A stretch of 50,588 bases of DNA from Alphaproteobacteria bacterium (GCA_015233585.1 JADFXL010000002.1:1-50588), one strand, 5' to 3'; shown: positions 1 to 50,588, counted from the first letter of the stretch. Made by a program: numbers and translations. The notes: generated from the sequence alone by a model not told the origin.

Positions 1-148
1 GCCTCCTGGCGGCGCAAACCCGGTCCGGCGGCGCTCCAACGGACGCGGCGCCCCTTCCATTCCAGGGAGTCCACCGGAATTATCACGCTCGGCCATCTGC
101 CGTAAAACCAGTCCGACAGGCTGCTAGGTTCATGATTCCGCCCTGCCC
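1..148. other. Left edge, no assignable gene
   Basis: No gene is secure here. On the minus strand an ATG at 96-94 opens a frame that runs off the edge (about 32 codons, rich in Gly, Pro and Arg). On the plus strand a frame open from base 1 closes with TAA at 103-105. Either could be the end of a real gene, but neither shows a recognisable motif or a good ribosome binding site. Confidence 0.2.
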
Positions 149-1957
149 CTACGGCTTTTTCCCCGCCAGCTCTTTCGCCTTAGCCGGGTCGATCCACCAG
201 TCGAAGAACTGGTACCCCTTCATCGGCAGCACGTCCGGCCGGCCGAATTTGTTCCAGTAGGCAACGCGGTCATAGGGTATGTGCCAGTTGGGAATGACGT
301 AGTAGCCCGATAGCAACACACGGTCCAGGGCACGGGTGTGGGCAACCAGGCTCTCGCGGTCGGAAGCGGCGATGATCCCGGCGGTCAGCAGGTCGATGGC
401 CGGGTCTTTGATGCCCACCAGGTTCCGGCTGCCGGGCATGTCTGCGGCGGCGGAACCCCAGAATTCGCGCTGTTCGTTGCCGGTCGACAGGGACTCGCCC
501 CAGTTCGCCACCACCATATCGAAGTCAAAGTCCCGCACCCGGTTCTCGTACTGGGCCGGGTCGACGATGCGCACCGAGGCCCGGATGCCGAGCTTTTCCA
601 GATTGTGAACAAACGGCATCACGATGCGTTCCCACACCGGTTCGGACAACAGGATTTCAAATACGAACGGCTGGCCGGTTCCGTCCACAAGGCGGCCATC
701 CTTGAGGCGGAAGCCGGCTTCCTGGAGCCATTCGGTGGCTTGGTGCAGATTTTCGCGGTTGTTGCCGGAGCCATCCGTATGGGGCGGTTTGAAATCGGAG
801 GTAAACACGGAATCGGGGATGCGGCCCCGCAACGGCTCCAGAATTTTCAGCTCCAGAGGGCCTGGCAGGCCGTGGGCGGCCAGTTCGGAATTGGCGAAAT
901 AACTGTCGGTGCGGACGTACTGGCCATGGAACAAATTCTTGTTGGCCCACTCGAAATCGAATGCCGCCCCCAGCGCCTGCCGCACCCGGCGATCCCGAAA
1001 CAGCGGCCGGCGTAGGTTGAAGGCAAACCCTTGCATCCCAACGGGGTTTTGGTGGTGCAATTCTTCCTTCCTGACCAGCCCGGCGGCGACGGCCGGGAAG
1101 TCGTAGCCGGTGGCCCACAGCTTGGCCACGTTTTCCTGGCGGAAATCATACGCGGCTGCCTTGAACGCCTCCAGCGCCACCGTCGTATCGCGGTAGTAGT
1201 CATAACGGAGGTGGTCGAAGTTGAAGACCCCACGTCGGACCGGCACATCGCGTCCCCAGTAATTGGGGTCGCGGACATAGGAGATAAACCGGCCCGCCTC
1301 GAATTTGTCGATCCGGTAGGGCCCATTGCTGACCGGAACTTCCAGGGTCGTCTGGGCGAAATCACGGTTCTGCCAATAGTGTTTGGGCAATACCGGCAAC
1401 TGTCCCAAAATCAACGGCAGTTCGCGATTTTCCCCTGAGCTTAAGGTAAAGCGGACCCGCAGGTTGCCTTCCTTCTCCACCTTGGCCACGTCGGCATAGT
1501 ACAGGCGGAAGGACGGGGCGCCCTTGGTTTTCAGCACGTCGAAACTGAACACCACGTCGTCGGCGGTAACCGGCTGGCCATCGTTGAACCTGGCCTCCGG
1601 CCGCAGGGTGAAGACCACCCACGACCGGTCGGGCGCCATTTCGATGGACTGGGCCAGGAGTCCGTATTCGGTAAACGGCTCGTCGGCGGCCTCGACCATC
1701 AGGGTATCGGCCGTCAGTTCCAACCCCGCCGCCGCTTGCCCCTTGAGGATATAGGAGTTGAGCGAATCAAAGGTGCCGAGGGCAAACAGCCGCACATCCC
1801 CGCCCTTTGGCGCGGCGGGATTGACGTAATCGAAGTGCTGGAAGTTGGCACCGTACTTTGGCTCGCCGTGCATGGCGATGGCCTGGAGGGGAGCCGCACT
1901 CGCCGCATGGGCGGCGAGGAGAAAGAAGAAGGTGCCTATGCCTATGAATGAGCGCAT
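149..1957 (-). CDS. yejA: Periplasmic oligopeptide-binding protein, YejA type
   Basis: Family 5 extracellular solute-binding protein of 602 aa, the usual YejA size. It should capture oligopeptides in the periplasm and pass them to a YejBE-type permease. Residues 1-21 are a signal peptide with a hydrophobic core (FFFLLAA) and an Ala-Ser-Ala cleavage site. The mature start (LQAIAMHGEPKYG) and the segments FDYVNPAAPKGG, SFDVLKTKG, DPNYWGRD and QFFDWWIDP are typical of YejA/microcin C-type binding proteins. It lies 142 bp downstream of hisN on the same strand, separated by a palindromic repeat. The matching permease genes yejB and yejE are about 31 kb away on the other strand, and no yejF ATPase gene is in the window. 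The substrate class is inferred from the family. Confidence 0.88.
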   Translation of the reverse strand: MRSFIGIGTFFFLLAAHAASAAPLQAIAMHGEPKYGANFQHFDYVNPAAPKGGDVRLFALGTFDSLNSYILKGQAAAGLELTADTLMVEAADEPFTEYGLLAQSIEMAPDRSWVVFTLRPEARFNDGQPVTADDVVFSFDVLKTKGAPSFRLYYADVAKVEKEGNLRVRFTLSSGENRELPLILGQLPVLPKHYWQNRDFAQTTLEVPVSNGPYRIDKFEAGRFISYVRDPNYWGRDVPVRRGVFNFDHLRYDYYRDTTVALEAFKAAAYDFRQENVAKLWATGYDFPAVAAGLVRKEELHHQNPVGMQGFAFNLRRPLFRDRRVRQALGAAFDFEWANKNLFHGQYVRTDSYFANSELAAHGLPGPLELKILEPLRGRIPDSVFTSDFKPPHTDGSGNNRENLHQATEWLQEAGFRLKDGRLVDGTGQPFVFEILLSEPVWERIVMPFVHNLEKLGIRASVRIVDPAQYENRVRDFDFDMVVANWGESLSTGNEQREFWGSAAADMPGSRNLVGIKDPAIDLLTAGIIAASDRESLVAHTRALDRVLLSGYYVIPNWHIPYDRVAYWNKFGRPDVLPMKGYQFFDWWIDPAKAKELAGKKP

Positions 1958-1964
1958 TATCTTG

Positions 1965-2062
1965 TTCCCCTTGCGGGGCTGCCGCCCCGGCCCCGCCTGG
2001 GGCTATGCCTCAGACCCTTTTTCTTATTGACGGGGTTGGGGCCGATGCGCCGAAGGCACATT
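1965..2062. repeat. GC-rich palindromic intergenic element (hisN-yejA)
   Basis: The gap between hisN and yejA contains GCGGGGCTGCCGCCCCG and a second GGGGC-rich inverted pair around an AT-rich spacer (TTTTTCTTATT). The layout matches the elements near 9.1, 10.6 and 27.6 kb. It may act as an mRNA-stabilising or attenuating hairpin between the two genes; this is inference. Confidence 0.55.
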
Positions 2063-2099
2063 CGGTGTGACGTCCCCAAGCAGGCGGCAGCCCGCTGAT

Positions 2100-2879
2100 T
2101 CACCCCTTCAACACATCCAGCGCCTGGGCATGAGCCAGACGATCGCCCGCCGCCAGCACGCAAACATTGGACCGCAGCCCTGGCGACACGCCGTCCCAGT
2201 CGGTAACGATACCCCCGGCGGCCTCGATCATGGCAACGACGGCGACGTGGTCATACACTTTAAGCTGACACTCGCACACAAGATCGACCCAGCCGCTGGC
2301 AAGCATGGCATAGGCGTAACAATCGGCCCCGAACCGCCGCAATTTGACCCGTCGTTCCAGACGGCCAAACGCGGCGGTGGCATCGCCGTCGAACATGTCA
2401 GGATCGGTGGCATAGAGCGCGGCCGTGGCCAAATCAGGACACGTCCGCACATGAACCGGTTTGTCGTTCAAAACGGTGGGCCACCCGACCCCGCCCGTCC
2501 AGCGCTCGCCCGTGATGGCCTGATCCACTAGCCCCAACACCGGACGCCCGCCGTAAGCCAGTCCAATCAGGGTTCCGAACGAGGGCTTGCCGGTGATGAA
2601 GGCCTTGGTGCCATCGATGGGATCAAGCACCCACACCCACTCAGCGAGGGCGTTCTCGTTGCCCAGTTCCTCACCAATGATGCCGTGATCAGGAAAGGTC
2701 TTGCCGATCATCCGACGCAGCAGCGCCTCGATCTCACGATCGGCGATCGTTACCGGGCTTCGGTCGGCCTTGTCGTCAATGGCCAGCGGCGTGCGAAAAT
2801 GGCGGCGCACAACCTCGCCGGCCGCATCGGCCATGCGCTGGGCAAACGCCACGAAAGAGTCTGGAATTTTCTCATTCAT
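2100..2879 (-). CDS. hisN: Histidinol-phosphatase, inositol monophosphatase family
   Basis: 259-aa Mg2+-dependent phosphatase of the IMPase superfamily, most like the alphaproteobacterial HisN that dephosphorylates histidinol phosphate to histidinol in histidine biosynthesis. Metal-site motifs are clear: IIGEELG (E70/E71), WVLDPIDGTKAF (D86, D89) and a C-terminal YDHVAVVAMIEAAGG with the third metal Asp. The FITGKPSFGTLIGL segment after the DPIDGT motif favours HisN over a general inositol phosphatase. The ATG at 2879 is preferred because the frame upstream (to 2990) encodes a low-complexity Ala/Arg stretch unlike the family's N terminus. Inositol-1-phosphatase or CysQ activity cannot be excluded from sequence alone. 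Confidence 0.82.
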   Translation of the reverse strand: MNEKIPDSFVAFAQRMADAAGEVVRRHFRTPLAIDDKADRSPVTIADREIEALLRRMIGKTFPDHGIIGEELGNENALAEWVWVLDPIDGTKAFITGKPSFGTLIGLAYGGRPVLGLVDQAITGERWTGGVGWPTVLNDKPVHVRTCPDLATAALYATDPDMFDGDATAAFGRLERRVKLRRFGADCYAYAMLASGWVDLVCECQLKVYDHVAVVAMIEAAGGIVTDWDGVSPGLRSNVCVLAAGDRLAHAQALDVLKG

Positions 2880-3027
2880 GATGGCGAATATGGCAGCGGC
2901 GGCAGCGGAAGGCAAGCTTCTGTCGTGTTTGGCAGCGGTTCTCATTATGGCCCGGCACGCGGGTGGGAGGGTTTTGGGGTATGGGCGCATGGGGGTTGGT
3001 GGCGGTTGGCGGGTGGGTCGACGGATG

Positions 3028-3735
3028 TCAGCCGGTCGCCGGCGGGGGCGTTGCGGTTGGCGGAGGCCGGCCGGTGGCGATGGTGCGGAGGAGGCTGCCC
3101 CAGGACGGGAACAGAATGATGACCGTGAACGAGCGGAGGAGTTCGAAGAATCGGCTTCGGGATCCCGCCTTGAGCCGTGCCCGCTGCCACGCGGAACTCA
3201 CCAGCTCGCACGCGCCGTGCATGAGAAAGGCCAGCAGGTTGAGAGCGACCAGGGCTTGTCAGGGTCTTCTTGCCGTGCCCGAAATTGTGCTCGAGGTTGC
3301 GGGTCGAGCATGGAGCTTGCGCGAACAGAAATGCTCCGAGCCGTCCAGCGCGATCAGCATCCGGCCCTCAAGAACCCGCATCGCGGCAAGGGCGCCCCTG
3401 CTGTCCAGGTCCTTGTGAACGAACGAGAAGACAGGGTCGAAATGGTCCGTGGGAACACCATCCAGTTGGCTTCGGATGTGGTTGTCGCAAGGAATTCGAG
3501 TCATTCCGAACAGGGTATAGGCATTCGACCGCCCGCGATCCTCCGCCATGACCTTCTGGTGCGCAAGGAACGATGGACACTGCATCTGGAACACCGAGAA
3601 CGCGGCAAGACCCACGTCGCTCATCGAATACCGCACGTTGCCGCCGGTCCGCTTATCCGGCAGAACCGTGCATCGCTTGCGCAGACACTTTATGTAGCCG
3701 TCGAGATGTTCCACACCCCCATGATACGGAACCAC
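3028..3735 (-). pseudogene. DDE transposase remnant with large internal deletion and frameshifts
   Basis: The N-terminal part (3735-3259) carries the RYSMSDVGLAAFSVF, QCPSFLAHQ, LFGMTRIPCDNHIR and MLIALDGSEHFCSRKL blocks of a widespread DDE transposase family (about 430 aa, ISNCY-like). After CSRKLH the reading frame shifts: CSTR followed directly by NLEHNFGHGKKTL reads in another frame. In intact members these two blocks are separated by roughly 200 residues, so the catalytic middle has been deleted. A further shift gives LVALNLLAFLMHGACELV and the C terminus (FFELLRSF, FPSW.SLLRTIA, RPPP) to a stop at 3028. The first codon at 3735 is GTG. The remnant cannot encode an active enzyme. Family naming is from memory of the motif set. 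Confidence 0.72.
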
Positions 3736-4111
3736 TCCCGGAAAGATAGACTCGTGTTGCTATTGCTGGTTGCACATCAACACGCCCCACGCGAACCCGC
3801 CAGTCTGCAAAAAAATGCCGCCGTTCATTGCCCGTTCCAAAATGAAAACCGCTGCTTTTTATCTCCGGTAGCGGCAGAAATACGAGCGTTATTCGTAACT
3901 ACCCAAGTACCCCTGATGTCAGGCGAACACTTGCTCAGGACAATTAACCGAAAGTGGCAAGAACGAGGGCCTGAGGCCCTCGCGCTCCCCATTTATCTTA
4001 TTAACGGGGAGCGTGAGGGGCCAAGGCCCCTCGCATCTTTATCTTCTGGTTGATTTTCCATCATAGATATTTTCTGATTCATGGGATAGCTGGGCTGTTA
4101 CCGTTATTCTA
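3736..4111. other. Intergenic region with IS-derived flank and cloverleaf repeat
   Basis: No convincing gene. The part next to the transposase remnant (3736-3955) is more AT-rich than its surroundings and is probably the old IS 5-prime flank. The rest holds the three-hairpin element (3965-4032) and the 3-prime flank of the STAS gene. A long plus-strand frame crosses this region, but it is antisense to hisN and the transposase remnant and is not considered coding. Confidence 0.5.
3965..4032. repeat. Three-hairpin cloverleaf-like repeat, copy A
   Basis: Three consecutive stems: GAGGGCC-TGA-GGCCCTC (3965-3981), CGCTCCCC (3983-3990) pairing with GGGGAGCG (4006-4013) across a 15-nt AT-rich loop, and GAGGGGCC-AA-GGCCCCTC (4015-4032). 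Copy B at 34772-34845 has the same architecture in inverted orientation. It lies downstream of the STAS gene and could end its transcript, though no long T-run follows. Confidence 0.8.
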
Positions 4112-4423
4112 TCAAATTAGCGTAAATAACGCGTCAAATTTTGCAACCGCCATGATCCGCTTCACCTGATCGCGTGCACCCTTCAGGGTAACCTGGGACT
4201 GTCGGCTGATCGCGGTTTCCCGCGCCAGCAACAGCATTCCCATGGCGGCGGAGTCAATAAATTCCACCCCGGACAAATCGAACGTGATGCTTCCGAATCC
4301 AGGCTGTGAGAACATAGCGATGATGTCGCGCATTTCCTTGTGGTCTGCGAACGTCATCCTGCCGGTAATTACTATGTCCTTGCCGCCCCGGCCATCATGA
4401 CCATCATGAATGGTGTATTTCAT
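4112..4423 (-). CDS. STAS-domain anti-sigma-factor-antagonist-like protein
   Basis: 103-aa single STAS domain. The VITGRMTFADH strand-helix start and the FDLSGVEFIDSAAMGMLLLARE block are diagnostic; Ser58 in IDSAAMG is at the position phosphorylated in SpoIIAA-type antagonists. It probably switches a partner by binding according to the phosphorylation state of that serine. The gene starts 24 bp after the chemotaxis receptor gene on the same strand, with GGGAGAG just upstream of its ATG, so the two are likely co-transcribed. No anti-sigma kinase or phosphatase partner is seen nearby, so its pathway is unknown. Confidence 0.85.
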   Translation of the reverse strand: MKYTIHDGHDGRGGKDIVITGRMTFADHKEMRDIIAMFSQPGFGSITFDLSGVEFIDSAAMGMLLLARETAISRQSQVTLKGARDQVKRIMAVAKFDALFTLI

Positions 4424-4447
4424 GACACTCTCCCGTTGATGAAGCTT

Positions 4448-6415
4448 TCATGCCTTACGGATGTAGGCGATGAACTTGTCAACGTCGTCGCGCAAGTGCT
4501 CCGACTGGACGGATAACTCGCGCGCGGCTTCCAGAACCTGGCTTGAAGCCCGGCCGGTCTCAGCCGACGACTCGTTGACACCTGCAATATTACGCGACAC
4601 CTCACCGGTACCGGCAGAGGCTTCCTCCACGTTGCGAGCGATTTCCCTTGTTGCAGCACCTTGCTGCTCAACCGCCGCCGCAATGGCCCCACCTATTTCA
4701 CTGATTTCGTCAATAGTCGTGGAAATGCTCTTGATTGCTTGGACGGATTCCTGGGTGGCCGATTGTACTGCGGCGATCTGACCGGAAATTTCGCCGGTTG
4801 CCTTTGCCGTCTGATTGGCCAGACTCTTCACTTCGTTGGCGACCACCGCAAAACCTTTGCCAGCATCGCCAGCACGGGCGGCCTCAATGGTGGCGTTGAG
4901 GGCGAGAAGGTTGGTCTGGCTTGCGATGTCATTGATCAACTGGACTACGGCACCGATCTTCTGGGCGGCGTCGGCCAGTCCCTGCACCATGACGTTGACA
5001 CGACCGGCTTGCTCGACCGCTCCCCGCGATACCTTGACGGATTGTGTGACCTGGCGACTAATCTCGGTGATGGAAGACGCCAGTTCATCGGCGGCCGAGG
5101 CCACAGTCTGGACGTTGGCTGACGCCTGTTCCGAAGCGGCGGCAACGGCTGTGGACTGGCGAACCGTCTCCTCGGCCACGGACGAGAGGGATTGCGCCGA
5201 AGCCTGTAATTCGGTGGCGGACGAAGATACAATCTGCACAATACCCTTGACACTGGCCTCGAAGCTGCCGGCAAGTTCGTTCATTGCCTCCTTGCGCTCT
5301 ATCTCGGCGCGTTTCTTCTGCGCCTCGGCCTCGGCCGTCATAAGATCAACCTTGATGGCGTTGTCCTTGAACACCTGGACCGCCGCCGACATGTCGCCGA
5401 TCTCATCTAAACGATTAGCGCCGGGTATCGCCAAATTCTTGTCGCCTCCCGCAAGGGCGCGCATGGCCACTGTCATGGCGGTGATGGGACGATAGATTCC
5501 CCGCGCAATCAGGGTGCTGGCGAAGATAACAAGCACCGTGGCAATGACGAATGCCCCCGCCAGCCAGCGGTTGGCGGCCGTGCGGCTGCTTTCAAGTTCG
5601 GCTTTGATGGTTTTGTTGTACTTGTCGATATCGTCATCCAGCGCCTTGATATCCGGCTCGATCTGGGCATAAATTTCAGGCAGCGCCTTCATTTCCTTGG
5701 CGATATTCTGGTGGCCGGTGACGGTCGCGGTGAAGTCGCGCTGATAGGCTTCCAGTTTGCCAGCGATGATTTTCGCCTCTTGCGGTTGAATCGTCGAAAT
5801 TGCTAGCGTGGCGAGAAATTTTTTGGCGGCCTCATTCAATTCATCCGCAAATTTGATATCATCCCGCGCCAGGAAATCCTTTTCGTGCCGCCGCATTAAC
5901 AGCATCTGGACGGTCAGCTTATCGTTGTCGTGCTTCTTAAGATCAGCCTCGATCCCGTGAACGGAGTCGCGCAGTGCCCCCAGCAAACCGTCATCAGACG
6001 TCAGGCCGAGCTTTATCTGTTCCTCCACCATGCGGTTGAACTGAGTTTCGTAGTTGGCGAGGCCGGTCTTGATCCGGCCCAATATTGCCTTCTCTTCGGC
6101 GAGATCAAGGATACCCGCCAATTTATCCAGCTTGCTGACGGTCTCGGTCACCGCATCATTTTGGCGCTTGACCGGTTCTTGGGTCTTGCGCAACAGAAAA
6201 TCTTTTTCGAACCGCCGCGCCTCCAAAAAGCCCTTGAGGATATCATTCCAAATATCATTGATGTCGTACACATTGGCGGAGATGCTCTGGAGACGCTCCT
6301 GGTTAATGGCATTGGTATAGGTGATGGCACCGACCCCCAACATGGCGAGCACACTGATTAACCCAATCAAACTGATCTGGTATTTAAGTTTTATTTGTCC
6401 AAGAAGTCTCTCCAT
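4448..6415 (-). CDS. Methyl-accepting chemotaxis protein with HBM-type sensor domain
   Basis: Transmembrane chemoreceptor of 655 aa. Order: short cytoplasmic start, TM1 at about 13-33 ([20 protein letters not shown]), a long all-helical periplasmic domain of about 250 residues with two similar halves ([11 protein letters not shown] and [11 protein letters not shown], the helical bimodular HBM pattern), TM2 ([21 protein letters not shown]), HAMP ([24 protein letters not shown]), then the signalling domain with hairpin tip [20 protein letters not shown] domains in characterised receptors bind small organic acids; the ligand here is unknown. No CheR-binding pentapeptide is visible at the C terminus (KFIAYIRKA). 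The ATG at 6415 has AAAGGGCGG upstream; an in-frame ATG at 6454 has none. It is followed by the STAS gene. Confidence 0.93.
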
Positions 6416-6507
6416 GGTGGCCGCCCTTTGTTTTGTTGGCGCCATTGTGCGCATGTAAAGAGGAAATGTTACACTATTTTTTCCATCTGGAAAATCCTTA
6501 AAAAGGG

Positions 6508-6772
6508 CTATTCCAACAGCCTGTTTTTGAGATCCACAACTAAAGATATGCAGGAAGCAGAAAAAAGACCGGTGAGGCTTTCCGGGTTGTCGTGAAGGTG
6601 GCGGTAAAGATGAAGAGAAAGATCAACCATATCTTCATCCTTGGAAACGACCTTGGTGCGGCGACGGAAGCGAGCGAGAAAGTGGCGGATCTTGCTGTTG
6701 TCTTGCTCAATGGAGAAGGTCAGGTCTTTGCCGGTGACGAGGTGACTTGCTGCGATAGTCTATGGATCACTC
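6508..6772 (-). pseudogene. IS1-family transposase C-terminal fragment
   Basis: On the minus strand a frame from just after an in-frame TAG near 6772 down to a TAG at 6508-6510 reads HLVTGKDLTFSIEQDNS, IRHFLARFRRRTKVVSKDE and [13 protein letters not shown]. This is the conserved C-terminal third of an IS1-type transposase (InsB side). The N-terminal part is absent. The fragment lies next to an unrelated IS5-type fragment, so the interval is a graveyard of insertion sequences between the receptor gene and the small exported protein. Confidence 0.68.
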
Positions 6773-6825
6773 CTTTGACTTTGACTTGATAGCGGCTTTA
6801 AGAGTCTGTCCGGAATGGTTCTTGC

Positions 6826-7045
6826 TTATGCCTGCGCCCGCGCTATTCGCCGAGTCATCAGCCGGATCATGGCGAGACGCAGAAAGGCCAAAGCCGTTCT
6901 CGTCAGGTTCTCGAAGTGCTTCGCCAACCGCCGGCACCGGCCAAACCAACCGAACGTTCTTTCGACGATCCAGCGCATGGGCAGGACGACGAAGCCCTTG
7001 GCTTGCTCACTGCCCGTCCGCCAAGAACGGTCAGGTTCAGGTCAA
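6826..7045 (-). pseudogene. IS5-family transposase C-terminal fragment
   Basis: Reading the minus strand to a TAA at 6828-6826 gives AKGFVVLPMRWIVERTFGWFG, RCRRLAKHFENLTRTALAF and LRLAMIRLMTRRIARAQA. This is the characteristic last 60-70 residues of IS5-group (IS1031/IS427-like) transposases, including the ERTF.W..R.RRL block. The catalytic N-terminal portion is missing upstream of about 7045, so it is a truncated, inactive remnant. Confidence 0.75.
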
Positions 7046-7055
7046 ACCGTTCCAT

Positions 7056-7108
7056 CCGGGGTTTCCGGGTGATGGCCTGATTTCTCCGGCATCACCCCGA
7101 ACCCCCGG
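7056..7108. repeat. Large imperfect hairpin downstream of the small exported-protein gene
   Basis: CCGGGGTTTCCGGGTGATGGCC (7056-7077) pairs imperfectly with GGCATCACCCCGAACCCCCGG (7088-7108) across a 10-nt loop. It sits just 3-prime of the minus-strand gene ending at 7120. It belongs to the GC-rich intergenic palindromes seen elsewhere in the window. No T-run follows on either side, so a simple intrinsic terminator is not supported. Confidence 0.6.
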
Positions 7109-7119
7109 ACGGTCGCGGA

Positions 7120-7437
7120 TCATCCGTGCCAGTTCGAGTAATCCTCACAGGTCTTGTTCATCGCCGCGCCCTTTTCGGACTCGGAGAACTTGGCCAGACC
7201 ACCCGAGAAATTCTCAGGAGTTTCGTTCCACATGCAAGTGCAGAAAGCCTCAGCCTTGGACTGGCCGGGGATTGGGCTGCTATCGCCGCCACCTTCCCAC
7301 TTCTTCATCGCGTAAATTTTGCAATTCTTGTATTGCTCGTCCCCATTCGGTACATCGTTGTACTGGCTGCCTGCGAACGCAGCGTTCGACGCGCACAGCA
7401 CGAGCCCCAAAGATGCACTCAAAAGCAAACGCTTCAT
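7120..7437 (-). CDS. Small exported protein of unknown function
   Basis: 105 aa with a clear Sec signal peptide (MKRLLLSASLGLVLCASNAAFA, cleavage after AFA at about residue 22). The mature part of about 83 aa is hydrophilic and has four cysteines (KNCKIY, FCTCMW, KTCEDY), suggesting one or two disulfides in the periplasm. No family is recognised. The frame, the RBS-like AGGAGGAAC just upstream of the ATG on the minus strand, and the codon usage support a real gene. It stands alone, with an IS graveyard on its 3-prime side and gcvPB, on the same strand, more than 130 bp upstream. Confidence 0.7.
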   Translation of the reverse strand: MKRLLLSASLGLVLCASNAAFAGSQYNDVPNGDEQYKNCKIYAMKKWEGGGDSSPIPGQSKAEAFCTCMWNETPENFSGGLAKFSESEKGAAMNKTCEDYSNWHG

Positions 7438-7569
7438 ACTTGTTCCTCCTGTTTCAAGCCTACGATAAAGACTTACGTAAAAACACGTACATTAGTGCGA
7501 CTGTGCGTGATCGTAGCCTCGTAAAGCAAGAGAAAAATCACTAGAACAAAAGTCCAGTCCCCTCCCCTC

Positions 7570-9054
7570 TCAAGTCGCCACAGGCGATTTCCAGCGCAAT
7601 ACCGGGGTTCGTGCCGCCCTGGTTTCATCGAGGCGGCGGCGGGGGGCGTGGCGCGGGGCGAGGCGGAACGATTCGCTATCGCCAGCTTTGGCGCGGGCGG
7701 CCAGGGTCTTCATGGTGGCGATGAAGCGGTCCAGCGTGTCCTTGCTCTCGGTTTCTGTCGGTTCGATAAGCATCGCGCCATGAACAACCAGGGGGAAATA
7801 TACGGTCATGGGATGATACCCTTCGTCGATCATCGCCTTGGCCATGTCCAGTGTGGTAACGCCGGTCCCCTTCAAAAAGCTGTCGTCAAATAACACCTCG
7901 TGCATACACGGACCTGCAAACGGGGCCGACAAGTCATCCTTGAGGCTGGCCAGCAGATAATTGGCGTTCAGCACGGCATCGCCGGAGGCTTGGCGCAAAC
8001 CGTCGCCGCCCATGCTCATCATGTAGGCCAGCGCCCGCACGAACACCCCAAACTGGCCGTGGAACCCTTTCAGCCGCCCCGACGGAACGGATTCATCGGG
8101 GGAACGATGCGTGGATTCGACCAGAGTGAACCCCTTCGCCCCGGAAACAACAAACGGCAACGGCGCAAAGGGCGCCAGCGCCTGGGACAGCACCGTCGGA
8201 CCGGCGCCGGGGCCGCCGCCGCCGTGGGGAGTGGCGAAAGTTTTGTGCAAATTGATATGCATGGCGTCAACGCCCAGATCCGCCACTCGCACCCGCCCGA
8301 CCAGAGCATTAAAGTTGGCTCCGTCGAGGTAGAAATAGGCCCCAACGGCATGGACCGCCGCCGCGATTTCCAGGATTTCGTCCTCGAACAGGCCGCAGGT
8401 GTTGGGGTTGGTCAGCATCAGCGCCGCCACGTCGCCGCCAAGCCGCGCCTTCAGCGACGCCAGACTCACCCGTCCCTGGTCGTTTCCCGGCACGCTCTCC
8501 ACCGCATAACCGCAGCGGGCGGCCGTGGCCGGGTTAGTGCCGTGGGCGGAGTCAGGAACCAGCACGCGGCGGCGTGGGTCGCCCTGTTTTTCCAGAGCGG
8601 CGCGGATGGTCATGATTCCGCACCACTCGCCATGGGCACCCGCCGCCGGAGACAGGGCCACCGCCGGGAGGCCGGTCAGCGTCTTGAGCCACTCCGCCAG
8701 CGTGTTCATGAGTTCCAGCGCTCCTTGCACGCTGCCCACCGGCTGGAACGGGTGGATCTCGGCAAAGCCGGGCAGACGGGCCATGGCTTCGCCCAGACGC
8801 GGGTTGTGCTTCATGGTGCAGGAGCCGAGGGGATAGAACCCGGTGTCAATGCCGTAATTCTTTTGCGACAACCGGGTGTAGTGTCGAATCACGTCCGGTT
8901 CGGACAGACCGGGCAGACCGACAGGACCGCGACGGCGCAATCCGCCCAGACGGTCTTCCAGGAGCGGCGAAGGCTCCGGCAGATCAACCCCGCTAAGGCC
9001 GGGCCGGTCTTTCTCGAACAGAAGCGGTTCATCCTGGAGCGTGGTGGTATCCAT
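7570..9054 (-). CDS. gcvPB: Glycine dehydrogenase (decarboxylating) subunit 2
   Basis: 494-aa PLP-containing beta subunit of the split P-protein. With GcvPA it decarboxylates glycine and transfers the aminomethyl group to lipoyl-GcvH. The PLP lysine is K271 in HINLHKTFATPHGGGGPG; YPLGSCTMKHNPR, PDSAHGTNPATAA and LTNPNTCGLFE are family blocks. The C terminus extends past the usual end with an Arg-rich tail (ARAARTPVLRWKSPVAT). It is the last gene of gcvT-gcvH-gcvPA-gcvPB, 230 bp after gcvPA; that gap is filled with palindromic and tandem repeats. Confidence 0.96.
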   Translation of the reverse strand: MDTTTLQDEPLLFEKDRPGLSGVDLPEPSPLLEDRLGGLRRRGPVGLPGLSEPDVIRHYTRLSQKNYGIDTGFYPLGSCTMKHNPRLGEAMARLPGFAEIHPFQPVGSVQGALELMNTLAEWLKTLTGLPAVALSPAAGAHGEWCGIMTIRAALEKQGDPRRRVLVPDSAHGTNPATAARCGYAVESVPGNDQGRVSLASLKARLGGDVAALMLTNPNTCGLFEDEILEIAAAVHAVGAYFYLDGANFNALVGRVRVADLGVDAMHINLHKTFATPHGGGGPGAGPTVLSQALAPFAPLPFVVSGAKGFTLVESTHRSPDESVPSGRLKGFHGQFGVFVRALAYMMSMGGDGLRQASGDAVLNANYLLASLKDDLSAPFAGPCMHEVLFDDSFLKGTGVTTLDMAKAMIDEGYHPMTVYFPLVVHGAMLIEPTETESKDTLDRFIATMKTLAARAKAGDSESFRLAPRHAPRRRLDETRAARTPVLRWKSPVAT

Positions 9055-9115
9055 GGGCGGCTTCTTCCCGTGTGATTATGACTGAAGTGCGATGGGCTGC
9101 CGCCCACACCCGCTC

Positions 9116-9255
9116 GGGGCGATGCCCCGAACCCCCTGTTCTTTATTAAAAAAGAAGGGGGTCTGGGGCATCGCCCCAGATGGGGCCTGGGGCGATAGCC
9201 CCAGTGGGAGATTAGGCGATAGCCCCGGTGGGAGGTTAGGCGATAGCCCCAGGAA
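9116..9255. repeat. Palindromic element plus 24-bp tandem repeats inside the gcv operon
   Basis: Between gcvPA and gcvPB there are consecutive hairpins: TCGGGGCGATGCCCCGA (9116-9132), a CCCCCT/AGGGGG stem around TTTATTAAAAAAG (9133-9162) and CTGGGGCATCGCCCCAG. These are followed by a 24-bp unit starting GGCGATAGCCCC at 9191, 9215 and 9239 (last copy partial). The layout matches the bioD-bioA gap element. It may influence the relative expression of the two P-protein subunits. Confidence 0.75.
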
Positions 9256-9284
9256 AAGGCGGATTGGTGCCAGACAGCCCGCAG

Positions 9285-10619
9285 TCACAGCATGTCTTCC
9301 AGAGCATGGACCAGCATGTCCATATCGACAGCGGTATTGGTTTCGGTCGCGGCGACCAGCAGCACATCTTCCAGTTCGGGGAACTGGGGATAGAACCGCG
9401 ACGCGGGAACGCCGCCCAGAATCCCCCGTGCGGCCAGGCCGTCGGCCACGACCTTGGCTGATTTGGGCAGCGTTACGGCAAATTCGTTGAAATAGGTGGA
9501 CGGCACCACCCGAACCCCTCGCACCTGAGCCAAGCGCCGCGCCAGGGTCACGGCGGCAACATGGTTGATCTGGGCCAGACGGGCAAACCCGGTCTCGCCC
9601 AGCAAGGCCAGATGGATGGTGAAGGTCAGGGCCATCAGCCCGGAATTGGTGCAAATGTTGGAGGTCGCCTTTTCGCGGCGAATGTGCTGCTCGCGGGTTG
9701 CCAGTGTCAGCACCCAGCCACGACGACCGTCAACATCCACGGTCTCCCCCACCAGCCGCCCCGGAATCTGCCGGACGAAGCGCTCGCGGGTGGCGAACAG
9801 ACCAAGGCCGGGGCCACCGAAGCTCATCGGTCCGGCCAGTCCCTGGCCCTCGCCGACCACGATATCGGCCCCCATGTCCCCCGGCGGCACGACCAGCCCC
9901 AGGGATACCGGATCGGTCACCGCCACCACCAGCAGCGCCCCGACCTCATGGCAAGCCGTTGCCAGGGCTGAATAATCCTTAAGATGACCGAAAAAGCCCG
10001 GATTCTGCACCACGACGCACGCGGTATCGCCGTGGATGCGGCCGATCAGATCTTCGATACCGATGGGGTCCGGCGGCAGCTTGTCCAGCTCGCCGCCAAA
10101 GTACCGGGCGGTGGTGGCGGTGACGGCGCGGTAGTGAGGGTGCAGGTTGCCCGACAGCATCACCCGCTTCCGGCCGGTGATGCGGCAGGCCATGGCGACG
10201 GCCTCGGCACAGGCAGTGGCGCCGTCATACATCGAGGCGTTGGCAACTTCCATCCCGGTAATCAGGGCCACCTGGGTCTGGAATTCGAACAGATATTGCA
10301 GAGTGCCCTGGCTTATCTCGGGCTGATAGGGCGTGTAGGCGGTCAGAAACTCACCGCGCTGGATCATTGCATCCACTGCCGCCGGAGTATGACGGCGATA
10401 GACACCGCAGCCCAGGAAACAGGGCGCCGTCGCAGCGTTCAGGTTCCGAGCCGCCATGGCGGTCAGGGCGCGTGAGACTTCCAGTTCGCCCTGATGGTCG
10501 GGCAGGGCAAGCGGCGGGGCATTGACCGGAACTTCAGCGAACAGGGACTCGACAGACGGAACCCCGACGGCCGCCAGCATGGCCGCGCGGTCGGATTCGG
10601 TCAGGGGGAGGAAACGCAT
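9285..10619 (-). CDS. gcvPA: Glycine dehydrogenase (decarboxylating) subunit 1
   Basis: 444-aa alpha subunit of the split P-protein of the glycine cleavage system; it forms the heterodimer with GcvPB, and the PLP lysine lies in the other subunit. Family blocks include [16 protein letters not shown] near the start, [29 protein letters not shown] and the [18 protein letters not shown] glycine-rich stretch. The start is placed at [11 protein letters not shown] (10619), with AAAAAGG upstream; an in-frame extension to 10655 would only add a non-conserved dozen residues. It is separated from gcvH by a nested palindrome. Confidence 0.95.
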
Positions 10620-10645
10620 CTGGTGAATACCTTTTTGAAAGGCGG

Positions 10646-10686
10646 GGGGGTTCAAGGCGGGGGAGGCGGACCTCCCCCGAACCCCC
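10646..10686. repeat. Nested palindrome between gcvH and gcvPA
   Basis: An outer stem GGGGGTTC (10646-10653)/GAACCCCC (10679-10686) encloses an inner stem GGGGGAGG (10659-10666)/CCTCCCCC (10671-10678) with a CGGA tetraloop. The two right arms are contiguous and the left arms are separated by a 5-nt bulge. This is a very stable structure inside the operon mRNA. Confidence 0.8.
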
Positions 10687-10694
10687 TCGATTCA

Positions 10695-11072
10695 TTAACC
10701 AAGCTCGTTTATGTAGGCTTCGTAGGCGGTTTCATCCATCAGGGAAGTCAGGTCGGATGGACTGGTCAGATGCATACGGAAGAACCAGCCTTGGCCATAG
10801 GGATCTTCGTTGACCATGGACGGCGTGTTGTTAAGGTCGGCGTTGATCGCCTCGACCACGCCGGAAACGGGGGCGTAGACTTCGCTCGCCGCCTTGACGG
10901 ACTCGGCTACCGCCGCCGTATCCCCCTGGGCAAAGGTAACTCCGATGGCGGGAAGGTCGATGAATACCATGTCACCAAGCTGTTTTTGGGCATAGTCAGA
11001 GACGCCGACGGTGCCCTCGCCGTTATCGACGCGGACCCACTCATGATCCTTGGTAAACCAAAGTTCGCTCAT
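10695..11072 (-). CDS. gcvH: Glycine cleavage system H protein
   Basis: 125-aa lipoyl carrier that shuttles the methylamine intermediate from the P-protein to the T-protein. The lipoylated lysine is K60 in AAVAESVKAASEVYAPVSG; the HEWVRV start and NEDPYGQGWFFRM segment are typical. The start at MSELWFTKDHEW (11072) gives the standard length; an upstream in-frame ATG at 11108 lies inside gcvT. gcvT ends 7 bp before this start, so translation is probably coupled. Confidence 0.96.
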   Translation of the reverse strand: MSELWFTKDHEWVRVDNGEGTVGVSDYAQKQLGDMVFIDLPAIGVTFAQGDTAAVAESVKAASEVYAPVSGVVEAINADLNNTPSMVNEDPYGQGWFFRMHLTSPSDLTSLMDETAYEAYINELG

Positions 11073-11079
11073 GGCTTGT

Positions 11080-12195
11080 TCAATCCTTTTTGTAGCGATG
11101 CGCGACAAACGGCATCGGCGTGACTATGGCCTCCCGTGGCACATCGCGGACAATGACACGAAGGGCGGTGCCGGGCGCCGCAACCCGGCTGTCGACATAG
11201 CCCATGGCGATGGGATGACCCAGGGAGGGTGAAAACCCGCCGCTGGTTACTTCGCCAACGGGCCGCCCGCCTTCGTCGGTGATGACGGCATGGGCGCGGG
11301 CCGGAACCCGGTCGGTCAGTTTCAGACCGACCCGCCGCCGCTTCGGTCCCGATGCAATCTGATCCAGAATAATATCGGCACCGGGAAACCCGCCGCCCTC
11401 GCGGCGGCGCTTGCCCACCACCCAGGCGAGGCCAGCCTCCACCGGGGTTATTTCTGGTGTCAGGTCATTGCCGTAAAGGCTCAGGCCCGCCTCCAGCCGC
11501 AGGGAGTCGCGGGCGCCCAGGCCCGCGGGTCGCACCTCCGGCAGAGCCAGCAGCCGCCGGGCCAAGTCCAGAACGTCAGCAGCAGCGACAGAAATCTCAA
11601 AGCCGTCCTCACCCGTGTACCCGGAGCGGCACACGAAACACGGGATGCCCGCCACCTGCATGGAGCGGGCCGAGAGAAACGTCATGTCCTGAACCTCAGG
11701 CGCCAGCCGGGCCATGGCTCCCCCTGCCGCCGGCCCCTGTAATGCCAGCAAGGCGCGATCCGGCAGGGACACGAGTTCGCACGCCTCGCCAGTAATGGTG
11801 CGGAGGTGGTTCAGGTCCGCCGCCTTGCGTGAGGCGTTGACGACCAGGAACAGATGGTCGCCCGCGTTGGTGACCATAAGGTCATCCTCGACCCCGCCAG
11901 CCGCGTTGGTGAACATGGTGTAGCGGATGCGGCCAGGCGGCAACCCGCTGATATCGCCCGGCACCAGCGTTTCCAGCGCCGCCACCGCACTCTTGCGGCT
12001 TAGGCGGGCCTGGCCCATGTGTGAAACGTCGAACAGGGCAGCCTGACTGCGGCAATGCTGGTGCTCGGCCAGAATGCCGCCCGCGAAATGCACTGGCATG
12101 AGATAGCCGGCAAAAGGAACCATGCGCGCCCCAAGTTCCCGGTGCAGGGCGGCAAGAGGTGTCTCTTCAAGGGTGGTCGGATCAGGTTCGGTCAC
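11080..12195 (-). CDS. gcvT: Aminomethyltransferase (glycine cleavage T protein)
   Basis: 371 aa, standard length. It releases ammonia from aminomethyl-lipoyl-GcvH and transfers the one-carbon unit to tetrahydrofolate. Recognisable blocks: MVPFAGYLMPVHFAGGILAEHQHCR near residues 25-50, LFDVSHMGQ, SGYTGEDGFEI (folate site region), RLEAGLSLYGNDL and GEVTSGGFSPSLGHPIAMGYV. It starts 41 bp after the lipoprotein gene on the same strand and leads the gcv genes. I looked for a glycine riboswitch upstream and saw none in the short gap. Confidence 0.96.
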   Translation of the reverse strand: MTEPDPTTLEETPLAALHRELGARMVPFAGYLMPVHFAGGILAEHQHCRSQAALFDVSHMGQARLSRKSAVAALETLVPGDISGLPPGRIRYTMFTNAAGGVEDDLMVTNAGDHLFLVVNASRKAADLNHLRTITGEACELVSLPDRALLALQGPAAGGAMARLAPEVQDMTFLSARSMQVAGIPCFVCRSGYTGEDGFEISVAAADVLDLARRLLALPEVRPAGLGARDSLRLEAGLSLYGNDLTPEITPVEAGLAWVVGKRRREGGGFPGADIILDQIASGPKRRRVGLKLTDRVPARAHAVITDEGGRPVGEVTSGGFSPSLGHPIAMGYVDSRVAAPGTALRVIVRDVPREAIVTPMPFVAHRYKKD

Positions 12196-12236
12196 TCAAC
12201 AAGCCTCCTGTGCCGGTGGGTTTTATCCCTGGCCGG

Positions 12237-12860
12237 TCAAAGGTTATGCGCGCGATTATATTTCAGTTGGTCGGGGGAGAGCTGAAGTCCAACGTAAACC
12301 CTATAGCTATCCGCGAAGTCTTTTTTGTTTTTCAGCGGGATGGAGACAGCCACCGCGTCATCCCGATAGGTGATGCCTTCGATGCCGGTAGGGAATTTGA
12401 CGGGGATTTTGAAGATTTCCTTGTTCAGAATGTCGAAATCCTTCGCCGGTTCGGCCTCGGCCACAGGCCGTTGCGGGGTCGCCGGAGGCTGTACCGCCGT
12501 CACCGGCCGCTGTTTGGCCACGGCAACGAAGTATTCAAGATCTTGCGGCATGGAATAATTTATCGCCGCCGGGCCACGGTTGAGGCGGAAACTCACCATA
12601 AGGGAAACATCGACGCCCCCCTTGTTATAGCCGCAATCGCCTTCATACTTTTCAATCTCGGCCGAGAGAACCACGTCGGTGAGGTCGTGGCCCGGCCCAT
12701 CCCGGAATCGGGTCAGAGCGGACGTGGTTCGATCGATGTTCACAACCGGGCACACCAGCGTCTCGGCCTTTTCCGAGGAGGAGCAGGCACCACCCAGAAG
12801 GGCCAATGCCGCCGCCAGCCCCAGGGCTGGTATCCGTTTGTACTGGTTGTACTGGATCAT
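12237..12860 (-). CDS. Putative lipoprotein of unknown function
   Basis: 207 aa beginning with a lipoprotein signal peptide whose lipobox LLGGAC predicts lipidation at Cys26. The mature protein has CPVVNID near the start, a central VSLMVSFRLNRGP segment, a Pro/Ala-rich linker (QPPATPQRPVAEAEP) and a C-terminal domain ending in YRVYVGLQLSPDQLKYNRA. No family function is recognised. It lies 41 bp upstream of gcvT on the same strand, so it may share the gcv transcript, although no functional link to glycine cleavage is evident. Upstream is a divergent intergenic region shared with the pilus cluster. Confidence 0.75.
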   Translation of the reverse strand: MIQYNQYKRIPALGLAAALALLGGACSSSEKAETLVCPVVNIDRTTSALTRFRDGPGHDLTDVVLSAEIEKYEGDCGYNKGGVDVSLMVSFRLNRGPAAINYSMPQDLEYFVAVAKQRPVTAVQPPATPQRPVAEAEPAKDFDILNKEIFKIPVKFPTGIEGITYRDDAVAVSIPLKNKKDFADSYRVYVGLQLSPDQLKYNRAHNL

Positions 12861-13205
12861 GGCTGGCTTGCAGGCTCCCCATCGGCAACGGCGGTCACTG
12901 GCCGGCTGCGTTCATCCAGCCCACCCTGGCCGCATTATTAGAGAACCACGCGCCGACAAACAAGCTTCATGCCGTCCGAACCCGGAATCCGTGGTTGATT
13001 TATGCCGGGGGGACGTTTTTCAGGCATCAGGGGCAAAAAACCGTGGGCAATCCTCCCGTGGCCTTGGCGAGATCCAGACCAGATGTGCTAACCTTAGTCA
13101 GGGGCTACCCCTTCTTTGTGTGGCCTACCCGGCACCGACCACGTTCTGGCAACTGGATTCGCGTTGGGTTGGGACCGCCCCACCATCATTCGTGAAAGAA
13201 CAGGG
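12861..13205. other. Divergent intergenic region, probable promoters
   Basis: This 345-bp gap separates the minus-strand lipoprotein-gcv genes from the plus-strand pilus cluster, so it should carry both promoters. I found no gene with a convincing start and no riboswitch core. A short inverted stretch (ATTTATGCCGGGGGGACG, TTTTTCAGGCATCAGGGGC) lies around 13000-13035. Promoter boxes cannot be assigned with confidence. Confidence 0.45.
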
Positions 13206-13970
13206 ATGAGGACAACCATACATTACCTCTTGCTGATCGCGATGCGTGACCGCTTCCTGGTTACGTTGGCCGGATTTTTGCTCCTGGCCGGGCTGGTGTC
13301 CCGGTTCATTGGCGACTCCGCCATCGTTGAAACCAATGCGGCAGCGCTGGCGTTTGCCGGGGCTGCCGTGCGGTTGATCCTGGTCGTCGGGGTGGTGCTG
13401 TTCGTTGCCGTTCACATTGGGCGCATGTACGACAACCGCGAGATGGAGGTTCTGCTGTCGCGTCCGTTGTCACGCCCGCAAGTCATCCTCGGGCTGTTTC
13501 TGGGCTTTTTCGCGGTCGCCCTGTTGCTGGCGGGACTGGCGGTGGCGGCGGTCCTCATTGCCGGCCAGCCGGTTCCCGCCGGACTGCTCCTGTGGGGCGC
13601 AAGCTTGGTGGGAGAAACGGCAATCATGACGGGGGTTTCCGTGTATTTCACTCTGGTGCTGCGCGGCACGATTACGGCGGCTCTGATTTCGCTGGCGTTT
13701 TATGTTCTGGCGCGCCTGATCGGTCTGATGCTGGGGATGGCCGCTGGCAAACTGGCCCTGGTGCATGGAATCGCAGGCCATTTCGAGGACGGGATGGTTA
13801 CCGCCGTGTCGGTTGCGGTGCCGCGCCTGGACTTGTTTGCCCAGACTCACTGGCTGGTATACGGACCTTCCGGGCGTGCCGTGGAATGGACGATTCTTGC
13901 CCAGACAGCGATTTACCCGCCACTGGTGCTGGCGGCGGCTGCCTATGATTTTCGACGGAGGAATCTGTAG
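13206..13970 (+). CDS. ABC-2-type transporter permease associated with pilus cluster
   Basis: 254-aa integral membrane protein with about six hydrophobic segments (VTLAGFLLLAGLVSRFI; AVRLILVVGVVLFVAV; GLFLGFFAVALLLAGLAVAAVLI; ASLVGETAIMTGVSVYFTLVL; ALISLAFYVLARLIGLMLG; a last one before YDFRRRNL). The MYDNREMEVLLSRPLSRPQ motif in the first cytoplasmic loop is the coupling region typical of ABC-2 permeases. The probable ATPase partner is encoded at 22347-23078, after nine genes of pilus machinery. Myxococcus pil clusters also contain an ABC transporter (PilGHI), so a role in pilus biogenesis is a reasonable inference. The start ATG at 13206 follows GAACAGGG. Confidence 0.75.
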   Translation: MRTTIHYLLLIAMRDRFLVTLAGFLLLAGLVSRFIGDSAIVETNAAALAFAGAAVRLILVVGVVLFVAVHIGRMYDNREMEVLLSRPLSRPQVILGLFLGFFAVALLLAGLAVAAVLIAGQPVPAGLLLWGASLVGETAIMTGVSVYFTLVLRGTITAALISLAFYVLARLIGLMLGMAAGKLALVHGIAGHFEDGMVTAVSVAVPRLDLFAQTHWLVYGPSGRAVEWTILAQTAIYPPLVLAAAAYDFRRRNL

Positions 13971-13972
13971 CC

Positions 13973-14677
13973 GTGCGCGCCAAGGCTGCTGAAATTGGGC
14001 TGTTGATGTCGTTAATGGTGTTGCAATTCGGGCTATGGTGGCAAGATCGTGGCCTCATGCCGCAGCTGAGCCTTCTGGACGAACCACCGAGCCGGGAAAT
14101 GGCGGCCGTCGCTTCGCTCGGGGACTTACAGTACTATTTTCGCTCCGCCATGCTGGATCTCCAGGAAGCGGGGGACACCGGGGGAAGGATGACGCCGCTG
14201 AAGGACTACGATTATGTCCGGGTGGGGCGCTGGCTGCGTTTCGTCAATAGCCTGGACCGACGTTCCGAACATCCGGCCGCCCTGGCTGCGGGCTATTTTG
14301 GCGCAACCCAGAACCCGGCCATGCTGCCGCCCATCGTCGATTTCCTGGCCGACTATGGGGAACAGGATCCCTCGCGCAACTGGATATGGATGGTGAAGTC
14401 CTTCGATCTGGCCAAGCATCGCATGAAGGATCTCTCCCTTGCCTTGACCGTGGCTGAACGTCTGTCCGCCATCAGCGCCACCCATACGGATATTCCAGAC
14501 TGGCCACAGATTCTGCCCGCCTATACCCTGTTTGAAATGGGACGACGGGCGGAGTCCGGCCAGCGGCTGCACAGCGTTTTGGCCAAGGCGAAAAATCTGG
14601 ACAATAATGAATTGATGGGCATCCACTCGGTACTTGGCAAGATTCAAAAAACGCAGCGAGAAACCGGTTCAGAATGA
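13973..14677 (+). CDS. Membrane-anchored protein of unknown function in pilus cluster
   Basis: 234 aa starting at a GTG only 2 bp after the permease stop, so translation is coupled. Residues 6-23 form one hydrophobic segment (EIGLLMSLMVLQFGLWWQ) acting as an uncleaved anchor. The rest is soluble and mainly helical, with YDYVRVGRWLRFVNSLDR and a run of helices resembling a degenerate TPR solenoid (HPAALAAGYFGAT, PAYTLFEMGRRAESGQ). No family was recognised. Position between the ABC permease and the prepilins suggests a role with the transporter or in pilus assembly. Confidence 0.68.
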   Translation: MRAKAAEIGLLMSLMVLQFGLWWQDRGLMPQLSLLDEPPSREMAAVASLGDLQYYFRSAMLDLQEAGDTGGRMTPLKDYDYVRVGRWLRFVNSLDRRSEHPAALAAGYFGATQNPAMLPPIVDFLADYGEQDPSRNWIWMVKSFDLAKHRMKDLSLALTVAERLSAISATHTDIPDWPQILPAYTLFEMGRRAESGQRLHSVLAKAKNLDNNELMGIHSVLGKIQKTQRETGSE

Positions 14678-14718
14678 AGCAAACCGGTCATGGATATCGC
14701 AAGCACCAGGAGAAAAAT

Positions 14719-15528
14719 ATGTCCGAAGCAAAAGGTCCGATCGACGCCATAAAATCCCAGCGAGGCTTCACGCTGATTGAAATGGCGATTGTGCTCGTCA
14801 TCATCGGTCTGTTGCTGGGGGCTGTGCTCAAGGGCCAGCAGATGGTGGAAAATACGCGCGTCATCGCCACGGCCGCCGACTTCAATAACATTCGGGCTGC
14901 CGCCAACACCTTCCATGATCGCTATCAGACCCGGCCGGGCGACTTCAATAATGCAACCAAACAGTTGCCCACCAACCAGTATCCTACCATCGCTCCCGTT
15001 ATCGCAGATGGCGACGGCAACGGAATCATCGGGGCGGACATGGGCGCAAATCTTGGTGCAGCCATCAGTTACCCCACGGAGAATACCCAGTTCTGGATGC
15101 ATCTGCGCGTTGCGGGTCTGCTGGGCAAACCAAGACAAACCGGGATATCTTCCAATGCCTTGAACGAAGCAGCGGCGGTGTATGGTCAACTGATGCCGTC
15201 CGGCCGCTTCGGGGGTGGCTTCCATGTATTGTACGGCAATGACAACACCGGACGCTATACGCACTGGCTCCGTCTTGCCGCCGGTGGGGATATCGGCACC
15301 AGTATCCTGGGTACGAATGCGACGTTGGCGGCAACGCCGGCTCTGACCGCGAACGAAGCTTATGCCCTCGACCTGAAGATGGATGACGGCAATCCCTTTA
15401 CGGGCAGTGTTCAGGCTGGAAATACGGTCAAAGCCGGAGCCGGAGGTTGCGTCAGTACCACGACTCCGGTTTCCTACCTGCAAACCGACGATATCGGGTG
15501 CTGGATCATCTCCGACCTACAAATGTAA
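14719..15528 (+). CDS. Type IV prepilin-like protein 1
   Basis: 269-aa prepilin. The short leader (16 residues) ends at a prepilin peptidase site, QRG/FTLIE, with the conserved Glu5 of the mature protein, followed by the hydrophobic helix MAIVLVIIGLLLGAVLKGQ. The globular domain has a possible Ca2+ loop (DGDGNGIIG) and two C-terminal cysteines (GGCVS and IGCWIISDLQM) placed like the disulfide loop of type IV pilins. At about 250 mature residues it is large for a major pilin. The ATG at 14719 has AGGAG at good spacing; an earlier ATG at 14674 overlaps the previous gene. It is closely paralogous to the next gene. Confidence 0.9.
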   Translation: MSEAKGPIDAIKSQRGFTLIEMAIVLVIIGLLLGAVLKGQQMVENTRVIATAADFNNIRAAANTFHDRYQTRPGDFNNATKQLPTNQYPTIAPVIADGDGNGIIGADMGANLGAAISYPTENTQFWMHLRVAGLLGKPRQTGISSNALNEAAAVYGQLMPSGRFGGGFHVLYGNDNTGRYTHWLRLAAGGDIGTSILGTNATLAATPALTANEAYALDLKMDDGNPFTGSVQAGNTVKAGAGGCVSTTTPVSYLQTDDIGCWIISDLQM

Positions 15529-15558
15529 TGCCACACAGGAAATGTAATGCCACTCAGG
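15521..15558 (+). repeat. 19-bp tandem duplication across the stop of prepilin 1
   Basis: AAATGTAATGCCACACAGG (15521-15539) is followed directly by AAATGTAATGCCACTCAGG (15540-15558), 18 of 19 identical. The TAA stop of prepilin 1 lies in the first copy. It looks like a recent slippage duplication. Confidence 0.85.
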
Positions 15559-15647
15559 CGAATTTGGGGGCAAGTTCATAAATGCCGCTGGTATTTGGTT
15601 TCGAGTGTCGTTAATTCGCCACTCAAATTGCAGTCAGGGAGAGTGAC

Positions 15648-16487
15648 GTGACCGAACTAAAGAGCCAAACCGATGCCATGAAAAATCAGCGGGGCTTCAC
15701 GCTGGTGGAACTGGCGATCGTGCTCGTCATCATCGGCCTGTTGCTGGGCGCCGTGCTCAAAGGCCAACAGATGGTGGAGAATACGCGGGTGATTGCCACG
15801 GCTGCCGACTTTAATAATATCCGTGCTGCGACCAACAATTTTCGCGACCGCTACCAGGCTTGGCCGGGCGACTTCAACAACGCGACCACGCAACTGCCTA
15901 CCGCCCAATATCCCAACATTACCGTGCAGGACGGAGACGGCAACGGAATCATCGGGTTGAACCACGTCTCCCTGGGGGTTGCCCTCACCGATACCCCTGC
16001 CACGGATGGAGAAAATTTCGGGTTCTGGCGGCATCTGCGCGTCGCGGGCCTGCTTAACAAGCCACGCCAGGCGTCCAACACGCAATCCTTGACGGCCCCA
16101 GGCACGGGCGCGGGCGCGGCGGCGGAAAATTCCCCGGTGTATGGGGAGTTATTGCCCGCAGGCCGCTTCGGTGGCGGCTTCAGTGTGCTATACGGCCTGG
16201 ATCTTTCCGGCAGCCGCCATACGCACTGGCTCCGCCTTGCTGCCGGTACCGGCCTCCTGGGCACGGATGCGACGGCGCCACCATCGGCGGCCCTGACCTC
16301 GAACGAGGCTTATGCCCTCGATCTGAAGATGGATGACGGCAATCCTTACACGGGACGTGTCCAGTCCGGGGCGGCAAACGACACCACCTGCGCGAGCACG
16401 GTCTACTCCTCCTCGACGGTCACGTCGGCAGCCTACAATCATTCTGACCAAATATCATGCTGGATCATCTCTGACTTGCAGATGTGA
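15648..16487 (+). CDS. Type IV prepilin-like protein 2
   Basis: 279-aa paralogue of prepilin 1, with near-identical N-terminal helix (FTLVELAIVLVIIGLLLGAV, LKGQQMVENTRVIATAADFNN) and the same C-terminal ending CWIISDLQM. The leader is again 16 residues ending in QRG. Differences concentrate in the middle: Ala/Gly-rich insert (APGTGAGAAAEN) and longer loops. The DGDGNGIIG loop and the paired C-terminal cysteines (TTCAS, ISCW) are kept. Start is GTG at 15648 preceded by AGGGAGAG. The two probably arose by gene duplication and may form a heteropolymer or act as major and minor subunits. Confidence 0.9.
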   Translation: MTELKSQTDAMKNQRGFTLVELAIVLVIIGLLLGAVLKGQQMVENTRVIATAADFNNIRAATNNFRDRYQAWPGDFNNATTQLPTAQYPNITVQDGDGNGIIGLNHVSLGVALTDTPATDGENFGFWRHLRVAGLLNKPRQASNTQSLTAPGTGAGAAAENSPVYGELLPAGRFGGGFSVLYGLDLSGSRHTHWLRLAAGTGLLGTDATAPPSAALTSNEAYALDLKMDDGNPYTGRVQSGAANDTTCASTVYSSSTVTSAAYNHSDQISCWIISDLQM

Positions 16488-16614
16488 GGTCGAGCCCAGG
16501 GGTGGGGCGTGCTCACGCAGGATAATGCGCTCCCTTGATGAACGACGCAGGCGCACGAATCGGCGGAATCTGCCCTAAACCGGGCGGATGACGACACACC
16601 AGCGGGGAATGACC

Positions 16615-18378
16615 ATGGCGAAGGCAAGTGCGGCGATGGAAGCGAAGGCAGCGGCAGCGGCCGGCGGCAACCGCATGGGCGACAAGCTGGTTGCGCTCGG
16701 CCTTATCACCACCGATCAGCTCGAAGTGGCGCTGCATGAGAAACGCCGTTCCAACAAGATGCTGGGCAATGTGCTGGTCGATCTGGGGTTCGTCGCCGAA
16801 GCCACGCTGACCGCCATTCTGGCGGAGCGCACCGGCAGCGAAAGCTTTGACCCGACCAGAGCGGTCATTGACCCCGCCATAGCGACCCGGTTGCCAAAGG
16901 AGGTGGCCGTGCGGCACAAGGTGCTGCTGATTGGCCTGGACCAGGGGACCGCTCATCTGGCCATGGCCGATCCCTATGACGTGCTGGCGCTGGATGTCGT
17001 GCGCCGCTATCTGCCCCCCGACACCGAAACGGTGCCGCTGGTGTGCCCGGAAAGCATTCTGTTCGATCTGGTCGATCGGGCCTATGGGGCGCAGCTTTCC
17101 ATCGACGGCATGTTGCGCGAGATCCAGACCGGGGAGTTCGACCCCACCAGTATCCAGAACGAACATGGCCGCTATCTGCACCCGGTGGTGCGTCTGATCA
17201 ACGCGCTGTTGCTGGATGCCGCCCGTCAGGGAGCATCGGACCTTCACTTCGAGCCGGAGGGCAACTTCATCCGTCTGCGGTATCGCATTGATGGCGTGAT
17301 GTTGCCGATCCGCGCTTTTCACGTTGATTACTGGGGGGCCATGTCGCAGCGCCTGAAGCTGATGTCCGGCATGAACATCGCCGAAACCCGAATGCCCCAG
17401 GATGGCCGCTTCACGCTGTTCGTCGCCAATCGCGAGGTGGATTTTCGCGTCAGCTCCATGCCGACCGTGTTCGGGGAAAACATCGTGCTGCGGGTTCTGG
17501 ATCACGTCAAGGCACTGCGGTCGCTCTCCGAGCTGGGGTTCAGCCCGCAGGCGCTCACGGCCATGGAACGCATGTTGCGTCGGCCGGAGGGCATCCTGGT
17601 TGTCACCGGCCCCACCGGCTCGGGCAAGACCACGACCCTGTACGCCATGCTGAACAAGATCAAGTCGGTGGAACTCAACATCAAGACCCTGGAGGATCCG
17701 GTCGAATACAAGCTGGGTCTGGTGCGTCAGACCCAGGTCCGCGAGGCCTCAGGCCTTACCTTCGCCGAGGGCATCCGGGCGATGCTGCGCCAGGATCCCG
17801 ATATCCTGTTCATCGGCGAGGTCCGCGATCCCGAGACGGCGCAAATGGCGCTGCGGGCCTCAATGACCGGGCACCAGGTGTTCTCCACCGTCCACACCAA
17901 CGACGCGGTGGGCGTGGTGGCCAGGCTCATAGATCTTGGAATGCCCATCGGCATGATGGCCGGCAACATCATCGGGTCAATGTCGCAACGGTTGACGCGC
18001 GTGCTGTGTGTTCATTGCAAGGAAATGGGACCGGCGACCGCCGAGGAATGCCAGCTTTTGGGCGTTGACCCCGCCCATCCTCCGGTCATCGGCCATGCGC
18101 GGCACGGCGGTTGTCCCGAATGCCGCCACACCGGCTACCGGGGCCGGGTCGCCATTGCCGAGGTCATCGAATTCACGCCCGAGATTGATGAACTGGTGGT
18201 CGCCGGGGCCACGCGCGGCGCCATTCTGGACATGGCGCGCCGGCAGGGGTTCATCAGCATTGTTGAGGATGGCATCGGAAAGGTGCTGGCGGGCGAGACC
18301 AGTGTGGCGGCGCTCTCCCGTGCGGTTCACCTGGTGGCGCGGAATACGCCCCCGAGTGGGGCACATCCCGCGAAATAA
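16615..18378 (+). CDS. pilB: Type IV pilus / type II secretion assembly ATPase (PilB/GspE)
   Basis: 587-aa hexameric motor ATPase powering pilin polymerisation at the inner membrane. The N-terminal GspE-type domain (GDKLVALGLITTDQL, GNVLVDLGFV) is followed by the N2 domain and the RecA-like core: Walker A GPTGSGKT at 332-339, Asp-box LEDPVEYK, Walker B ILFIGEVRDPETA, His-box STVHTNDA. A Cys4 zinc site (CVHCKE ... CPECRHTGYRGR) is typical of PilB/GspE and absent from PilT. The ATG at 16615 with GGGGA 6 nt upstream is preferred over 16588 and 16609. PilB and GspE cannot be told apart with certainty by sequence; the co-encoded PilT favours a pilus. Confidence 0.93.
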   Translation: MAKASAAMEAKAAAAAGGNRMGDKLVALGLITTDQLEVALHEKRRSNKMLGNVLVDLGFVAEATLTAILAERTGSESFDPTRAVIDPAIATRLPKEVAVRHKVLLIGLDQGTAHLAMADPYDVLALDVVRRYLPPDTETVPLVCPESILFDLVDRAYGAQLSIDGMLREIQTGEFDPTSIQNEHGRYLHPVVRLINALLLDAARQGASDLHFEPEGNFIRLRYRIDGVMLPIRAFHVDYWGAMSQRLKLMSGMNIAETRMPQDGRFTLFVANREVDFRVSSMPTVFGENIVLRVLDHVKALRSLSELGFSPQALTAMERMLRRPEGILVVTGPTGSGKTTTLYAMLNKIKSVELNIKTLEDPVEYKLGLVRQTQVREASGLTFAEGIRAMLRQDPDILFIGEVRDPETAQMALRASMTGHQVFSTVHTNDAVGVVARLIDLGMPIGMMAGNIIGSMSQRLTRVLCVHCKEMGPATAEECQLLGVDPAHPPVIGHARHGGCPECRHTGYRGRVAIAEVIEFTPEIDELVVAGATRGAILDMARRQGFISIVEDGIGKVLAGETSVAALSRAVHLVARNTPPSGAHPAK

Positions 18379-18396
18379 AGGAGAGGATAACGCAGA

Positions 18397-19608
18397 GTGC
18401 CACAGTATCTATACAGGGCCGTCAACGCCAATGGCCGGGTGGTGAAAGGGAGCGCCGCTGCCACCAGCGATATTGACCTTTATCAGCGCCTGCGCGACAT
18501 CGGCCTTGACCTCCTGTCGGCGAGGGAAGAGCGTCCGGCCTTTCAGTTTCTCACCCAGCTCCGGGGCGTACGAACCCGCGAGATGATCCAGCTCACCATC
18601 CATATGGCCGAGTTGAGCCGGGCCGGAGTTCCAGTCCTGGACGCCATCGCGGACGTGCGGGATTCGGTTGAATCTCCAAAACTGCGTACCGTGCTGGGGG
18701 AGATCCACCAGAAAGTAAGCGAGGGGACGATATTGTCAGCGGCGATCGGCGAGCATAAACGGATCTTTGACTTCGTGTTCGTGGTTCTGGTCAAGGCGGG
18801 CGAGCAGACGGGCGGCCTGACCGAATCCTTCGATCAGCTCACCCGGCATCTGAAATGGACCGATGTTTTGCACACGCGGATCAAAAAGGCGATCCGCTAT
18901 CCCCTTTTCAGCTTTCTGGCCACGCTCGGCGTCGTCTTCTTCATGATGTCGTATGTGGTTCCGCAACTGGTGAAATTTCTGCAATCCCAAAACATAGATC
19001 TACCCTATTATACAAGGGCGATGATCGCGACCTCGGAGTTCTTTGCGAATTACTGGTGGGCGGTGCTGGGCGTGGCCGTGGTCGGGGGCACGGCGGTGCC
19101 GATCCTGTACCGGCTGCACGAGGGGTTCGCCGAAGTCATCGACTATGCGATCCTCCGCACGCCGATGATCGGCAACATCGTCCGTAAAATTTCCCTGTCG
19201 CGCTTTTCGCATTTCTTTTCCGTCATGTTCAAAAGCGGCATTCCCCTGCTGGAGTGCCTTGAATCCTCGCAACAGGTGATCGGCAACCGGTCGCTTGGCG
19301 GTTCCCTGGCCCTGGTGCGCCAGACGGTACAGGCGGGAAGTCCCCTGTCGGAAGCCCTCAGTCACTCGGGCGAGTTTCCGCGTCTGGTGGTACGGATGGT
19401 CCGGGTTGGCGAGGGAACGGGCGACATCGGGGTCACGCTGCAACAGGTATCGGAGTTTTACGACCGCGATGTCGAAGACGCGGTAGACTCCCTGGTCCAG
19501 GCGTTGCAGCCGATCCTGACCGGCGTTGTCGGCCTGTTGATGGCATGGGTACTGTTGGCGACGATCGTGCCGATTTATGATAACCTCGCCAATCTTGGGG
19601 GAGGTTGA
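18397..19608 (+). CDS. pilC: Inner-membrane platform protein PilC/GspF
   Basis: 403 aa, standard length for PilC/GspF, the membrane platform on which the assembly ATPase acts. Two homologous GspF domains, each with LSRAGVPVLDAI-type (first) and FKSGIPLLECLE (second) motifs, and three transmembrane segments (FLATLGVVFFMMSYVVPQLV; YWWAVLGVAVVGGTAVPI; ILTGVVGLLMAWVLLATIVP). The opening YLYRAVNANGRVVKG is canonical. Start is GTG at 18397, after AAGGAGAGG. It follows pilB by 18 bp and is 3 bp ahead of the next gene, so this is one operon. Confidence 0.93.
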   Translation: MPQYLYRAVNANGRVVKGSAAATSDIDLYQRLRDIGLDLLSAREERPAFQFLTQLRGVRTREMIQLTIHMAELSRAGVPVLDAIADVRDSVESPKLRTVLGEIHQKVSEGTILSAAIGEHKRIFDFVFVVLVKAGEQTGGLTESFDQLTRHLKWTDVLHTRIKKAIRYPLFSFLATLGVVFFMMSYVVPQLVKFLQSQNIDLPYYTRAMIATSEFFANYWWAVLGVAVVGGTAVPILYRLHEGFAEVIDYAILRTPMIGNIVRKISLSRFSHFFSVMFKSGIPLLECLESSQQVIGNRSLGGSLALVRQTVQAGSPLSEALSHSGEFPRLVVRMVRVGEGTGDIGVTLQQVSEFYDRDVEDAVDSLVQALQPILTGVVGLLMAWVLLATIVPIYDNLANLGGG

Positions 19609-19611
19609 GCG

Positions 19612-21198
19612 ATGCGCAATGGTTTCGTCCTGCTGCTGGGTGACGAGGGGGCTCTGCTGGTGCGGATGCAGAGCGCCGCGTCCGTGTGGCAGGGGAAGTC
19701 CCCGTCCCCATCCAGCGTCGCAACCCAAGAGCTGTTGAAGGAACTGGCCGGCGCGCGCGGACTGCCGGTCCGGGTGTTGATCGACGTGCAGGACCAGTCC
19801 TACCGCCGGGAGACGATTCCCAGGGTAAACCGGTTCGACCGCGCGACGCTGATTCAGCTCCGGGCCAAGGCGTTGTATCCCGGCAATGCTCTGCGCGGCT
19901 TTATGGAATTGGGAGCCGTCAAGGGGCGTCGTGAGACCGAATATCTTTTTACCGGCCTGGATGCCGGGGGGGTGCTGGCCCAGTGGGAAGCGGCGCTGGC
20001 GCCCCATCACACGCGGTTTCGCACCGTCGCCCTGCTACCCATCGAGGGCATCCATCTCGTCGGCACCCTGGCAAAATCCATCGCCAGGGACAGGTCGAAG
20101 CGGAAGCCGCCTGCGGATCATCCGCCGCCGACCGGCCGCGAGTGGCAGTTGCTGGTCAGCCCGTCGGCCCTGGGCGGCTACCGTCAGATCGTGGTGCGCG
20201 ACGGCGAACTGACCTTTACGCGCATGACCACCGCCCGCTGGGGGGAAGACGATCCCGAGGCGGCCGCAGATACCATCGCCCGCGAGATCCGGGCCTCTCT
20301 CGGTTATCTGGGTCGTCTTGGCTTTATGCAAAACGACACCCTCAACCTGATCGTTCTGGGGTCGGCTCCGGTTGGCGCGGCCCTGGCCCGGCAAGAGTTG
20401 CCGTCACAGACGTTGACGACGCTGACGCCCTATGAAGCAGCCTACCGGCTGGGACTGGATTCCGCCATCGAACCGGGGGAACCCTTTGCCGATCTCCTGC
20501 ATGTGGAGGCCTTTGCCCGCAAGCCAGCGGCGCTGGTCAATCTCCGCAAATCGCGCACGACGTCCTTGGGAATTGAGAGTCCCAGCCGGCTGGCTTACCT
20601 GGCCTCCGTCGCCATGGGCGCCGCCGTGGTGGCGGCGATGGGCTATGGCGGCTATCTCGGTGTGAAGCTGATCAGCAAGCGGTCCCTCCCCGCCACCCAG
20701 GGAGCCACCCTGGCCAGCCAGGAAAAGCACCTTGCGGAAATTCGTGAGCAATTCACCAATAGCCCCGAACGCTACGAAGAGGTGGCAGGTACCGCGTGGA
20801 TCAGCGGCAAACAGGCGGAGCGGCAATATTCGCCGTTCCCGATCCTGGACCGGCTTGCCGGCGCGCTGGGCGAGGATGTCACACTCCTGAGCTTTGACTG
20901 GACCCAGAGAGGGCTTGCCGTCGATTCCGGGGCTCCACCAAAGCCCGCCGCCACGGCGCAGATCTTCGACACGATCACGGTAAGAGCCGAATTGCTGGGC
21001 ATGACAGGTAAAATCACCGAGTCGCAGCAGGCGGCAAAAGGGCTGCTGGCCCGGATTCAGGTGGCTTTCCCCGAATTCAACGTGACGGCGAGCAAAATGC
21101 CGCTCGAAAAAATTGCCTGCGAGGTCTTCGATGTCAATCGTCTTAAAAGCACGACAAATGCTCGGGCCGAGATGGAAATCTCGATGGCCAGGAAGTGA
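19612..21198 (+). CDS. PilM/PilN-type fusion (GspL-like) pilus assembly protein
   Basis: 528 aa. Residues about 1-320 resemble the actin-like cytoplasmic domain of PilM/GspL (GFVLLLGDEGALLVRM start; LLPIEGIHLVGTLA; LLVSPSALGGYRQIVVRDGELTFTRM; LGLDSAIEPGEP). One transmembrane helix follows at about 322-347 (LAYLASVAMGAAVVAAMGYGGY), then a periplasmic part beginning with a coiled coil (SQEKHLAEIREQF) and ending in a ferredoxin-like PilN/GspL domain. In most type IV pilus systems PilM and PilN are separate; GspL of type II secretion has this fused form. It recruits the assembly ATPase to the membrane. The assignment rests on topology and weak motif similarity. Confidence 0.72.
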   Translation: MRNGFVLLLGDEGALLVRMQSAASVWQGKSPSPSSVATQELLKELAGARGLPVRVLIDVQDQSYRRETIPRVNRFDRATLIQLRAKALYPGNALRGFMELGAVKGRRETEYLFTGLDAGGVLAQWEAALAPHHTRFRTVALLPIEGIHLVGTLAKSIARDRSKRKPPADHPPPTGREWQLLVSPSALGGYRQIVVRDGELTFTRMTTARWGEDDPEAAADTIAREIRASLGYLGRLGFMQNDTLNLIVLGSAPVGAALARQELPSQTLTTLTPYEAAYRLGLDSAIEPGEPFADLLHVEAFARKPAALVNLRKSRTTSLGIESPSRLAYLASVAMGAAVVAAMGYGGYLGVKLISKRSLPATQGATLASQEKHLAEIREQFTNSPERYEEVAGTAWISGKQAERQYSPFPILDRLAGALGEDVTLLSFDWTQRGLAVDSGAPPKPAATAQIFDTITVRAELLGMTGKITESQQAAKGLLARIQVAFPEFNVTASKMPLEKIACEVFDVNRLKSTTNARAEMEISMARK

Positions 21199-21907
21199 CG
21201 GGATCGACCGCGAACAACTGGCCCTCATGACACCCTTTTTTGCGGCCGTAGGGTTGACTCTGGTCGCTTTCGCCGGGTGGGAGTGGGCCATTCCGTCTCT
21301 GGACGAGGCGATAGCGGCTGTGGAAGCGAAATCCATGAGCATTCAGGTCAAGATCGACGAAACCGATAAGCAGATTGCCAATGTCAGCGGCAAGATCAAG
21401 TTCATTGCCGACAATCACGACCGCTATCAACAGATGCTGACCGGTGGCTACACCACGCAACAGGACCGCTTGCATAGCGGCAAGGCGATCCGGGAATTAG
21501 CCAAACAATTCCGGGTTTCGGCGCTCGATTTCAGCTTTGCGCCGGAAGTGCGGGAAAAGCTGCGGGACAATGCCCCATTCTCCCTCGCGCATACCCTGGT
21601 CGAGGTAACCGTTACCGGAGTGACCGACCTGGACGTGATCGCATTCGCCCAGGCCTTGCCAGCTGCATTTACCGGCTGGGCGCGCATCGAGGGCCTGTCT
21701 CTGATCAAATCCCATCCGGTGGAATTTGTTTCGATGACAGGCCCACCACGAAAAGACAGCAGCGACGCCCCCCAAACCAAAGAGGCAAGCGCGATTGTGG
21801 ACTTCCTGAAGCCTCCCCCATCCCTACAGCCGGGATTCGTCGACGGGAAAATCAAAATCGGCTGGTATGCGGTCGCACTCCCGGAAGCGAGGGGATGCAA
21901 GCCGTGA
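21131..21907 (+). CDS. PilO/GspM-like pilus assembly protein
   Basis: 258 aa with one N-terminal transmembrane helix (ALMTPFFAAVGLTLVAFAGW), a following coiled coil (AIAAVEAKSMSIQVKIDETDKQIANV) and a C-terminal domain with the alternating strand pattern of PilO/GspM (LVEVTVTGVTDLDVIAFAQAL, ARIEGLSL). It overlaps the previous gene by about 68 bp; the ATG at 21131 has GAGG upstream, and a start at 21113 is possible. PilO-type proteins pair with PilN in the alignment complex, which fits its position. Identification is by topology and context. Confidence 0.65.
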   Translation: MSIVLKARQMLGPRWKSRWPGSDGIDREQLALMTPFFAAVGLTLVAFAGWEWAIPSLDEAIAAVEAKSMSIQVKIDETDKQIANVSGKIKFIADNHDRYQQMLTGGYTTQQDRLHSGKAIRELAKQFRVSALDFSFAPEVREKLRDNAPFSLAHTLVEVTVTGVTDLDVIAFAQALPAAFTGWARIEGLSLIKSHPVEFVSMTGPPRKDSSDAPQTKEASAIVDFLKPPPSLQPGFVDGKIKIGWYAVALPEARGCKP

Positions 21908-22350
21908 GTCTGGTTTGGGTCATCCGGACCTGCGCTTGCCTCCTGGCCACCGGTTCCATCCCTGCGGCAATGGCCGCCGCCTTGGACGAGGGACCGCCAC
22001 GATCCTTGTTCCTGACCCCCGCCGAGCAGGGGACGGCGAATGCTTCCTATCAACACTATCATCGCGAACAACATTCCGAATTAAAGACCTTCCCGCCGGA
22101 TATGCGGATGGCTGGCCTCTCGGTGTATCCGGATGGCGACTGGAGCTTCTGGCTCAACGGCAAAATCGTAACGCCGCAGACCGTGCCTCCGTGGATCACG
22201 GTCAAGCGGGTTACCCGGCGCTATGTCGACCTGTACTGGAAAGGACCGAACGCCGGAAAAACAGCGTTCGTGCGATTGCGGCCAAATCAGACCTATCTCG
22301 GCAGTACCGGCATCGTTGTTGAGGGCCAGGTCGGAAACCAACTTCGATGA
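21895..22350 (+). CDS. Exported pilus-cluster protein, PilP/GspB-like
   Basis: 151 aa with a probable signal peptide (VWVIRTCACLLATGSIPAAMA). The mature domain has GLSVYPDGDWSFWLNGKIV, WITVKRVTRRYVDLYWKG and RLRPNQTYLG. The pattern of a small beta domain with a stated inner element and a ...V.L.W.G signature resembles the C-terminal domains of GspB and the HR domain of PilP/GspC. It overlaps the PilO-like gene by 13 bp and the ABC ATPase gene by 4 bp (ATGA), so it is part of the operon. It probably links the inner-membrane complex to the outer membrane; the family is not certain. Confidence 0.6.
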   Translation: MQAVSLVWVIRTCACLLATGSIPAAMAAALDEGPPRSLFLTPAEQGTANASYQHYHREQHSELKTFPPDMRMAGLSVYPDGDWSFWLNGKIVTPQTVPPWITVKRVTRRYVDLYWKGPNAGKTAFVRLRPNQTYLGSTGIVVEGQVGNQLR

Positions 22351-23078
22351 ACACCGGGGCCTGGCCGGTCGCGATCGAAAACCTGTCGGTCTGGTATGAC
22401 CGGCGCCGGGCGCTTGAGGAGGTGTCGGTGGCGGTGGCGCCGGGCGAAATTTTTGCCCTGGTCGGCCTGAATGGCGCTGGCAAGACAACGATAATCAAGG
22501 CGATGCTTGGGCTGATTGCCGCGACGGGGACGGTATCTCTGTGTGGTGTGGACCACCGCGACCCGGCTTCGCGCCGCGCGATTGTCTATCTCCCCGAGAA
22601 ATTCCAGCCATCCCCGTTGCTGAAGGGCTGGGAATTCCTGTCGCTGTCCCTGTCCTGTTTCAAGATGCCGCTGGATCGCGAGGCCGCACTATCGGTTGCA
22701 AATAATTTAGAATTCAATGTACAGGATCTGGGGCGGCGCATCGGTACGTACTCAAAGGGCATGATGCAGAAAGTCGGGCTGATGGCGGCCCTGCTCGTGC
22801 AAAGACCGCTGGTGATCCTGGACGAGCCAACCAGCGGCCTGGACCCACAGGCGCGACATCTCCTCAAGAACGCCTTGCGCGCCTATACGCAATCCGGCGG
22901 AACGGTGTTCTTCAGCTCCCACATTCTGGCGGATGTCGATGAAATTTGTCAGCGGATGGCGGTAATTCATGAGGGGCGGCTGCGGTTTTTGGGAACGCCG
23001 GAGGCTCTGAAGTCGGTTCATTCTGGTCAGACCCTGGAACGGGCGTTTCTGGCCGAGATTGGCAATGATGGAGAATGA
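22347..23078 (+). CDS. ABC transporter ATP-binding protein of pilus cluster
   Basis: 243-aa ABC ATPase: Walker A GLNGAGKTT near residue 40, Q-loop region VYLPEKFQPSPLL, signature YSKGMMQK, Walker B LVILDEPTSGLD, H-loop FFSSHILADVDE. The short, export-type form with DRR-type helical domain is typical of ABC-2 drug/polysaccharide exporters. The only permease gene nearby is the one at 13206, at the other end of the cluster, so they are likely partners. It overlaps its upstream neighbour by ATGA and ends immediately before pilT. PilH of Myxococcus is the closest functional analogy. Confidence 0.9.
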   Translation: MNTGAWPVAIENLSVWYDRRRALEEVSVAVAPGEIFALVGLNGAGKTTIIKAMLGLIAATGTVSLCGVDHRDPASRRAIVYLPEKFQPSPLLKGWEFLSLSLSCFKMPLDREAALSVANNLEFNVQDLGRRIGTYSKGMMQKVGLMAALLVQRPLVILDEPTSGLDPQARHLLKNALRAYTQSGGTVFFSSHILADVDEICQRMAVIHEGRLRFLGTPEALKSVHSGQTLERAFLAEIGNDGE

Positions 23079-23079
23079 C

Positions 23080-24144
23080 GTGCAGATTGCGGACTTATTG
23101 ACGATTGCGCTCCAGAACAAGGCGTCGGATCTGCATCTGACCTCCGATAGCCCTCCGATTCTGCGCCTGGATGGCTCGCTCAAGCCGATCGACATGGCGG
23201 TTCTGTCCTCGCTGGAAGCGCAGACCCTGATTGTATCGGTCATGACGGAGGCACAGCGAATCGAGTATGAGGCCGAGCGCGAGATCGACTTTGCGATCAG
23301 CTTTGGCGAAAAAGCCCGCTTCCGCGTCAACGCCTTCACCACCAACAAAGGGCCAGCCGCTGTTTTCCGAACCATTCCTACGGTAATTCCCACGCTGGCG
23401 GGCCTGAACGCGCCACGGATTTTCGAACGGTTGTCCGAATTGGAGAAGGGACTGGTTCTGGTGACCGGCCCGACCGGATCCGGCAAATCGACGACTCTGG
23501 CGGCGATGATCCACCATATCAATACGAAGTCCGATAAACATATCCTGACCATCGAAGACCCGATCGAATTCGTGCACCAATCCAGAACCAGCCTTGTCAA
23601 CCACCGCGAGGTCGGCAAACACACCAAATCCTTCGCCCGAGCGTTGAAAAGCGCCTTGCGGGAAGACCCGGATGTCATCCTGGTCGGAGAAATGCGGGAT
23701 CACGAGACCATCAGTCTGGCCCTGACCGCCGCCGAGACCGGCCACCTGGTGATGGGAACGCTGCATACCAGTTCGGCGGCAAAAACCATCGACCGCATCA
23801 TCGACGTATTCCCCACCGGTGACAAGGAAATGGTCCGGGCGATGCTGGCCGGATCGTTACAGGCGGTAATCGCCCAGGTGCTGTTGCCCCGCATCGGTGG
23901 TGGCCGGATCGCAGCTCACGAGGTTCTGATCGGCACTCCGGCCGTCCGCAATCTCATTCGCGACAACAAAGTGCCCCAGATTTATTCGATGATGCAGGTC
24001 GGCTCGCAATTCGGAATGCAGACCTTGGAAGAGGCCCTTGACGCCGTCGTGAACCAGGGACTGGTCGACCGCAAGCAGGCCCAGCGTTATCAGCCAACGC
24101 CCAGCAAGGAATCGGGGCCGGTCAGCAAGGGGGTTAGCTGGTGA
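23080..24144 (+). CDS. pilT: Type IV pilus retraction ATPase PilT
   Basis: 354 aa (to 358 with alternative starts). Retraction motor that depolymerises pili. PAS-like N-terminal domain (ASDLHLTSDSPPILRLDG), Walker A GPTGSGKST, Walker B VILVGEMRDHETI, His-box GTLHTSSA, and the PilT-specific AVRNLIRDNK followed by QFGMQTLEEAL. No Cys4 zinc site, as expected. The GTG at 23080 sits 6 nt after GGAG, just past the ABC ATPase stop, and gives the family-typical short N terminus; ATGs at 23065 and 23068 inside the preceding gene are possible. Its presence distinguishes this cluster from a pure type II secretion system. Confidence 0.94.
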   Translation: MQIADLLTIALQNKASDLHLTSDSPPILRLDGSLKPIDMAVLSSLEAQTLIVSVMTEAQRIEYEAEREIDFAISFGEKARFRVNAFTTNKGPAAVFRTIPTVIPTLAGLNAPRIFERLSELEKGLVLVTGPTGSGKSTTLAAMIHHINTKSDKHILTIEDPIEFVHQSRTSLVNHREVGKHTKSFARALKSALREDPDVILVGEMRDHETISLALTAAETGHLVMGTLHTSSAAKTIDRIIDVFPTGDKEMVRAMLAGSLQAVIAQVLLPRIGGGRIAAHEVLIGTPAVRNLIRDNKVPQIYSMMQVGSQFGMQTLEEALDAVVNQGLVDRKQAQRYQPTPSKESGPVSKGVSW

Positions 24145-24711
24145 TCAATCGACAAGGTGCTGGGATTTGATCTCGTACCAGGAACGGACGACCTTGAACA
24201 GATACTTGGATTGCCGGTTCGGATCGTCGGAATGGTAATGGGAGACAGCGCTACGCCACGTACCGTACTGGTGCAGCAATTGCCCCAGAAACGTGGCGGC
24301 GTAGTCGACATTGGCGGCCGGGTCAAAAGCCTGTTCAATGGTTTTGAATGCGGTGGGATGATGCTTGAGATTGACTTGCATACAACCAACGTCGATAGAC
24401 CGAACGTTGTTGTTAAGCAGGTATTTCACGACGGCGACAGCGGTTGCCTTGGTTTCAAACTGAAAGCCGTGGCCGTGAACGTTGATGGACCACGGCCACG
24501 CGACCTTGAGCTTCCTGACCGGCAACTTGCGGCCGCTCTCGGTTCGGGCGATGGAGGTCAGCATCAGGTGGGGATAATTCCGGGCACGCTCCTGCTTCAG
24601 GGTTTCCAATTCGCAGGCGAACGTTATTGAGCTTGCCGCTGAGGCGGGATGAATGACAAACAGGTGAGCCACGGCGGAAATACCAGCGGAAAACCTGATA
24701 AAATGCTTCAT
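24145..24711 (-). CDS. Exported lytic transglycosylase
   Basis: 188 aa with a signal peptide (cleavage near ASA-A at about residue 26). The SLT-type fold is clear: IARTESGR with the catalytic Glu, WPWSINVHGHGFQF, SIDVGCMQVNLKHH, FDPAANVDYAATFL and GTWRSAVSHYHS. It cleaves peptidoglycan and may open the wall locally for the pilus. It is convergent with pilT and the two stop codons abut exactly (24144/24145), with no room for a terminator between. It is not in the same transcription unit, but the position next to the pilus genes suggests linkage. Confidence 0.88.
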   Translation of the reverse strand: MKHFIRFSAGISAVAHLFVIHPASAASSITFACELETLKQERARNYPHLMLTSIARTESGRKLPVRKLKVAWPWSINVHGHGFQFETKATAVAVVKYLLNNNVRSIDVGCMQVNLKHHPTAFKTIEQAFDPAANVDYAATFLGQLLHQYGTWRSAVSHYHSDDPNRQSKYLFKVVRSWYEIKSQHLVD

Positions 24712-24818
24712 CCTGATCCCATCCGCGAGGTACGGTATTCTAAGGAGGGTAGCGAAATTGGTTTACGTTTGCAACGTCCCCTGTCCTCTGAAGGCTTGCA
24801 TACCGAAGCCCATCCTAA
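24712..24818. other. Upstream region of the transglycosylase gene
   Basis: About 107 bp between the transglycosylase start and the IS200-type element. It should hold the transglycosylase promoter on the minus strand. No clear boxes are assignable. Confidence 0.35.
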
Positions 24819-24827
24819 ACTAAACCA

Positions 24828-24848
24828 CTACCAGCTGGAAGCTGGTAG
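24828..24848. repeat. IS200-type subterminal hairpin, tnpA 3-prime side
   Basis: Perfect 8-bp stem CTACCAGC/GCTGGTAG with a TGGAA loop, just beyond the tnpA stop. Right-end recognition hairpin of the element. Confidence 0.8.
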
Positions 24849-24876
24849 GTTTGAGTCTAGGCTGGAAGCCGGGAAG

Positions 24877-25314
24877 TTACTCTAAAGAGATGTTGGTTTC
24901 GTTCTCCGAACGTTTGCCGTCAGTGTGACCATCGATATAGGCGAGGATGATGTCATCAGTAACGTTACCGCTGGTGGTACTGAAGAATCCACGCCCCCAG
25001 AAGTGACGACCCCAATAGCGTTTTCCGATGTGCGGAAACTCCAGTTGGATCTTTCGCGAAGAACGGCCCTTGGCGTTCTTAACGAATTCACTGACGGCAA
25101 TGTGTGGCGGAATTTCAGCAAAGATATGTACGTGATCCACCGAAAGCACGCCATTAACGATACGAATACCCATCTCGTCGGCTACCTGGGCGATGATCGT
25201 GCGCACCCGCAGCCGCAGATCGCCTTGCAAAACTGGGTACCGGTATTTCGTAATCCACACCAGATGATACCTGTGGTGGAAAACCGTATGTGAACCCTTG
25301 CTGTACTCTGTCAT
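24877..25314 (-). CDS. tnpA: IS200/IS605 transposase TnpA (Y1 HUH)
   Basis: 145 aa, the usual size. The HUH metal motif is DHVHIF; the catalytic tyrosine is in ILAYIDGH near the C terminus. Other family blocks: YHLVWITKYRYPVL near residue 20, KGRSSRKIQLEFP and KRYWGRHFWGRGFFSTTSGNVTDD. The enzyme cuts and joins single-stranded DNA at the element ends. The gene looks intact. Its first codons (ATG ACA GAG) lie within one arm of a 23-bp perfect inverted repeat, and no good ribosome binding site precedes the ATG, so translation is probably repressed by the stem. Confidence 0.95.
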   Translation of the reverse strand: MTEYSKGSHTVFHHRYHLVWITKYRYPVLQGDLRLRVRTIIAQVADEMGIRIVNGVLSVDHVHIFAEIPPHIAVSEFVKNAKGRSSRKIQLEFPHIGKRYWGRHFWGRGFFSTTSGNVTDDIILAYIDGHTDGKRSENETNISLE

Positions 25315-25363
25315 GACGCTATAGGCGACTGGGCGAGCCCTCGCCTATAGCGTCATGACAGAG
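25306..25363. repeat. 23-bp perfect inverted repeat spanning the tnpA start
   Basis: Left arm 25306-25328 (begins CTCTGTCATGACGCTATAGG) pairs perfectly with right arm 25341-25363 across a 12-nt loop that itself contains GGG/CCC. In the tnpA transcript this stem buries the ATG. IS200 tnpA is known to be limited by a 5-prime stem-loop, and this fits that mode. Confidence 0.92.
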
Positions 25364-25392
25364 TGGTGTCAAGGCATAGGGCTGAAGCCTTT

Positions 25393-25408
25393 CCCGCCTG
25401 AAGGCGGG
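25393..25408. repeat. IS200-type subterminal hairpin, tnpA 5-prime side
   Basis: CCCGCC-TGAA-GGCGGG, followed by GGTTTTTACC. Left-end recognition hairpin of the element. Confidence 0.8.
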
Positions 25409-25504
25409 GGTTTTTACCAGAGAAGAGGACTAAAAAAGGGGTTCTGGGTATCGCCCCGAGCGTGTGTGAGCGGCAGTTCACCAGACGGGTGGGAGCAAAA
25501 CAAA

Positions 25505-26152
25505 GTGTGCCTTCTGGTCTTCGTTCATGGCTGGGGCTTCGATGCCTCCTTCTGGCAGCCGTTGCGCGACCAATTGCCCGAGTATCCGGGCGTCGCCTTC
25601 GATCTGGGGTTCCGGGCGCAGCCCCAATGGCCGCCGATACCCGCAGGGGGCAAAATCATCGCGGTCGGGCATTCGACCGGGTTTGCGTGGTTGCTGCATG
25701 AACGGCCGTTTCGTTGGGATGCCCTGGTAGCGATCAATGGCTTTTCCCGTTTTGTCGAAGGACCGGACTTCCGGCCCGCCGTGGCGCCCCAGGTATTGGA
25801 GCGGATGATCCGGCGCTTCGCCAGCACTCCCCTGGCCGTAGCCACCGAGTTTCTGACGCGCTGCGGCGCCATCGGCCTGGAGTCGGCGAACTTCGACGTC
25901 AAGGCACTGGCAGCAGGTCTGGTCTGGCTCCGGGACTGGGACGAACGGGCAGCGCTGGCGGAAGATCCGGCGCCATTGCTGGTGCTGGCCGGCGCCCGTG
26001 ACCCAATCATACCCATGGCGATGACCGAACGTTGCTTTGGCGGACGCTCCCGTACCATCATGCACCGGCGCGAGGGTGGTGGTCACCTGTTGCCGCACGA
26101 TGACCCGGCCTGGTGTGCCCAGCACCTGCGCGCTCTAGCGAAAGTATTATGA
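25505..26152 (+). CDS. Pimeloyl-ACP methyl ester esterase (BioH-type alpha/beta hydrolase)
   Basis: 215-aa alpha/beta hydrolase. FVHGWGFDASFWQPL is the oxyanion region; Ser57 in VGHSTGFAW is the nucleophile, Asp166 in AGARDPIIP and His194 in GGGHLLPHDDP complete the triad. It most likely removes the methyl ester from pimeloyl-ACP, ending the BioC-initiated route. The stop overlaps the bioC start (ATGA), which is strong context. The start is placed at GTG 25505 (GGGAG upstream); the open frame reaches back to 25355, but that part is IS200 and repeat DNA. The nucleophile motif GHSTG differs from the E. coli BioH GWSLGG, so this may be a non-orthologous esterase such as a BioG/BioK-like replacement. 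Confidence 0.75.
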   Translation: MCLLVFVHGWGFDASFWQPLRDQLPEYPGVAFDLGFRAQPQWPPIPAGGKIIAVGHSTGFAWLLHERPFRWDALVAINGFSRFVEGPDFRPAVAPQVLERMIRRFASTPLAVATEFLTRCGAIGLESANFDVKALAAGLVWLRDWDERAALAEDPAPLLVLAGARDPIIPMAMTERCFGGRSRTIMHRREGGGHLLPHDDPAWCAQHLRALAKVL

Positions 26153-26952
26153 CCTTGAACCAGCGCAAGTCCGCCATTGCCGCCGCTTTTGGAGCCGCCG
26201 CCGCCGATTACGACGGCGCGGCCGTCGTACAGCACGAGGTTGCCGCCAGACTGGCCTCCATCCTGGGGGAGATACCGCTGGCGCCACGTCCCCTGGTTCT
26301 GGACGTGGGATGCGGCACCGGATTCCTCATGCGCGCCCTCCGCAGGCAACTTGCCGATGCCACCTGGGTTGCCAGCGATCTTTCGCCGGAGATGGTGGCG
26401 CGTTGCCGGGCTGCGGCTTTCGATGCGGAGGCGCTTTATGTGTGTATGGACGGCGAGTATCCGGCGGTGTGCGGCGGTTTTGACCTTATTTGTTCGAGTC
26501 TGGTCTTTCAGTGGTTCGAGGATCAGGCCGGAGCCGTACGCCGTCTGACCGGTCTGTTACGGCCGGGTGGCGTGCTGGCGTTCAGCACGCTGGCCGCCGA
26601 CACCTTCCGGGAGTGGCGCGAGGCCCATGCCGCGCTTGGCCTTGTCCCCGCCACCCCCGACTATCCGACTCTGGCGGAGTTGTCGGCCCTGTGGCCGGAC
26701 GGGGGGAGCGGCACGGTAATCGAGGATCACCTGGTACGGCGCTATTCCGACGCGGCCACGTTCGTTGCCACATTAAAGCGAGTCGGCGCTCATGCCGCGC
26801 CGCATCATCATCCTATCGGTCCCGGTCAGTTACGCAAGGTTCTGCGGCGCCTGGATACGCCAATTTCCGGAACGGAGACTTCAGGAACGGGGGGGGGAGT
26901 CGCGATCACCTATCATGTCGCGTATGGGATCTACCGGAAGGAGGGGGAATGA
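26149..26952 (+). CDS. bioC: Malonyl-ACP O-methyltransferase BioC
   Basis: 267-aa SAM-dependent methyltransferase that methylates malonyl-ACP to disguise it as a fatty acid primer for pimelate synthesis. Motif I VLDVGCGTG at 50-58; SDLSPEMVARCR follows; SSLVFQWFED and LLRPGGVLAFSTLA are typical of BioC, as is the C-terminal TYHVAYGIYRK. The ATG at 26149 overlaps the previous stop and the gene ends overlapping the bioD start (ATGA), so translation of the three genes is coupled. Confidence 0.93.
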   Translation: MTLNQRKSAIAAAFGAAAADYDGAAVVQHEVAARLASILGEIPLAPRPLVLDVGCGTGFLMRALRRQLADATWVASDLSPEMVARCRAAAFDAEALYVCMDGEYPAVCGGFDLICSSLVFQWFEDQAGAVRRLTGLLRPGGVLAFSTLAADTFREWREAHAALGLVPATPDYPTLAELSALWPDGGSGTVIEDHLVRRYSDAATFVATLKRVGAHAAPHHHPIGPGQLRKVLRRLDTPISGTETSGTGGGVAITYHVAYGIYRKEGE

Positions 26953-27590
26953 GAAAAATGCTGACCCACGGCGTGTTCGTCACCGGGACCGACACCGATG
27001 TCGGCAAAACGGTGACGGCTGCCTGTCTGGTGTGGGCGCTGGGTGCCGACTATTGGAAGCCAGTGCAAACCGGACGCGACCTGGATGACGATGCCGCAAC
27101 AGTGGCGGATCTGACCGGGCTACCCCCGGATCGCATTCACCCCTCGACGTATTCATTGCTGGCGCCACTGTCGCCCCACGCCGCCGCCGGGATGGAGGGG
27201 GTCACGATTCGCCTTGATACCTTCATGCCACCGCCCGGAGCCAATCCCCTGGTGGTGGAGGGAGCTGGCGGGGTGCTGGTGCCGCTGAACGAACGTCACC
27301 TGATGGTCGATCTTATGGTCCTGTTGGGGTTACCGGTGGTGTTGGTGGCGCGCTCCACGCTGGGCACCATCAACCACACTTTGCTGAGTCTGGAGGCTCT
27401 GCGCCAAAGGAAATTGACGGTCGCCGGGGTGATTCTGAACGGTCCCCCGAACCCCTCCAACCGCCACGCTATTGAAACGTATGGCCGGATTCCGATATTG
27501 GGAGAAATTCCACCGATGGAGCCAATCGACGCCCTGACGGCGGCCACGGTGGGGGCGAGCTTGCGCAACGCGGTACAGACGCTTTGGTAA
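26949..27590 (+). CDS. bioD: Dethiobiotin synthetase
   Basis: 213 aa. Closes the ureido ring of dethiobiotin from DAPA, CO2 and ATP. P-loop GTDTDVGKT at residues 13-21, YWKPVQTG, and VEGAGGVLVPLNE (metal/carbamate site) are all present. The ATG at 26949 overlaps the bioC stop. A 147-bp gap with a palindromic element separates it from bioA. Confidence 0.95.
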   Translation: MRKMLTHGVFVTGTDTDVGKTVTAACLVWALGADYWKPVQTGRDLDDDAATVADLTGLPPDRIHPSTYSLLAPLSPHAAAGMEGVTIRLDTFMPPPGANPLVVEGAGGVLVPLNERHLMVDLMVLLGLPVVLVARSTLGTINHTLLSLEALRQRKLTVAGVILNGPPNPSNRHAIETYGRIPILGEIPPMEPIDALTAATVGASLRNAVQTLW

Positions 27591-27598
27591 GCCCCCTT

Positions 27599-27705
27599 CG
27601 GGGCTATCGCCCCGAACCCCATTTGGGGCTATGCCCCAAGCTCCCTTTTTTATTAATAAGGGGGTTCGGAGCATAAGCCCCGATCGGGTGTGGGCGGACG
27701 CCCAC
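27599..27705. repeat. Palindromic element between bioD and bioA
   Basis: Successive hairpins CGGGGCTATCGCCCCG (27599-27614), TTGGGGCTATGCCCCAA (27623-27639), a CCC/GGG stem around TTTTTTATTAATAA, an imperfect CGGAGCATAAGCCCCG pair and GTGGGCGGACGCCCAC. It shares its plan with the gcvPA-gcvPB element. The AT-rich core gives T-runs on both strands, so it may also work as an attenuator. Confidence 0.75.
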
Positions 27706-27737
27706 GGACCTGATGCGACAACATTGGAAAATACCCC

Positions 27738-29045
27738 TTGGACAGCATACTGGCCTTCGACCGCCGCCATGTCTGGCACCCGTTCACCCAGGCCCGCACC
27801 GCCGGCGACCCGATACCTGTCCGCGCCGCCACCGGAGCGGTTCTCCATGGCGAGGACGGTCGGGATTACCTCGACCTGATTTCGTCGTGGTGGGTCAACC
27901 TCCATGGTCACGCCCACCCCGCCATCGCCGGAGCCATCGCCGCCCAGGCGCATGTGCTGGAACAAGTCATCTTTGCCGGCTTCACCCACCGGGGCGCGGT
28001 GGAAGTGGCGCGGCGGCTGGCCGCGTTGCTGCCCGGCGACCTGAACCGGGTGTTCTTTTCCGACAACGGGTCGACTTCGGTCGAAGTGGCGCTCAAACTC
28101 GCGGCCCAGTACTGGTACAATCAAGGTCAGAACCGCACCCGTTTTCTTGCCTTTGACGGCGGCTATCACGGCGACACCGTAGGCGCCATGTCGGCCGGTC
28201 ACAGTTCCGGTTTCTTCGCCCCCTTCGCCGGAATGCTGTTTTCCGTCGAAGCCCTGCCATATCCCGCCACCTGGGATGGGGATCCCGAAGTGGAAGCTCG
28301 CGAGTCCCATAGCCTGGCCGCGCTCGACCGCTGGCTTGAGCACCACGGCACCGATACCGCCGCCCTGATTATGGAGCCTCTGATCCAGGGCGCCAGCGGG
28401 ATGCGCATGTGCCGGCCGGAATTCGTGTCGGCCGTGGCCAACCGACTGCAAGCCGCCGGAGTCCTGCTGATCCTGGACGAGGTCATGACCGGATTCGGCC
28501 GCACCGGAGCCTTGTTCGCCTGCCTCAAGGCCGGGGTGACCCCTGATTTGATCTGTCTGTCCAAGGGACTGACCGGCGGCTTCATGCCGATGGCGGTCAC
28601 CGTGTGCCGTGACCCGCTTTACGAAGCGTTCCAGGCAGATGAATTCGACAAGGCCTTTGCCCACGGCCATTCCTTTACCGCCAATCCCCTGGGATGCGCC
28701 GCCACGCTGGCATCGCTCGACCTGACCCTGGCCCCACAAACCACCGTCGCGCTGGCTAACATCGAGTCCCACCATCGCGAACGCATGGCGCGTCTGGCTC
28801 GTTTGCCCGGCGTGGCGCGGCCCCGTGTCACCGGCACGGTGGCGGCAATTGACGTGGTCCTGGACGGCGATGAAGGTTATGGTGCCGCGATCGGCGCCAA
28901 AATGCGGGCGTTTTTCACCGAGCGGGGACTGTTGCTTCGCCCCCTGGGAAATGTAGTGTATATTCTGCCGCCTTATTGTATCGCCATGGAGCAACTGGAC
29001 CGCGCCTACGATGCCATCGAAGCCTTCGTGACCGGGCAGCCATAG
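27738..29045 (+). CDS. bioA: Adenosylmethionine-8-amino-7-oxononanoate aminotransferase
   Basis: 435-aa class III aminotransferase that makes DAPA from KAPA with SAM as amino donor. WHPFTQ at 13-18, ISSWWVNLHGHAHP, FFSDNGSTSVEVALK, ILDEVMTGFGRTG and the PLP lysine K276 in LSKGLTGG are all characteristic. The start appears to be TTG at 27738, with GGAA upstream; no in-frame ATG is available earlier. The weak start may lower its expression relative to bioD. Confidence 0.95.
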   Translation: MDSILAFDRRHVWHPFTQARTAGDPIPVRAATGAVLHGEDGRDYLDLISSWWVNLHGHAHPAIAGAIAAQAHVLEQVIFAGFTHRGAVEVARRLAALLPGDLNRVFFSDNGSTSVEVALKLAAQYWYNQGQNRTRFLAFDGGYHGDTVGAMSAGHSSGFFAPFAGMLFSVEALPYPATWDGDPEVEARESHSLAALDRWLEHHGTDTAALIMEPLIQGASGMRMCRPEFVSAVANRLQAAGVLLILDEVMTGFGRTGALFACLKAGVTPDLICLSKGLTGGFMPMAVTVCRDPLYEAFQADEFDKAFAHGHSFTANPLGCAATLASLDLTLAPQTTVALANIESHHRERMARLARLPGVARPRVTGTVAAIDVVLDGDEGYGAAIGAKMRAFFTERGLLLRPLGNVVYILPPYCIAMEQLDRAYDAIEAFVTGQP

Positions 29046-29058
29046 GATTAGGGAAATC

Positions 29059-29475
29059 ATGGCCGACATCGACCTTCAGTTCATCGGCGAACAGATCCGG
29101 CGTATGCAGATTGATATTCGGACCCTGAAGAGCGAGCAGGAGCGCACCGATGCCGACATCGGACGCCTTCGTTCGGAAATGCACGACGGTTTCGCTGCAA
29201 TGGCGTTGGGATTCAACGTGTTGGGAGCGAGAGTAGGATCGTTGGAAGCGAGATTCGAGGCGATGGAAGCGGGACTGGAAAGAAAATTCGCGGCAATTGA
29301 CACCAAATTCGCCGCGATTGACGCCAAATTCACCAAATTTGACGCCAAATTTGACGCGATTGACGCCAGATTCGACGCGCTCGATGCGAGGTTCGACCAG
29401 TTTGATACGAGACTTGACGTGTTTCACACCACGCTGGTCGCCGTGTTCGAGGCGATCAAAGACATGAAGCATTAG
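29059..29475 (+). CDS. Heptad-repeat coiled-coil protein of unknown function
   Basis: 138 aa between bioA (14-bp gap) and bioB (about 33-bp gap), so apparently in the operon. The first 60 residues are helical (RRMQIDIRTLKSEQERTDAD). From about residue 75 there are seven 7-residue repeats with consensus [KR]F-x-x-[IF]-D-[AT] (KFAAIDT, KFAAIDA, KFTKFDA, KFDAIDA, RFDALDA, RFDQFDT, RLDVFHT), predicting a long parallel coiled coil. No signal peptide or membrane segment. It has no known place in biotin synthesis. Similar repeat proteins occur widely as uncharacterised ORFs. Confidence 0.8.
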   Translation: MADIDLQFIGEQIRRMQIDIRTLKSEQERTDADIGRLRSEMHDGFAAMALGFNVLGARVGSLEARFEAMEAGLERKFAAIDTKFAAIDAKFTKFDAKFDAIDARFDALDARFDQFDTRLDVFHTTLVAVFEAIKDMKH

Positions 29476-29508
29476 ACCCATTTTGGTATATGGAAAGGGA
29501 CTGCCGTG

Positions 29509-30558
29509 ATGACGAGCAATACCGCTGCCGCTGCTATCGCCGGGACTGGCGCTGAGGCTGGCTATGGCGGGGAACTGCGACCCGGTTGGGGCAAGGAGGA
29601 AATTCTTGGCCTGTTCTCGCTGCCATTCAACGACCTTCTGCACCGTTCGCACGAGATTCACCGCCGCAATTGGGATGTTAATGAAATCCAGCTCTCTACC
29701 CTGGTATCGGTGAAGACCGGCGGTTGCGCCGAGAACTGCGGCTATTGTGGCCAGAGCGCCCACCACGAGGCCAAGATCGAAGCCACCAAGATGATGCCGC
29801 TCGAAGAAGTGATGGCGGCTGCGCGCAAGGCCAAGGAGGCCGGCGCAACGCGTCTGTGCATGGGCGCCGCGTGGCGCAGTCTGCGCGACCGCGATCTGCC
29901 CCACCTCATGGATATCATCTCCGGGGTCAAAGGCGAAGGGATGGAAACCTGCGTCACCCTCGGGATGCTGACGACGGAGCAGGCGCAAAAGCTGAAGGAA
30001 TCGGGTCTCGATTATTACAACCACAATGTCGATACCTCCGAGGAATATTACGGCGAGATCGTCACCACCCATACCTTCCAGGACCGCCTGGATACCCTTG
30101 GCAACGTGCGCGCCGCCGGGTTGAAGGTCTGCTCCGGCGGCATCGTCGGCATGGGCGAGGACCGCGCCGACCGCGCCGGGATGCTGGCCACCCTCGCCAA
30201 TCTGAACCCGCCGCCGGAGAGCGTGCCGGTCAACATGCTGGTGCCGATTCCCGGCACACCGCTGGCGGACCGACCGGCCGTGGATCCCCTGGAACTGGTG
30301 CGCACCATCGCCGTTGCCCGTATTCTCATGCCGCGCTCCAGGGTCCGGTTGTCGGCGGGACGGGAAGCCATGAGCGATGCGATCCAGGCGCTGTGTTTCT
30401 TCGCCGGAGCCAATTCGATGTTCTATGGGGAGCGACTGCTGACCGCGAACAATCCGGTCGAGGACAAGGACAGGGCGCTGTTTGAACGGCTGGGTTTGCA
30501 CGCAGAGATTGTTCAAGAGCTTCGTGCCCGTCCTGTGGGCGTCGCCGCCGCCGGGTAG
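29509..30558 (+). CDS. bioB: Biotin synthase
   Basis: 349-aa radical SAM enzyme that inserts sulfur into dethiobiotin. The 4Fe-4S cysteines are C73, C77 and C80 in [13 protein letters not shown]; the [23 protein letters not shown] and RLSAGRE motifs of the second cluster and substrate site are intact. ATG at 29509 has AAAGGGA 8 nt upstream; the preceding GTG at 29506 is also possible. The N-terminal extension of about 25 residues (Ala/Gly-rich) is longer than in E. coli. Confidence 0.96.
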
Positions 30559-30619
30559 CGGCGGGCGACTGCTCGCGCCCGCGTGGGACCGGGCAGGAAA
30601 CGCAGGAAAGGCCGAACGG

Positions 30620-31873
30620 ATGGCAATTAATCAGGAAATAGCCGTGCAGGCGTTGAAGCTGCGGCGCGTGCAGATTAGTGGCTTCAAGTCGCTTGGAGAT
30701 TTTAACCTGCATATTCCAGGGAACCGACTGATCCTGATCGGCCCCAATGGCGCTGGTAAATCGACGGTCCTTCAGGCGCTTGCGTTTATTGAATATGTTG
30801 CGAAAGGGCAGCCAATATCCTTCTTTGATGAGCGCCATTGGGCAATAAGGGACATTTGCCCCCAGCCGGGAGGTCTATACACCCTTTATCACAAATTCAG
30901 ATATCGCCTCCTCCTTGAGCGTGACGACGGGAAACGGATTTACTGGCACTTCCTGTGGTCACCCAACTCAAAGTCCATGGAGGAGGAGGAAGTATGGGTT
31001 GCTGAGCGTGAACCATCCGAGCCGAGGTGTATTCTTCACTTCAGTCCCAAAAATCAGTTGACGGTCGTTGTTGATGGACAGCCCTTGGGGGCTATTCAGT
31101 CGCGTGGTTCATTGATGGCCTTGCTCGATTTGAACGCACTTCCATCGGAACTCGCCGATGTGTTTAGATCACTGAAGGCCTGGGGGGAGAGGATACTCTC
31201 CATGGAACTTCTGAATCCCATGGCAATGAGACGGGGAAGCCGTGTCAGTCCTAATGATATCGGACCACAGGGGGAGCGGTTAGCCGGGTTTCTAGCGTCA
31301 CTGTCGCAAGACGGAAAAGCCCGAATCGTTGAGCGTGTTAAGGCGTTCTATCCGCTAAGACACATTGAAACAACCCCACCTAGAGAAGGCTGGATAGACC
31401 TGAAAATTGCCGAATCATTCACGGGCTTCGACCGGATCGGCAGTGCGCATATGAGTGACGGTTTCATGCGAATGCTAGGCATGGCAGCCATCCCCGAGTT
31501 CAACGAGGCAGCCAGTGCGGTATTGCTTGACGAAATCGAGGATGGGATTGGAGCTCACATTTTACCCCGTTTTATCGACATGATTACCAGGGAGGCCAAA
31601 ATTCAACTCATCGCCACCTCCCACTCGCCGGTTCTCGTCAATGGTTTCGAGCCGGATGAAATCGCTTTCCTTGGCCGCACCGGCAACGGCCGCACCGTTG
31701 CGGCTTCCTTCAAAGATATCGAATCGCTGGGGGAAGGATCGGAGTATTTTGGCCCTGGGGAACTATGGACAATGATGGACGTGGAGAGGCTCAACGAGAG
31801 TGTGCTTGCCGCCAACCAGAAAAAACCAGTCAGGAAGACGTTTGACGTTCAGGCTTTCATGGAGGGCCGATGA
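30620..31873 (+). CDS. ABC/OLD-type AAA ATPase of a probable defence pair
   Basis: 417 aa. KLRRVQISGFKSLGDFNLHI opens a RecF/SMC-like ATPase head. Walker A GPNGAGKST at 41-49, ABC signature MSDGF at about 278-282, Walker B LLDEIEDG at 302-309, and H-loop ATSHSPVLVN at 332-341. The middle third is not recognisable. There is no C-terminal Toprim domain of the OLD family; instead a separate Toprim-like protein is encoded immediately downstream with a 4-bp overlap (GATGATG). The pair resembles split OLD/PARIS-type systems. ATG at 30620 is preceded by AGGAAAGG. The gene appears richer in A+T than bioB or yejB beside it, suggesting acquisition by transfer. Confidence 0.8.
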   Translation: MAINQEIAVQALKLRRVQISGFKSLGDFNLHIPGNRLILIGPNGAGKSTVLQALAFIEYVAKGQPISFFDERHWAIRDICPQPGGLYTLYHKFRYRLLLERDDGKRIYWHFLWSPNSKSMEEEEVWVAEREPSEPRCILHFSPKNQLTVVVDGQPLGAIQSRGSLMALLDLNALPSELADVFRSLKAWGERILSMELLNPMAMRRGSRVSPNDIGPQGERLAGFLASLSQDGKARIVERVKAFYPLRHIETTPPREGWIDLKIAESFTGFDRIGSAHMSDGFMRMLGMAAIPEFNEAASAVLLDEIEDGIGAHILPRFIDMITREAKIQLIATSHSPVLVNGFEPDEIAFLGRTGNGRTVAASFKDIESLGEGSEYFGPGELWTMMDVERLNESVLAANQKKPVRKTFDVQAFMEGR

Positions 31874-32589
31874 TGCGGGTGCTGGTTGTCGGGGAAGGCC
31901 TTCACGATATCGGACGTCAGAATGAGTGGTGCGAACAAACGAGAAAATTAATTAACTTACCTGGATGGCTACAGACGTTACTGCATAAAATGAATGAATT
32001 CGGGCAAGCCATAGAGATCACTTCCATTAATACAAAAGAGATCGTTCTCTCAGGCCAGGAAAGACGTAAGAGACAACCATTACCAGAGGGCCACGGGGCG
32101 AAAGCCATGGCCGCGAAACTCAAGGCCAAAAACGAAAACTTCGATGTCGTTGTCTTTATGGCCGATTCTGATACGGAGGAGGATTGTAAATGGCGATGCC
32201 ACCATAAGTGCGTCCAGGAAGGTTTCGGGAAAATTCCAGAAGGACCGGCAGGGGTAGTCTGTCTGCCGAAGAGCGCGTCAGAAAGCTGGCTTCTGGCGGA
32301 CCCGGAAGCCTGGAAGGCCATGGGTCTCTCCTGTACGAAAATGCTTCCGTCGCACCCGGAGACCATCTGGGGTAAACATGACGATCCCGAAGGCAATCGC
32401 CCGCATCCATACTTTGCCCGCGTTTGCAAGGCGGCTAACAGGACGGATACTCGTGAAACCCGCGTTGAGCTTATGGAAAAAATATCTATCCCCAGGCTTG
32501 CCAAAGCCTGTCCCCTCAGTTTCGCCTCTTTTTGGAACGAATTGCACGCTGCGGGCATAGCCCCTTCCCCTCCTGACAGACGGCCGTGA
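31870..32589 (+). CDS. DUF4276/Toprim-like protein, partner of the ATPase
   Basis: 239 aa. The acidic residues of a Toprim fold are visible: Glu9 in VLVVGEGLHD, and Asp99/Asp101 in VVVFMADSDTEED. The ASESWLLADPEAW block (137-149) is the hallmark of the DUF4276 family. Such proteins are thought to be metal-dependent nucleases or related effectors controlled by the neighbouring ATPase. The start overlaps the ATPase stop (ATG at 31870, second ATG at 31873), so the products are made together. The activity is inferred, not shown. Confidence 0.72.
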   Translation: MMRVLVVGEGLHDIGRQNEWCEQTRKLINLPGWLQTLLHKMNEFGQAIEITSINTKEIVLSGQERRKRQPLPEGHGAKAMAAKLKAKNENFDVVVFMADSDTEEDCKWRCHHKCVQEGFGKIPEGPAGVVCLPKSASESWLLADPEAWKAMGLSCTKMLPSHPETIWGKHDDPEGNRPHPYFARVCKAANRTDTRETRVELMEKISIPRLAKACPLSFASFWNELHAAGIAPSPPDRRP

Positions 32590-32622
32590 GCAAGAGTCGT
32601 TTGTTTTTAGAAGTGCTATTGC

Positions 32623-33732
32623 ATGTATGCCTACATCCTGCGCCGTCTGGCCCTGATCCCCCTGACCGTACTGGGCATCATGGTCATCAATTTCGCCGTG
32701 GTGCAGATCGCACCGGGCGGCCCGATAGACCATGTGCTGTCGCAGATCAAGGGCAACGGCGTCGAAGCTACCGCGCGTTTCTCCGGGGCAGGCGGGGCCG
32801 AGGTTCACGGCGGCAACTCCGGGACGGCGGCGGCGGGCGGAATTGCCGGTAAATATCGCGGTGCCCAGGGTCTCGATCCCCAGTTCATCAAGTCGCTTGA
32901 GGTGCAGTTCGGCTTCGACAAGCCAGCGCCAGAGCGGTTCTGGATCATGATGAAGAACTACCTGACCTTCAACCTCGGCAAAAGTTATTACCGCGATCGT
33001 AGCGTGATCGAGCTGATGATGGACAAACTGCCGGTGTCCATATCCATCGGTCTCTGGAGCACGCTGATTATCTATCTGATTTCCATCCCGCTCGGGGTGA
33101 TGAAGGCGGTGCGGGATGGCTCGCGCTTCGATATCGTTACCAGTTGGGCCATCATCATCGGTTATGCGATCCCCGGTTTCCTGTTCGCCATCCTGTTAAT
33201 CGTGGTGTTCGCCGGCGGGCGTTATCTGAACTGGTTCCCCCTGCGCGGCCTGACTTCCGACAATTGGGCCTCGCTGTCGTGGTCAGGGCGCATCGCCGAT
33301 TATTTCTGGCACCTGACCTTGCCGGTGACGGCCATGGTGGTGGGTGGATTCGCGGGTCTGGTCATGCTGACCAAAAACGCGTTCCTGGAGGAAATCACCA
33401 AGCAATACGTCACCACGGCTCGCGCCAAGGGCTTAAGCGAGCCTCAGGTACTGTATGGCCATGTGTTCCGCAACGCCATGCTGCTGGTGATCGCCGGGTT
33501 CCCGGCGGCGCTGGTCAACATGCTGTTCACCGGTTCGGTGCTGATCGAGGTGATTTTCACCCTTGACGGCCTGGGCCTGCTCGGGTTTGAATCGGTCATC
33601 AATCGCGACTATCCGGTGATGTTCGGTACGCTGTACCTGTTCAGCCTGATCGGGCTGCTGCTCAACCTCCTCAGTGACCTGACCTATCACTTCGTCGATC
33701 CGCGCATCGACTTTGCACGGCGGGAAGGGTGA
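32623..33732 (+). CDS. yejB: Oligopeptide ABC transporter permease YejB
   Basis: 369 aa. [24 protein letters not shown] and the HVLSQIKG segment are characteristic of YejB. A Gly-rich insertion around residues 62-85 precedes the [10 protein letters not shown] region, as in the family. The later transmembrane segments and the EAA loop ([22 protein letters not shown]) define a binding-protein-dependent permease. It starts 33 bp after the defence pair and its stop overlaps the yejE start. The matching binding protein yejA lies 31 kb away. Confidence 0.92.
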
Positions 33733-34757
33733 TGCGGATTACCCCGCTGACCGCGCGAAGACTGGCCAGTTTCCGCCGCAACCGACGCGGGTTTTGGTCG
33801 CTGTGGTTGTTCCTGCTGCTGTTCGGCGTCAGCCTGTTCGCCGAGTTTATCGCCAATGACCGGCCTCTGGTGGTGTCCTACGCGGGTCATCTTTATTTTC
33901 CGGTCCTTGCCGACTACCCGGAAACCACATTCGGCGGCGATTTTGCCACCGGGGCCGACTATCGCGATCCCTATCTGGCTAGGCTCATTGAGGCCAAGGG
34001 CTGGATGACCTGGCCGCCGGTTCGTTATGGCTCCAACACCATCAACTTCGCCCTGCCGGTACCGGCCCCGGCCCCGCCCTCGGCCGACAACTGGCTTGGC
34101 ACCGATGACCAGGGCCGCGATGTGGTGGCGCGGCTGATTTACGGTTTCCGCATTTCGGTGCTGTTTGGGCTGGCGCTGACCCTGGTATCGTCGGTGATCG
34201 GCGTGGCTGCTGGCGCTGTCCAGGGCTATTTCGGCGGCTGGACGGATCTTTTGTTGCAGCGATTTCTGGAAATCTGGGGCGGCCTGCCCGAGTTGTTCAT
34301 TTTGATTATTGTTTCCAGCGTGGTAGTGCCGGGATTCTGGAGTTTGCTAGGCATTCTGGTGCTGTTTAGCTGGACACATCTGGTCGGCGTGGTGCGGGCC
34401 GAGTTCCTGCGGGCGCGGAATTTCGATTACGTGCAGGCGGCGCGGGCGCTGGGCATGTCCGACGGCAAGATCATGTTCAAGCACGTTCTGCCCAACGCCA
34501 TGGTGGCGACGCTGACCTTCACACCCTTCATTCTGTCCGGCTCCATCGTCGCGTTGACGGCGCTGGACTTCCTTGGCCTGGGATTGCCGCCGGGGTCGCC
34601 GTCGCTGGGAGACTTGTTGCGCCAGGGCAAGGAAAATCTCCAGGCGCCGTGGCTTGGTATCGCCGGGTTTCTGGTGCTGGCGGTGACTCTCAGTCTGCTG
34701 GTGTTCGTAGGCGAAGCCGTGCGCGACGCGTTCGATCCGAGGAAAACCGTGCTATGA
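33732..34757 (+). CDS. yejE: Oligopeptide ABC transporter permease YejE
   Basis: 341 aa (a GTG at 33729 would add one residue). The long periplasmic insertion after TM1 (NDRPLVVSYAGHLYFPVLADYPETTFGGDFATG...) and WPPVRYGSNTINF and NWLGTDDQGRDVVARLIYG are the signature of YejE. The EAA loop is ARNFDYVQAARALGMSDGKIM. It partners YejB in the membrane. No yejF-type ATPase gene follows; the gene is ended by a palindromic repeat and the convergent rplQ. Confidence 0.92.
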   Translation: MRITPLTARRLASFRRNRRGFWSLWLFLLLFGVSLFAEFIANDRPLVVSYAGHLYFPVLADYPETTFGGDFATGADYRDPYLARLIEAKGWMTWPPVRYGSNTINFALPVPAPAPPSADNWLGTDDQGRDVVARLIYGFRISVLFGLALTLVSSVIGVAAGAVQGYFGGWTDLLLQRFLEIWGGLPELFILIIVSSVVVPGFWSLLGILVLFSWTHLVGVVRAEFLRARNFDYVQAARALGMSDGKIMFKHVLPNAMVATLTFTPFILSGSIVALTALDFLGLGLPPGSPSLGDLLRQGKENLQAPWLGIAGFLVLAVTLSLLVFVGEAVRDAFDPRKTVL

Positions 34758-34771
34758 GAAGAGAAAGATAC

Positions 34772-34845
34772 GAGGGGCCTGAGGCCCCTCGCGCTCCCCC
34801 CGTTCATAAGAGATTAGATGGGGAGCACGAGGGCCTCAGGCCCTC
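34772..34845. repeat. Three-hairpin cloverleaf-like repeat, copy B
   Basis: GAGGGGCC-TGA-GGCCCCTC (34772-34790), GCTCCCC (34793-34799) pairing with GGGGAGC (34820-34826) around an AT-rich loop, then GAGGGCC-TCA-GGCCCTC (34829-34845). It corresponds to copy A read on the opposite strand. It lies between the converging yejE and rplQ and probably serves as a bidirectional terminator. Confidence 0.85.
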
Positions 34846-34901
34846 GTTCTTTTCTCTATCAAGGATGCGTGAGCCGTTACGTTTTTAAACGTTACTGATT
34901 C

Positions 34902-35324
34902 TCAGGCGCCTTCGGCTTCATCCCCTTCGTCGGATACCGGGCCGGAATCCAGTCCCTTGGCGGCCGGGTCGCGATCGACCAGTTCAATGACAGCCATTGG
35001 CGCGCAATCGCCATAACGAAAACCAGCCTTCAGCACCCGCGTATAGCCACCTGGCCGTGCCTTGTAACGATCGACCAAGGTCGTAAACAGCTTGGCAACA
35101 ACCGTTTCGTCCTTGATCGCGGCAATGGCTTGGCGTCGGGAATGAAGGTCCCCGCGCTTGGCCAGGGTGATCAGCTTTTCGGCGATGGGACGCAGATCCT
35201 TGGCCTTGGGCAAGGTGGTGGTAATCTGTTCATGCTTGAACAGGGCGGCAACCATGTTGGTGAACATCGCTTTGCGATGGCTGGTGGTGCGGGTAAGTTT
35301 ACGGCCGCGCATTCCGTGACGCAT
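34902..35324 (-). CDS. rplQ: 50S ribosomal protein L17
   Basis: 140 aa (E. coli 127). [20 protein letters not shown] is the canonical N-terminal block; L17 binds 23S rRNA near the exit tunnel. An acidic tail (EGDEAEGA) extends the C terminus. It is the last gene of the ribosomal superoperon, 113 bp after rpoA. Confidence 0.97.
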
Positions 35325-35437
35325 GGATACCTCCTCCTGTCTGGCCTCGCTCCCGAAGCCGATTGCACGCCCTCATCGCCGCGCCCCCTACGGGGCAGGT
35401 ACGACAGGTTATCCCACCATGGGATCCGAACGCCGTG

Positions 35438-36460
35438 TTAGTACGGCTCCTCAAGTTTCTTGGCCAGATCTTCGATATTTTCCGGCGGCCAGTTCTGCAC
35501 TTCCATTCCCAGATGCAGCCCCATGTGCGCCAGAACTTCCTTGATCTCGTTCAAGGACTTTCGCCCGAAATTTGGCGTCCGCAACATTTCGGCTTCAGTT
35601 TTCTGCACCAGATCGCCGATATAGATGATGTTGTCATTTTTGAGACAGTTTGCCGAACGAACCGACAGTTCAAGTTCATCAACCTTGCGCAACAGGTTCT
35701 TGTTGAACGGCAGTTCGTCGCGGCGTTCCTCTTCTGTGCTGACCTGCGGCTCTTCGAAGTTGATGAAGAGCTGCAACTGGTCCTGAAGAATCCGCGCCGC
35801 CAGCGCTACCGCATCTTCCGGCGACACCGAGCCATCCGTCTCCACCGTCAACGACAGCTTGTCATAGTCGGTAACCTGTCCGACACGGGTATTTTCGACC
35901 TTGTAGGACACCTTGCGCGCCGGGCTGAAAATCGCATCGACCGGAATGAGACCTATCGGCGAATCCTCCGGCCGGTTCTGGCTGGCGGGAACATAGCCCT
36001 TGCCACTATTGGCGGTCAGCTCCATGTTGAGCGTCGCGCCCTGGTCCAAGGTACAAATGACGAGGTCGGGGTTCATAACCTCGATATCATGTACCGGTTC
36101 GATCATCCGCGCGGTAACCTGGGCTGGTCCGGTCGCCCGCAACACCATCCGGCGCGGGCCGTCGCCATGCATCCGCAAGGCCAGAGTCTTGATATTGAGG
36201 ATGATATCCGTCACATCCTCCCGCACACCGGGAACCGATGAGAATTCGTGCAGGACGCCGTCAATCTGGATCGACGTTATGGCGGCTCCCTGTAACGATG
36301 ACAACAGAACACGGCGCAAGGCGTTGCCGAGCGTCATGCCAAAGCCACGCTCCAGAGGCTCGGCCACCACCGTAGCCTTACGAAGCCCATCGCCACCGGG
36401 CTCAATATTGAGCTTATTCGGTTTGATAAGCTCTTTCCAGTTCTTTTGAATTACGGCCAT
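35438..36460 (-). CDS. rpoA: DNA-directed RNA polymerase alpha subunit
   Basis: 340 aa. N-terminal dimerisation/assembly domain ([24 protein letters not shown]) and C-terminal DNA/activator-binding domain ([39 protein letters not shown]). It nucleates RNA polymerase assembly. Start at [11 protein letters not shown] (36460); the in-frame extension to 36508 is not conserved. Follows rpsK by 129 bp. Confidence 0.97.
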
Positions 36461-36589
36461 AATCACACACTCTCGAACCGGAGGACAACCCGATCGGTTG
36501 CCTGACAATGGTGTCGTCTGACGCCACGAGATTTAAAACGGGACAAAGGCCATACCGCCCCCCCCGAAATCAAATCTCCCTGCGGTCGT

Positions 36590-36979
36590 TCAGACGCGCC
36601 GCCGTTTGCGCGGGCGGCAGCCGTTATGTGGAATTGGCGTCACATCGCGAATCGACGAAATGGCAAAGCCCACCATCTGCAACGCACGCAACGCCGATTC
36701 ACGCCCAGAGCCAGGCCCATTGACCTGCACGTCAAGCATTTTCATGCCGTGCTCCTGTGCCTTGCGCCCAGCGTCTTCAGCCGCGACCTGGGCCGCATAA
36801 GGGGTGGACTTGCGAGACCCCTTGAAGCCTTGCGACCCCGACGAGGACCAGGCAATCGTGTTGCCCTGAACGTCCGTTATCGTGATCTTCGTGTTGTTGA
36901 AGGACGCGCTGACATGCGCGATACCCGAGGTAATGTTCTTGCGTTCGCGCTTGCGCGTCTTTTGTGCTGGCTTCGCCAT
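36590..36979 (-). CDS. rpsK: 30S ribosomal protein S11
   Basis: 129 aa. S11 forms the platform of the small subunit near the Shine-Dalgarno helix. Typical ending [20 protein letters not shown] and [13 protein letters not shown] block. Lies 25 bp after rpsM. Confidence 0.97.
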
Positions 36980-37004
36980 GTCGAACCTTGAAGTAATTGG
37001 GGAG

Positions 37005-37382
37005 CTACTTGGTCACTTTTTTCTTGCCCGCAATGGCCTTTGCTGGCCCCTTGCGCGTGCGCGCATTAGTATGCGTCCGCTGGCCTCGCACCGGCAGGCC
37101 GCGACGATGACGTAGGCCCCGATAGCAGCCCAAATCCATCAGACGCTTAATGTTGATGGCGACCTCACGGCGCAAATCACCTTCGACTTTATAGTCATGA
37201 TCGATCACCTCACGGATGCGCATCACTTCATCATCCCCAAGCTGATTGACCCTTCGGCTCTCAGGTACGCCGACTTTCCGGCAGATATCTTCCGCCTTGG
37301 TCCGGCCGATGCCAAAGATATACGTCAGCGCAATCACGACCCGCTTATTGGTCGGAATATTTACCCCAGCAATACGCGCCAA
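37005..37382 (-). CDS. rpsM: 30S ribosomal protein S13 (TTG start)
   Basis: 125 aa. [25 protein letters not shown] at the start and [25 protein letters not shown] at the end are canonical; S13 contacts the P-site tRNA and 23S rRNA. The start codon is inferred to be TTG at 37382, with GGGAGAG just upstream; this gives the exact conserved N terminus. An in-frame ATG 12 codons upstream (37418) would add residues absent from the family. About 107 bp separate it from adk. Confidence 0.95.
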
Positions 37383-37489
37383 AACGGCTCTCCCTGAAAC
37401 GACAAAGGCAAATCCCACCTCCCGCTGGTCGTTAGCCAGGGAAGGTGGGCGATTATAGGGCGACTGTCTCCGCTGTCAACGATATACGC

Positions 37490-38146
37490 CTAAGCGGCAG
37501 TCGCCTTCTCAAGCTGGCGAGTAACTTCATCAATGGGTGCCGAACCATCGATAACCCGCAACAACCCCTTCTTTTCATAAAACGGCAACAACGGCGCGGT
37601 CTGGGCATGATAGGCTTCCAGTCGCGCCACCACCGTCTCGGCATTGTCATCCTTGCGGCGCGTGAACTCCACGCCGCCACAGCTATCACATTTTCCCTCG
37701 GTTTTAGGCCGCTGGAATTTATCATGATACCCGGCACCGCATTTCGCACAACTGAACCGGCCGGTAATCCGTTCCACCAGCATCGAGTCGGGGACGCGGA
37801 CTTCAATGACACAGGTCAGCGTCATCCCTTTTTTAACAAGCAACCCGTCAAGCGCCTCGGCCTGAGGCACCGTGCGGGGAAAGCCGTCAAGGATAAAGCC
37901 GTTGGCGCAATCAGGTTCATCAATACGATCGGCAATCATACGAATGATGATGTCATCAGACACCAACTTTCCGGCTTCCATGATCGCCTTGGCTTCCTTA
38001 CCTACCGGGGTGCCGGCACCCACTGCCGCCCGCAGCATGTCGCCGGTCGATAGCTGGACGATCCCATACTTGTCCTGCAATACTTTAGCCTGCGTACCCT
38101 TGCCGCCACCGGGTGGCCCCATGAGTATAAGCCGTGTCCCCTTCAT
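37490..38146 (-). CDS. adk: Adenylate kinase
   Basis: 218 aa, long-type enzyme converting ATP + AMP to 2 ADP. P-loop GPPGGGKGT at residues 10-18, AMP-binding [17 protein letters not shown], and a LID domain with a zinc-type Cys4 site (CAKCGAGYH ... CDSCGG). It overlaps the secY stop by 4 bp (ATGA), as usual in secY-adk pairs. Confidence 0.97.
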
Positions 38147-39486
38147 CCTCGTTTCCCCCTGAGCTTGGCTTTTTTGATCAGCCCTTCGTATTGGTGGGCC
38201 AGCAAGTGCGACTGGATTTGCGCAACCGTATCCATGGTGACCGTGACAACGATCAGCAGACTGGTGCCCCCGAAATAGAACGGCACGGCCAGACGGGAAA
38301 TCAGAATTTCCGGCAGAACACTGAGCACCACCAGATACACCGCCCCCAGAACAGTAAGACGTGTCAGCACATAATCCAGATAATCTGCCGTATTTTTCCC
38401 TGGACGGATGCCCGGAATAAATCCGCCGTACTTCTTCAGATTATCGGCCGTATCCACCGGATTGAAAACGACGGCGGTGTAAAAAAAGGCAAAAAAGGCG
38501 ATCAAAAAAGAATACATCGCCAGATATAGCGGATGCCCGCGCCCCAGCATCGTGGTGATCGTCGTCAACCACTCCGGTCCGCGCCCGGCCGAGAACCCGG
38601 CAATGGTCATAGGCAGCAATAGAATCGAGCTGGCAAAGATCGGCGGGATCACGCCTGACGTATTGACCTTTAACGGCAAATGGCTGGTCTCGCCACCATA
38701 GACCTTATTACCTTGCTGTCGTTTCGGATACTGAACCAGAATGCGACGTTGAGCGCGCTCCACAAACACGATGATGGCAACAACCCCGATCGCCAGAACA
38801 AACAACCCGAGTATAAGCAGCGGCGACAAAGCGCCCGTGCGGCCCAACTCCAGTGTACCGACTACGGCCCTGGGCAGATTGGCAACAATGCCGGCAAAAA
38901 TAATCAAGGACGTTCCGTTGCCGACGCCACGCGCGGTGATCTGCTCGCCCAGCCACATGAGGAACATCGTCCCCCCAACCAGGGTAATCACGGCGGTAAA
39001 GCGGAAAAACATCCCCGGCGCAATGACCGCCGGCCCAACGCTCGAACTCATGCCCTCCAGACCGGAGGAAATTCCATACGCCTGCATGGCCGCAATGATC
39101 ACGGTCAGATACCGTGTGTATTGATTGATTTTCTTGCGTCCGGCTTCGCCCTCTTTTTTCAGCGCCTCGATACTCGGCGACACCGTGGCCATAAGCTGGA
39201 GAATGATCGAGGCGGAAATATACGGCATGATATTCAGAGCAAAGATGGTCATGCGCTGTAACGCACCACCCGCCAGCATATCAAACATACCGAGAATGCC
39301 GCCTGCATTGTGGCGGAACAGATCTTGAAGCGCGTGCGGGTTGATCCCTGGCAGTGGGATATACGTTCCCAACCGATAGACGATCAGCGCCCACAACGTA
39401 AACCATAGCCGTTTCTTGAGTTCGGTCGCCTTGGAAAAAACGCCGAAATTCAAGTTGGCGGCGAGTTGTTCGGCCGCTGAAGCCAT
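38143..39486 (-). CDS. secY: Preprotein translocase subunit SecY
   Basis: 447 aa with about ten transmembrane helices; channel core of the Sec translocon. [12 protein letters not shown] near the first helix, the [23 protein letters not shown] plug/TM2 region and the [22 protein letters not shown] loop identify it. It follows rplO by 19 bp. Confidence 0.97.
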
Positions 39487-39505
39487 TCAGACCCTTGCCT
39501 TTCGC

Positions 39506-39994
39506 TTACGACGCCGACGCCGGAGCCGGCTTTGCCGGCTCGATCACCGTGATCGTTCCACCCGCCTTCACCACCGCAGCCATGGCCGCCTGAGACGCCC
39601 CGGCGACCTCAATGGTCAGACTGGCTGTCAACGCACCGTTGGCCAATAAACGAACACCGTCCCGAGGATGACTGATCACGCCACTGGAAGCCAGAGACGC
39701 AGCCGTCACTGGAGCCGAAGGATCAATCCTCCCCGCATCCACAAATCGTTGCAGGTCGTCAAGATTGATCACGACATATTCACGGCGGAATATATTATTA
39801 AACCCACGTTTTGGCAGCCGACGATAGATAGGCATCTGCCCACCTTCGAAACCGTTGATCGCCACGCCGGTACGCGCCGTCTGTCCCTTGCCGCCCCGGC
39901 CACAGGTCTTGCCTTTGCCGGAGCCAATGCCTCGACCAACCCTCATGCGGCCCTTGTGCGCCCCATCGTTATCGCGGATCTCATTCAACTTCAT
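39506..39994 (-). CDS. rplO: 50S ribosomal protein L15
   Basis: 162 aa. [22 protein letters not shown] and [18 protein letters not shown] are canonical; a late assembly protein of the large subunit. The start is at 39994; an in-frame TTG or ATG further upstream (40036) would add unconserved residues. The C terminus has an Ala-rich extension (AKPAPASAS). Confidence 0.96.
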
Positions 39995-40069
39995 CACAAG
40001 GCCCTTCTTTCCCGCCATCTCCGTCGGAAACAGCAACCGTACCTACCATGGGCTATGCCCTGAGGCAAC

Positions 40070-40261
40070 TCACTCTTCGCCGCCAACCTCGACCAAATGG
40101 GCCACCTTGGCAATCATGCCTCGCACCGAAGGGGTATCCTCCAGCACGCGGGTGCGTCGAATCCGTCCCAGACCCAGTCCAACCAAAGTGGCAATCTGAT
40201 CTTTCTTGCGACCGCAACCGGAATGAACCTGCGTTACCGTCACCATCTTCCTGGTCGTCAT
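40070..40261 (-). CDS. rpmD: 50S ribosomal protein L30
   Basis: 63 aa. The [24 protein letters not shown] and [15 protein letters not shown] blocks are diagnostic. It lies 3 bp after rpsE on the same strand. Confidence 0.96.
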
Positions 40262-40264
40262 GGC

Positions 40265-40903
40265 TTATTGCTCCCGCGTGGCGGCGGCGGCGGCGGCCCC
40301 GTCACGGCGGCCAATGATCTCACCCACCTTTTTGCCTCGTTTGGCGGCGATGGCCCTTGGCGACATCAACATCTTCAGGGCGTCAAACGTCGCCTTGATC
40401 ATGTTGTGCGGATTGGTCGTGCCCACGCATTTGGCCACCACGTCCTGAACGCCCATGGTCTCGAACACAGCCCGCATCGGCCCGCCAGCAATGATCCCGG
40501 TACCCGGCATAGCCGCCCGCATCACCACCCGTCCGGCACCGAAGTGACCGCGAACATCATGGTGCAAAGTGCGGCCTTCACGCAGCGGAACCCGGATCAT
40601 CTCCCGCTTGGCCTGCTCGGTCGCCTTGCGGATCGCCTCGGGAACCTCACGCGCCTTGCCGGAACCGTAGCCTACCCGGCCCTTGGCGTCTCCCACTACC
40701 ACCAAAGCGGCAAAGGAAAACCGGCGGCCACCTTTGACCACCTTGGCGACGCGGTTGATATGGACCAGTTTGTCCACAAACTCATCCTCGCGCTCCCGAT
40801 CGCGTTCCCGTTCGCGACCGCCACGCTCGCCGCGTTCGCCACGCTCGCCGCGCTGAGGACGTTCGCTACCTGGTGTCCGTGCGGTACTTGGTGTCCGTGC
40901 CAT
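40265..40903 (-). CDS. rpsE: 30S ribosomal protein S5
   Basis: 212 aa, about 40 longer than E. coli S5. [33 protein letters not shown] and AGPMRAVFE are canonical; S5 shapes the mRNA entry channel. The extra N-terminal segment is a low-complexity Arg/Glu/Gly stretch ([21 protein letters not shown]) encoded by short DNA repeats. Confidence 0.96.
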
Positions 40904-40917
40904 TCGTCACATTCCCT

Positions 40918-41274
40918 TTAGAAATCCAGCCCGCCTTCACGCGCCGCATCGGCAAGAGCCTTGATGCGGCCATGATACAGGAAGCCCCCACGGTCGAACA
41001 CCACCTGCTTGACTCCAACCGCCACCGCTCGTTCGGCAATCAGTTTGCCCACCGCGACAGCAGCAGACTTGTCGGCACCGGTCTTGTCACGCAGAACCTC
41101 ATCCAGCGTCGAGGCCGCCGCCAGAGTACGCCCAAGCGTATCATCAATCACCTGGGCATATATATGGCGTCCAGAACGATGCACCGACAGGCGCAGGCGC
41201 CCCCGACTTTTCTTGCGCAAAACCCACCGCATCCGTTCCTTGCGGCGAGTAAATATATCCTTCGGCGTCTTCAT
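40918..41274 (-). CDS. rplR: 50S ribosomal protein L18
   Basis: 118 aa. [32 protein letters not shown] at the N terminus and [28 protein letters not shown] at the C terminus are canonical. L18 binds 5S rRNA. Lies 12 bp after rplF. Confidence 0.97.
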
Positions 41275-41286
41275 TGCCAGGAATCC

Positions 41287-41820
41287 CTACTTCTTCTTGC
41301 CTTCCTTGCGCAGTATCCACTCGTTGGCGTACTTCACGCCCTTGCCTTTGTAAGGCTCGGGGCTTCGATACGACCGAATTTCGGCGGCTATCTGCCCGAC
41401 ACGCTGCTTCGACGCCCCGCTCACCGTGATCGCGGTCGGGGTGTCGCACTTTATCTGAATATCCTCAGGTATGGGATACAGGACATCATGCGAATAACCC
41501 AGCGCCAAGCTCAGATTGCGACCTTGAACCGCCGCCTTGTACCCAACGCCAACGATATCCAGCTTGCGTGTGAAGCCTTCGCTGACCCCCACCACCAGAT
41601 TACGGAGGTTGGCTCGCGTGGTTCCCCACATGGCCCGCGCCCGCTTGCCCTCGTGGCGTGGTTTGACCCAGACCTTGTTGCCGTCAATCTGCACTTCCAC
41701 GTCGTCACCGATCGGCAAAGCCATGACGCCAAGCTTGCCGCTAACGGTGACCGCACCCGCAGCTACGTTAACTGTGACGCCGCTCGGCACGGCGACAGGA
41801 TATTTTCCGACCCGCGACAT
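41287..41820 (-). CDS. rplF: 50S ribosomal protein L6
   Basis: 177 aa. MSRVGKYPVAVPSGVTV opens it; GVSEGFTRKLDIVGVGYKA and SPEPYKGKGVKYANE are conserved. L6 sits near the GTPase-associated region. The frame is open upstream to 42090, but that is rpsH antisense/overlap and the conserved start is at 41820. Confidence 0.97.
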   Translation of the reverse strand: MSRVGKYPVAVPSGVTVNVAAGAVTVSGKLGVMALPIGDDVEVQIDGNKVWVKPRHEGKRARAMWGTTRANLRNLVVGVSEGFTRKLDIVGVGYKAAVQGRNLSLALGYSHDVLYPIPEDIQIKCDTPTAITVSGASKQRVGQIAAEIRSYRSPEPYKGKGVKYANEWILRKEGKKK

Positions 41821-41830
41821 TGCAGCCTCC

Positions 41831-42229
41831 TCAGAACACCTTGCACAGGACTTCGCCGCCCACATTGGCCTGACGGGCCTCGTGATCCGACATGACGCCA
41901 CGTGGTGTCGAAAGGATGCTGATCCCCAGCCCGTTGTACACCTTGGGCAAATCGCCGATCTTGGAGTAGACGCGCCGCCCCGGCGTGGAGACGCGGTGAA
42001 TTTCACGAATAACCGGGCTGCCCTCGGCATACTTGAGATCAATCCGCAGCTCTTCAAGCCCCGGCCGAACCGCCAGGCGTTCGTAACCACGAATGAAGCC
42101 CTCGCGTTTCAATACCTCAAGCACGTTCTGGCGCAGCCTCGACGCTGGCGATAAAATGCTGGACTTATGCGCCTGCTGCCCATTGCGGATGCGCGTCAGC
42201 ATATCGCCCAAAGGATCGGAAAATGACAT
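41831..42229 (-). CDS. rpsH: 30S ribosomal protein S8
   Basis: 132 aa. [14 protein letters not shown] near the start and [27 protein letters not shown] at the end are canonical. S8 binds the central domain of 16S rRNA and in E. coli represses the spc operon. Confidence 0.97.
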
Positions 42230-42242
42230 CGCTGATCGCCCC

Positions 42243-42548
42243 TTACCAGCTCGACTTCACCATGCCCGGGATCTGGCCTTTCGATGCCAGATCACGTAAC
42301 ACGACACGGCCCAGTTTGAACTTCCGATACACACCACGGGAACGCCCCGTCAGTTCGCAGCGATTGCGAACGCGCACCGAAGACGAATTGCGCGGAACCT
42401 CGGACAGTTTCAGCACCGCCTCGAACCGCTCCTCCGCCGACACTTCGCGGTTGGCAATGACAGCTTTCAGGCGAGCACGCTTGCCTTTAAATTGCTTTGT
42501 CATGCGTGTCCGCTTCTTGTTTCGTTCGACGGCACTTGTCTTAGCCAT
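42243..42548 (-). CDS. rpsN: 30S ribosomal protein S14 (long, zinc-free form)
   Basis: 101 aa, the C-minus form: only one Cys, so no zinc ribbon. [13 protein letters not shown] and [17 protein letters not shown] are characteristic. Located between rplE and rpsH, as usual. Confidence 0.97.
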
Positions 42549-42568
42549 ACGTCAACTCTCCGCGCGCA

Positions 42569-43108
42569 TCAGTTCTGAAACGGTATTTCAAACGCAGCAA
42601 GCAGCGCCTTCGCTTCCTCGTCGGTCCGTGCCGACGTGCAGATGGTGATATCCATACCGCGAACGCTGCCGACCTTGTCGTAATCGATTTCGGGAAAAAC
42701 GATCTGCTCCTTGATCCCCATGGAGAAGTTTCCCCGCCCGTCGAAGCTCTTGCCCGGCACCCCCCGAAAGTCTCGAACACGCGGCAAGGCGATGGTTACC
42801 AGCCGGTCAAGAAATTCGTACATGCGCTCATGCCGCAATGTTACCTTGCAGCCAATCGCCATCCCTTCGCGCAATTTGAAGGTCGCGATGGACTTCTTCG
42901 CATGGGTGACAACGGGTTTTTGACCCGAGATCGCCGTCAATTCGTTTACCGCAGCCTCTACCTTTTTCGCATCCTGGGTAGCCTCACCGACCCCCATGTT
43001 GATGACGATCTTCTCAAGTTTCGGCACAGCCATCGCATTCTTATAGTGGAACTTCTCCACCATCGCGGGCTTGACGACCTTTTCGTAGTGCGTACGCAAG
43101 CGGGCCAT
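42569..43108 (-). CDS. rplE: 50S ribosomal protein L5
   Basis: 179 aa. [31 protein letters not shown] and [20 protein letters not shown] are canonical. L5 binds 5S rRNA and contacts S13. The open frame reaches 43273, inside rplX, and the conserved start is 43108. Confidence 0.97.
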
Positions 43109-43118
43109 GGCCGTTCCC

Positions 43119-43439
43119 CTACTTATCGATAACTTCGCCGGACCGCCGGGCAATACGCACCTTGCGGCCATCGTCCAGCACCTTGTAACCGATCCGCGTC
43201 GGCCCACCGGTCTTCGGATCGATATGAGCGACGTTGGAAACGTCGATCGGCGACTCTTTTTCGATGATACCACCCTCTGTGGCCTGGGTCTGACGCTGGT
43301 GACGCTTCACCACGTTGACTCCTTGCACAATCAGCCGGTTTTCCTTGGGTATGGCGCGTAAAACTTCGCCGCGCTTGCCCTTGTCACGGCCGGTAATCAC
43401 AACCACCCGGTCGCCTTTTTTGATCTTGAGTTTGGCCAT
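43119..43439 (-). CDS. rplX: 50S ribosomal protein L24
   Basis: 106 aa. [25 protein letters not shown] (KOW motif) identifies it; L24 is an early assembly initiator protein. The ATG at 43439 overlaps the rplN stop by one base (TGATG). Confidence 0.97.
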
Positions 43440-43807
43440 CACAGCACCTCGGGCGCCAACGAGATGATCTTCATGTATTTTTTCGCCCGCAGTTCACGCA
43501 CCACCGGGCCAAAAATACGGGTTCCGATCGGTTCACCCTGTTTGTTGATCAGAACCGCCGCATTGCGGTCGAATCGGATCGCGGTCCCATCGGGGCGACG
43601 AATCTCTTTCGCCGTGCGCACGATGACGGCTCGATGAACATCGCCCTTTTTGACACGCCCTCGCGGGATTGCCTCCTTGACCGACACCACGATGACATCA
43701 CCCACCGAGGCAACGGTGCGCTTCGACCCACCCAGCACCTTGATGCACATGACCCGTCTGGCGCCGGAATTGTCCGCGACGTCAAGGTTGGTTTGCATCT
43801 GAATCAT
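43439..43807 (-). CDS. rplN: 50S ribosomal protein L14
   Basis: 122 aa, exactly the usual length. [19 protein letters not shown] and the [29 protein letters not shown] block are canonical. Its stop overlaps the rplX start. Confidence 0.97.
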
Positions 43808-43834
43808 GAAACTATTCCCTACTGACGCCAGGCA

Positions 43835-44074
43835 CTATTCGGCCGATTCCGCGACGACTTCCCAGGATTTTCGCCTGGAGATGGGTCGACACTCACGGAT
43901 CCGCACGACATCACCGACCTTGAACCGGTTTTCACTATCATGAGCGGCGTATTTTTTAGACCGCTGGATGAACTTTTTATAGACTGGATGCATGACACGA
44001 CGTTCGACCTTGACCAATACGGTCTTGTCCATCTTGTCGCTTACCACCACCCCTTGCAGTATCCGCCTCGGCAT
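43835..44074 (-). CDS. rpsQ: 30S ribosomal protein S17
   Basis: 79 aa. [20 protein letters not shown] and [22 protein letters not shown] are canonical. S17 is a primary 16S rRNA binder. Confidence 0.97.
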
Positions 44075-44086
44075 TCACCAACGCTC

Positions 44087-44287
44087 CTACGACGCCCTGC
44101 GATTGCGATCACCCTGGATGGTCTTGATCCTGGCGATTTCTCGCCGGATCACCTTCACCCGGGACGTATTTTCGAGCTGACCGCTCGCTTTTCGAAACCG
44201 CAGATTAAACTGCTCTTTCTTCAGTTCGACGATGCTGACCGCCAGCTCGTCATCACTTTTGACGCGCAAATCCTGTGCTGTCGACAT
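44087..44287 (-). CDS. rpmC: 50S ribosomal protein L29
   Basis: 66 aa, helical hairpin. [35 protein letters not shown] is diagnostic. L29 lies at the exit tunnel beside L23. Starts 3 bp after rplP. Confidence 0.97.
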
Positions 44288-44290
44288 CGT

Positions 44291-44710
44291 TCAAACCTCC
44301 CCACCAAGACGAGCCACGAACTTGGTTCGAATGGGCAACTTCGCCGCCGCCAATTCGAAGGCCCGCCGCGCTGTCTCCTCCGACACGCCACCGACCTCAA
44401 ACATGATCCGGCCGGGCTTGACACGACACGCCCAAAACTCTGGAGCCCCCTTGCCTGAACCCATGCGAACTTCCGCTGGCTTCAAAGACACGGGCACATC
44501 AGGGAACACACGTATCCATACCCGACCCTGGCGTTTCATCTGCCGCGTGATGGCCCGGCGCGCCGCTTCGATCTGTCGCGCCGTAACCCGATCCGGTGTC
44601 AACGCCTTGAGGCCATACTCGCCAAAGTTAAGCGCGCTGCCGCCCTTGGCGTTGCCATGAATGCGTCCTTTGTGTTGCTTGCGGTATTTGGTCCGCTTTG
44701 GACTTAACAT
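44291..44710 (-). CDS. rplP: 50S ribosomal protein L16
   Basis: 139 aa. [43 protein letters not shown] are canonical. L16 contacts the A-site tRNA elbow. Confidence 0.97.
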
Positions 44711-44733
44711 AGCTGATTTTCCCTATCGCGCCA

Positions 44734-45420
44734 TCAACGCCCGCTTGTCGTCGGTTGCTGTTCCATGACCCGCTTGTCCTGAGCCATCGGGTCATGCGCC
44801 AAAATCTCGCCCTTGAACACCCATACCTTGACGCCGCAAGTGCCATAGGTGGTTTTTGCTGTCGCCACCCCGTAATCCACATCGGCCCGCAAGGTATGAA
44901 GAGGCACCCGACCTTCACGATACCACTCGGTTCGGGCTATTTCAGCCCCACCCAGTCGCCCACCGCAATTGATTCGAATACCCTGAGCCCCCAGACGCAT
45001 CGCCGACTGCACTGCCCGCTTCATGGCACGACGAAAGGCCACGCGCCGCTCCAGCTGCACCGCAATATTCTCGGCCACCAGTTGCGCATCCAGTTCCGGC
45101 TTGCGAATCTCGACGATGTTGAGGTGAACATCCCCACCCGTCATTTTCTGCAAGGCCCGGCGCAATACCTCAATATCCTGGCCCTTTTTGCCGATCACCA
45201 CACCTGGTCGCGCCGTGTGAAGGGTGATCCTGGCCTTTTTGGCCGGTCGCTCAATCACGATCCGCGACACACCCGCCTGGGAAAGACGCTTCTTCAGATA
45301 GTCACGGATCTTGAGATCCTTGTGCAACAGATCGGCGTAGCCATGATCAGCGTACCAGCGGGAATCCCACGTCCGGTTGATACCGAGGCGAAGACCGATG
45401 GGGTTGACTTTCTGACCCAT
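44734..45420 (-). CDS. rpsC: 30S ribosomal protein S3
   Basis: 228 aa. [14 protein letters not shown] start; KH domain around [23 protein letters not shown] and [21 protein letters not shown]3 forms part of the mRNA helicase ring. The start ATG shares its last base with the rplV stop. Confidence 0.97.
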
Positions 45421-45800
45421 TACTTTTGCTCCTCGCGCTCACGCACCACGATGGTCAGGTTGCTGAACGACTTGGTTATCTGGCCGGTCCGTCCCCGACC
45501 CCGAGCGTGCCAGCGCCGCATCACCAGCCCCTTGCCAACATAGGCCTCGGCCACGTAGAGTCGGTCCACGTCCAGTTGATGGTTATTCTCGGCGTTGGCG
45601 ATCGCTGATTGAAGAGCCACCTTGACCTGCACAGCAATGCGGCGATGAATAAACGTGAGCTGTGCCAGCGCATGTTCCGCACTCAATCCACGTATTGCCG
45701 TCGCGACAATATTCAGCTTGCGCGGGCTGGTGCGAATTCCATTGGCCACGACCTGAGCTTCGGTATCGGCCAGGCGGCGCGCTGTCGCTTGCTTGCCCAT
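45420..45800 (-). CDS. rplV: 50S ribosomal protein L22
   Basis: 126 aa. [40 protein letters not shown] and [14 protein letters not shown] (tunnel-lining loop) are canonical. The start at [10 protein letters not shown] (45800) follows rpsS by 4 bp. Confidence 0.96.
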
Positions 45801-45804
45801 CAGT

Positions 45805-46083
45805 CTACTTCCTCTTCGCCTTCTTGTCGGCGGCGTGCCCATAGTAGGTCCGCGTCGGCGAGAACTCGCCGAACTTGTGGCCGATCATGTTCTCCGTCAC
45901 CAACACCGGAATGAACTTTTGCCCATTATGGACACCAAAGGTCAAACCGACAAACTGCGGCAAAATGGTTGAACGCCGCGACCACGTCTTGATCACTTCG
46001 TTACGCCCCGATCCCCTGGACTTCTCCGCTTTCGTCAGGAGATAGCCATCGAGAAACGGTCCCTTCCATACCGAACGAGCCAC
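45805..46083 (-). CDS. rpsS: 30S ribosomal protein S19
   Basis: 92 aa. [16 protein letters not shown] and [35 protein letters not shown] are canonical. S19 is in the head, bridging to the 50S subunit. Confidence 0.97.
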
Positions 46084-46093
46084 GACCGTCCTC

Positions 46094-46924
46094 CTATTTG
46101 GCCTTGTGACGGCGGCGCATGATCATGCCATCCGTCTTCTTATTATGACGAGTGCGCTTACCCTTGGTCGGCACACCCCATGGGGTCACCGGATGACGCC
46201 CACCCGAAGTCCTGCCTTCACCACCACCATGTGGGTGATCAACCGGGTTCATGGCCACGCCTCGTACCGACGGACGCACGCCAAGCCACCGATTACGTCC
46301 AGCCTTGCCCAGCTTGATGTTCTGGTTGTCGGCATTGGATACCGCGCCTACCGTCCCCAGGCAGGCGCCGCGAACCATGCGCAATTCCCCCGACCTCAGA
46401 CGTAACTGAGCCTATCCGGCGTCCTTGCCAATGAGCTGAGCATAACACCCCGCCGACCGCGCCAACTGTCCACCCTTGCCGGGTTTCATTTCCACATTGT
46501 GGATAATGGTCCCCACCGGCATGTTGCGCAGAGGCATTGCGTTGCCAGGCTTTATGTCCACCCGCTCGCCCGACACCACCATGTCGCCGGCCTTTAGCCG
46601 CTGCGGCGCGATGATGTAATTCTGTTCGCCGTCTTCATACCGGATCAAGGCAATGAACGCCGAGCGGTTGGGGTCGTACTCAAGCCGCTCCACCGTCGCC
46701 GGTGCATCATACTTCCGCCGTTTGAAGTCGACGATCCGATAGCGCTGCTTATGCCCGCCACCCTGATGCCGCACCGTAATACGGCCAGTGTTGTTCCTGC
46801 CACCGGACTTGTGCTGACCTTCCGTCAGCGACTTGACCGGTGGCCCCTTATGCAGCTCTGACCGGTCTATAATGACAAGCTGTCGTAGACTCGGCGTCGC
46901 CGGCTTAAATGACTTGAGAGCCAT
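46094..46924 (-). CDS. rplB: 50S ribosomal protein L2, interrupted by an in-frame amber codon
   Basis: L2 is a primary 23S rRNA binder near the peptidyl transferase centre. The frame from [14 protein letters not shown] (46924) to 46094 is continuous over 276 codons except for TAG at 46414-46412 (codon 171). The context is GKDAG-[TAG][15 protein letters not shown], where L2 has a conserved Tyr (TAC/TAT). Both halves carry intact conserved blocks: [36 protein letters not shown] before it and [13 protein letters not shown] after it. One base change explains it. Other genes here (adk, bioB, the ABC permease) end with TAG, so the codon is a normal stop in this organism. Candidate explanations are a sequence error, a real mutation, or suppression; see findings. 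Confidence 0.9.
46412..46414 (-). other. Premature amber codon in rplB
   Basis: CTA on the plus strand (46412-46414) gives TAG in frame at codon 171 of rplB. The reading frame is unchanged on either side, so this is a substitution and not an indel. Confidence 0.95.
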
Positions 46925-46926
46925 CG

Positions 46927-47241
46927 TCAAACACCCGTCGTCACGTCAATCGAGTGGCCTTCCGTCAACGTCACGATGGCCTTTTTGACATCGCTCCGTT
47001 GACCCAGCCGTCCCTTGAACCGTTTTGCTTTGCCTTTGACGATCAACGTGTTGACCGCCTTGACCTTCACGCCGAAGATTCCTTCCACTGCCGCCTTGAT
47101 TTCCGGCTTAGAGGCATCCTTTGGAACGCGAAACGTTATCTGGTTGAACTCAGAGGCAAAGTTCGTCTTTTCCGTTATCACCGGCGCGCGAACAATATCG
47201 TACTGGCGCGCCTTGTCGAGAGTGACCGCCGCACTGCTCAT
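46927..47241 (-). CDS. rplW: 50S ribosomal protein L23
   Basis: 104 aa. [25 protein letters not shown] and [28 protein letters not shown] are canonical. L23 docks trigger factor and SRP at the exit tunnel. Start at 47241 overlaps the rplD stop (ATGA); the open frame upstream to 47421 is rplD antiframe. Confidence 0.97.
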
Positions 47242-47858
47242 TTCAGCCGCTCCTGCAAATGCTGCGCGGCCGCCGTGGTGAGAACCAGGGTATCGCGGCG
47301 CAGGATGTCGTAAACATTGGCTCCCTGTTGGGGCAGAACGTCGATATTCATGATGTTGCGCGCGGCGCGGCTGAAATTCGTGTCCACCTCCGCCCCACCG
47401 ACAATCAACGCCGAGGACCAACCCAGCCGTTGAAAACGCGTCACCAGATCCCTGGTCTTGCCACTATCACTGCGGGCATCATCCAGAATCACCAGCTTGC
47501 CGTCTTTGGCCTTGGCCGACAAGGCCGCCCGCAAGGCCAACCGTCGTACCTTTTTGTTGAGGTCGTGAGCGTGCGAACGCACCACCGGACCAAAGATAAC
47601 CGCGCCACCGCGATACTGCGGCGACCGCAGCGAGCCTTGACGGGCCCGCCCCCCCCCTTTTTGCTTGAAGGGTTTTTTGGTCGTGCCGCTGATGTCGGAA
47701 ATCCCTTTGGTTTTGTGCGTTCCAGCCCGGCGCTTGGCAAGCTGCCAGTTAATCATCCGGTGCAGGATGTCCGGGCGCACCTCGACGCCGAACACCTCGT
47801 CGGCAAGGTCCACGGACCCAACCGTCTCGTTGTCCAGGTTGATGATGTCGTGTTTCAT
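47238..47858 (-). CDS. rplD: 50S ribosomal protein L4
   Basis: 206 aa. [31 protein letters not shown] and [27 protein letters not shown] (tunnel loop) are canonical. In E. coli L4 also represses the S10 operon; no leader structure was identified here. Confidence 0.97.
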
Positions 47859-47864
47859 CGCCCG

Positions 47865-48638
47865 CTATTCCTTCTCTTCGCCGCCGACGTCGCCAACGGA
47901 CGGCGCCGCCATGATCTCTACGTCGGCTGCCGTGTCTTTCCCCGCCGGCTCACCCTTCACAGGTACCGACTTGAGGCCCGCCGGCATTGGCAAACCTTCA
48001 GGCAGCTTGCGCTTGATCGCATCGCTTACCAGAACCCAACCACCCGCTGAACCCGGCACTGCGCCACGGACTAAAATCAGGCCACGATCGCGATCGGTGC
48101 CGACCACTTCCAGGCTCTGGGCCGTAACACGGCGGGCACCCATGTGGCCAGCCATTTTCTTGCCCTTGAACGTCCGGCCAGGATCCTGCCGTTGCCCCGT
48201 CGATCCATGCGAACGGTGCGAAACCGACACGCCGTGCGACGCCTCCAGGCCTGCGAAATTATGCCGTTTCATGACACCAGCAAAACCCTTGCCAATGGAG
48301 GTGCCAACCACGTCAACGTACTGGCCCGCAATGAAATGATCGGCCCCCAGTTCGCTGCCCGGTTCCAGCTGACATTCCGCGCTGACGCGGAATTCCACCA
48401 CTTTTTGCTTGGGTTCGACCTTGCCTTTGGCGAAATGACCACGCTCCGCCTTGGAGGTGTTCTTCACCTTGGCAACGCCCGCACCCAACTGGACGGCAAT
48501 GTAGCCATCCGTCGCTTCCGTGCGGGCGGCCACCACTTGGCAACCATCCACCCTGAGAACGGTAACCGGGACATGCCCGCCGTCCTCTTTGAACAGCCGG
48601 GTCATGCCGACCTTTTGCGCGATGAGACCGGAACGCAT
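47865..48638 (-). CDS. rplC: 50S ribosomal protein L3 with C-terminal extension
   Basis: 257 aa, about 48 longer than E. coli L3. [13 protein letters not shown] start; [34 protein letters not shown] holds the modified-Gln region. The extra C terminus ([28 protein letters not shown]) is acidic and not conserved. It lies 13 bp after rpsJ. Confidence 0.96.
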
Positions 48639-48651
48639 AGCTCAAAGTTCC

Positions 48652-48963
48652 CTAAAGCTTGATCTCGACGTCAACACCAGAGGCCAGGTCGAGCTTCATC
48701 AGCGCGTCCACGGTCTGCGGTGTCGGATCGACGATGTCCAAAAGCCGCTTGTGCGTACGGATCTCGAACTGTTCACGCGACTTCTTGTCGATGTGCGGCG
48801 AGCGGTTCACGGTGAACTTCTCGATCCGCGTTGGCAGCGGTATCGGCCCGCGAACCTGGGCGCCGGTCCGCTTCGCCGTGCTGACGATCTCGCGCGTGGA
48901 CTGATCCAGCACGCGATGGTCGAAAGCCTTGAGGCGGATACGAATATTCTGACTTTCCATCAC
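48652..48963 (-). CDS. rpsJ: 30S ribosomal protein S10
   Basis: 103 aa. [23 protein letters not shown] and [36 protein letters not shown] are canonical. S10 also acts as NusE in antitermination. It follows tuf by 37 bp and starts the S10 operon. Confidence 0.97.
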
Positions 48964-49000
48964 TTCCGTCCGTTATGCACCAGGCGCGCCCGGCGTTGTA

Positions 49001-50191
<1,191 letters not shown>

Positions 50192-50221
50192 CGCCGTTAC
50201 CCCCCATCTTTGCTCTAGACT

Positions 50222-50588
50222 TTAGCCAGCCACTTTGGCGCGGATTTCTTCGGACACGTTGCTCGGCACCTCGGCATAGTGGTCGAAATGCATGGAGTAC
50301 TGCGCCCGCCCCTGGCTCATGGAGCGCAGAGTATTGACGTAACCAAACATATTAGCCAGCGGCACCATCGACAAAATCACCCGCGCATTACCGCGCTGAT
50401 CCATGTCGCGGATCTGACCCCGCCGGCTGTTGAGATCGCCAATGACATCGCCCATGTATTCTTCTGGCGTCACGACCTCGACCTTCATGATCGGTTCCAG
50501 GAGCTTTGGCCCCGCCTTGGGCAGCCCTTCCCGGAATGCGGCACGAGCCGCAATTTCAAAGGCCAGTGAACTACTGTCTACGTCGTGG
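50222..50588 (-). CDS. fusA: Elongation factor G, C-terminal part (truncated by window edge)
   Basis: The frame is open to base 50588 and ends at 50222. It reads [52 protein letters not shown] and [14 protein letters not shown], which is EF-G domains IV-V. EF-G drives translocation of the ribosome. The start lies beyond the window. It is 30 bp upstream of tuf. Confidence 0.97.

Follow-up and report, generated by a model that had tools for sequence, protein, structure and literature searches.

Why should the permease and the ATPase of what looks like one ABC transporter be encoded at opposite ends of a type IV pilus-like gene cluster? The case arises in a 50,588-nucleotide stretch of alphaproteobacterial DNA (JADFXL010000002.1:1-50588, hereafter the window), where 11 ORFs, all on the + strand between positions 13206 and 24144, follow each other in the order ABC-2 permease, PilG-like protein, two prepilins, PilB, PilC, PilM/PilN fusion, PilO-like protein, PilP-like protein, ABC ATPase and PilT. 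ORF reading returned each of the 11 genes on one strand and in the order given by an earlier note made from the sequence alone, and the start/stop overlaps which that note mentioned are there as well: most junctions consist of a few bases or an overlap, with gaps of 2 nt between the permease and PilG-like genes and 3 nt between PilC and PilMN, overlaps of 13 nt for PilO/PilP and 4 nt for PilP/ATPase, and an ATPase gene that also overlaps PilT. The ATPase gene starts approximately 7.7 kb downstream of the PilG-like gene, leaving the three module genes non-contiguous in the window. Our analysis makes it highly probable that these three genes encode a PilGHI-type module that is an integral part of a retractable type IVa pilus.

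Identity of the permease and the PilG-like protein

The first gene (13206..13970, + strand) encodes a 254 aa protein that stays below the cut-off of the Pfam/NCBIfam ABC-2 models (E 1e-3). Profile-profile comparison (hhalign) with myxobacterial PilI scores 99.5% (E 8e-23) over 248 columns, its whole length, so that the sub-threshold ABC-2 call is upheld both by relatives and by the PilI profile. A PilI HMM finds the window permease at 1.9e-7 and recovers 36 of the 39 homologous permeases in the fetched loci at E < 0.002; as it also matches the ordinary ABC-2 permeases of loci L046 (2e-4) and L047 (6e-4), lone weak matches to it are unspecific.

The second gene (13973..14677, + strand, 234 aa) occupies the place where an unknown membrane protein had been noted. 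It is indeed a one-TM membrane gene and can now be named: no Pfam/NCBIfam family model matched its product, and profile-profile comparison with PilG scores 96.4% (E 1e-9, 202 columns), against at most 0.5% for nine unrelated control pairs in the same comparison. An AlphaFold model (pLDDT 78) predicts one N-terminal helix, taken as the TM helix, followed by a TPR-like alpha-helical solenoid; its best fold matches in the PDB are TPR proteins, with weak E-values, and three members of the PilG alignment match Pfam TPR models. In one relative (G530) both domains lie in a single 386-residue ORF (L106:12403-13563), with the permease match at residues 5-207 and the PilG-like match at 290-384, an arrangement that could also reflect an assembly frameshift.

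Judged by these profiles, the permease is a homologue of PilI and its neighbour a homologue of PilG, and because of this double homology we read the cluster as encoding a type IVa pilus whose PilG-PilH-PilI module is split. The likeness to Myxococcus PilGHI, already pointed out in the earlier note, is therefore right at the level of homology. The M. xanthus type IVa cluster (pilA-pilG-pilH-pilI, MXAN_5783-5780) likewise has a PilI permease, a PilG and an ABC ATPase of broadly the same group, and likewise links this module to PilA, PilB, PilC, PilT and PilMNOP. For comparison, named loci from Pyxidicoccus, Archangium, other Myxococcota, Nitrospirota, Desulfobacula and Zetaproteobacteria were fetched with a Myxococcus-like PilA query of approximate sequence, and the comparisons were made on the fetched sequences. 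In ten of these loci PilI comes after PilH, and most of the ten have PilG ahead of the pair. In the compared loci of Myxococcota, Nitrospirota and Desulfobacula, PilG-PilH-PilI are contiguous behind the pilin, whereas in the window PilH closes the run from PilB to PilP. The window further differs from Myxococcus in that PilM and PilN are fused and that secretin and PilD are unlinked, and its PilG-like protein is without the C-terminal extension of most PilG.

Conservation of the ABC genes in pilus loci

A search with PilMN through 150 genomes of the same order found 7 other genomes and a permease search of 61 relatives found 9, two of them weak; tblastn of the permease against plasmids gave no match. 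The relatives' order is secretin, permease, PilG-like gene, AraC regulator, pilin(s), GT41 gene, PilB, PilC, PilMN, PilO, PilP and ATPase, the AraC regulator and the GT41 gene being present in some loci only, with PilT convergent or nearby. Alphaproteobacterial relatives such as L037, L040, L020 and L019 have the same genes and split order as the window and carry the secretin right before the permease, whereas the secretin of the window genome lies on another contig. Adjacency of permease and PilG-like gene was scored by script in 35 of the 39 permease loci, and in 37 after reading two overlapping ORFs; the secretin directly precedes the permease in 19 loci, and the ATPase directly follows PilP or PilO in 22 pilus loci, including loci broken in two. 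The genes have fixed places: PilI-PilG usually sit between secretin and pilin, PilH after PilP. A script check of the fetched loci found PilH directly followed by PilT on the same strand in the window alone, so this junction is not a conserved feature.

Five loci are split in two, some between contigs (L096/L247, L098/L248, L093/L249, L100/L252 and L103/L246). In all five the permease and PilG-like gene stay together, with the secretin in front in three, and the ATPase goes with the PilC-to-PilP or PilB-to-PilP run. One family (L243-L245 with L101, L102 and L104) is contiguous but starts elsewhere, reading PilB, PilC, PilMN, PilO, PilP, ATPase, PilT, PilT-like gene, secretin, permease, PilG-like gene and pilin. 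Since the order is kept in both situations, the window's bracketed arrangement appears to be a single cut through an order that is conserved. The layout had been called unusual, which is correct only in part: the bracketed order is the norm among the alphaproteobacterial loci recovered here and no peculiarity of this genome, while the system as such occurs in only ~3-4% of the sampled genomes of the class.

The PilH-like ATPase (22347..23078, + strand, 243 aa) matches the ABC ATPase family in Pfam/NCBIfam with 86.6 bits. A tree of 60 ATPases, paralogs of the same genomes included, groups 19 pilus-locus sequences in a single clade (SH-aLRT 99) and leaves the paralogs outside; L046 and L047, although labelled as cluster rows in that tree, are ordinary ABC loci and also fall outside. 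The tree does not resolve a closest-sister relation between this clade and Myxococcus PilH. GldA is among the best family matches of the ATPase, and in GldA-GldF-GldG of Bacteroidota gliding, too, an ABC module is connected with surface motility, but it belongs to a different machine and the likeness is at the level of the ATPase.

Among 385 genomes of the class, the permease profile matches 14 and the ATPase profile, with a threshold set above the paralogs of the class, matches 12, with 11 genomes common to both (Fisher p 7e-18). Distance matrices over 22 loci correlate at 0.89 for permease and ATPase, 0.88 for permease and PilC and 0.85 for ATPase and PilC, values that none of 2000 permutations reached and to which shared species history contributes. 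The strongest evidence that the separated permease and ATPase of the window are partners comes from another class of the same phylum, where the PilG-like profile matches ~30 genomes: permease, PilG-like gene, pilin and ATPase are contiguous in L115, L117 and L118, and in L109 ATPase, PilG-like gene and permease overlap directly, without a pilin between. The comparative data thus show joint inheritance of permease, PilG-like protein and ATPase, both with one another and with the pilus genes. The suggestion that the two separated ABC genes serve a single machine agrees with their conserved linkage, their co-occurrence, the single ATPase clade and the contiguity in the other class; a different ATPase partner for the permease was found in no relative, and clusters that are split keep their ABC genes.

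There are exceptions. One 88%-complete genome (G024) carries a related locus in which PilB, PilC, PilMN, PilO and PilP precede a secretin; ABC genes were not seen there and no permease was found in the genome, which means that the ABC module is not obligatory. For G530, the genome with the PilI-PilG fusion, a recognisable PilH was not found; with two genomes having pilus loci without the full module, the module is not universal. Fragmented assemblies of G507 and G398 yielded a permease and no clear PilH, that of G483 a PilH and no detected permease, and G473 has a second, lone permease (L099).

The machine itself is already known; the literature searched seems to describe neither its split layout in Alphaproteobacteria nor how far the module extends. 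A 2018 survey identified PilGHI elsewhere largely through general ABC homology (PMC6060248), a term search for ABC transporters came up empty in a type IV filament survey (PMC6668835) and in an assembly review (PMC10191384), and literature searches for such a transporter in alphaproteobacterial type IVa clusters returned nothing of relevance. The PilGHI transporter has so far been treated as a Myxococcus peculiarity. With homologues of its permease and accessory protein firmly tied to pilus genes in distant bacteria, and with the ATPase encoded alongside alignment genes, a long-standing genetic finding now raises the wider question of which job an ABC transporter has in pilus assembly, and the non-Myxococcus systems, together with the natural PilI-PilG fusion, are places to test it.

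Possible roles of the module

In M. xanthus, pilA shares an operon with pilG, pilH and pilI (PMC3546991), and S-motility is absent from a delta-pilGHI strain and is restored by complementation (PMC5544727). PMC3724824, at second hand, calls PilG/H/I essential for pilin translocation in Myxococcus. In the same work a Walker A mutation of PilB (pilB-WA) restores exopolysaccharide in delta-pilG/H/I as it does in delta-pilA, with no bypass of delta-pilC/M/N/O/P/Q (PMC3724824); as this bypass resembles that of delta-pilA, PilGHI is placed at pilin supply and not in the core scaffold.

Concerning the substrate, we tentatively favour, by homology with the Myxococcus proteins, a module that acts on pilin supply. 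PilI and PilH subunits would form an inner-membrane ABC-2 complex, to which PilG would be bound via its single TM helix, its TPR-like solenoid reaching into the periplasm. Driven by ATP, this complex would pass the mature pilin, or a small factor that the pilin needs, to the PilC/PilMNO platform, for PilB to polymerise and PilT to depolymerise. More speculatively, type IVa pili could have in PilG-PilH-PilI a third ATP-driven engine beside PilB and PilT, widespread and so far overlooked, one that loads or extracts pilin at the platform, is tied to the alignment complex and has been kept in Alphaproteobacteria, another class of their phylum, Myxococcota, Nitrospirota and Desulfobacterota.

A serious rival, which we nonetheless hold to be rather unlikely, is that the transported substrate is not pilin but a sugar, lipid or peptide, exported to decorate the pilus or the cell surface. 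ABC-2 permeases with DrrA/NodI-like ATPases mostly export small molecules, lipids and glycans, and the family matches obtained here point to that usual role. Moreover, relatives of family f4 carry a TPR and GT41 (O-GlcNAc-transferase-like) gene between pilin and PilB (L017:4073-6736), which puts glycosylation near at hand. That gene is absent, however, from the window and from most other loci, the cluster contains no recognisable polysaccharide polymerase, and the linkage of ABC and pilus genes spans many families with different neighbours. Wzt-type exporters have an ATPase with an extra C-terminal domain, which the window ATPase, judged by its length, does not have.

Less probable than such an export is a mechanical device of the FtsEX/MacB kind, in which ATP binding by PilH would bend the PilG solenoid and so open or time the PilMNOP/secretin machine, with no transport involved. 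The predicted single TM helix and periplasmic solenoid of PilG would suit it, as would the co-encoding of PilH with PilMNOP-like alignment genes and of PilI-PilG with the secretin, but the permease belongs to the ABC-2 exporter family and not to that of FtsX/MacB.

Pilus core genes, secretin and genomic surroundings

All core genes are on the + strand. Both prepilins (14719..15528 and its paralogue, 15648..16487) match N_methyl, i.e. class III prepilins are present. The extension ATPase PilB (16588..18378) matches T2SSE with 402 bits, along with MshEN, and the platform protein PilC (18397..19608) matches T2SSF with 171 bits. The retraction ATPase PilT (23059..24144), which the earlier note took as the pilus trait of the cluster, reaches 465 bits against a TIGR01420 cut-off of 319.

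No Pfam/NCBIfam model matched the PilM/PilN fusion (19612..21198, 528 aa), the PilO-like protein (21158..21907, start uncertain, with the ORF opening at 21113) or the PilP-like periplasmic protein (21895..22350). They were named by position and relatives, and PilN and PilO also by weak myxobacterial profile matches. The C-terminal half of PilMN scores 65% (E 6e-5, hhalign) against the myxobacterial PilN profile, and the sole PDB match of its own profile, a weak one, is the M. xanthus PilN of 3jc8 (E 0.006); single-sequence phmmer of PilMN against the PDB and a first PilMN scan of genome contigs gave no match. The PilO-like protein scores a weak 44% against myxobacterial PilO. The PilM half and PilP, for which sequence comparison gave no match, have the right position and order for alignment proteins, and the alignment of relatives shows conserved Wx2WxNG and LxPxQT motifs in the PilP-like protein.

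A type II secretion-like machine with PilT added, in place of a pilus, would account for a PilM/N fusion and a small periplasmic protein that recall GspL and GspB in layout and for a PilB with an MshEN domain, yet it is very unlikely given a PilT above its family cut-off, large duplicated prepilins and a fusion more similar to PilN than to GspL. The GspL-like and GspB-like traits proposed before found no support: the C-terminal half of PilMN scores 0.5% against E. coli GspL and the PilP-like protein 0.2% against GspB, and no pairing of E. coli GspL, GspM, GspC or GspB with PilMN or the PilP-like protein exceeds 0.5%, a weak test since these comparators were single sequences. With PilT present and no similarity to the E. 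coli GspL, GspB or GspC proteins, we rejected a type II secretion system; a Tad pilus was also discarded, the cluster carrying PilB, PilC and PilT instead of Flp pilin, TadA/B/C and an RcpA secretin. An ordinary exporter lying beside pilus genes by chance, which the sheer number of ABC ATPases and a permease under the Pfam cut-offs might suggest, is hardly credible, contradicted as it is by conserved placement in many families, the co-occurrence (p ~7e-18), the single ATPase clade and the homology of both PilG and PilI.

The type IVa pilus reading also has to accommodate the missing secretin and PilD. Both are absent from the cluster, as had been noted, but both are present on other contigs of the genome, a draft MAG of 3.3 Mb in 435 contigs that is 80% complete. 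The genome-wide search found three secretins and two prepilin peptidases, the latter on contigs C355 and C11. With an HMM built from the secretins that adjoin the permease in relatives, the secretin at G000:C391:41999-44023 scores 654 bits and the other two 54 and 71, and because this orthologue was found the cluster's own secretin is unlinked, not absent. Secretin and PilD are thus predicted to be supplied from elsewhere in this genome. The C391 secretin gene adjoins the DNA polymerase I gene (polA) and an integrase-type transposase gene. On C11, a different secretin lies together with its own prepilin peptidase.

Judged by translation alone, the cluster sits among apparent housekeeping genes, for glycine cleavage on its upstream side and for biotin on its downstream side. 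Immediately before the cluster comes a small lipoprotein-like gene, and a lytic transglycosylase gene (SLT) lies downstream in convergent orientation.

Secretin and downstream flank of the cluster

The secretin that belongs to this cluster by orthology is encoded in the same genome on contig C391 (locus L024:15000-17024), where it stands alone, with polA on one side and an integrase-core transposase gene on the other. Downstream of the cluster, a minus-strand gene at 24145-24711 of the window, convergent with PilT, encodes an SLT lytic transglycosylase, weakly similar to VirB1, that could open the peptidoglycan for the pilus. An IS200-type transposase (Y1_Tnp) gene is also found immediately past the cluster (24877-25314, minus strand).

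Variation among pilus loci

In genome G024, the secretin of a pilus locus related to that of the window (L022:13962-17278 and L021) follows PilP on its downstream side; ABC genes were not found for this locus. The single ORF at L106:12403-13563 (minus strand) encodes a fusion in which residues 5-207 are a PilI-like permease and residues 290-384 a PilG-like domain; no recognisable PilH is present in the 1.7 Mb genome carrying this fusion.

Within the cluster of one relative (L017), a TPR and GT41 (O-GlcNAc-transferase-like) gene at 4073-6736 is flanked by pilin and PilB, which suggests that the pilin is glycosylated in this family of relatives; ORFs of similar size occur in L015, L016 and L019. 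The same cluster harbors an AraC-type regulator (L017:1931-3064), matched in sister genomes by ORFs similar in size at the same position.

Possible additional secretion or pilus loci

Contig C355 of the window's own genome apparently carries a secretion or pilus locus in its own right: a gene fusing a Ser/Thr kinase to an FGE-sulfatase domain (L023:15165-16709) adjoins genes for a secretin, a prepilin-like protein and a prepilin peptidase. Several genomes of a second class in the phylum (e.g., G583, G637, G694) have the PilG-like gene twice, each copy on a contig of its own, which suggests a pair of pilus systems.
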